DNA of 24,327 bases from a virus. Shown here one piece after another: positions 1 through 24,327 of the stretch. How positions within the stretch are numbered: position 1 is the stretch's first letter; every line of letters begins with the position of its first letter. The notes beneath the pieces are model-generated. The model ran no database searches and was not told where the DNA came from. It saw only the letters and a program-made list of their open reading frames with translations. The position numbers were made by a program, and so were the translations under genes. Location: the IMG/VR virus record IMGVR_UViG_3300042542_000919, positions 1 to 24,327 of that record. One strand, given 5' to 3'.

Positions 1-216
1 GAGGGCGGTGGTTCTTCGGGTGGTGGTTCTGCTCCAGCTGGTGGTGGTGGTGGTGGTGGCGGTATGGTTGCACCTAACTTTAATGTTATCGGAAGTTCGG
101 GAGTTAATCAATTAGCACAAATTCAACAGCAACCTACAAGGGCTTATGTAGTAAGTGGCGACGTAGCAAACGGATTAAGCCTTGAAAGAAATAGGTTACA
201 AAATGCAACTTTATAA
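1..216 (+). CDS. Tail tape-measure protein, C-terminal end (partial)
   Basis: The reading frame is open from the first base to TAA at 214-216 and lacks its 5' part. The visible 71 residues start with a Gly/Ser stretch coded by GGT repeats. They end with a segment containing FNVIGSSGVNQLAQIQQQP, AYVVSGDV and a final LERNRLQNATL. This tail (NQLA..QQQP..AYVVSGDV...LERN...ATL) is, as I remember it, the usual C-terminus of tape-measure proteins in Bacteroidota phages; the protein sets tail length and forms the tail core. The assignment rests on that short end only. It is followed after 12 bases by the head protease, so tail genes run directly into head genes here. Confidence 0.7.
   Translation, partial: EGGGSSGGGSAPAGGGGGGGGMVAPNFNVIGSSGVNQLAQIQQQPTRAYVVSGDVANGLSLERNRLQNATL
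10..63 (+). repeat. GGT-triplet low-complexity tract
   Basis: Runs of GGT/GGC triplets code for a poly-Gly linker (two GGGS-like units, then eight Gly) within the tape-measure C-terminus. It is GC-rich compared with the rest of the window and is a plausible site of triplet length variation. No function beyond a flexible linker is suggested. Confidence 0.75.
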
Positions 217-228
217 CGTTTAAAAATT

Positions 229-1119
229 ATGGATAAAAAAATAATCGAGTTAATCATTGACGAAAACGATTTACAAACAGGCATCCACGCAGTTTCAGTA
301 GTTCATTCACCTGCTATCGAAGAAAACTTTATAGCCCTTGCAAAACACGAAATAGAACTAAAAGAAGTAGACGCAGAAAAGAAAATCTTAATGGGTGCTG
401 CTTTAGTTCCTAACAAACAAATCTTAAGGGCTGACAAAGACGGAAAGGCTTATTACATATATTTCAGCGAAGATACTGTTAAAAAGGCTTCTGAATTGTT
501 CTTAATGCGTTCTAATCAAAACAATGCTACCTATGAACACAACCAAAAGTTAAAGGGAATGAGTGTTGTAGAAAGTTGGTTAATCGAAGATGAGGTTCAC
601 GACAAATCTGTTAAATACGGATTTAATTTACCGAAAGGAACTTGGATGATTTCAATGAAGGTAAATAACGAAGATGTTTGGAAGGACGTAAAAGACGGAA
701 AAGTGAAAGGTTTTTCAATAGAGGGATATTTTGCGGATAGATACGAAATGAGCCAAGAAAAAAACGAACGAGAAGAAACAATAGCTTTTCTTAAAGAAAT
801 TCTTGATACTAAATTAGAAACCTATAACGACTACCCAAAAGAAGCAAGCGAAAACGCAAAGATAGCATTAAGATACGCTGAGGAAAACGGATGGGGAGAT
901 TGTGGAACTCCAGTAGGAAAAGCCCGAGCAAATCAATTAGCAAACGGAGAAAATATTAGCGAAGAAACTATTTCAAGAATGGCTTCATTTGCACGTCACA
1001 AAGAAAATTCACAAAAGGAATTAGGGGATGGATGCGGACGTTTAATGTGGTTAGCTTGGGGTGGTGACGCTGGTATTGAATGGGCGCAAAGAAAATTAGA
1101 ACAAATCAGAAATAAATAA
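229..1119 (+). CDS. XkdF-like prohead (head maturation) protease with extra C-terminal domain
   Basis: Residues 1-180 match the pattern of XkdF-type (U35-like) phage head proteases: SVVHSPAIEENFIAL near the start, ILMGAALVPN at 53-62, a His in YEHN (H104), ESWLIED, and a Ser in GFSIEG (S163). H104 and S163 are the likely catalytic residues. The enzyme would cleave scaffold and other head proteins inside the prohead. From about residue 195 a second domain follows, with NAKIALRYAEENGWGDCGTP, GKARANQLA, ARHKE and GCGRLMWLAWGG; I know this block as a recurrent add-on in Bacteroidota phage head proteins but not its function. The start has the A/T-rich leader TTTAAAAATT. The neighbours downstream are scaffold and capsid genes. 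Confidence 0.8.
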   Translation: MDKKIIELIIDENDLQTGIHAVSVVHSPAIEENFIALAKHEIELKEVDAEKKILMGAALVPNKQILRADKDGKAYYIYFSEDTVKKASELFLMRSNQNNATYEHNQKLKGMSVVESWLIEDEVHDKSVKYGFNLPKGTWMISMKVNNEDVWKDVKDGKVKGFSIEGYFADRYEMSQEKNEREETIAFLKEILDTKLETYNDYPKEASENAKIALRYAEENGWGDCGTPVGKARANQLANGENISEETISRMASFARHKENSQKELGDGCGRLMWLAWGGDAGIEWAQRKLEQIRNK

Positions 1120-1121
1120 CA

Positions 1122-1523
1122 ATGGAAAAAATGAATAACATTCTAAAAATGATTTCTCAATTAGAGAAAAACGCTAACGAGGTTAAGTTAGGAAAACACG
1201 AAGTAGAGTTGGCAGAAATTGTTTCAGACCCTAAAATATTTGAAAAAGGGGTATTAAGTATTTATTCAAATGCTAATAAATACGCAGATAAATTAAAAAA
1301 TGATATTGTAGGTAATTATCAAGCTGAATATAAAAAAATATTTGAAATACAAAAAGAGCATTCTAAAAATTTTGAGATTATTCGTAATAAAGCAAAAGAA
1401 TTAGGAATTGATATTGCTACAACTCAATTAGGAAAAGACTATTTAAAAGTTGGAAGTTATTTAAGTGATATAGCTAAAAATACTTTAGACCAACAAGTTA
1501 AATGGGGTACTATAAAACCATAA
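1122..1523 (+). CDS. Small helical head-region protein, paralogue of the 1781-2149 product
   Basis: 133 residues, Lys/Glu-rich and predicted mostly helical, no membrane segment. Near the N-terminus it carries LGKHEVELAE (residues 23-32), closely matching LAKHEVELAL in the protein two genes downstream. Both also share an AK-x-LG block later on (AKELGID here, AKKLGLG there), so the two look like diverged copies. Similar small helical proteins sit between protease and scaffold in related phages, which suggests an internal-head or assembly role, but no function is known to me. It starts two bases after the protease stop; a second ATG at 1131 is possible. Confidence 0.7.
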   Translation: MEKMNNILKMISQLEKNANEVKLGKHEVELAEIVSDPKIFEKGVLSIYSNANKYADKLKNDIVGNYQAEYKKIFEIQKEHSKNFEIIRNKAKELGIDIATTQLGKDYLKVGSYLSDIAKNTLDQQVKWGTIKP

Positions 1524-1538
1524 TTTAAAATAAATAAT

Positions 1539-1739
1539 ATGGCAGAAAGAACAGTTAGCAAAGCAAGTCCTAAAGGAGGTCGTAGGGGTTGCCTATGTGA
1601 TAACGGAACTTACTCAAAAAAATGTTGTGACGGAACTTTACACGCTCAAGGAATTGGAAAAACAGCAAGTGTAACACCACAACAAGTAACGACAACTGAC
1701 GTAAACGGAGTAAGGACAACAATACGTCAAAACGGATAA
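1539..1739 (+). CDS. Small Cys-rich conserved phage protein
   Basis: 66 residues with the core GGRRGCLCDNGTYSKKCCDG (residues 13-32) followed by LHAQGIG. Four Cys lie close together (C-x-C...CC), compatible with metal binding or disulfides. I recognise the GCLC...YS.KCCDG...AQGIG pattern as a recurrent small protein near head genes of Bacteroidota phages, without known function. It lies between the two paralogous helical proteins. Its leader, AAATAAATAAT before ATG, is typical of this window. Confidence 0.75.
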   Translation: MAERTVSKASPKGGRRGCLCDNGTYSKKCCDGTLHAQGIGKTASVTPQQVTTTDVNGVRTTIRQNG

Positions 1740-1780
1740 AAAAGTAACAGCGTAATTTATTAATCGTTTAAAACATAACT

Positions 1781-2149
1781 ATGAACACAAGAAAGACAGT
1801 TTACAACAAACTCTTTAAAGAGGAAACTCAATTAGCTAAACACGAAGTTGAATTAGCGTTAGCAGATGACATTAAAGCAAGCCTTTCAGCTTATAAAGGT
1901 TTAAAAGATAATGTTGAAAAAACTAAAAATGCTGCTAAAAATTCTTTTATAAAATATATTGATAGCGTTAGAGTTGCTTATCAAAATTCAAAAAATTCAG
2001 TTGACTTAATGACACAACTTGAAGTAGAAGCAAAAAAATTAGGGTTAGGAGATACAGGTTATGGAGGTTGGAAAAAAGAATCCGCAGCAAAAATGTCTGA
2101 ATATAAATCGTTATTAACTGCGATTGACAAAATTTATCAATCAATATAA
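1781..2149 (+). CDS. Small helical head-region protein, paralogue of the 1122-1523 product
   Basis: 122 residues, predicted helical. LAKHEVELALADDIKASL stands at residues 18-35, followed by long Lys-rich helices and AKKLGLGDTGYGGW. The N-terminal motif and the AK-x-LG block are shared with the 1122-1523 product. It lies between the Cys-rich protein and the scaffold, so it is probably made with the head proteins. It could be a minor scaffold or internal head protein; no function can be assigned from sequence. Confidence 0.7.
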   Translation: MNTRKTVYNKLFKEETQLAKHEVELALADDIKASLSAYKGLKDNVEKTKNAAKNSFIKYIDSVRVAYQNSKNSVDLMTQLEVEAKKLGLGDTGYGGWKKESAAKMSEYKSLLTAIDKIYQSI

Positions 2150-2162
2150 ATAAACACGAAAA

Positions 2163-2735
2163 ATGAATACAAATCAAATCTTAAACAAAGTTCGAACACT
2201 TTTAGGAATGGAAGTAAAGTTAGAACAAATGAAGTTAATGGACGGAGTAACAGTTATCGAAGCTGAGTCATTCGAACCCGAAATGGAAGTTTTTGTAGTT
2301 ACCGAAGATGAGCAAAAAATACCTTTGCCTGTAGGTGAGTACGAAATGGAAGACGGACGTATTTTAGTTATCGAAAACGAAGGTATCGTTAAAGAAGTGA
2401 AAGAGAAAATGGAAGAAGAAGTAGAAGTTGAAGAACCTGAAACAGAAACTGAAATTGAAGTAGAAGCGGAAAAAGAAACTGCAGCACCAAAGAAAACTAT
2501 TGAAAGCGTAGTTAAAGAAACTTTCTTCTCTGAAATAGAAGCATTAAAAACTGAAAACGAAACTTTGAAAGCTGAGTTATCTAAATTAAACAAAGTAGAA
2601 GAAGTAGAATTAAGCGAGGAGCCGAAGCCTATTTCATTTAACCCCGAAAACACGAACCCAGTTGAAAGAGTAAGATTAGCTTCTAAAAGACCTCGTTCAA
2701 TTATGGACAGCGTATTAAATAAACTAAACAAGTAA
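2163..2735 (+). CDS. Capsid scaffolding-like protein
   Basis: 190 residues and very acidic. The N-terminal half holds a small beta-rich module (KLMDGVTVIEAESFEP, VFVVTEDEQKIPLPVGEYEM, EDGRILVIENEG). A Glu-rich stretch at about 80-105 and a coiled coil (IEALKTENETLKAELSKL) at about 120-137 follow. The basic C-terminus has ERVRLASKRPRSIMDSVLNK. An acidic coiled coil with a basic C-terminal tail, placed between protease and major capsid gene, is what is expected of a scaffold that binds the coat protein and is later cleaved. The assignment rests on composition, position and resemblance to Bacteroidota phage scaffolds. Confidence 0.7.
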   Translation: MNTNQILNKVRTLLGMEVKLEQMKLMDGVTVIEAESFEPEMEVFVVTEDEQKIPLPVGEYEMEDGRILVIENEGIVKEVKEKMEEEVEVEEPETETEIEVEAEKETAAPKKTIESVVKETFFSEIEALKTENETLKAELSKLNKVEEVELSEEPKPISFNPENTNPVERVRLASKRPRSIMDSVLNKLNK

Positions 2736-2755
2736 TAATTTAAAAACAAAAAAAA

Positions 2756-3178
2756 ATGAGTACAACATTAATTTCAGTATCTAACGATGTATTGCGCCAA
2801 GTAGGTGTTTCAGAAACATTGACAGGTGCAGCAACTTTAACTGCTGAGGATAGCGGTAAAGTATTTATTCTTAACGCTGCTGCAGGAGCGCAAATTACAC
2901 TACCTGCGGTTGCTGATGCAACAGGTCATTATTATAAGTTCATCGTAGGTGCATTATTTGCTACAACTGCTTGGACTATTAAAGCGGCTTCAAACAAAAT
3001 TCAAGGTGGTGTTATCGTAAACAGCACAAACGTACCGGGTGCGGATGAAAACACAATTACTTTTTCTGCTTCTGCTGACACAATCGGAGATTTCGTAGAA
3101 TTAAATTGTGATGGTACTAACTGGTATGTTTTCGGATTAGGAACATCAGCAGGTGCAATTACATTAACAGTAGTATAA
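2756..3178 (+). CDS. Capsid decoration / head-fibre type protein
   Basis: 140 residues, rich in Ala, Thr, Val and Gly, predicted beta. It contains SGKVFILNAAAGAQITLPA (residues 32-50) and CDGTNWYVFGLG near the end, a pattern seen in beta-structured phage surface proteins attached to heads or fibres. It sits immediately before the major capsid gene and has the same highly A-rich leader, as expected for a protein made in equimolar amounts with the capsid. It would bind the outside of the shell; a fibre subunit is the alternative. Confidence 0.6.
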   Translation: MSTTLISVSNDVLRQVGVSETLTGAATLTAEDSGKVFILNAAAGAQITLPAVADATGHYYKFIVGALFATTAWTIKAASNKIQGGVIVNSTNVPGADENTITFSASADTIGDFVELNCDGTNWYVFGLGTSAGAITLTVV

Positions 3179-3201
3179 TAAATTAAAAAAATTAAAATAA
3201 A

Positions 3202-4137
3202 ATGAGTACAACAACATCAATTTCAACTACTTACGCTGGCGAGTTCGCAGGTAAGTACATTGCTGCAGCTTTATTGTCTGCTCCAACTTTAGAAAAAGGC
3301 GGAATTACTATTATGCCTAACGTAAAGTACAAGCAAGTTATCAAACGAGTAGCTACAGATGATATTATCAGAAACGCAACTTGTGATTTCGACCCAACTT
3401 CAACAGTTACACTTACTGAGAAAATTTTGCAGCCTGAAACATTCCAAGTTAACTTACAACTTTGTAAAACTGACTTCCGTTCAGATTGGGATGCTATTCA
3501 AATGGGTTATTCTGCATTCGACGTATTGCCTAAATCATTTGCTGATTTCTTAATTGCTCACGCTGCTGAGAAAGTTGCTGCAGGAATGGAAACTTCTATT
3601 TGGCAAGGTGTTAATGCAACTGCAGGACAATTCGCAGGTATTATGACACAATTAGACGTAGACGCATCTTTGCCTGCAGGTCAAAAAATCGCAGGTACAA
3701 CTGTAGACGCTACTAACGTTATTGCACAATTAGGTTCAATGATTGACGCTCTTCCTGCTGCATTGTACGGAAAAGAGGATTTAACTCTTTATGTTTCTTC
3801 TAACATCTATAGAGCTTATGTTCGTGCTTTGGGTGGTTTTGCTGCTAACGGTGTAGGTGCTAACGGTTACGATAACAAAGGAACTAACCAAACTTTGAAC
3901 GACCTTTACTTTGACGGAGTTCGTATTTTCTTAGCTAACGGACTTGCTTCTAACACTGCTTTGCTTGCTCAAACTTCTAACTTGTATTTTGCTACAGGAT
4001 TAATGAATGATATGAACGAAGTAAGAGTTTTGGATATGGGTGACCTTGACGGTTCTCAAAACGTAAGAGTAGTTATGCGATTTACTGCAGATGCTAAATA
4101 TGGTTTCGCTTCTGACGTAGTTACTTACGGAATTTAA
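3202..4137 (+). CDS. Major capsid protein (HK97-fold type)
   Basis: 311 residues starting MSTTTSISTTYAGEFAGKYI. The LSAPTLEKGGITIMPNVKYK segment, the TDFRSDWDAIQMG segment and the C-terminal VVMRFTADAKYGFASDVVTY are hallmarks, as I know them, of major capsid proteins in Bacteroidota siphophages. Size and position (after protease, scaffold and decoration protein) fit. It lacks a long N-terminal delta domain, in line with a separate scaffold gene. Codons look more uniform than in neighbours (GCT, GTA, AAC), suggesting high expression. A strong terminator follows directly. Confidence 0.88.
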   Translation: MSTTTSISTTYAGEFAGKYIAAALLSAPTLEKGGITIMPNVKYKQVIKRVATDDIIRNATCDFDPTSTVTLTEKILQPETFQVNLQLCKTDFRSDWDAIQMGYSAFDVLPKSFADFLIAHAAEKVAAGMETSIWQGVNATAGQFAGIMTQLDVDASLPAGQKIAGTTVDATNVIAQLGSMIDALPAALYGKEDLTLYVSSNIYRAYVRALGGFAANGVGANGYDNKGTNQTLNDLYFDGVRIFLANGLASNTALLAQTSNLYFATGLMNDMNEVRVLDMGDLDGSQNVRVVMRFTADAKYGFASDVVTYGI

Positions 4138-4158
4138 TCAAACTAAAAACTAATACGA

Positions 4159-4186
4159 GGGGAGGTCAAATGCCTTCCCTTTTTTG
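4159..4186 (+). terminator. Rho-independent terminator after the capsid gene
   Basis: The stem GGGAGG (4160-4165) pairs with CCTTCCC (4173-4179) through one G-T pair, the loop is about seven bases, and six T follow (4180-4185). It lies 20 bases after the capsid stop codon. Downstream genes are also structural, so either it leaks or an unrecognised promoter lies within 4186-4209. Confidence 0.8.
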
Positions 4187-4209
4187 TTTAACACTAAAAA
4201 AATAAAAAT

Positions 4210-4785
4210 ATGAGCTGTGATATAGCAAATGGAAGATTAGAAGCGTGTAAAGACTCAGTAAGTGGACTTGACGCTATCTATTTTATTAACTACGGAGACT
4301 TCAACCCTGACCCTACAACTTTGGGTGGAGACGTTCTTTATTCAGTAACGGCAGGATATGAAGACACGATTTCAGATATTGCTAACGTTACTACTATTTA
4401 TAAATATGAATTGAAGGGTGCTAACTCTTTTGAGCAAACAATCCAAACTTCAAGAGATAATGGAACTACATTTTTTGAGCAAGTTTTAACCGTTCAATTA
4501 AAGAAGCAAGACGCTATAACACACAAAACTGTTAAATTGTTATCTTATGGACGTCCTCACATTATTGTAAGAACAAAAGGTAATCAATTTTTTATAGCAG
4601 GTTTGCAAAGAGGTTGTGACGTAACAGCAGGAACCGTATCTTCAGGAACTGCAATGGGAGATTTTAATGGTTATAATTTGACATTTACAGGAATGGAAAA
4701 TTTGCCTGCTAACTTCTTAAACACAAATAGTGAAAGCGACTTGGCTTCAACTATTTTGAACGGAGCAACAATTGTAGATTCTTAG
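4210..4785 (+). CDS. Probable major tail (tube) protein
   Basis: 191 residues. The pattern CDIANGRLEACKDSVSGLDA, YKYELKG.NSFEQTIQTSRD, FFEQVLTVQLKK and GRPHIIVRTKGNQFFIAG, then a late GTAMGDFNGYNLTFTGMENLPA, is one I associate with Bacteroidota phage structural proteins next to the capsid gene. The late 'G...L...GYNLTFTGME..PA' block is typical of tail-tube proteins, which is why I favour that role. Its own terminator and the A-rich leader point to high, separately tuned expression. The alternative is a head-completion protein. Confidence 0.55.
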   Translation: MSCDIANGRLEACKDSVSGLDAIYFINYGDFNPDPTTLGGDVLYSVTAGYEDTISDIANVTTIYKYELKGANSFEQTIQTSRDNGTTFFEQVLTVQLKKQDAITHKTVKLLSYGRPHIIVRTKGNQFFIAGLQRGCDVTAGTVSSGTAMGDFNGYNLTFTGMENLPANFLNTNSESDLASTILNGATIVDS

Positions 4786-4811
4786 AAATTTCTTTTCTCT
4801 AAGCATAGATT

Positions 4812-4839
4812 AACCCTGCCTAAATTGGTGGGGTTTTTT
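4812..4839 (+). terminator. Rho-independent terminator after the probable tail-tube gene
   Basis: AACCCTGCC (4812-4820) pairs with GGTGGGGTT (4827-4835) over nine positions including two G-T pairs; the loop is TAAATT and a T run follows to 4839. It separates the probable tail-tube gene from the portal block. Genes beyond it need either read-through or a promoter in 4840-4879; no TAnnTTTG box is visible there. Confidence 0.85.
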
Positions 4840-4879
4840 GTTTTTAGAAACAAGAACACGAAACAAACGTTTATATTAT

Positions 4880-5212
4880 ATGAACGTATTAACAACAACT
4901 TTAAGCCCTCAGCCATTGGTTATCGTGCCACGTTCAACAACGTTTGACACTTTGATATTTACGGACGATAGCACAAACGACCCTGTTACAATAAACATCG
5001 ATAGCGTAGTAGACAAAGATTACTACCAAATCTTAAACGTTGAGTGCGCTTTAATAGAAAACCGCTTTTATAATATTGAATTATTTAACAACGGAGATTT
5101 AATTTATAGGGGTAAGGCTTTTTGCACCGACCAACCAATAGTAAGTTTCTCGGTTAACAACGGGCAGTATGTAAGTAATTCGACAACAAATACTTTTATA
5201 GTTTATGAATAA
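4880..5212 (+). CDS. Small conserved structural protein upstream of portal
   Basis: 110 residues from the ATG at 4880; the frame could be extended only by a TTG inside the preceding terminator, which I reject. It is predicted beta-rich, with FYNIELFNNGDLIYRGKAFC and a C-terminal VNNGQYVSNSTTNTFIVYE. I recall the 'Y..K.FCT.Q...VN.GQYV...T.N.FI..E' ending in small proteins next to Bacteroidota phage portal genes. No function is known. It overlaps the portal start by eight bases, suggesting coupled translation. Confidence 0.65.
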   Translation: MNVLTTTLSPQPLVIVPRSTTFDTLIFTDDSTNDPVTINIDSVVDKDYYQILNVECALIENRFYNIELFNNGDLIYRGKAFCTDQPIVSFSVNNGQYVSNSTTNTFIVYE

Positions 5213-6953
5213 TTTTCACGTTATAAATTTAGCAAAATACGAACCACCTCAAGTAGTAGAATCAAAGAGAGAGGATTGGGTTACTTATGGTGATGCAAAT
5301 TCTTATTTTACTTTTTTGATAGATAGATATAAAAATTCAACAACGAATAACGCAATTATAAACAATATAAGCCGTTTAATTTACGGGCGAGGGTTATTTG
5401 CCTTAGACGCTAATAGAAAGCCAAACGAGTACGCTCAAATGATGGCTTTATTTAATCAGGATTGCTTACGAAAGTTATGTTTTGAATTAAAGGCTTTAGG
5501 ACAATGTGCAATACAAGTTCATTACGACAAATCACATAAAAAGATTTTAAAGGCTTACCATATACCAGTTCAGTTATTAGCACCTGAAAAGTGCAATAAA
5601 GACGGAGAAATAGAAGCGTATTATTATTCTGATAATTGGGAAGATGTTAAGAAGTATGCACCTAAACGAATTAGTGCTTTTGGTTTTTCAAACGATGAAA
5701 TAGAAATACTTTACATTAAGCCTTATTCGTTAGGAATGAAGTATTTTAGTTACGTTGATTATCAAGGGGCTTTAAGCTACGCACTATTAGAAGAAGAAGT
5801 GTCAAATTATTTGATTAATGAGGTGCAAAATAGTTTTTCAGGAACTAAAATCGTAAATTTTTCTAATGGTGTTCCGACTCCTGAAATGCAGGACGAAATT
5901 AGCCAACAAGTTTTAGGAAAATTGACAGGTTCTAAAGGACGAAAAGTTATAGTAAGTTTTAACGACAACCCCGAAAACAAAACAACGGTTGAAGATATAC
6001 CATTAAACGATGCTCCCGAACATTACACTTATTTAAGTGAGGAATGTTTACGCAAAATTATGTTAGGTCATAACGTAACTTCTCCGCTTCTTTTTGGGAT
6101 TGCTTCGGGTAATGGGTTTAGTTCAAATGCTGACGAGTTAAGAAACTCAAGTATATTATTTGATAATATGGTTATTAAGCCGTTTCAAGACCTTTTAATA
6201 GCTTCTTTGGATAGAATATTAGCTTTTAATGGAATATCGCTTAAATTGGCTTTTAGAACGTTACAACCTTTAGAATTTACGGACGTAGAAAACGCACAAA
6301 ACGAAGAACAAGTAGCAGAAGAAACGGGAACGATGTTAAGTAAAGATTCCGTAATTGCTCAAGCGTTAATTGATTTAGGTGAAGATGAAAACCCTAACTG
6401 GATATTAATAGACGAATACGAAGTTAATTACGATACGGATGAAACCGAAAACGAATTACTAAGTAAAGAGCCTAAGCAAAGTTTATTATCTAAAGTTGTT
6501 AATTTAGTTTCAACAGGAGACCCAAGACCTAATTTGCGAAGTGAACAAGATGCCGTAATAGATGGAATAAAGTTTTTAACTCGGTATGTTTACGCTGGAG
6601 AAACTGGCGGTAAGTCAGGAAAAGGAAGACCGTTTTGTAGCGCAATGATGTCAGCTAATAAAGTTTATAGGAAAGAGGATATTATAAAAATGGGTGGTCA
6701 ATCAGTAAATGCTGGCTTTGGAATTGATGGAGCTCCGACTTATTCAATTTGGTTTTATAAAGGTGGACCAAATTGCTACCATAGGTGGAACAAAAGAGTT
6801 TACGCAACTTTTGAAGGTCAAGCTATTGATATAAATACGGCTAAACAAATCGCTGGGCGTAAAGCTGAAAAATTAGGTTATGTAGTTAAAAACCCAAGTT
6901 TAGTAAGTCAAAGAATGATTGACCGAGAAGACAGGGGATATTATAGAAAATAA
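5205..6953 (+). CDS. Portal protein with extra C-terminal domain
   Basis: 582 residues. The N-terminal part has YGDANSYFTFLIDRYKNST followed by NNISRLIYGRGLF, the start of Bacteroidota-type portal proteins; the central part (DIPLNDAPEHYTYLSEECLRK, TSPLLFGIASGNGFSSNADE) matches the core. The portal forms the dodecameric ring through which terminase pumps DNA. From about residue 440 an additional domain begins, with GRPFCSAMMSANKVYRKEDI, GFGIDGAPTYSIWFYKGG and NCYHRWNKRVYA. I know this block as a mobile add-on in phage head proteins but not its activity. Unusually, the gene is far from terminase and after the capsid gene. Confidence 0.82.
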   Translation: MNNFHVINLAKYEPPQVVESKREDWVTYGDANSYFTFLIDRYKNSTTNNAIINNISRLIYGRGLFALDANRKPNEYAQMMALFNQDCLRKLCFELKALGQCAIQVHYDKSHKKILKAYHIPVQLLAPEKCNKDGEIEAYYYSDNWEDVKKYAPKRISAFGFSNDEIEILYIKPYSLGMKYFSYVDYQGALSYALLEEEVSNYLINEVQNSFSGTKIVNFSNGVPTPEMQDEISQQVLGKLTGSKGRKVIVSFNDNPENKTTVEDIPLNDAPEHYTYLSEECLRKIMLGHNVTSPLLFGIASGNGFSSNADELRNSSILFDNMVIKPFQDLLIASLDRILAFNGISLKLAFRTLQPLEFTDVENAQNEEQVAEETGTMLSKDSVIAQALIDLGEDENPNWILIDEYEVNYDTDETENELLSKEPKQSLLSKVVNLVSTGDPRPNLRSEQDAVIDGIKFLTRYVYAGETGGKSGKGRPFCSAMMSANKVYRKEDIIKMGGQSVNAGFGIDGAPTYSIWFYKGGPNCYHRWNKRVYATFEGQAIDINTAKQIAGRKAEKLGYVVKNPSLVSQRMIDREDRGYYRK

Positions 6954-6954
6954 G

Positions 6955-7467
6955 ATGGCTGAAATACTTTTTATAACACGAGACGATATAGTGCGTTACA
7001 CGGCTTTAAATGGCAATGTAGACACGGACAAATTTATTCAGTTTATTAAAATTGCTCAAGACGTTCAAATAGAGAATTATTTAGGAACTAAGTTAGTAGA
7101 CAAATTAAAACAACTGATTGAAGATAACGAGGTAAACGACGCAGGAAACGAAGATTACAAATTTTTATTAGAAGGTCACGTTAAGTGGATGCTGATTTAT
7201 TGGGCTATGTACGAATATATGCCAAACGCAGCTTATACAATCGCTAACAAAGGGGTTTATAAACATTCAAGTGAGAATGCTGAAAACGTAGAAAAAAACG
7301 AAGTTGACTATTTACGTGAATACTATAAAACATTAGCGGATAGATACACTTCAAGATTTTTAGATTACATAATAAACAACTCCGCTTTATTTCCTGAGTA
7401 CGATGCAAACGAACCTGGAGATGTTTACCCAAGTGATAATATTAATTATGGCGGCTGGATTTTATGA
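6955..7467 (+). CDS. Head-tail connector-like protein (DUF6712 type)
   Basis: 170 residues from ATG 6955, which follows the portal stop by one base; an in-frame ATG at 6919 inside the portal gene is less likely. The sequence EILFITRDDIVRYTALNGNV, IQFIKIAQDVQIENYLGTKL, YMPNAAYTIANKGVYKHSSE and the end NINYGGWIL match the DUF6712 family, helical proteins placed after portal genes in Bacteroidota phages. A connector role below the portal ring is inferred from position. Confidence 0.75.
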   Translation: MAEILFITRDDIVRYTALNGNVDTDKFIQFIKIAQDVQIENYLGTKLVDKLKQLIEDNEVNDAGNEDYKFLLEGHVKWMLIYWAMYEYMPNAAYTIANKGVYKHSSENAENVEKNEVDYLREYYKTLADRYTSRFLDYIINNSALFPEYDANEPGDVYPSDNINYGGWIL

Positions 7468-7571
7468 AAACATACAAACCAAAAAAGGAAAATATTAACA
7501 AATTACTCGTTTATTTAAAAAAACTCGATGGCAAAAGTAAAGATATCGGAACTAACAGCAAAGGGAAGTAG
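7464..7571 (+). CDS. Very small basic ORF coupled to the connector gene
   Basis: 35 residues, MKTYKPKKENINKLLVYLKK then a short hydrophilic tail. Its ATG overlaps the connector stop as ATGA (7464-7467), the coupling seen throughout this window, and it fills the 60-base gap before the next gene, overlapping that gene's start by 44 bases. Lys-rich with one helix. No function recognised; it may be real because of the ATGA start, or chance. Confidence 0.4.
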   Translation: MKTYKPKKENINKLLVYLKKLDGKSKDIGTNSKGK

Positions 7572-8163
7572 TTTAGCACAAACTGATTTAATTCCTATTG
7601 CTGAGGTTTTAGGGGGTGGTTACGTTACTAAAAGAGTAAACGGAAATAACGTTAATTATCGTGTTTTTGCTCAAACAGCAAACAGCACAACAATAACAGC
7701 AACTACGAGTGAACTAACTTTAATAGATGGCGGAGTAGGTAGTTTAACAGTTCCTGCGAATAGTTTTCAAGTTGGTGATTCTTTTCGTTTAGATATGGGC
7801 GGAGTAATGTCAGCACAAAACGGAAACACGATAACAATAAGATTAAAATCGGGTGCGGTTAGTTTAGGTAGTTCGGGGGCGTTAACAATGCCAAGTATTA
7901 CTAATCAGGTTTGGTTTTTATCTACAACGTTTACGATTAGAGCAATAGGTGCTGCTGGTACTGCTTCAATAGTTGTTTTGTCACAATTTCACGTTTTAAA
8001 AGCTGCTTCGGGAACTCAAGAGGGGTTTGCTTGGAATACGGTTAACTCAACAACGTTTAGTACTACAATAAGTAATACTTTAGACATAACGGCTCAATTT
8101 AGTACTAACAACGCTAACAATTCTATTTATTCAGATATTTTCACATTAAGCAAAACATATTAA
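7528..8163 (+). CDS. Beta-rich fibre / receptor-binding type structural protein
   Basis: 211 residues, Thr/Ser/Ala-rich. The N-terminus AKVKISELTAKGSSLAQTDLIPIAEVLGG is the form common in phage fibre proteins (V-K-I-S-E-L...D-x-I-P-I). The remainder alternates short beta-type segments (TITIRLKSGAVSLGSSGALT, STTISNTLDITAQFS). It lies between the connector and a DUF1566-type protein, in a block of probable appendage genes before lysis. A head fibre is equally possible. Confidence 0.55.
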   Translation: MAKVKISELTAKGSSLAQTDLIPIAEVLGGGYVTKRVNGNNVNYRVFAQTANSTTITATTSELTLIDGGVGSLTVPANSFQVGDSFRLDMGGVMSAQNGNTITIRLKSGAVSLGSSGALTMPSITNQVWFLSTTFTIRAIGAAGTASIVVLSQFHVLKAASGTQEGFAWNTVNSTTFSTTISNTLDITAQFSTNNANNSIYSDIFTLSKTY

Positions 8164-8174
8164 AAAATTAAATT

Positions 8175-8840
8175 ATGGCAAATGACATAGGATGGGGAGA
8201 AGGTGCTTGTAATAACGAAATAGGTTGGGGTATTGCACAAGAATATTTTAGTTGTAGCGGTTCGGGGGCAGCTGTTGGTGCTACATTAATGAAAAGCGGG
8301 CAAACGACAAGTTACCGAACGGGTGACGATGGCGACTTAGAAGCTGGAAGGGCAACTTCATTTAGTGTTTTAAGTGCTAATAACCCTTTTGGAAACACGA
8401 ATCGTTTTACTGACGAATTAGGCGGAACAACTTACACGAATAACATTGTAATCGATTGGAGTACTTATGACGGCACAACGGTTTTAGGAATTTCACGAGT
8501 AGCAATAGCAACGGGTCAAACTTGGAATACTGCTATTGATAATTCACTTTCTTATTCAGTTGGTACTTTCACAAGTGGATGGAGATTACCAAATATTAAG
8601 GAGATAATGAATCTTATGAACTTTGCTAATAACCAAGATAATTTATTAAATTATTCACCTTTCAATTTATCTTCATCAGGTAGAGTTTATTGGAGTTCAA
8701 CTACTGTACTTAATGCAACAACACAAGCATATGTTATGAATAATATTGGTGCTATAACTGTAGTAACAAAGACAACATCAGTAGCATATACCTATTTTCC
8801 AGTAAGAACATTCACCGTAACAGGAACAACTTTAACTTAA
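8175..8840 (+). CDS. DUF1566 / C-type-lectin-like appendage protein
   Basis: 221 residues. The N-terminus repeats an 'IGWG' unit (DIGWGEGACNNEIGWG), common in Bacteroidota phage fibre proteins. The C-terminal half contains SGWRLPNIKEIMNLMNF, then VYWSSTTV and a late YTYFPVRTF, the signature of DUF1566 (Lcl/FimH-like C-type lectin fold): W-R-L-P...E...L, YWSS, PVR. Such domains bind surface ligands, so host recognition is likely. The 3' third (from about 8600) looks slightly different in codon use from the first half, perhaps from exchange of the binding domain. Confidence 0.6.
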   Translation: MANDIGWGEGACNNEIGWGIAQEYFSCSGSGAAVGATLMKSGQTTSYRTGDDGDLEAGRATSFSVLSANNPFGNTNRFTDELGGTTYTNNIVIDWSTYDGTTVLGISRVAIATGQTWNTAIDNSLSYSVGTFTSGWRLPNIKEIMNLMNFANNQDNLLNYSPFNLSSSGRVYWSSTTVLNATTQAYVMNNIGAITVVTKTTSVAYTYFPVRTFTVTGTTLT

Positions 8841-8855
8841 AATAAAAATAAAAAA

Positions 8856-9092
8856 ATGGCAACTTATAAATTTCCGCAATTCAACGTTACAATTACTAAC
8901 CCTGTTGTAACCGTTACAATAGTAACAGATGATATTATTAACAGAGTATGTAGTGCAAACGTTTTGCTAACGACACCTTCTGCAATCTTTGGTATAGATT
9001 TTTACGGGTATTCTTACACGCAAGATTGGAGCGACCAAGATATTATTGACTGGGTTAATAACGTAGAATTACCAAAATACGAAGTGCAATGA
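8856..9092 (+). CDS. Small conserved structural-type protein
   Basis: 78 residues, starting MATYKFPQFNVTITNPVVTV, predicted beta in the first half and ending with an acidic helix (WSDQDIIDWVNN). I recall 'ATYKFPQFN..I.NP.I.V' in small proteins beside Bacteroidota phage fibre genes, of unknown function. Its stop overlaps the next start as ATGA (9089-9092). Confidence 0.65.
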   Translation: MATYKFPQFNVTITNPVVTVTIVTDDIINRVCSANVLLTTPSAIFGIDFYGYSYTQDWSDQDIIDWVNNVELPKYEVQ

Positions 9093-9304
9093 TTGACGTA
9101 AGCAAAGTTATAGAAATAATCAAAAAGCAGGGAGCAACTGGTGTTCTTGCTTTGTGGTTATGGTATACACATTCCGATGTTCAAGATTTAAAACATCGTT
9201 TATATGAATGTTATGGGAAAAATAATAACACGGCTACAAAGTCAATTAATGACACTACTCATTTTGCTATTGTACCAAAAGATGAATTAATAGAAGTTGA
9301 ATGA
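9089..9304 (+). CDS. Holin-like small membrane protein
   Basis: 71 residues: a short helix (VIEIIKKQGATG), one hydrophobic segment (VLALWLWYT, about 19-27) and a charged C-terminal part (SDVQDLKHRLYECYGK). Size, topology and ATGA coupling to the endolysin resemble one-span holins of the BhlA type. The hydrophobic stretch is short, so a lysis-accessory protein is possible. The holin role is inferred mainly from position. Confidence 0.5.
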   Translation: MIDVSKVIEIIKKQGATGVLALWLWYTHSDVQDLKHRLYECYGKNNNTATKSINDTTHFAIVPKDELIEVE

Positions 9305-9819
9305 ATTACGATTGGTTAAAACAAGAAAAATCACCCCGTGTTTTAGTTCAAGCTGTTAAACAACTTGGAGTAACTGAAATAGTAGGTAAAGAACATAATC
9401 CCGTTATATTAGGTTGGGCTAAAGAATTAAAGTTAGCAAGCGTTTACAATTCAGACGAGATACCTTGGTGCGGATTATTCATAGCTTATTGCTGTAAAAT
9501 GGCGGGTCTTGAAGTAGTAGATAAACCATTATGGGCATTGTCGTGGAGTAATTGGGGTAATGCTGTAAGCGAACCAATGTTAGGCGATATACTAACATTT
9601 AAAAGAAATGGCGGAGGACACGTTGGAATCTATGTAGGGGAAGATTTAACGCACTATCACGTTTTGGGTGGTAATCAAGGTAACGCAGTTAGTGTTTCTC
9701 GCATAGCAAAGAGCAGATTATTTAAAGCAAGGCGGACAGCTTGGAAGGTTGCACAACCGGTTAACGTAAGAAAAGTGCATTTAGCACCTAAAGGAGTAAT
9801 AACAACAAATGAACAATAA
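9301..9819 (+). CDS. Endolysin, TIGR02594 / CHAP-like Cys-His peptidase
   Basis: 172 residues. PWCGLFIAYC places the nucleophile at C57, GGGHVGIYVG supplies H107, and HYHVLGGNQGN gives a polar third residue around 120-125. This is the layout of the TIGR02594 branch of NlpC/P60-CHAP cell-wall hydrolases, which cut peptide bonds in peptidoglycan. There is no signal peptide, so release through a holin is expected; the holin-like gene is immediately upstream with an ATGA overlap. The C-terminal 30 residues (VAQPVNVRKVHLAPKG) are basic and may bind the wall. Confidence 0.8.
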   Translation: MNYDWLKQEKSPRVLVQAVKQLGVTEIVGKEHNPVILGWAKELKLASVYNSDEIPWCGLFIAYCCKMAGLEVVDKPLWALSWSNWGNAVSEPMLGDILTFKRNGGGHVGIYVGEDLTHYHVLGGNQGNAVSVSRIAKSRLFKARRTAWKVAQPVNVRKVHLAPKGVITTNEQ

Positions 9820-9820
9820 A

Positions 9821-10048
9821 ATGGCAAAGAAAAAAAAGAATGTAGATGTAGAAATTCAAGTGAATGACGCATCATTAGAAATCAAAAGAGATGAAACAAT
9901 TAACGAGGTAAATTTAGACACTAAGAATTTAGATGTTAAGGTTACAAAAACGGATGACAAAATCGAGGTGAAAGTCGATGCAGAGAAACCGATTTTGAAT
10001 TTGGTAGGAAAAATTTTAGGTAGATACATTACTAAACGATTAAAATAG
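9821..10048 (+). CDS. Small charged protein ending the late operon
   Basis: 75 residues from ATG 9821 (MAKKKK...), preferred over ATG 9809 because 9809 lies inside the endolysin gene and 9821 has the usual A/T leader. It has alternating Val/Lys/Asp strands (VDVEIQVNDASLEIKRDE, LDVKVTKTDDKIEVKVD), then a C-terminal amphipathic helix (ILNLVGKILGRYITKRLK). No function recognised. As the last gene before the terminator it may be a lysis or structural accessory. Confidence 0.6.
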   Translation: MAKKKKNVDVEIQVNDASLEIKRDETINEVNLDTKNLDVKVTKTDDKIEVKVDAEKPILNLVGKILGRYITKRLK

Positions 10049-10094
10049 TATATTTGTACCATTCTTCATAATTGAATAGGTTAATTGTTAACGA

Positions 10095-10121
10095 GAACCC
10101 TTACTTCGGTAGGGGTTTTTT
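10095..10121 (+). terminator. Strong terminator closing the late operon
   Basis: ACCCTTAC (10097-10104) and GTAGGGGT (10109-10116) pair over eight positions with one T-G pair around a TTCG tetraloop, followed by a run of six T. An outer A-T pair extends the stem. It separates the structural and lysis genes from the early promoter at 10162. Confidence 0.92.
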
Positions 10122-10161
10122 AGTTTATAGAAAAAAAAATTAAAAATATCTGAAAAAAAAC

Positions 10162-10191
10162 TTGTTATATTAAAAAGAATAACTATCTTTG
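10162..10191 (+). promoter_or_regulatory. Early promoter P1 (Bacteroidota type)
   Basis: TTG (10162-10164), a 19-base spacer TTATATTAAAAAGAATAAC, and TATCTTTG (10184-10191). This fits the Bacteroidota -33 TTG / -7 TAnnTTTG consensus. GTTAT (10164-10168) and ATAAC (10179-10183) form a dyad within the spacer, a possible operator. The ATG follows 24 bases after the -7 box. The spacer and the downstream AACAATTAAA recur at 14485, 14902 and 17551. Confidence 0.85.
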
Positions 10192-10215
10192 TTGAAACAA
10201 TTAAATATTTAAGTT

Positions 10216-10362
10216 ATGAAAAAACACTTTTACGACTTGTTAGACCAAGTCACACCCGCCAATGAAGAACACAAAGAATTTTTAAGGGTCATTTCGTTCG
10301 GTTTAACGCTATTTATCGGCACGTTTGGTGCATTACTATCACTTTTTATTTTAATACGATGA
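10216..10362 (+). CDS. Small single-span membrane protein, first early gene
   Basis: 48 residues: a hydrophilic N-terminus (MKKHFYDLLDQVTPANEEHK) and one membrane segment at about 25-47 (SFGLTLFIGTFGALLSLFIL) ending in Arg. It starts 24 bases after the -7 box of P1, so it is the first translated gene of this early transcript. Its stop overlaps the next ATG as ATGA. Function unknown; an early membrane protein could alter the host envelope, but that is inference only. Confidence 0.7.
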   Translation: MKKHFYDLLDQVTPANEEHKEFLRVISFGLTLFIGTFGALLSLFILIR

Positions 10363-10541
10363 GAAAGCCTAAAAAAGCAAATCCGACTTTGATTGAAATT
10401 ATTGATTATTGGTTAGAGCAAAAGAAGAATAACACGGGAAGAATGGACATTCAACATTATATGAAAGTTTGCCACGCAAAAGCACGAACGTTAAGGTGGA
10501 ATGAGAACGATAAAACTTGGAGTTATGTGGGTAAAAAATAG
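10359..10541 (+). CDS. Small basic early protein
   Basis: 60 residues, Lys/Arg-rich (MRKPKKANPTLIEIIDYWLE, then HYMKVCHAKARTLRWNEN). It is joined to the upstream gene by ATGA and overlaps the next one. No domain recognised; the basic charge would allow nucleic-acid binding. Confidence 0.6.
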   Translation: MRKPKKANPTLIEIIDYWLEQKKNNTGRMDIQHYMKVCHAKARTLRWNENDKTWSYVGKK

Positions 10542-10914
10542 AGATGGTTATACTTTGTTGTTAAGTAATGACCCTTGCGAAGTATTTTATTATTTTAATG
10601 TAAAAGAAATGCACGGGTTAAACATAACGGATTGTAGGTTGCACCAAAACACGAAACAAAGTTCTTATATTGCCGGGTGGTGTAATTTCATTCCTAAAGC
10701 AAATAAAGAGTATGGTGAAAAGGATAAGCGATTCGTGTTTATCAACTTGTCAAGATGCACCGATGAGGTTAAAACTACAGGATTAATTATGCACGAACTT
10801 TGTCATCAGTCTTTATTCAGGTTTAATTACGATATGGAAAAGGAAGAAGAAATAATTACTTGGGCGGAAAATGAAACCTACGAAATTTATAACTATGTAA
10901 ATACGTTGATATGA
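10525..10914 (+). CDS. HExxH-motif protein, putative zinc metallopeptidase
   Basis: 129 residues if started at ATG 10525; an upstream ATG at 10501 would add eight residues and overlap the previous gene by 41 bases instead of 17. LIMHELCHQSLF (residues 88-98) holds HELCH, a zinc-binding HExxH, and an acidic helix follows (MEKEEEIITWAENE) that could give the third ligand. Several Cys are present. This resembles small metallopeptidase-like phage proteins. No signal peptide or membrane segment is visible, so it acts in the cytoplasm. Substrate unknown. Confidence 0.6.
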   Translation: MWVKNRDGYTLLLSNDPCEVFYYFNVKEMHGLNITDCRLHQNTKQSSYIAGWCNFIPKANKEYGEKDKRFVFINLSRCTDEVKTTGLIMHELCHQSLFRFNYDMEKEEEIITWAENETYEIYNYVNTLI

Positions 10915-11114
10915 AATATAGGTGGATTAATAAACTAACTCAAACGTATAAGGATAGAACTTATGTTAGTTATTCGGTAAATATAAACGACAAGTATCTT
11001 TATAGTTCATCCGTGTTAGAGTATTGCGAAGAATACGTTTTGAAGTACGCACAAAAACACGGAATCAAAGAAGAGGATATATTAAGAACCGGAAAACATA
11101 AAAGAATAAAATGA
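10911..11114 (+). CDS. Small early protein, unknown
   Basis: 67 residues, basic, with a Tyr-rich first half (YRWINKLTQTYKDRTYVSYS) and a Lys-rich end (GKHKRIK). It is linked by ATGA overlaps at both ends (10911 and 11111). No family recognised. Confidence 0.6.
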   Translation: MKYRWINKLTQTYKDRTYVSYSVNINDKYLYSSSVLEYCEEYVLKYAQKHGIKEEDILRTGKHKRIK

Positions 11115-11326
11115 AAGCAAAAGAAGTTACAGCGGTGTTCGAATGGACGAATGAAGCAGTTTTGTTACAGCAAATAGAAAGGTTAAAAGAATTACTTTTA
11201 CAAGGTAATGAATATCACGAAGATGTTTATAACAAAATGAGTCTTCAGTTTATGCAGAAATACGAACGCACTCGAAGTTTTAAAGTAATTAACCATAATG
11301 AAGTAATAGTAAAATCTAAAGTATGA
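11111..11326 (+). CDS. Small early protein, unknown (helical)
   Basis: 71 residues, with an amphipathic helix (EAVLLQQIERLKELLLQG) in the middle and a basic C-terminus. ATGA overlaps link it on both sides. No family recognised. Confidence 0.6.
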   Translation: MKAKEVTAVFEWTNEAVLLQQIERLKELLLQGNEYHEDVYNKMSLQFMQKYERTRSFKVINHNEVIVKSKV

Positions 11327-11538
11327 CAGCTAAAGAATTTGCAGTAGAGTTAGTAGATAGCTATCGAAACATTTTAATGAATGAAGACACTGAATGTGGT
11401 AATGAGATACTATGTAGTCTGATAGCTAAAGAAAGCGCATTGATTGCAGTTAATGTAGTTTTAAACCTTTGTTGGGGAAATAATCAAGTAGGTATTAATT
11501 ATTGGAATGAAGTAAAACACGAAATTGAAAAGCTATGA
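11323..11538 (+). CDS. Small early protein, unknown (helical)
   Basis: 71 residues, almost entirely helical (TAKEFAVELVDSYRNILMNE, IAKESALIAVNVVLNLCWG). I do not recognise it. ATGA overlaps link it to both neighbours. The hydrophobic middle is interrupted by charged residues and is not a clear membrane span. Confidence 0.6.
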   Translation: MTAKEFAVELVDSYRNILMNEDTECGNEILCSLIAKESALIAVNVVLNLCWGNNQVGINYWNEVKHEIEKL

Positions 11539-11717
11539 AAAATTATAGAATATGGTTAGAGGATTCAGTTGAACCAAATGGTGGTTTTTGGTGGTATTGT
11601 TTTGATAATGGGGATGGATATTTAAGGGAACTTAATTATGATTATACAGGTAAAGAAGATGAACTTGACACTTTGCAACAATACATTAAGTGGGGATATA
11701 AAATAGAAAAGTTATGA
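11535..11717 (+). CDS. Small acidic Trp-rich early protein, unknown
   Basis: 60 residues, acidic, rich in Trp and Tyr (GGFWWYCFDNGDGYLRELNY). Acidic, compact phage proteins can mimic DNA or block host proteins, but nothing here shows that. It is linked by ATGA overlaps. Confidence 0.6.
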   Translation: MKNYRIWLEDSVEPNGGFWWYCFDNGDGYLRELNYDYTGKEDELDTLQQYIKWGYKIEKL

Positions 11718-11830
11718 AAGTGTTTAAGCTATACAACCCTAAGCAAAAGATTGACTACCGTAAAATAAAGCAATGGAGGGTTCGTGTTAACATATCAAAT
11801 AATTTTTACAAGAATTATGAGTTTGATTAA
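11714..11830 (+). CDS. Very small basic early protein
   Basis: 38 residues, MKVFKLYNPKQKIDYRKIKQ then WRVRVNISNNFYKNYEFD, basic and aromatic. Its ATG overlaps the previous stop as ATGA (11714-11717). It is the last gene of the P1 run; a new promoter-like box begins at its end. No function recognised. Confidence 0.55.
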   Translation: MKVFKLYNPKQKIDYRKIKQWRVRVNISNNFYKNYEFD

Positions 11831-11849
11831 ATAATAATTATTATATTTG
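11822..11849 (+). promoter_or_regulatory. Candidate promoter of the replication genes
   Basis: TATATTTG (11842-11849) is a perfect -7 box. The nearest TTTG (11822-11825) is 16 bases upstream, three short of the 19 seen in the P1-type promoters, so the -33 contact may be weak or absent. Transcription would start about 11853-11857, exactly where the structured leader begins. Confidence 0.5.
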
Positions 11850-11852
11850 CAA

Positions 11853-11966
11853 AACATACGACCGAAATGCAAAAAGACTTTATTAATTTAAGGAAGTGTA
11901 AACCGCCATATAATCATTTGGTCGTGTGTTATTGTGGCGGCTTCCTTTATAAAAACACGACCGATG
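11853..11966 (+). promoter_or_regulatory. Structured leader of the initiator gene with competing pairings
   Basis: Three elements are visible. A (11853-11869) pairs with B (11915-11930) over 16 positions including one T-G pair, with G11864 bulged. A second stem joins 11890-11896 plus 11903-11910 to 11933-11947, with a six-base bulge and a GC-rich core CCGCCA/TGGCGG. C (11955-11962, ACACGACC), just before the initiator ATG at 11964, is perfectly complementary to GGTCGTGT within B and resembles A. A-B and the second stem interleave and cannot both form fully. This looks like a two-state translational switch; the behaviour is inferred from pairing only. A 43-codon ORF (11867-11998) also spans it. 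Confidence 0.6.
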
Positions 11967-12593
11967 AACAATCAACAAGGATGGATAAAACTCCATAGGC
12001 AAATTCTCGAATGGGAATGGTACTCAGATAATAACTGCTTTCGGTTATTTCTTCATTTGCTTTTAAAAGCTAATCACAAAGAAAAACGATTTAAAGGAAT
12101 TGAATTAAAAGTAGGTTCTATTGTTACAAGTCGTGACCTATTAGCACGTGAAACAGGTTTAACATCACAGCAAATTAGAACTGCTTTAACTAAGTTAATT
12201 TCAACCAACGAAATAACCAACGTTACAAGTTCGCAAGGTACTATTATTCAAATAGTTAACTATGAAAAATACCAAGTACCAACCAACGAAATAACAAACG
12301 AGCAACCAACGAGCAACCAACAATCAACCACTAACAATAATGTAAAGAAAGAAAAGAAGTTTATAATACCAACTTTTAATGATGTTTTGGAATATTGTAT
12401 GCAGAATAATTTAGACGTTGATGGAGTAAAATTTATTAACTTTTACGAATCAAAAGGATGGATGGTAGGTAAAAACAAAATGAAAGATTGGAAAGCTGCT
12501 ATTCGAACTTGGGTAAAACCTAAACAACAAGTTGAAATTTCACCTGAAGAACTAAAAGCAATTAAACTCGGATTCCTAAAACCTAAACAATGA
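11964..12593 (+). CDS. DnaD-like replication initiator / replisome organiser
   Basis: 209 residues from ATG 11964; a GTG at 11934 inside the leader is rejected. The N-terminus GWIKLHRQILEWEWYSDNN, FRLFLHLLLKANH, GSIVTSRDLLARETGL and SQQIRTALTKLISTNEI form a winged-helix domain typical of phage replisome organisers. A Thr/Gln/Asn-rich linker follows, and the C-terminal part has FYESKGWMVGKNKMKDWKAA, the DnaD-like end. It would bind the origin and load the helicase encoded next, whose ATG overlaps its stop. The structured leader may control its translation. Confidence 0.75.
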   Translation: MNNQQGWIKLHRQILEWEWYSDNNCFRLFLHLLLKANHKEKRFKGIELKVGSIVTSRDLLARETGLTSQQIRTALTKLISTNEITNVTSSQGTIIQIVNYEKYQVPTNEITNEQPTSNQQSTTNNNVKKEKKFIIPTFNDVLEYCMQNNLDVDGVKFINFYESKGWMVGKNKMKDWKAAIRTWVKPKQQVEISPEELKAIKLGFLKPKQ

Positions 12594-13576
12594 TAACACA
12601 AGAAGGCGATTGCCTGCAATATCTTTTAGATTACAAAGACGGCAAAATAAAAGACGGATTAAAAATTGATTGTCATTTAGATGAGTACATTAGATTTAAA
12701 CCTAACCAACTAAACATAATTCTCGGACACGATAACGTTGGGAAAACCTATTGGATAAATTGGTACTTCTTAACACTTGCACTTAAACACGATTTAAAGT
12801 TTTGTATTTGGAGCGGTGAAAATAAGAAAGCTACAATACTTCGTGACTTACTCCAAATGTATTACGGAATAAGATTTAAGGATTTAACCTACCAACAAAT
12901 AACAACAGGAACAACAATAATCGAACAGCAGTTTAAATTTATAAGCAATAAAAATCTTTACAAACCAAATGAGTTATTGAAGTTGTTTGAAGAAAGCGAA
13001 TGCAATGTAGCATTAATTGACCCATTTACCGGGTTAGATAGGCAAATGGATTTTCAATCTAATTATAATTTCTTAAATACTTGCCGTGATTTCTGCAATA
13101 AGTTTGGAGTTACAATATACATAAACACGCATCCAAACAGCGAAAGCGGTAGAAGTGGCAATATTTATCAGGAAGGCGAATATAAAGGACATTTGAAAGC
13201 ACCATTGAAAGACCATATCGAAGGTGGTAAAGCATTCTCAAATCGTTGTGATGACTTATTTGTTATTCATAGATTAGTAAAACACGAGACAATGAAATAT
13301 GTAACGTGGGTAAATGTAGAGAAAGTTAAAGATATGGATACGGGTGGTAAACACACAGCATTAAATGACCCTATTATGTTTGATTTTAATTCAGGCTTAG
13401 GATTTAAAGTTAATGGAGTTGACCCGTTATTTAATGTTAGACCAAAAATTTCAAATAGCTTTCCTATTCAGACTCATATTGTTGAATTAAAAAACAAACC
13501 CGATATAGTAAACGGAAAAGAATTACTTTCGTTTAGCGAAAAGATGAAACAAAGTAAAGGCGATGTTCCGTTCTAA
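12590..13576 (+). CDS. DnaB-like replicative helicase (RecA-type ATPase)
   Basis: 328 residues. GHDNVGKT at 46-53 is the Walker A motif, and NVALIDPFTGLD (139-150) the Walker B strand. YINTHPNSE and a later Arg/Lys-containing segment resemble DnaB motifs 3 and 4. It lacks the N-terminal DnaB domain, as in short phage helicases. It would unwind DNA at the fork after loading by the initiator, with which it is translationally coupled. The last four residues, DVPF, resemble the SSB C-terminal tip. Downstream, in-frame stops repeat every nine bases in a tandem repeat. Confidence 0.75.
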   Translation: MITQEGDCLQYLLDYKDGKIKDGLKIDCHLDEYIRFKPNQLNIILGHDNVGKTYWINWYFLTLALKHDLKFCIWSGENKKATILRDLLQMYYGIRFKDLTYQQITTGTTIIEQQFKFISNKNLYKPNELLKLFEESECNVALIDPFTGLDRQMDFQSNYNFLNTCRDFCNKFGVTIYINTHPNSESGRSGNIYQEGEYKGHLKAPLKDHIEGGKAFSNRCDDLFVIHRLVKHETMKYVTWVNVEKVKDMDTGGKHTALNDPIMFDFNSGLGFKVNGVDPLFNVRPKISNSFPIQTHIVELKNKPDIVNGKELLSFSEKMKQSKGDVPF

Positions 13577-13607
13577 CTACCTTAACAACCTTAACTACCT
13601 TAACAAA
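13572..13607 (+). repeat. Tandem 9-base repeats after the helicase gene
   Basis: Four imperfect copies of a 9-base unit (TCTAACTAC, CTTAACAAC, CTTAACTAC, CTTAACAAA) run head to tail, the first overlapping the helicase stop codon. The unit core is CTTAAC. In the helicase frame each unit contains TAA. Together with the next repeat this makes a candidate iteron array in the 105-base gap 13577-13681. Confidence 0.7.
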
Positions 13608-13630
13608 ATTATCAGGTCTGAAAAGTTAGG

Positions 13631-13650
13631 CGGGATAAAACGGGATAAAT
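13631..13650 (+). repeat. Direct repeat CGGGATAAA x2
   Basis: CGGGATAAAA and CGGGATAAAT stand in tandem (10-base period), followed by an AT-rich stretch. They lie in the same gap as the 9-base repeats, between helicase and coiled-coil genes. Origin or protein-binding function is inferred only. Confidence 0.65.
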
Positions 13651-13681
13651 TGCAAATTATAACAAGCAAAAACACGAATAA

Positions 13682-13975
13682 ATGGACGAATTGACTATTA
13701 TAAAAGGCAAAGTGTTATTAGACACTACCTATTTAAAGATTAAAATAAGCCTTGAAGAAATTAAACAAAAACACGAACATAGAACTGATATAATTAACTC
13801 AATGGAACGTAGTTTGGCAGACTTACAAGAAGTAAAGATTAGTTACGATGCTATGGAAAAGGAACTAAGAACAGCATTACAGCAAAATTTCAGACTTGAA
13901 AAGTTACTTCAAGAAGAAAAATTTAAGGTTCTTGATTTGCAACTACAATTACAAACCAAAAATTACGAATTATGA
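13682..13975 (+). CDS. Coiled-coil protein, unknown
   Basis: 97 residues, almost all helical with heptads throughout (ITLEE-type segments such as LEEIKQKHEHR, LRTALQQNFRLEKLLQEEKF). It has no Cys, no membrane segment. Its stop overlaps the NinG ATG as ATGA (13972-13975), so it belongs to the recombination and replication run. The function may be as a partner of NinG or the helicase; nothing shows which. Confidence 0.65.
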   Translation: MDELTIIKGKVLLDTTYLKIKISLEEIKQKHEHRTDIINSMERSLADLQEVKISYDAMEKELRTALQQNFRLEKLLQEEKFKVLDLQLQLQTKNYEL

Positions 13976-14484
13976 AGTGTAAAAACTGCAAACAACCATT
14001 TGAGCCTATCCGCTTTCTTCAGAAATACTGCTTAAACGATGAATGCGTCCGTGTTTGGGTAGAATCCGAAAAGGCGAAAGTATGGAAAAAGACGAAAGCT
14101 AAAATGAAGAACGACTTAGAAACTATCCAAGAACTAATAAAAGCTACTCAAATAATATTTAATAAATATATCAGATTACGAGATAAAGGACAAAACTGCA
14201 TAAGCTGCCAAAAGAAACCATTAAAAGAAAATGCCGGTCATTACTTCAACGCAAATAACCATTGGAACGTTCGTTTTAATGAATTAAATGTTCATCTTCA
14301 GTGCGAACATTGTAACACTTACCTTTCAGGTAATTTAATTGAATATCAAAGAAACTTAATACATAAAATCGGAATTGAAAGTTATCACGAATTAGAAGCA
14401 GAAGCTAAGAAAACACGAAAGTTCACAAAGGACGAGCTAAAGGAAATAATTAACATCTATAAAAAAAAGACAAAAGAATTATAG
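13972..14484 (+). CDS. ninG: NinG (Rap) recombination protein
   Basis: 170 residues. The N-terminal zinc knuckle has C3, C6, C20 and C25 (CKNC...YCLNDEC). A helical middle (KMKNDLETIQELIKATQ) leads to the NinG core: FNKYIRLRDKGQNCISC (C76, C79), AGHYF (H90), NVRFNELNVHLQCEHCN (C111, C114). Lambda NinG binds and cuts branched DNA such as Holliday junctions and promotes RecBCD- or Red-dependent recombination. The ERF and exonuclease genes nearby support this. Promoter P2 begins at its stop codon. Confidence 0.85.
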   Translation: MKCKNCKQPFEPIRFLQKYCLNDECVRVWVESEKAKVWKKTKAKMKNDLETIQELIKATQIIFNKYIRLRDKGQNCISCQKKPLKENAGHYFNANNHWNVRFNELNVHLQCEHCNTYLSGNLIEYQRNLIHKIGIESYHELEAEAKKTRKFTKDELKEIINIYKKKTKEL

Positions 14485-14511
14485 TTATATTAAAAAGAAT
14501 AACTATATTTG
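14485..14511 (+). promoter_or_regulatory. Early promoter P2
   Basis: TATATTTG (14504-14511) is preceded by the same spacer as P1. The -33 position reads TAG (the ninG stop codon) instead of TTG, so the box is imperfect. The dyad GTTAT (14484-14488) / ATAAC (14499-14503) is kept. The ATG follows after 22 bases. Confidence 0.7.
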
Positions 14512-14533
14512 TCAAACAATTAAAACTTAAATT

Positions 14534-14884
14534 ATGAATTATAAAGAATTAAATGGATGTTCAATTAGGGATGGCTTTAATAAGTTTAATAAAGAAAACC
14601 CACATATTTTTGAAGCATTTGAAGAACAAGCGTTAAAAGCTATAAACAAGGGTAGAAAAAAAATAAGTTCAAAACTTATTATTAATTGGATAAGGTGGAA
14701 TGAATTTTTAAGGAGTTCAGACCAAAACTTTAGAATAAACGATGCTTATCAGTCATATTATGCAAGGTATTTTGTAGAAAAATACCCACAATATTTTGAT
14801 GTTTTTGAATTTAGAAAATTAAGAAACGAAGAAGAAGGAGCATATATGAATGTAGATGAAAACGGTCAAATATCTTTTTTTTAA
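14534..14884 (+). CDS. Conserved phage protein of unknown function
   Basis: 116 residues: FNKFNKENPHIFEAFEEQAL, then GRKKISSKLIINWIRWNEFL, FRINDAYQSYYARYFVEKYP and FEFRKLRNEEEG. The pattern 'NPHI...G.KK.S..LII..IRW......RIN.....YAR' occurs in phage proteins of many hosts, usually in early regions; no role is known to me. It is a single gene between P2 and P3, with no terminator hairpin between them. Confidence 0.7.
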   Translation: MNYKELNGCSIRDGFNKFNKENPHIFEAFEEQALKAINKGRKKISSKLIINWIRWNEFLRSSDQNFRINDAYQSYYARYFVEKYPQYFDVFEFRKLRNEEEGAYMNVDENGQISFF

Positions 14885-14901
14885 TATTTTTTTATTTTTT
14901 C

Positions 14902-14931
14902 TTGTTATATTAAAAAGAATAGTTATATTTG
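14902..14931 (+). promoter_or_regulatory. Early promoter P3
   Basis: TTG (14902-14904), a 19-base spacer differing from P1 only at its end, and TATATTTG (14924-14931). The spacer dyad is weaker (ATAGT instead of ATAAC). The ATG of the ERF gene lies 22 bases downstream. The upstream stretch 14885-14901 is almost pure T. Confidence 0.85.
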
Positions 14932-14953
14932 TAAAACAATTAAAATTTATATT

Positions 14954-15466
14954 ATGAAAAAGTTATTAGAAATTCAGGCAGAATTAAAATGTCCAAAGGG
15001 AAGTTTAAACAAGTTCGGAAATTACAAGTACCGAAGTGCTGAACAAATCTTAGAATCCGTTAAACCATTGTTAGCAAAACACGGAGCAACATTAATTCTT
15101 AGTGATAGTATTGAACAAGTAGGTAACAAGCTGTTTTTAAAAGCCACAGCAACGTTAAAATGCGAAGGTGGTATAGCAGAAGTTTTAGGATGGGCAGAGC
15201 TTGGAGAACATAAAGGAATGTCATCTGAACAATGCACCGGTACAGCTTCAAGTTACGCACGTAAATACGCTTTAAATGGTTTGTTCTTAATTGATGAAAC
15301 TGAAAGCGACCCTGATTCAAAAAACAACAAGAAAGCTGAAAAAATAGATAATGAACGTTTTGAAAAAGCAGTTGAAGCAATACGTAACGGAGAATTTAGT
15401 ATTGAACAGCTACAAGCGAAGTTTGAATTAACTGAATTACAACAAAAAGCGCTTTTATTGATATGA
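14954..15466 (+). CDS. erf: ERF-family single-strand annealing protein
   Basis: 170 residues. The ERF signature is clear: FGNYKYRSAEQILESVKPLL (21-40), GATLILSD, LFLKATATL, and GMSSEQCTGTASSYARKYAL (88-107) followed by NGLFLIDETESDPD. ERF proteins (P22 Erf) form rings on single-stranded DNA and anneal complementary strands in phage recombination. The YqaJ-type exonuclease two genes downstream would supply single-stranded ends, making a recombination pair. It is the first gene after P3, and its stop overlaps the next ATG. Confidence 0.85.
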   Translation: MKKLLEIQAELKCPKGSLNKFGNYKYRSAEQILESVKPLLAKHGATLILSDSIEQVGNKLFLKATATLKCEGGIAEVLGWAELGEHKGMSSEQCTGTASSYARKYALNGLFLIDETESDPDSKNNKKAEKIDNERFEKAVEAIRNGEFSIEQLQAKFELTELQQKALLLI

Positions 15467-15711
15467 AAACCTTATTACAAAAATTAATACATTCTTTTGA
15501 GATTGATAGAATGCAAAGTTCATATACAAAAGAACAAATGATAGAATTGTTAACTTACAAATTAGAAGAAGAAAAACAGCAAATAATGAATGCTTACGAG
15601 GTTGGTTCTGATAATGGTTATAAATTAGGATTAATTGCTGAATTTGAAGAACACGCAACAATTCCAACAGCAGAGCAATATTATTATAGCATTATTGAAA
15701 TTATATTATGA
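15463..15711 (+). CDS. Small conserved early protein, unknown
   Basis: 82 residues, helical. EEEKQQIMNAYEVGSDNGY followed by AEQYYYSIIE resembles small phage proteins seen near recombination genes in Bacteroidota phages; function unknown. It lies between ERF and exonuclease with ATGA overlaps on both sides. Confidence 0.65.
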   Translation: MKTLLQKLIHSFEIDRMQSSYTKEQMIELLTYKLEEEKQQIMNAYEVGSDNGYKLGLIAEFEEHATIPTAEQYYYSIIEIIL

Positions 15712-16379
15712 AAATACGAGCTTCACAAATAGGTAAATTAATGACTTCCCCTAAAACAAAAGGGGAGGTTCTTTCTAAAACTACTAAAACCTACATTCAG
15801 GAACTTGCAATAGAACATAAATACGGAATCCGTAAGGAGTTTTGGAGCAGGTACACGGACAAAGGTAACGAAGTCGAAGATGAAGGAATCGAATTGGTTA
15901 ATGATGTTCTTGATTTAGGTTTCATCTATAAAAATGACGAGAATCTAACCAATGATTATTTAACAGGAACACCCGACGTAAACACGAACGAAGTTCTTTT
16001 AGATGTAAAATGCAGTTGGGATGCTACAACGTTCCCATTTTTCGAAACCGAATGCCCTAACAAAGATTACTACTACCAATTACAAGGTTATATGTGGTTA
16101 TCAGGTAAATCTGAAGCGTTACTTTGTTACTGCCTTGTAAATACTCCATTTCAAATTGTAGAAGATGAGGTAAGGCGCGAACATTGGAAACAAGGGTTGA
16201 TTGATGAAAGTTTGGATGTAAGAGACTTTGTGCAGAAGAAACATAACTTTGACCATATACCAAAAGAAAAGCGCTTAAAAGTCTTTAAAATAGCAAAAGA
16301 CGAAAGCATAATAGAACAAATTAAAGAAAGAATAGAGTTAGCACGTGAGTATTATAACAATTTAATAAATGAATTATGA
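15708..16379 (+). CDS. YqaJ-type phage recombination exonuclease (PD-(D/E)XK)
   Basis: 223 residues. The core fits YqaJ/lambda-exonuclease nucleases: RASQIGKLMTSP at the start, GNEVEDEGIEL (E55/E57), GTPDV (D90), LLDVKCSW (D99 and K101, the D...D-x-K pair), TFPFF, and YYYQLQGYMWL (Q124). The enzyme degrades one strand of DNA ends to leave single-stranded tails for the annealing protein. It is coupled to neighbours by ATGA overlaps at both ends and lies in the P3 transcript with ERF. Confidence 0.85.
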   Translation: MKIRASQIGKLMTSPKTKGEVLSKTTKTYIQELAIEHKYGIRKEFWSRYTDKGNEVEDEGIELVNDVLDLGFIYKNDENLTNDYLTGTPDVNTNEVLLDVKCSWDATTFPFFETECPNKDYYYQLQGYMWLSGKSEALLCYCLVNTPFQIVEDEVRREHWKQGLIDESLDVRDFVQKKHNFDHIPKEKRLKVFKIAKDESIIEQIKERIELAREYYNNLINEL

Positions 16380-16816
16380 GAAAAACATATGTAAGACAAA
16401 ATAGTATTAATAGATATTATAAGTTACTAAATGAAGTAAAAGATAGAATAGATAAAAATAGCGTTACATCTTTGCATGATTTACTTAGAAAACACAATGT
16501 GTCAAATGATTGGAATACGTTTTTAAAATCACATAATATTGTTTATAAGAATCAATATGGTTTTTTTGAATGGAATCAAAGTATTGCAGTTAGCATTAAA
16601 TTAGTTCAAAAATACAGGGCATATAAAAGTGAGTTAAATAAAAAATATAGAGTAAATAATAATCAACCTGAAATAAAATTTGATATGCCACAAACACCAT
16701 TACCACCGAAACCAAAAACACGAACAAAAAAAGTAAAAGTTCAAGAACCAATAAACAAACCTACTCAACAAAATGATTATGGGTTAATTCGTAAATTTTT
16801 AAAATGGATATACTAA
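16376..16816 (+). CDS. Basic early protein with Pro/Lys linker, unknown
   Basis: 146 residues. A globular, basic N-terminal part (SLHDLLRKHNVSNDWNTFLK, about 53-72) may form a helix-turn-helix-like unit. A Pro/Lys linker (PLPPKPKTRTKKVKV) follows, and the short aromatic C-terminus (YGLIRKFLKWIY) could be a partner-binding tip. The position directly after the exonuclease suggests a DNA-related role, but I do not recognise it. Confidence 0.55.
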   Translation: MRKTYVRQNSINRYYKLLNEVKDRIDKNSVTSLHDLLRKHNVSNDWNTFLKSHNIVYKNQYGFFEWNQSIAVSIKLVQKYRAYKSELNKKYRVNNNQPEIKFDMPQTPLPPKPKTRTKKVKVQEPINKPTQQNDYGLIRKFLKWIY

Positions 16817-16998
16817 TGGAAGATTTAAAAGTAATGGGTTACTACAAAAACACGACCCGAGAGCAAGTAGTACAAATCAAAGACTTTAAAAAGGATAAAG
16901 TTTGGTACGAAACAATAAGACAATATGAAACAAACCCTATAACGGAGTTTTGTTGTTCGGTTGAAAGATTTAAAAGGTTATATATTAAAACAAAGTAA
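16816..16998 (+). CDS. Small early protein, unknown
   Basis: 60 residues if started at ATG 16816, which overlaps the previous stop as TAATG; ATG 16804 is an alternative. Basic (KDFKKDKVWYETIRQYE, CCSVERFKRLYIKTK). No family recognised. Confidence 0.55.
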   Translation: MEDLKVMGYYKNTTREQVVQIKDFKKDKVWYETIRQYETNPITEFCCSVERFKRLYIKTK

Positions 16999-17000
16999 AA

Positions 17001-17243
17001 ATGGAAAATAGAGTCAATTCAGGAGCGTTATTTACTAACGACAAAAGAGAAAAGGAAACGCATCCGCATTACAACGGGAAAGCTACGATTAACGGAGTAG
17101 AATATTACGTTAGCAGTTGGGTTAAGGAAGGTAAAAACGGAAAATTTCAAAGTTTAAGTTTTAAACCCGTTCAGGAACAAGCAAAGCCAACAGGAAGACC
17201 GCAATACGGAAAAGAATTCGATGAATTTTTAAATGGGATATGA
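17001..17243 (+). CDS. Conserved small phage protein (GALF..N.K...HP.Y type)
   Basis: 80 residues: NSGALFTNDKREKETHPHYN, GKATINGVEYYVSSWVKEGK and FQSLSFKPV. This beta-rich pattern occurs widely in phages and mobile elements, reminiscent of DUF736-like small proteins; a single-strand DNA or replication-linked role is often guessed but not shown. The C-terminus (RPQYGKEFDEFLNGI) is a flexible tail. It is coupled by ATGA to the XRE gene. Confidence 0.65.
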   Translation: MENRVNSGALFTNDKREKETHPHYNGKATINGVEYYVSSWVKEGKNGKFQSLSFKPVQEQAKPTGRPQYGKEFDEFLNGI

Positions 17244-17443
17244 GAGAGCAAGCAAAGGTTTTAAGCGAAGCGAATGAAGTAACACGGTCAATGGTTAAAC
17301 AATACCTACAAAAACACGAAATCAGCTTAAATGCTTTTTCAAAAGAAGTAGGTATAAGACAACCTAATCTTCACAAGTTTCTGAACGGAAGTAACCTATC
17401 GAGTAAGTCAATCGAAAGGCTTGGAGAGTTCTTCAGTAAATAA
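17240..17443 (+). CDS. Small XRE/Cro-like helix-turn-helix regulator
   Basis: 67 residues. The C-terminal two thirds, LQKHEISLNAFSKEVGIRQ then NLHKFLNG...SIERLGEFF (23-65), is a Cro/C1-type HTH (turn at about VGIRQPN). There is no protease or dimerisation domain, so it is Cro-sized. It lies in the early run, just upstream of terminator and P4, and could bind the dyads in the P1-P4 repeats. That link is inference. Confidence 0.75.
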   Translation: MREQAKVLSEANEVTRSMVKQYLQKHEISLNAFSKEVGIRQPNLHKFLNGSNLSSKSIERLGEFFSK

Positions 17444-17511
17444 CGTATTCAGATAGTTACCATTAGAACACTTACTGAATCATTTTTGGATTGTGGTAAC
17501 ACGGTCGGAAG
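17444..17511 (+). ncRNA. Non-coding segment with interleaved inverted repeats
   Basis: ATTCAG (17447-17452) pairs with CTGAAT (17475-17480), and GTTACCA (17456-17462) with TGGTAAC (17494-17500). The two stems interleave (1-2-1'-2'), the order of a pseudoknot. It lies after the XRE stop and directly before a terminator, so it could be a 3'-UTR structure or a small RNA. No known RNA family recognised. Confidence 0.35.
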
Positions 17512-17540
17512 GCGGAACGTAAAAAATTCCGCTTTTTTTT
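17512..17540 (+). terminator. Rho-independent terminator after the XRE gene
   Basis: GCGGAA (17512-17517) pairs perfectly with TTCCGC (17527-17532), followed by eight T. It ends the P3 transcript 11 bases before promoter P4. Confidence 0.9.
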
Positions 17541-17550
17541 ATTCTTTTTG

Positions 17551-17580
17551 TTGTTATATTAAAAAATATAATTATATTTG
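17551..17580 (+). promoter_or_regulatory. Early promoter P4
   Basis: TTG (17551-17553), a 19-base spacer starting TTATATTAAAAA as in P1-P3 but ending ATATAAT, and TATATTTG (17573-17580). AACAATTAAAA follows as in P2 and P3. The ATG lies 23 bases downstream. Confidence 0.85.
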
Positions 17581-17603
17581 TTCAACAATTAAAACTATTT
17601 ATT

Positions 17604-17960
17604 ATGAAAAATTTATTTATGAATTGCCCTGAATGTGATGGAGATGGTTATGTAACAATCGATTTAAACGATACGCACATTCCTTATGAACAAAATCCTG
17701 TTGACTTTACTTGTATGTCGTGCGACGGAAAAGGAGTAGCGATAGATAAAGACGAAGTAGAAGACCGTATGGGAATAATAGAAGATATGATACAAGGTAT
17801 GCAAACACGAATGAGATTACATTCAGATATGATAATGACTTGTAAGAAAGGTTTGTTACACGAATTGAGCGAAAAATACGTTTATAGATTAGACACTTGT
17901 TCCCGTGCTTTAGGACGTTTGTTGAACTATAAAAGAAAATTGCATAAATTAGCAGAGTGA
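17604..17960 (+). CDS. DnaJ-type zinc-finger protein
   Basis: 118 residues. Two CxxCxGxG motifs, CPECDGDG (8-15) and CMSCDGKG (37-44), form one DnaJ-like zinc site. The rest is helical (MGIIEDMIQGMQTRMRLHSD, then basic SRALGRLLNYKRKLHKL). There is no J domain, so it is not a full co-chaperone; such short proteins occur in phages with unknown role. It is a single gene between P4 and a terminator, so it is probably made at its own level. Confidence 0.7.
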   Translation: MKNLFMNCPECDGDGYVTIDLNDTHIPYEQNPVDFTCMSCDGKGVAIDKDEVEDRMGIIEDMIQGMQTRMRLHSDMIMTCKKGLLHELSEKYVYRLDTCSRALGRLLNYKRKLHKLAE

Positions 17961-17982
17961 AACTAAAAAGAACTAATGAAAT

Positions 17983-18029
17983 TGCCTTTGGTATCTCTTA
18001 TAAAAAAAGTGGTACCTTAGGCATTTTTT
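17983..18029 (+). terminator. Terminator after the zinc-finger gene
   Basis: TGCCTTTGGTA (17983-17993) pairs with TACCTTAGGCA (18013-18023) except for two T-T mismatches in the middle, then six T follow. The loop is about 19 bases. It separates early genes from the sigma-like gene at 18058, whose promoter is not recognisable by the TAnnTTTG rule. Confidence 0.85.
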
Positions 18030-18057
18030 GTTTATACTGGGTTATAGAAATTTACCT

Positions 18058-18588
18058 ATGAACTGGATTGAACAAGTCGCAAAGCACCATAAAGAATACA
18101 TTAAGACGATTAAAAGTTTTGGTGAGGAGTTTTACGCTGAGGACTTAGTTCAAGAAATGTATATTCGTTTTATCAATAAGAATAAAGAAAAAGCGGTTAT
18201 TGTAAACGGGCAGGTAAATAGGTATTATGTTTATTTAACTTTGCGTTCTTTGTTTGTTGACTTCCATAGGCAAAAGAGCAGAATAATTAAGGTTGGTTTA
18301 GACAATATATTAACTTTGGAACAGATAGACGAATTAGAAGAACACGAGGGCTTTTCAAGATTACTAAAAAAAGTAGATAGCGAAGTAAAGACGTGGGAAT
18401 GGTACGACCAAATGTTATTTAACTTATATAAAGACTCAGATAAATCAATGCGAGAAATATCCAACGGAACTAATATAAGTTTACGTAGTATATTTTGCAC
18501 GTTAAAGAATTGCAAGGAGCGAATTAAAGACAACGTTCACGAAGATTATTTAGACTATGTTAATAAAGATTACGAATTAATAAAATAA
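18058..18588 (+). CDS. Sigma-70-like factor, candidate late-gene activator
   Basis: 176 residues from ATG 18058; a TTG inside the terminator is rejected. Residues 27-38 (AEDLVQEMYIRF) match sigma region 2, followed by YYVYLTLRSLFVDFHRQK. The C-terminal HTH (SMREISNGTNISLRSIFCTL, 130-149) fits region 4. Size and layout are like ECF-type sigma factors and phage sigma-like proteins. It would direct host RNA polymerase to phage promoters. Its position between early genes and terminase suggests late transcription, but the DNA motif it would read is unknown. Confidence 0.65.
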   Translation: MNWIEQVAKHHKEYIKTIKSFGEEFYAEDLVQEMYIRFINKNKEKAVIVNGQVNRYYVYLTLRSLFVDFHRQKSRIIKVGLDNILTLEQIDELEEHEGFSRLLKKVDSEVKTWEWYDQMLFNLYKDSDKSMREISNGTNISLRSIFCTLKNCKERIKDNVHEDYLDYVNKDYELIK

Positions 18589-18590
18589 AT

Positions 18591-19010
18591 ATGGCAAGAA
18601 AAAGACGAACTAAAGCTGAAATATTAGCAGCTAAAAGCGAAGGATTAGGGGATACAGTAGAAAAGGTTTTAGAAGTAACAGGAATAGCAAAAGTTGCAAA
18701 GTGGTTATTAGGTGAAGACTGCGGATGCGATGAACGTAAGGCAGCTTTAAATAAATTATTCCGTTATAAAACACCTTTGTGTTTAACCGAACAAGAACAC
18801 GAATGGTTAAAAGAATGGTTTAGCAAAAATACGAACGTAGTAAGACCCATTGAACAAAAGATGCTGTTTGATATTCATTCAAGAATCTTTCAGGTAAGAA
18901 ACGAACTTACAAGCTGTTCAAGTTGTGTTATTCAACGTATAGATGATTTAAGAAAAGTATTTAACGAATATAAAGACGAAAGCAATGCCGATACCTCAAC
19001 CGAATCCTAA
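18591..19010 (+). CDS. Conserved phage protein with Cys motifs, unknown
   Basis: 139 residues. A basic start (MARKRRTKAEILAAKSEGLG), then GLGDTVEKVLEVTGIAKVAK and EDCGCDERKAALNKLFRY, a pattern I recall from Bacteroidota phage proteins of unknown function. CGC and a later CSSC might bind metal. It starts two bases after the sigma-like gene. Confidence 0.6.
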   Translation: MARKRRTKAEILAAKSEGLGDTVEKVLEVTGIAKVAKWLLGEDCGCDERKAALNKLFRYKTPLCLTEQEHEWLKEWFSKNTNVVRPIEQKMLFDIHSRIFQVRNELTSCSSCVIQRIDDLRKVFNEYKDESNADTSTES

Positions 19011-19128
19011 CGAAGAAAAAAAAGACTTCATTCAACGTTGTATGTCTGACGATAAAATGGTAAGTGAATACGAAAACACGGAACAAAGATTAGCCGTTTG
19101 TTCAACAACTTACGAAGAAAAAAAGTGA
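18985..19128 (+). CDS. Small conserved acidic protein (DF..RCM...E...EQR..VC type)
   Basis: 47 residues, read in a different frame from the upstream gene, which it overlaps by 26 bases. PNEEKKDFIQRCMSDDKM followed by EYENTEQRLAVCSTTYE matches a short motif I know from phage head proteins, either alone or fused to proteases. Two Cys are conserved in that motif. Its stop overlaps the next start as GTGA. The motif and the coupling support it as a real gene. Confidence 0.65.
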   Translation: MPIPQPNPNEEKKDFIQRCMSDDKMVSEYENTEQRLAVCSTTYEEKK

Positions 19129-19325
19129 GCATAACATTAAGCAGCGATTATTACATAGTTTTTATGAACCCGTCAAAGCATAAACAAGAATGGAATGCGT
19201 TACGCTTAATAATGAAAGTTGCTGAAATAAACTATTGTGTTTTTATAGATTATAAATTATACGCTTTAGAAATGCACGCAGTACAAAAAGACGAATTCGA
19301 AATATATAAATACAACCCTAATTAA
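19125..19325 (+). CDS. Small protein with GTG start, unknown
   Basis: 66 residues from GTG 19125, which overlaps the previous stop (GTGA); no ATG is available before residue 13. It is mixed (SITLSSDYYIVFMNPSKHKQ, CVFIDYKLYALEMHAV), with no recognised domain. It ends directly before the methyltransferase ATG. Confidence 0.5.
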   Translation: MSITLSSDYYIVFMNPSKHKQEWNALRLIMKVAEINYCVFIDYKLYALEMHAVQKDEFEIYKYNPN

Positions 19326-20507
19326 ATGCAAATAGTAAAGATAAGTGAGGTTAAACCAAACCCAAAGAATCCAAGAATAATAAAAGACGGAAAATTCCAA
19401 AAGTTAGTTAAGTCTATCCAAGAATTTCCTGATATGCTAAATAAACGCCCTCTAATCGTTTTTACTGACGTGGATGATAAATACGTTGTCTTAGGTGGTA
19501 ATATGCGTTTAAAAGCCTGTAAAGAGATAGGATTGAAAGAAATACCTATTATAGTAGCAGACGAATGGACGGAGGAACAAAAAAACGAATTTTTAATTAA
19601 AGATAATGTAGGTTTTGGAGAATGGGACTGGGATAATTTAGCAAATGAATGGGACGCTGAAAAGTTAGACGATTGGGGATTAGATTTGCCAGTTGATTTA
19701 AGCGTTCAAGAAGAACTGGAAGCTGAAGAAGATGACTACGAAATACCTAACGAAATAAACACGGACATAGTAATAGGAGATTTATTTGAAATAGGCGAAC
19801 ACCGTTTACTTTGTGGGGATTCAACGGATAGCGACCAAGTTGCAAAGTTAATGAACGGCGAAAAGGCTGACATGGTATTTACCGACCCACCTTATGGAAT
19901 GTTTTTAGATACTGATTACTCTGAAATAAAAGGTTCTAAAAAAGCAAAAATAAGTGGTGGTGGTAAAAGTTATTCAAAGGTCATTGGTGACCACAACGAC
20001 TTTACTCCTGAATTAATACATACAATCTTTGCTTGTTTTAATGATGTCAAAGATATTTTTATTTGGGGAGCAGATTATTTTGCGGAGCTTATTCCCGATA
20101 AGAATGATGGTAGTTGGATTGTTTGGGATAAAAGAGGCAGTGAAGATGCTGATAAAATAGTTGGTTCTTCATTTGAACTTTGTTGGTCAAAACAAAAACA
20201 TAAAAGATTAATTGCACGAATTAAATGGATGGGAGCTTTTGGTAGTGCTGATGCAAGAAATAGAGTTCATCCAACTCAAAAACCAATTAAATTAGCCGAA
20301 TGGTTCTTTAATCAATGGGGAAATAATAATGATGTAATAGTCGATTTATTTTTAGGCAGTGGAACAACAATTGTAGCTTCACACCAACTTAAACGCAAAT
20401 GCTACGGAATGGAATTAGACCCTAAATATTGCCAAGTTATAATTGACCGTATGAAAAAACTTGACCCGAGTTTAGTTATTAAGAAGAACGGAGTTGAAAT
20501 TAAATAA
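19326..20507 (+). CDS. ParB-like domain / DNA adenine methyltransferase fusion
   Basis: 393 residues. Residues 1-115 are a ParB/Srx-type domain: PNPKNPRIIKDGKFQKLVKS, then VVLGGNMRLKACKEIG (GNMR at 58-61) and EFLIKDNVGFGEWDWD. An acidic linker leads to a methyltransferase: VFTDPPYG (DPPY 187-190, motif IV) and DLFLGSGTT (340-348, motif I), so motif IV precedes motif I as in the beta class. DPPY suggests N6-adenine. This fusion is common in phages, often beside terminase. It could protect phage DNA from restriction or mark it for packaging. Confidence 0.85.
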   Translation: MQIVKISEVKPNPKNPRIIKDGKFQKLVKSIQEFPDMLNKRPLIVFTDVDDKYVVLGGNMRLKACKEIGLKEIPIIVADEWTEEQKNEFLIKDNVGFGEWDWDNLANEWDAEKLDDWGLDLPVDLSVQEELEAEEDDYEIPNEINTDIVIGDLFEIGEHRLLCGDSTDSDQVAKLMNGEKADMVFTDPPYGMFLDTDYSEIKGSKKAKISGGGKSYSKVIGDHNDFTPELIHTIFACFNDVKDIFIWGADYFAELIPDKNDGSWIVWDKRGSEDADKIVGSSFELCWSKQKHKRLIARIKWMGAFGSADARNRVHPTQKPIKLAEWFFNQWGNNNDVIVDLFLGSGTTIVASHQLKRKCYGMELDPKYCQVIIDRMKKLDPSLVIKKNGVEIK

Positions 20508-20525
20508 CAGCGAAATTACAACGAT

Positions 20526-20864
20526 ATGCCAAACCCTGAAAACATAGAAAAACATAAGTTTGAAAAAGGCGAAAGCGGAAACCCTAACGGCAGACCTAAA
20601 GGCGCAAAGAACAGAAGCACAATAGCAAAGTATTGGTTAGAAGTTAATCAAAAGCTAAAAAACCCTTTAACTAACCAAGAAGAAACAATGTCTCAAGAAG
20701 ATTTGATGACATTGGCACTAATCAAAAAAGCACGCGAGGGCGATGTTGCTGCATACAAAGCATTAATGGATAGCGGTTACGGTGCGCCATTACAACAAAT
20801 AGAACAAACGATTTTAGAACAACCATTATTTCCTGATGTTCAAGAGGACGACAGCAACGAATAA
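20526..20864 (+). CDS. terS: Small terminase subunit-like protein
   Basis: 112 residues. KGESGNPNGRPKGAKNRSTI (residues 14-33) is the DUF5681-like start found in proteins just before large terminase genes. A helical middle (EDLMTLALIKKAREGDVAAY) and an acidic end follow. It would recognise phage DNA and regulate the large subunit. It overlaps the large terminase start by 29 bases. The assignment rests on the motif and position. Confidence 0.65.
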   Translation: MPNPENIEKHKFEKGESGNPNGRPKGAKNRSTIAKYWLEVNQKLKNPLTNQEETMSQEDLMTLALIKKAREGDVAAYKALMDSGYGAPLQQIEQTILEQPLFPDVQEDDSNE

Positions 20865-21996
20865 GGTTCTTGCTTTAAAAAGACGAACTAAAATAATACA
20901 AGGAGGCACGGCAGCTTCGAAAACGTATTCTATTTTAGCAGTCTTAATAAACAAAGCAATACAACAACCTAACTTAGAAATAAGCGTAGTAGCTGAGTCA
21001 ATACCTCATCTTCGTAGGGGTGCATTAAAAGACTTTCTTAAAATACTTAAATGGACTAATCGCTTTAACGATGACCAGTTCAATAAATCTTTATTAACCT
21101 ACAATTTTAAAAATGGAAGTGTTTTTGAATTTTTTAGTGCGGATGATAGTAGTAAGTTACGTGGTGCTCGCCGTGATATTCTATATATTAACGAGTGTAA
21201 TAATGTTACCTTTGAATCTTATAATGAACTTTCTATACGGACTAAAAAAGAAGTATTTTTAGACTTTAACCCGGCTAATGAGTTTTGGGTACATACGGAA
21301 CTAAAAGACGAACCCGATGCAGACTTTATAATACTTACTTACAAGGATAACGAAGCCTTAGACAACTCAATAGTTGAACAAATAGAAAAGAACCGCTTAA
21401 AAGCTGAAACAAGCGCATATTGGGGTAATTGGTGGAGAGTTTATGGGTTAGGTGAAATAGGAATGTTAGAAGGCGTTATATTTAGTAACTGGAAACAGAT
21501 TGACACAATACCAAAAGAAGCAAAGTTAATAGGAATCGGTTTAGACTTTGGATATACAAACGACCCGACAGCAGCAGTTGAAATTTACAATTATAACGGA
21601 ACACGAATACTTAACGAATTAGTTTACCGAACAGGAATGTTAAACAGCGATATAGCTAAAACACTTCCTAATAGTTGCCCGATATATGCGGATAGTTCCG
21701 AACCTAAATCAATAGACGAAATAAGACGCTACGGAAAGACGATTAAAGGAGTTACAAAAGGCAAGGACTCAATTAACTACGGAATTGATGTTATGCAAAG
21801 CCAAGAATATTTAGTTACGTCAAACAGCGTTAATCTAATTAAAGAACTTAGAGCGTATTGCTGGGACGTAGATAAACAAGGCACACGACTAAATAAACCT
21901 ATTGACACAAATAACCACGCTATAGATGCTTTACGTTATCACGAAATGGAAACTTTAGGTTTAAAGCGCAATTACGGAACATATAATATACGTTAA
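20836..21996 (+). CDS. terL: Terminase large subunit
   Basis: 386 residues. The ATPase half has QGGTAASKTYSI (Walker A GGTAASKT, 23-30, with Ser before Lys as in many terminases) and DILYINECNNV (Walker B). The nuclease half has GLDFGYTNDPTA (D237), CPIYADSSEP (D286) and NNHAIDALRY (D364), the RNase H-like metal-binding acids. It cuts concatemers and pumps DNA into proheads through the portal. It is short but complete. Its stop overlaps the next ATG as TAATG. Confidence 0.92.
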   Translation: MFKRTTATNKVLALKRRTKIIQGGTAASKTYSILAVLINKAIQQPNLEISVVAESIPHLRRGALKDFLKILKWTNRFNDDQFNKSLLTYNFKNGSVFEFFSADDSSKLRGARRDILYINECNNVTFESYNELSIRTKKEVFLDFNPANEFWVHTELKDEPDADFIILTYKDNEALDNSIVEQIEKNRLKAETSAYWGNWWRVYGLGEIGMLEGVIFSNWKQIDTIPKEAKLIGIGLDFGYTNDPTAAVEIYNYNGTRILNELVYRTGMLNSDIAKTLPNSCPIYADSSEPKSIDEIRRYGKTIKGVTKGKDSINYGIDVMQSQEYLVTSNSVNLIKELRAYCWDVDKQGTRLNKPIDTNNHAIDALRYHEMETLGLKRNYGTYNIR

Positions 21997-22175
21997 TGAC
22001 AGACAACACAGCGGTGATGACCCAAGAAGTTGAGAACTATGTGTATATTAGAACGGGTAAACGTGTAAAGATAGTTTTTAACGACTCAATGAATTTAAGA
22101 AAGCATTTAATATTACTTGGCGAAGCGTATGCAGTTGCCGTGTACTACAATAAACAAAATAAAACGTTTAAATAA
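21996..22175 (+). CDS. Small protein after terminase, unknown
   Basis: 59 residues: MTDNTAVMTQEVENYVYIRT, GKRVKIVF, MNLRKHLILLGEAYAVAVYY, basic end. Its ATG overlaps the terL stop (TAATG) and it ends one base before the next ATG, which supports it as real. No known function. Confidence 0.6.
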   Translation: MTDNTAVMTQEVENYVYIRTGKRVKIVFNDSMNLRKHLILLGEAYAVAVYYNKQNKTFK

Positions 22176-22176
22176 T

Positions 22177-22920
22177 ATGAAGTTAGAATTAATCGTACCA
22201 ACTAAGTTAAGTGAGATTCCTTTAAAGCATTACCAAAAGTTTTTAGGTATTGCCAAAAACACGAATGATGAGGTTTTTTTAGCTGAGAAAATGATACAAT
22301 GTTTTTGCGGTATCGAACTAAAAGAAGTAGTTAAAATTCAGTTTAAAGAAATAGAATCATTAAGTCATCATTTTGCTGCGATGTTTAAACAAAAGCCTGA
22401 GTTTAAAAATAGGTTTAAGATTGCAGGAGTTGAATTTGGTTTTATTCCTAACTTAGAAAATATGAGCTGGGGAGAATATATAGACTTAGAAGCCAATATA
22501 AGCGATATAAACAACTTTCACAAAGCAATGGCTGTTATGTATCGTCCTATAGTAGAAAAACACGGAGACAAGTATAAGATTGAACCTTACGAAAGTTCTG
22601 CTAACTATTCCGAAATAATGGAAAACGTTAGTTTAGATATAGCATTAGGAGCAAAGGTTTTTTTTTACAATTTAGAGAACGAGTTGTTAGGGGCTACCCT
22701 GTCTTATTTGGAGACGGAGATAATGAAGGAGAAGGAGATAGCAACGACTTTAGCGAAAGAGCTCAATTTAGCAAACAATGGGGCTGGTATCAAAGCATAT
22801 ATGCAGCAGCTAAAGGAGACGTCACAAAGTTTGAAGAAGTTACCCGACTTCGACTTACAACAGCACTTACCTTTCTTACTTTCGAAAAGCAGAAAATCGA
22901 AATTGAGCAACGTGAATTAA
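22177..22920 (+). CDS. Tail assembly chaperone-like protein, zero-frame product
   Basis: 247 residues from ATG 22177; a TTG at 22117 is rejected because it lies inside the preceding gene. LIVPTKLSEIPLKHYQKF, EKMIQCFCGIEL, FGFIPNLENMSWGEYIDLEA and KAMAVMYRPIVEK form a pattern found in Bacteroidota phage genes between terminase and tail genes. By place it would be the counterpart of lambda gpG. Residues 164-247 (NLENELLGATLSYLETEI, NGAGIKAYMQQLKETSQSL) are coded by a stretch that is also open in the -1 frame. Homopolymer T58-T66 (22658-22666) lies at the branch point. Confidence 0.65.
   Translation: MKLELIVPTKLSEIPLKHYQKFLGIAKNTNDEVFLAEKMIQCFCGIELKEVVKIQFKEIESLSHHFAAMFKQKPEFKNRFKIAGVEFGFIPNLENMSWGEYIDLEANISDINNFHKAMAVMYRPIVEKHGDKYKIEPYESSANYSEIMENVSLDIALGAKVFFYNLENELLGATLSYLETEIMKEKEIATTLAKELNLANNGAGIKAYMQQLKETSQSLKKLPDFDLQQHLPFLLSKSRKSKLSNVN
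22659..22665 (+). other. Candidate -1 ribosomal slippery site T TTT TTT
   Basis: In the frame of the 22177 gene the codons GTT TTT TTT TAC contain the perfect X XXY YYZ heptamer T TTT TTT. The -1 frame is open from 22632 to 22943. A weak AGGG/CCCT hairpin (22689-22700) lies downstream. The site is within a nine-T run. Confidence 0.65.
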
Positions 22921-22946
22921 ATAGACAATTTAAAAAAGGAATATGA
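22665..22946 (+). CDS. -1 frame extension: alternative C-terminus of the tail chaperone-like protein
   Basis: If ribosomes slip -1 at 22659-22665, residues 1-163 of the zero-frame protein join 93 new residues (total 256). They include VVRGYPVLFGDGD, then FSKQWGWYQSIYAAAKGDV, FEEVTRLRLTTALTFLTFEK and EIEQRELNRQFKK. I recognise the GWYQSIY...GD...FEEVT......L..L.FEK pattern as a typical C-terminus in such phages. No ATG, GTG or TTG occurs in this frame from 22632 to that block, so it cannot start by itself. Its stop (22944-22946) overlaps the next ATG (22943) exactly as in other coupled gene pairs here. Role: T-like partner for tube or tape assembly, by analogy with lambda gpGT. Confidence 0.65.
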   Translation, partial: LQFRERVVRGYPVLFGDGDNEGEGDSNDFSERAQFSKQWGWYQSIYAAAKGDVTKFEEVTRLRLTTALTFLTFEKQKIEIEQRELNRQFKKGI

Positions 22947-23401
22947 GTTATTACGGAATATTAAACATAATTAAATCTGAGTTAGAATCAACTGACTTAG
23001 TGAACACGGTAACGCAAGGAGATATATTTAGAATCGACTTAGCTAAACAAACTATATTTCCGTTAGCTCATATCATTGTAAATAATGCAACGTTTGAAAG
23101 TAATGTTATTCGTTATAATATTTCTATAATTGCTATGGACGTAGTGGATATATCAAAAGACGAAACAACGGACATTTTTGTAGGAAATGATAACGAGCAA
23201 GATGTATTGAATACTCAGATAACAATGTTAAATCGTGTTTACGATAGATTAACTCGTGGCGATTACTTTTTAAATTTAGGAATCATTGACGGCAACCCAA
23301 CTTGTGAACCATTTATAGAAAGGTTCGAAAATAACTTAGCAGGTTGGACGATGACATTTGATTATTTGATAGGAAACGAAATGACTGTTTGCGATGGATA
23401 G
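22943..23401 (+). CDS. Tail completion/terminator-like protein
   Basis: 152 residues: QGDIFRIDLAKQTIFPLAHI, FVGNDNEQDVLNTQITMLNR and FERFENNLAGWTMTFDY-type segments (ERFENNLAGWTMTFDYLI). This family follows the preceding one in Bacteroidota phages; the size and mixed fold fit tail-terminator or neck proteins. It has no recognised catalytic site. Its ATG overlaps the stop of the -1 frame, not of the zero frame, of the previous gene. Confidence 0.6.
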   Translation: MSYYGILNIIKSELESTDLVNTVTQGDIFRIDLAKQTIFPLAHIIVNNATFESNVIRYNISIIAMDVVDISKDETTDIFVGNDNEQDVLNTQITMLNRVYDRLTRGDYFLNLGIIDGNPTCEPFIERFENNLAGWTMTFDYLIGNEMTVCDG

Positions 23402-23900
23402 GCAGCAAGTTTTAGATAGGTTCGTAAAGCACGTTGTTAGTCAAGCTAAGAAGAATTTAACGACTACAAATAAAAACGCTTCTAAGAAACTATACAATTC
23501 AATTAAGGGCGAAGCAAAAGCCTTTCCGAACTCAATAGGTATTTATTTCGATATGGAGGAATACGGCTTCTTTCAAGATAAAGGGGTTTCAGGTGTTAAG
23601 AAAAAATATGATACTCCATTTAGTTATAAATCTAAAATGCCGCCGCCAAAAGCATTTGATAAATGGACTATTCGCAAGGGAATTGCACCGAGGGGAGCAG
23701 GTGGTAAATTCCAAAGCCGTAAAGGTTTAAATTTTGCTATTGCTCGTTCCATATTTGAGAAAGGAATTAAACCGAGTTTATTTTTTACAAAACCATTTGA
23801 AGCAGCTTTTAAAAACCTACCCGATGACTTAATAGAAAGCTACGGGTTTGAAGTTGAAGATTTATTTAATGACATAATGAACCAAACATTTAGAAAATGA
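23394..23900 (+). CDS. HK97-gp10-like neck / tail-completion protein
   Basis: 168 residues, basic. MEEYGFFQDKGVSGVKKKYD, then MPPPKAFDKWTIRKGIAP, GAGGKFQSRKGLNFAIARSI and GIKPSLFF: the 'eYg.f.DkGVsG...P......W...kGi' layout is that of gp10-like head-tail joining proteins. It overlaps the previous gene by eight bases and the next by ATGA. Confidence 0.6.
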   Translation: MDRQQVLDRFVKHVVSQAKKNLTTTNKNASKKLYNSIKGEAKAFPNSIGIYFDMEEYGFFQDKGVSGVKKKYDTPFSYKSKMPPPKAFDKWTIRKGIAPRGAGGKFQSRKGLNFAIARSIFEKGIKPSLFFTKPFEAAFKNLPDDLIESYGFEVEDLFNDIMNQTFRK

Positions 23901-24327
23901 TATTTGCACGAAGCCCATATATTGTAACGATAGACGAACTTGCTCAAGAAAGTACACGATTAGAATTGTTTTTATGGAACGGAACTGGCTCAGCACCTGC
24001 AGCACCTACTTATTCACTTAGTAAAAAAATTCCAAGTTCAAATCAAACAGAAACTTATTATAATATTGCTCCTTTCATTCGTGAGTTTTTCGACTTTTCG
24101 CAGTCAACCCCCATTGTTGCAGGTAGTGATGACTTAACAAATGATTACGCTTATTGTAATGTAGAATATAAAACTTACTACACTTTGGGAGGTGTTGAAA
24201 GTTTAATAGACACTTTTACAGATAAAGCATTTGACGGTTTTGGTTATTATGAAGACGGATATAATTATTCAGGTCAACAAATTTTATTAACTGATTTAAG
24301 TAATTACGGCGGTGCAAATGTTTATTA
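23897..24327 (+). CDS. Tail structural protein, N-terminal part (partial)
   Basis: The frame opens at ATG 23897 (ATGA overlap with the previous stop) and stays open to the window end; about 143 residues are visible. ARSPYIVTIDELAQESTRLE, LFLWNGTG, YSLSKKIPSSNQTETYYNIA and PFIREFFDF resemble a tail-protein family after neck genes in Bacteroidota phages, perhaps baseplate or distal tail. The C-terminus is missing, so no closer call is possible. Confidence 0.6.
   Translation, partial: MIFARSPYIVTIDELAQESTRLELFLWNGTGSAPAAPTYSLSKKIPSSNQTETYYNIAPFIREFFDFSQSTPIVAGSDDLTNDYAYCNVEYKTYYTLGGVESLIDTFTDKAFDGFGYYEDGYNYSGQQILLTDLSNYGGANVY

Follow-up and report, generated by a model that had tools for sequence, protein, structure and literature searches.

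The replication operon carried by viral record G000, whose 24,327-nt stretch analysed here is called the window, is preceded by a 5' leader in which one segment (B) can pair with an upstream segment (A) or with a downstream segment (C) bordering the initiator start, and in which B itself lies in the loop of a hairpin (S). At the sequence level, comparison of leaders establishes that the segments pair, that these pairings are conserved and covary, that a promoter box is present and where the element lies; the structure is thus well supported, and we infer that it can switch. Elements of this kind precede replication genes in many phages of Bacteroidota bacteria. Our preferred reading, to which we give an even chance, is that the 5' leaders of these replication operons act in cis as attenuator-like RNAs. 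The element has the look of an inbuilt brake on the replication of phage DNA, and it would represent an RNA-level control point for that process in phages that are abundant but little studied, with a crossing pair built onto the loop of a terminator-like hairpin.

The leader in the window lies behind a -7 box of the Bacteroidota type (Table 1), for which the consensus TAnnTTTG is quoted in PMC7366714. Judged by promoter consensus only, transcription would start at about 11852-11857, in agreement with the original prediction, which put the promoter so that transcription begins at the first base of A. A sigma-70 scan is ill-suited to Bacteroidota promoters. A second TTTG lies upstream of the TATATTTG box, at 11822-11825. 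The initiator frame is open upstream as far as a GTG at 11934, within hairpin S; the start common to the relatives of the initiator is the ATG at 11964.

Table 1. Features of the leader and replication operon in the window.
Feature	Position	Strand	Basis
Promoter box TATATTTG, -7 box of the TAnnTTTG type of Bacteroidota	11842..11849	+	sequence and consensus
A, 5' segment, partner of B, near-copy of C	11853..11866	+	sequence, class 1 comparison, folding
Leader frame, 43 codons, overlaps initiator start	11867..11995	+	open reading frame
S 5' arm	11890..11909 (11890-11896 and 11903-11909)	+	sequence, folding
B, inside loop of S; partner of A (14 bp) or C	11917..11930	+	sequence, class 1 comparison
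S 3' arm	11934..11947 (11934-11940 and 11941-11947)	+	sequence, folding
C, the other partner of B; 1 nt separates it from the initiator ATG (11964)	11955..11962	+	sequence, five leader types
Replication initiator, DnaD-like helicase loader; gene under proposed control	11964..12593	+	PHROG 2514, E 1.6e-26
Primase/helicase-like gene, next in operon	12590..13576	+	protein-level assignment

The helices that had been predicted upstream of the initiator gene are all present. A (AACATACGACCGAA) and B (TTTGGTCGTGTGTT) form 14 unbroken base pairs, G-U pairs included, or 16 positions if one bulge is allowed. The predicted GC-cored stem is S, which has an outer part of 7 bp (11890-11896 with 11941-11947) and, after a 6-nt bulge, an inner part (11903-11909 with 11934-11940). 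C (ACACGACC), the start-region segment that A had been said to resemble, pairs perfectly over its 8 nt with 11920-11927, and the B:C pairing reaches 10 with extension. These stems had been said to compete. B does have two partners, A and C, but A:B and S cannot be treated as plain alternatives: since B sits within the S loop, the two helices cross in a pseudoknot or kissing topology, and they need not exclude each other completely. The folding energy is unremarkable by itself and no proof of the pairings, the minimum for the window leader being -22.0 kcal/mol against -18.6 +/- 3.1 in mononucleotide shuffles. With -22.0 kcal/mol for A:B and -21.3 kcal/mol for S, the two states are nearly equal, while as isolated duplexes A:B (-18.6) is stronger than B:C (-15.2 kcal/mol). 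What does support the pairings, at the level of sequence, is the comparison across leaders.

Loci with close relatives of the window initiator provided five leader types, which we call class 1: CGACC (the window, L001, L002, L004 and L005), GCAACC (L016 and L022-L024), a first form of ACAACC (L003/L025/L034/L035), a second form of ACAACC (L006/L026) and GGGCAG (L007). These types differ in letters, and every one retains both A:B (14, 13, 8, 10 and 6 bp) and B:C (10, 11, 9, 9 and 8 bp), with C adjoining the initiator ATG throughout, so that the covariation search proposed for homologous leaders gave a positive answer. Per type, a shuffled C equals the real B:C in 0 to 0.85% of trials. At L007 473-588, an initiator 91% identical to that of the window over the match stands behind a leader that is unrelated in sequence and has the same A-B-C layout; leaders have therefore apparently been exchanged. 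S is not followed by a U-run in the window or in its nearest relatives.

The same comparison bears on the 43-codon frame, which could be read as the functional part of the leader, encoding a peptide coupled to the initiator. It overlaps the initiator start and is open in four of the five class 1 types; however, it is missing from L007 and was not seen in the sister group described below, and the substitutions between L006 and L026 change amino acids while preserving stem pairing. We consider this reading highly improbable. The original prediction would have been refuted by relatives that keep the peptide and lose the pairings, and L007 presents the opposite, with the frame missing and the pairings kept. 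As a conserved entity the peptide is ruled out by L007 and L006/L026, and a conserved function of the frame is, judging from these sequences, probably not there.

Beyond what the original prediction had covered, the wider family mostly carries a terminator-like end and no C. Members of this sister group (class 2) were first detected by a structural scan of all loci. They keep the window's A-S-B-S' order and promoter box, with a U-run in place of C: TAnnTTTG is followed by a helix P1, whose loop begins with A, then by a linker, a hairpin P2/P3, which has B as the last part of its loop, the U-run and the first gene. A covariance model (R1), built on P1, P2 and P3 only and excluding A:B, yielded more elements; its seed sequences had been chosen for A:B, and the later matches had not. 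Across 58 distinct sister rows, 97.9% of cells are paired, with 462 double changes; shuffled rows give 131 and slid partners 32-69. In the same rows the A:B helix, no part of the model, is 97.3% paired and six of its eight pairs are doubly changed; among 108 distinct sister elements it has at least 7 bp in 107. DNA-binding repeats such as iterons or operators are ruled out, the letters varying freely with the complementarity of P1, P2, P3 and A:B retained.

The promoter box stands immediately upstream of 99 of these 108 elements, a U-run of at least 5 is found in 102, and the first ATG lies a median of 19 nt downstream. A stem directly before a U-run ahead of the first gene is thus a feature of the sister group and not of the window; a generic terminator scan, which allows only short loops, does not call the sister hairpins. 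Downstream of the 108 elements there is no copy of A (a C) above chance.

Some regularities of the sister group raise the question of whether any switching occurs. The P1 helix begins at about the first transcribed base, and the spacers are nearly fixed, with a linker of 13-14 nt in 51 of 56 elements, a loop 1 3' side of 6 nt in 47 of the 56 rows and a loop 2 5' side of 2 nt in 52. Several unpaired bases, among them an A and AUA in loop 1 and GA and an A in the internal loop, are 95-100% conserved. This near-constant spacing points to a single compact fold and suggests that a crossed state of A:B and S may exist; the two may even coexist as a rigid fold with no switching. A constitutive structural element of this sort, protecting the 5' end of the message or yielding a stable short RNA, would suit the position of P1, the conserved unpaired bases and the spacers, but it does not account for the recurrence of C beside the start of the initiator in class 1 or for the U-run of the sister group, and we rate it as rather improbable. 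Alternatively, the conserved loop and internal-loop bases could bind a ligand or protein in a riboswitch-like leader with the U-run or C as its output, which would fit one kind of core combined with two kinds of output. We regard such a leader as distinctly improbable: class 1 and the phi13:2 type described below lack most of the conserved unpaired bases and still keep A:B, so that these bases are not essential to the layout.

Classes 1 and 2 are likely to have a common origin, because they share a layout and because L007, class 1 by its C, is matched at the right place by the class 2 model, if weakly (E 0.6 in 560 kb). L007 may be a bridge between the classes. L044 is matched by the class 2 model with E 0.01, and the window leader is not recovered by the class 2 covariance models. 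By eye only, a linker flavour AAAGA..UUAUU is common to both classes.

We folded growing transcripts of 12 leaders from both classes with a nested method, in which the crossed state of A:B and S is not representable. On emergence of B, A:B has a probability of 0.91-0.99 in all 12 leaders; by 20 nt later, once the 3' arm of S is out, the value is at or below 0.01 in 11 of the 12. A:B stays at 0.55 or above throughout in the window type. Completion of S removes A:B from the nested prediction in the class 1 types other than the window's, and in the complete leader the pair is back in L016 (0.72) and L022 (0.59). In this nested folding the early pair precedes the terminator-like stem, the order expected of an attenuator, although the two helices cross and may coexist.

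For the attenuator-like leader acting in cis, we infer the folding order, termination, start blocking and signal as follows. Transcription would begin at A, and newly made B would pair with A, as the folding of growing transcripts indicates; the 3' arm of S would emerge next, giving a hairpin that encloses B. In the sister group this hairpin abuts the U-run and would form a terminator-like end about 19 nt upstream of the first gene. The window and its closest relatives have no U-run, and here B would be free to cover C, directly upstream of the initiator ATG; in the window, A:B would be the default state, leaving C exposed. With A bound by B the operon would be open, and removal of A by a second RNA copy, a protein or a ribosome would allow B or S to shut it. 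The outcome would be replication genes that are held back or self-limiting.

A pattern made from the element alone, in which the initiator was not used, matched 48 viral stretches. An initiator or window-type helicase lies within 0.9 kb downstream in 24 of the 33 loci examined, and several of the others end too early. Upstream of more distant initiators lie other variants, in which the loops are shorter (GATGCA type) or A:B is longer (L044 2872-2977, L173 1384-1477 and L050 ~2860-3000). Cellular genomes contain few relatives of the initiator, and these are distant. Model R2 found the element in none of 296 Bacteroidota genomes, a result of little weight, as 14 candidates were scored per genome and the positive control was silent; a BLAST search of plasmids with one element as query gave no match.

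Two sequenced isolates open the element to experiment. In Cellulophaga phage phi18:3 it is upstream of gp007 and a DnaD-like loader, and in Tenacibaculum phage Gundel_1 (L397 6011-6110) it is right upstream of gp064, which is named anti-repressor Ant and is not an initiator. Cellulophaga phages phi13:2, phi46:3 and phi19:3 (L401 1540-1660, L402 1533-1653 and L403 1533-1653) have the promoter letters of phi18:3 and a different leader, comprising A (CTCTCACAA) without P1, a hairpin whose loop contains B (TTGTGAGAG) and a U-run; it appears as if swapped immediately downstream of the transcription start. One element per record is usual. The exception is the 47-kb record G008, which has L389 (G008:C1:17061-17154) and L396 (45537-45630), of loop types CGTCTAAC and GGTCTCAC; L396 is directly upstream of an initiator-like gene.

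Such diversity would also be expected of an RNA that acts between molecules. P4 is temperate, and its CI RNA is processed from a transcript and acts in trans. According to PMC4825925, segments seqA and seqC flank CI in the leader of the P4 replication operon. A trans-acting self-repressor of this sort would have the B of a short RNA pair with the A and C segments that further transcripts of its type carry, leading to copy control or to exclusion of related phages, with the loop letters as specificity types. The A-B-C order does correspond to seqA-CI-seqC upstream of a replication operon (PMC4825925), but C was not found in the sister elements, and the fixed spacers favour intramolecular pairing. 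Specificity types could account for the approximately 34 loop forms among the 108 sister elements, for two elements with different loops on one record and for Cellulophaga relatives that have common promoter letters and a different A/B pair. However, the A:B helix is not more variable than P1 and P3, its double changes amounting to about 29% of cells over eight pairs, or 39% over the six variable pairs, against 36% and 41% in P1 and P3; hence no special push toward new specificities is seen. There is no sign of an antisense promoter, which agrees with action in trans by the leader itself: the box CAAAnnTA, the one promoter type covered, occurs in 3 of 108 sister elements against 6.6 expected. 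On the other side, tyrosine integrase and resolvase profiles (PF00589, PF00239) had no match in 26 records, some possibly incomplete, and no integrase is listed for Gundel (PMC8776804). We think trans action unlikely, if worth keeping in view. Also doubtful, taken as a whole, is the wider proposal of a novel kissing-loop leader RNA family that is widespread in apparently lytic Bacteroidota phages, combines one core with two outputs (either a terminator or a segment that copies the start region of the initiator) and limits replication in trans, through its short RNA, between phages that share a loop type.

The original prediction knew of no described family with this layout. No Rfam family matches, but a similar layout has been described, namely that of P4 CI RNA with seqA and seqC (PMC4825925). 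The likeness extends to a position in a replication operon's leader, with a promoter of its own (here by consensus only), to an inner segment complementary to segments upstream and downstream (in the window and class 1, not in the sister group) and to transcription termination, the output proposed for the sister group. The leaders differ from P4 in that a search for signs of a temperate state found no integrase in 26 records, in that their end is either a U-run like that of an intrinsic terminator or a segment copying the start region, and in that A:B crosses in cis; membership in P4 CI RNA immunity is not claimed. Gifsy-1 IsrK is a prophage short RNA ending at a terminator, and translation of its readthrough message depends on pairing (PMC4825925), so that a short RNA with a terminator end and a pairing-dependent readthrough message are points of likeness. 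IsrK, however, is a trans activator, and the passages on it in PMC4825925 do not describe a pair between its 5' end and its terminator loop.

Rfam 15 has no family at gathering score in the window, and for the window leader and eight relatives it gave nothing relevant at E up to 5, c4 (RF01695) included. In phages P1 and P7, the c4 antisense RNA is short and is transcribed from the same promoter as the gene under its control. The Gundel_1 element, directly upstream of the anti-repressor gene, is reminiscent of this arrangement, whereas the lack of an Rfam match in the window or the eight relatives sets the leaders apart. Initiator genes of plasmids, too, have leaders whose pairings alternate or cross and which control the gene by attenuation or at the start site, as in pT181/pIP501 attenuation and the IncI repZ pseudoknot. 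These plasmid leaders use antisense RNA from the opposite strand, and here the opposite-strand box CAAAnnTA across the leader (3 of 108, 6.6 expected) does not point to one. The literature searched, with few subscription papers in it, describes no kissing-loop leader in these phages. Because there is no Rfam match, and because the temperate state of P4 was looked for and not found, we rate the element as a new family within the attenuator and leader-RNA kind. If trans action were true, it would amount to P4-like RNA exclusion in apparently lytic phages, with the loop letters serving as specificity types.

Follow-up and report, generated by a model that had tools for sequence, protein, structure and literature searches.

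The window, by which we mean the whole stretch of DNA that was analysed, is IMG/VR virus record IMGVR_UViG_3300042542_000919 and comprises 24,327 bases. Downstream of its terminase large subunit gene lies a gene with two possible ends (Table 1). The zero frame of this gene runs uninterrupted from the ATG at 22177 to the TAA at 22918-22920, and over its 3' part lies a second open frame, in the -1 phase, that contains no ATG, GTG or TTG codon. The two frames share a run of nine Ts, read as GTT TTT TTT TAC in the zero frame. Past this run the zero frame continues for 84 residues and the -1 frame for 93, with 255 bases of DNA in common (22666-22920), and a change of frame at the run would give a predicted fusion protein, GT, of 256 aa (163 common residues plus 93). 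An earlier note on this DNA had described the zero frame reaching 22920, the start-less -1 frame with its in-register heptamer, the two C-termini over about 255 common bases, and an ATGA overlap with the next gene formed by the -1 stop rather than the zero-frame stop; all of this was confirmed by the reading frames. Among the 229 sampled relatives with both ends complete, ATGA, GTGA or TTGA is found at the -1 stop in 124 and at the zero-frame stop in 23.

Table 1. Positions of the two-ended gene, its parts and its neighbours in the window.
Feature	Positions	Strand	Details
Terminase large subunit, upstream	20836-21996	+	Pfam PF04466, 8.2e-15
G-type protein, zero frame	22177-22920	+	247 aa: common N part (residues 1-163) and 84-residue zero-frame tail
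-1 open frame without start	22632-22946	+	Open from after TAG 22629-22631 to TGA 22944-22946
Run of nine Ts	22658-22666	+	Likely the conserved unit; nine in 238 and ten in 7 of 245 distinct sites
T TTT TTT heptamer	22659-22665	+	Zero-frame register; 245/245 distinct sites
-1 (T-type) extension	22665-22946	+	93 aa, bears WGWYQSIY block; predicted helical, mean pLDDT 86
First 20 post-slip codons	22666-22725	+	Codons 2-20 counted; about equal constraint in both frames
Post-slip codons 41-60, zero frame, GIKAYMQQLKETSQSLKKLP	22786-22845	+	Second block with zero-frame constraint
Last 24 zero-frame codons and stop	22846-22920	+	Open; zero-frame constraint not detectable
ATGA overlap of -1 stop with next start	22943-22946	+	Next ATG at 22943-22945; zero-frame stop not involved
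Next gene, phrog_30964	22943-23401	+	Function unknown
Second downstream gene, phrog_29822	23394-23900	+	Function unknown

The only other nine-base runs of A or T in the window, at 2748-2756 and 10131-10139, both start outside the listed genes, the last base of the first run being also base one of the gene at 2756. Two open frames on opposite strands, of 190 aa (plus) and 191 aa (minus), occupy nearly the same stretch at 2163-2749.

Relatives of the gene were gathered by scans of viral contigs and genome contigs, to which the Nonlabens phages P12024L and P12024S were added, giving 308 sequences with the window included. Three viral-contig scans confirmed 584, 588 and 582 relatives, of which the best 80 were kept from each, and the set is thus a sample. 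Because the first scan drew some of its patterns from the zero-frame tail, it may have been biased towards long tails; the alignment scans that came later took theirs from the common N part and the T part. The site was reached in 306 of the 308 sequences (L057 and L058 end before it and were dropped), yielding 245 distinct site sequences. Some loci are re-fetches of one contig, and counts were therefore made on distinct site sequences, among which kinship remains. Where a sequence held several in-register heptamers the T-rich one was preferred. L046, L047 and L054 were left out by hand at one step, and L054 is also absent from the distinct-site count, its site being a duplicate of that of L053.

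The site proved uniform across this sample: TTTTTTT stands in register at every distinct site, and the T-run is never seven or eight bases long (Table 1). A recount over all 306 sequences gave a run of nine in 297, ten in 8 and seven in one; the recount took the first T7 of each gene, and the lone seven is an earlier T7 in L146, whose site itself has nine. Phe-Phe is preceded by V at 220 of the distinct sites, by L at 20, by G at 3 and by F and I at 1 each, and the -1 tail begins with L at 213 sites and with F at 32. The earlier note had feared a miscounted run, with eight or ten Ts in reality. Homopolymers are indeed prone to error, but an indel from sequencing or assembly, or a pseudogene, has a negligible probability here: the same site, with a run of nine or ten, recurs in 245 distinct sequences from many metagenomes and two cultured phages, and selection acts on both frames, as set out below. 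The most distant members with the site are P12024L, whose fusion is 27% identical to that of the window, and L139, at 30% identity in its best segment and 22% in the T part. The genome-contig scan found two relatives, one from a Flavobacterium MAG (L138) and one from a Bacteroidetes MAG (L139). Together with the host of P12024L, Persicivirga sp., these suggest that the hosts of the group probably belong to the Bacteroidota.

The two tails differ in how far their lengths are held. Homologues with one frame full of stops had been sought as a sign against a dual-frame gene. In every one of the 229 relatives for which both ends are complete, the -1 frame stays open over 77-94 codons. The zero-frame tail ranges from 16 to 91 residues and reaches at least 48 codons in 201 of the 229 (48-72 residues in 115 and more than 72 in 86), but it is 30-47 residues long in 10 and shorter than 30 in 18. 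Outside this set, the -1 tail of L054 stops at 59. On a gene tree of 90 representatives, the short zero-frame tails (16-40, and one of 54) lie on the side of P12024 and L139 and those of 48-91 on the other, with L076 (19) as the exception; the tree was midpoint-rooted and does not settle the direction of the change in length. A candidate -1 start ahead of the W-G-W-Y block was found in 19 of 232 relatives and none in the window, so a separate start for the -1 product is not general and was set aside.

Two sequences are worth recording individually. The zero-frame tail of L076 stops after 19 codons, whereas L074, which differs by 4.2%, has 76, by natural loss or sequence error. L054 diverges from its twin L053 at 174 bases past the first T of the run, with a zero-frame tail of 57 beside its short -1 tail, and these early ends in both frames may reflect recombination or misassembly.

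Selection in the overlap was assessed in three ways. When the -1 protein was held fixed and synonymous codons were redrawn from pre-site usage, not one of 2000 draws for the window kept the zero frame open over its observed length, and the mean share of draws that did so was 0.017 over 99 distinct tails; short tails were unremarkable in this test (P12024L 0.30, L139 0.28). In the second approach, changes between 75 disjoint gap-free pairs of present-day sequences, drawn from the 229 full ones, were classed as silent or nonsynonymous in each frame and normalised by opportunity. NS/SS relates changes that are nonsynonymous in the zero frame and silent in the -1 frame to those silent in both, and SN/SS is its -1 counterpart; changes silent in both frames number only 3 to 18.5 per overlap bin, which makes the estimate for any one bin rough. 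The zero-frame NS/SS was 0.07 before the site, 0.14 (0.09-0.23) in codons 2-20 after it, 0.41 (0.19-1.20; alone not significant) in codons 21-40, 0.25 (0.16-0.45; 65 pairs) in codons 41-60 and 0.88 (0.42-3.03; 38 pairs) from codon 61 to the end. Past the zero-frame stop, which serves as the control, it was 1.41 (0.86-3.27), i.e., no zero-frame constraint. Conversely, SN/SS was 0.86 (0.72-1.05) before the site, with no clear -1 constraint, and 0.10-0.18 within the overlap, including 0.18 (0.12-0.27) in codons 2-20. An earlier run with 36 pairs had given an NS/SS of about 0.35 in the overlap and about 0.55 past the zero-frame stop, the latter on few sites and hence not a clean control.

A second zero-frame ratio, NN/SN, uses the changes that are nonsynonymous in the -1 frame. 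It rose from 0.16 before the site to 0.65 (0.52-0.82) in codons 2-20, 1.00 in codons 21-40 and 0.62 (0.49-0.77) in codons 41-60, then to 1.45 from codon 61 to the end and 3.13 past the zero-frame stop, which is the same trend as that of NS/SS with a weaker zero-frame constraint. In the third approach, 31 representatives of less than 80% nucleotide identity were compared with shuffles that kept their -1 proteins. The mean BLOSUM score of the zero-frame tails was 1.53, against 0.39 when shuffled by pre-site codon usage or 0.74 by tail codon usage, and the observed likeness exceeded all 60 shuffles in 378 and 258 of the 465 pairs, respectively. Most of the conservation in the tail falls in columns 0-17 and roughly 41-63, declining past about 64; Leu occupies column 6 in all 31 representatives, while conservation at columns 0 and 2 may partly mirror the T-run itself. 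A low rate of zero-frame stops in the overlap was also seen and was set aside as evidence, the regions having been cut at the shorter zero-frame tail, which is a bias.

It could be argued that only the -1 frame is functional past the site, with the open zero frame owed to chance or to avoidance of stops. Constraint on the -1 frame is at least as strong across most of the overlap, the zero-frame tail varies widely in length, its last codons are unconstrained, and NN/SN is the weaker signal. We nevertheless consider this very unlikely, given that the 95% intervals of the zero-frame NS/SS of 0.14 and 0.25 lie well below the control, that a zero-frame pattern such as the Leu of column 6 is conserved, and that none of the 2000 draws left the zero frame of the window as open as it is. 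Purifying selection thus acts on both frames over roughly 60 codons after the site, which would make these codons doubly used, as the alignment of homologues suggested in the earlier note has now indicated. The last 24 zero-frame codons of the window are open, yet no constraint on them was shown. The idea of two full-length variants with different ends is consistent with the common front, the recoding site and the two conserved ends seen in these comparisons, but needs narrowing on the zero-frame side, where about 60 of the 84 codons are conserved and some lineages have tails of only 16-40.

Recoding in tail chaperone genes is textbook ribosomal frameshifting, and tandem ribosomal slippage needs only seven Ts. 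Given recoding, the ribosome alone could account for the -1 shift if tRNA-Phe slipped in tandem on U UUU UUU, with the flanking Ts as an amino-acid effect. The earlier note spoke accordingly of a canonical slippery heptamer. Its register holds throughout the sample, but the term presumes the ribosome, whereas the conserved unit looks like a T-run of nine or ten. The in-register heptamer, which would otherwise speak for the ribosome, was dropped as evidence because a nine-base run holds one in any phase. The ribosomal reading is also consistent with the treatment of G/GT shifts as ribosomal in the literature (PMC5009743, in part), and the flanking Ts may follow from hydrophobic residues, since V or L precedes Phe-Phe in 240 of 245 sites and L or F comes first in the -1 frame in all 245. 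Against it stands the complete lack of runs of seven or eight where seven would suffice; moreover, by the available text of PMC5009743, shifting in E. coli is much weaker on U_UUU_UUU than on A_AAA_AAG.

The alternative is that RNA polymerase alone slips on T9, adding about one U in a share of transcripts, which normal translation would then turn into GT. Three sites (L145, L149 and L233) have Gly (GGT) before Phe-Phe and have thereby lost the 5' T, and all three make up for it with an extra 3' T, leaving nine in the run. Such an extra T occurs in 6 of the other 242 distinct sites, and by hand arithmetic that ignores kinship the three-of-three association has a probability of about 3.5e-5. L233 stands apart from the pair L145/L149 on the gene tree, so the compensated loss looks like two events; this favours polymerase slippage and sits poorly with a heptamer read by the ribosome. 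In excerpts of PMC1088944, selection against slippage becomes apparent in many bacteria at nine A or T, and a 9A or 9T run whose length is conserved among all homologues is regarded as very likely a site of transcriptional slippage, which is close to what the 245 sites display. The same excerpts report an insertion at a run of Us in Shigella mxiE.

Long homopolymers are scarce elsewhere in these genomes. Across 535 other mechanically chosen open frames of at least 80 aa (91 loci, 331 kb, G/T gene excluded), with expectations from codon shuffling, runs of at least nine Ts numbered 0 against 8.9 expected and runs of at least nine As 5 against 24.9. Runs of seven Ts are scarce as well (20 against 52.2 expected), which fits ribosomal or replication slippage too and weakens the argument for the polymerase. 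No conserved downstream RNA structure was detected by pseudoknot-free RNAalifold folding in 25 window-clade sequences (z 0.29 to 0.98) or in 31 representatives, and single-sequence folds gave no conserved RNA stimulator; a GGG...CCC hairpin first noted in the window and P12024L did not hold up. This agrees with polymerase slippage, but such structure is not required in these genes and its absence is normal for the class (PMC3091744, as far as its available text goes). A +1-frame stop lies within four codons in 225 of 245 sites; since the zero-frame Leu and the -1 Phe-Arg already entail it, it was not counted in favour of polymerase slippage.

Polymerase slippage has its own difficulties. The flanking Ts may be an amino-acid constraint, nothing was found on the behaviour of Bacteroidota RNA polymerase at T9 (neither "Flavobacterium" nor "Bacteroides" occurs in the available part of PMC1088944), and no tail chaperone made by polymerase slippage appeared in literature titles and abstracts on tail chaperones, frameshifting, slippage, dual coding and Bacteroidetes phages (including PMC10885494, PMC3711429, PMC2628397 and PMC6149199). 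Given the run length, the absence of conserved RNA structure and the avoidance of T9, RNA-polymerase slippage seems at least as likely as ribosomal slippage. Supposing that the gene is recoded, we would put slippage by the polymerase alone at about an even chance and a ribosomal shift alone somewhat below that, while action of both together would be rather improbable.

The G/GT class of tail assembly chaperones consists of G and a start-less -1 extension encoded upstream of the tape measure gene, usually between the genes for the major tail protein and the tape measure. G binds the tape measure and T the tube protein; both are absent from virions, and G is made in far excess. Very probably the two-ended gene belongs to this class. 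Gene order and the start-less -1 plan make the name tail chaperone, used in the earlier note, likely, but they do so indirectly, as does the fold comparison described below. On L310, a sequence from the contig of L019 in which frames of at least 110 aa were considered, a 353-aa frame at the terminase position is followed by the two-ended gene, by frames of 152, 169, 359 and 893 aa, and then, past these four genes and on the same strand, by a 619-aa protein with a match to families of tape measure proteins (phrog_3336, 1.4e-17); the searches picked out no major tail protein. The gene order of L310 (1-16353) is unusual in that an XkdF-type protease match comes after the tape measure match.

An alternative is that the protein is some other head or tail factor made by similar recoding. 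Its gene stands beside the terminase rather than the tape measure, and family matches are all of unknown function: the N part matches phrog_32199, Pfam gave no credible family for the two-ended protein, and NCBIfam and PDB sequence searches found nothing credible. The alternative is unlikely, since G with a start-less -1 extension, upstream of a tape measure gene, follows the customary G/GT layout. In the structure predicted for G from 82 sequences (mean pLDDT 79), residues 153-196 form a helix that spans the shift point, and confidence in the tail is low from about residue 190 onwards. Foldseek found no PDB match at E <= 0.001 for either part. When its candidates for the N part were examined again with VIA-align, the HK97 chaperone (2ob9) came first of seven rows, tied with an unrelated chain at Z 4.2; the alignment covers 65 residues at 3.5 A with 5% identity and may reflect no more than a common helical arrangement, so this comparison of models is a hint at chaperone kinship. 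The T domain had one PDB match (E 5.2) and a best second-look Z of 3.0 to a ribosomal protein, which is uninformative. BFVD held 37 uncharacterised relatives at E <= 0.001, P12024S among them, with Flavobacterium phage 6H weaker; an entry named tail assembly chaperone matched weakly (E 0.11), which also tells somewhat against another kind of factor.

The 6H protein gp10 (191 aa, taken as the BFVD match by its length) has no comparable site and was set aside. After gp10, about 300 unannotated bases on the minus strand of 6H (L311, 10352-10047) hold a long open frame in the -1 phase; it starts after a -1 stop near the end of gp10 and may be an unmarked extension in another family.

Taken together, the locus is best read as a G/GT-type chaperone gene of mostly uncultured, probably Bacteroidota-infecting tailed phages, in which G and a minority of GT would be made by way of T9 and about 60 codons would be doubly coding, an explanation that we hold to be probable. 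The site and its run length are conserved and both frames are under selection; we infer the two products and the ratio between them, their role as chaperones, the phylum of the hosts and whether polymerase or ribosome slips. Most decoding would yield G, and a minority would shift to the -1 frame at T9 and yield GT, which shares its first 163 residues with G and ends in the T-type domain. By analogy with the lambda model, G may coat the tape measure protein and T may recruit the tail tube protein. The zero-frame tail runs through the T coding region, and as a result about 60 codons would serve both proteins. Against this explanation, long zero-frame tails are not essential everywhere (fewer than 30 codons in 18 of 229 relatives; 19 in L076 vs 76 in L074), NN/SN makes the zero-frame constraint look weaker, and 19 of 232 relatives have a possible -1 start. 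The more specific proposition, that a group of Bacteroidota phages makes its chaperone fusion by polymerase slippage at a fixed T9, with a second, selected G C-terminus overprinted on the T region, is tentative and a little less likely true than false.

The recoded G/GT gene plan is already known, and Xu et al. in 2004 reportedly surveyed such tail chaperone genes; new here are the doubly selected overlap and the fixed T9 run. No doubly conserved G/T overlap was reported in titles and abstracts of the literature named above. The plan is present in several hundred mostly uncultured phage contigs with T9 conserved and an RNA stimulator not detected. Zero-frame tails of such different lengths over a near-constant -1 partner may record overprinting in a structural gene, and if both polymerase slippage and an overprinted G end are true, two assembly proteins are encoded together by a single stretch of 60 codons. 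The extension can be overlooked in annotation, as in P12024L and P12024S, where part of it was entered as a separate small gene. In these two genomes (L001/L002, 2501-3195), gp41 begins at an internal ATG and covers part of the -1 extension, whose first part upstream is unannotated.

The shift site of phage lambda is G GGA AAG, from which the T TTT TTT of the window differs, and the window gene adjoins the terminase gene. Lambda G/GT is otherwise alike in having one start and a short and a long product, the long one running into a start-less -1 frame, but its shift lies near the 3' end of G, whereas 84 G codons follow the shift in the window, of which about 60 are conserved (PMC5009743, available excerpts). 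P2 E/E+E' resembles the window gene in its -1 shift at a T-rich heptamer, TTTTTTG, and in lacking a downstream structure, a lack remarked on in the available text of PMC3091744. It is likened here by site and not by protein sequence; a seven-base site is named for it, against a T-run of nine or ten here, and its gene position differs. The likeness to the HK97 tail assembly chaperone (PDB 2ob9) is the weak fold match of the N part, which at 5% identity is too weak to prove kinship. Shigella mxiE likewise has two overlapping frames joined by nucleotide insertion at a run of Us, but it is a bacterial regulator, and slippage is reported for mxiE and proposed for the phage gene (PMC1088944, partial text). 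The true relatives are gp40/gp41 of the Nonlabens phages P12024L and P12024S, which also have nine Ts and a homologous -1 extension and differ in their zero-frame tail of 25 residues and in the annotation of gp41 as a separate 55-aa gene.
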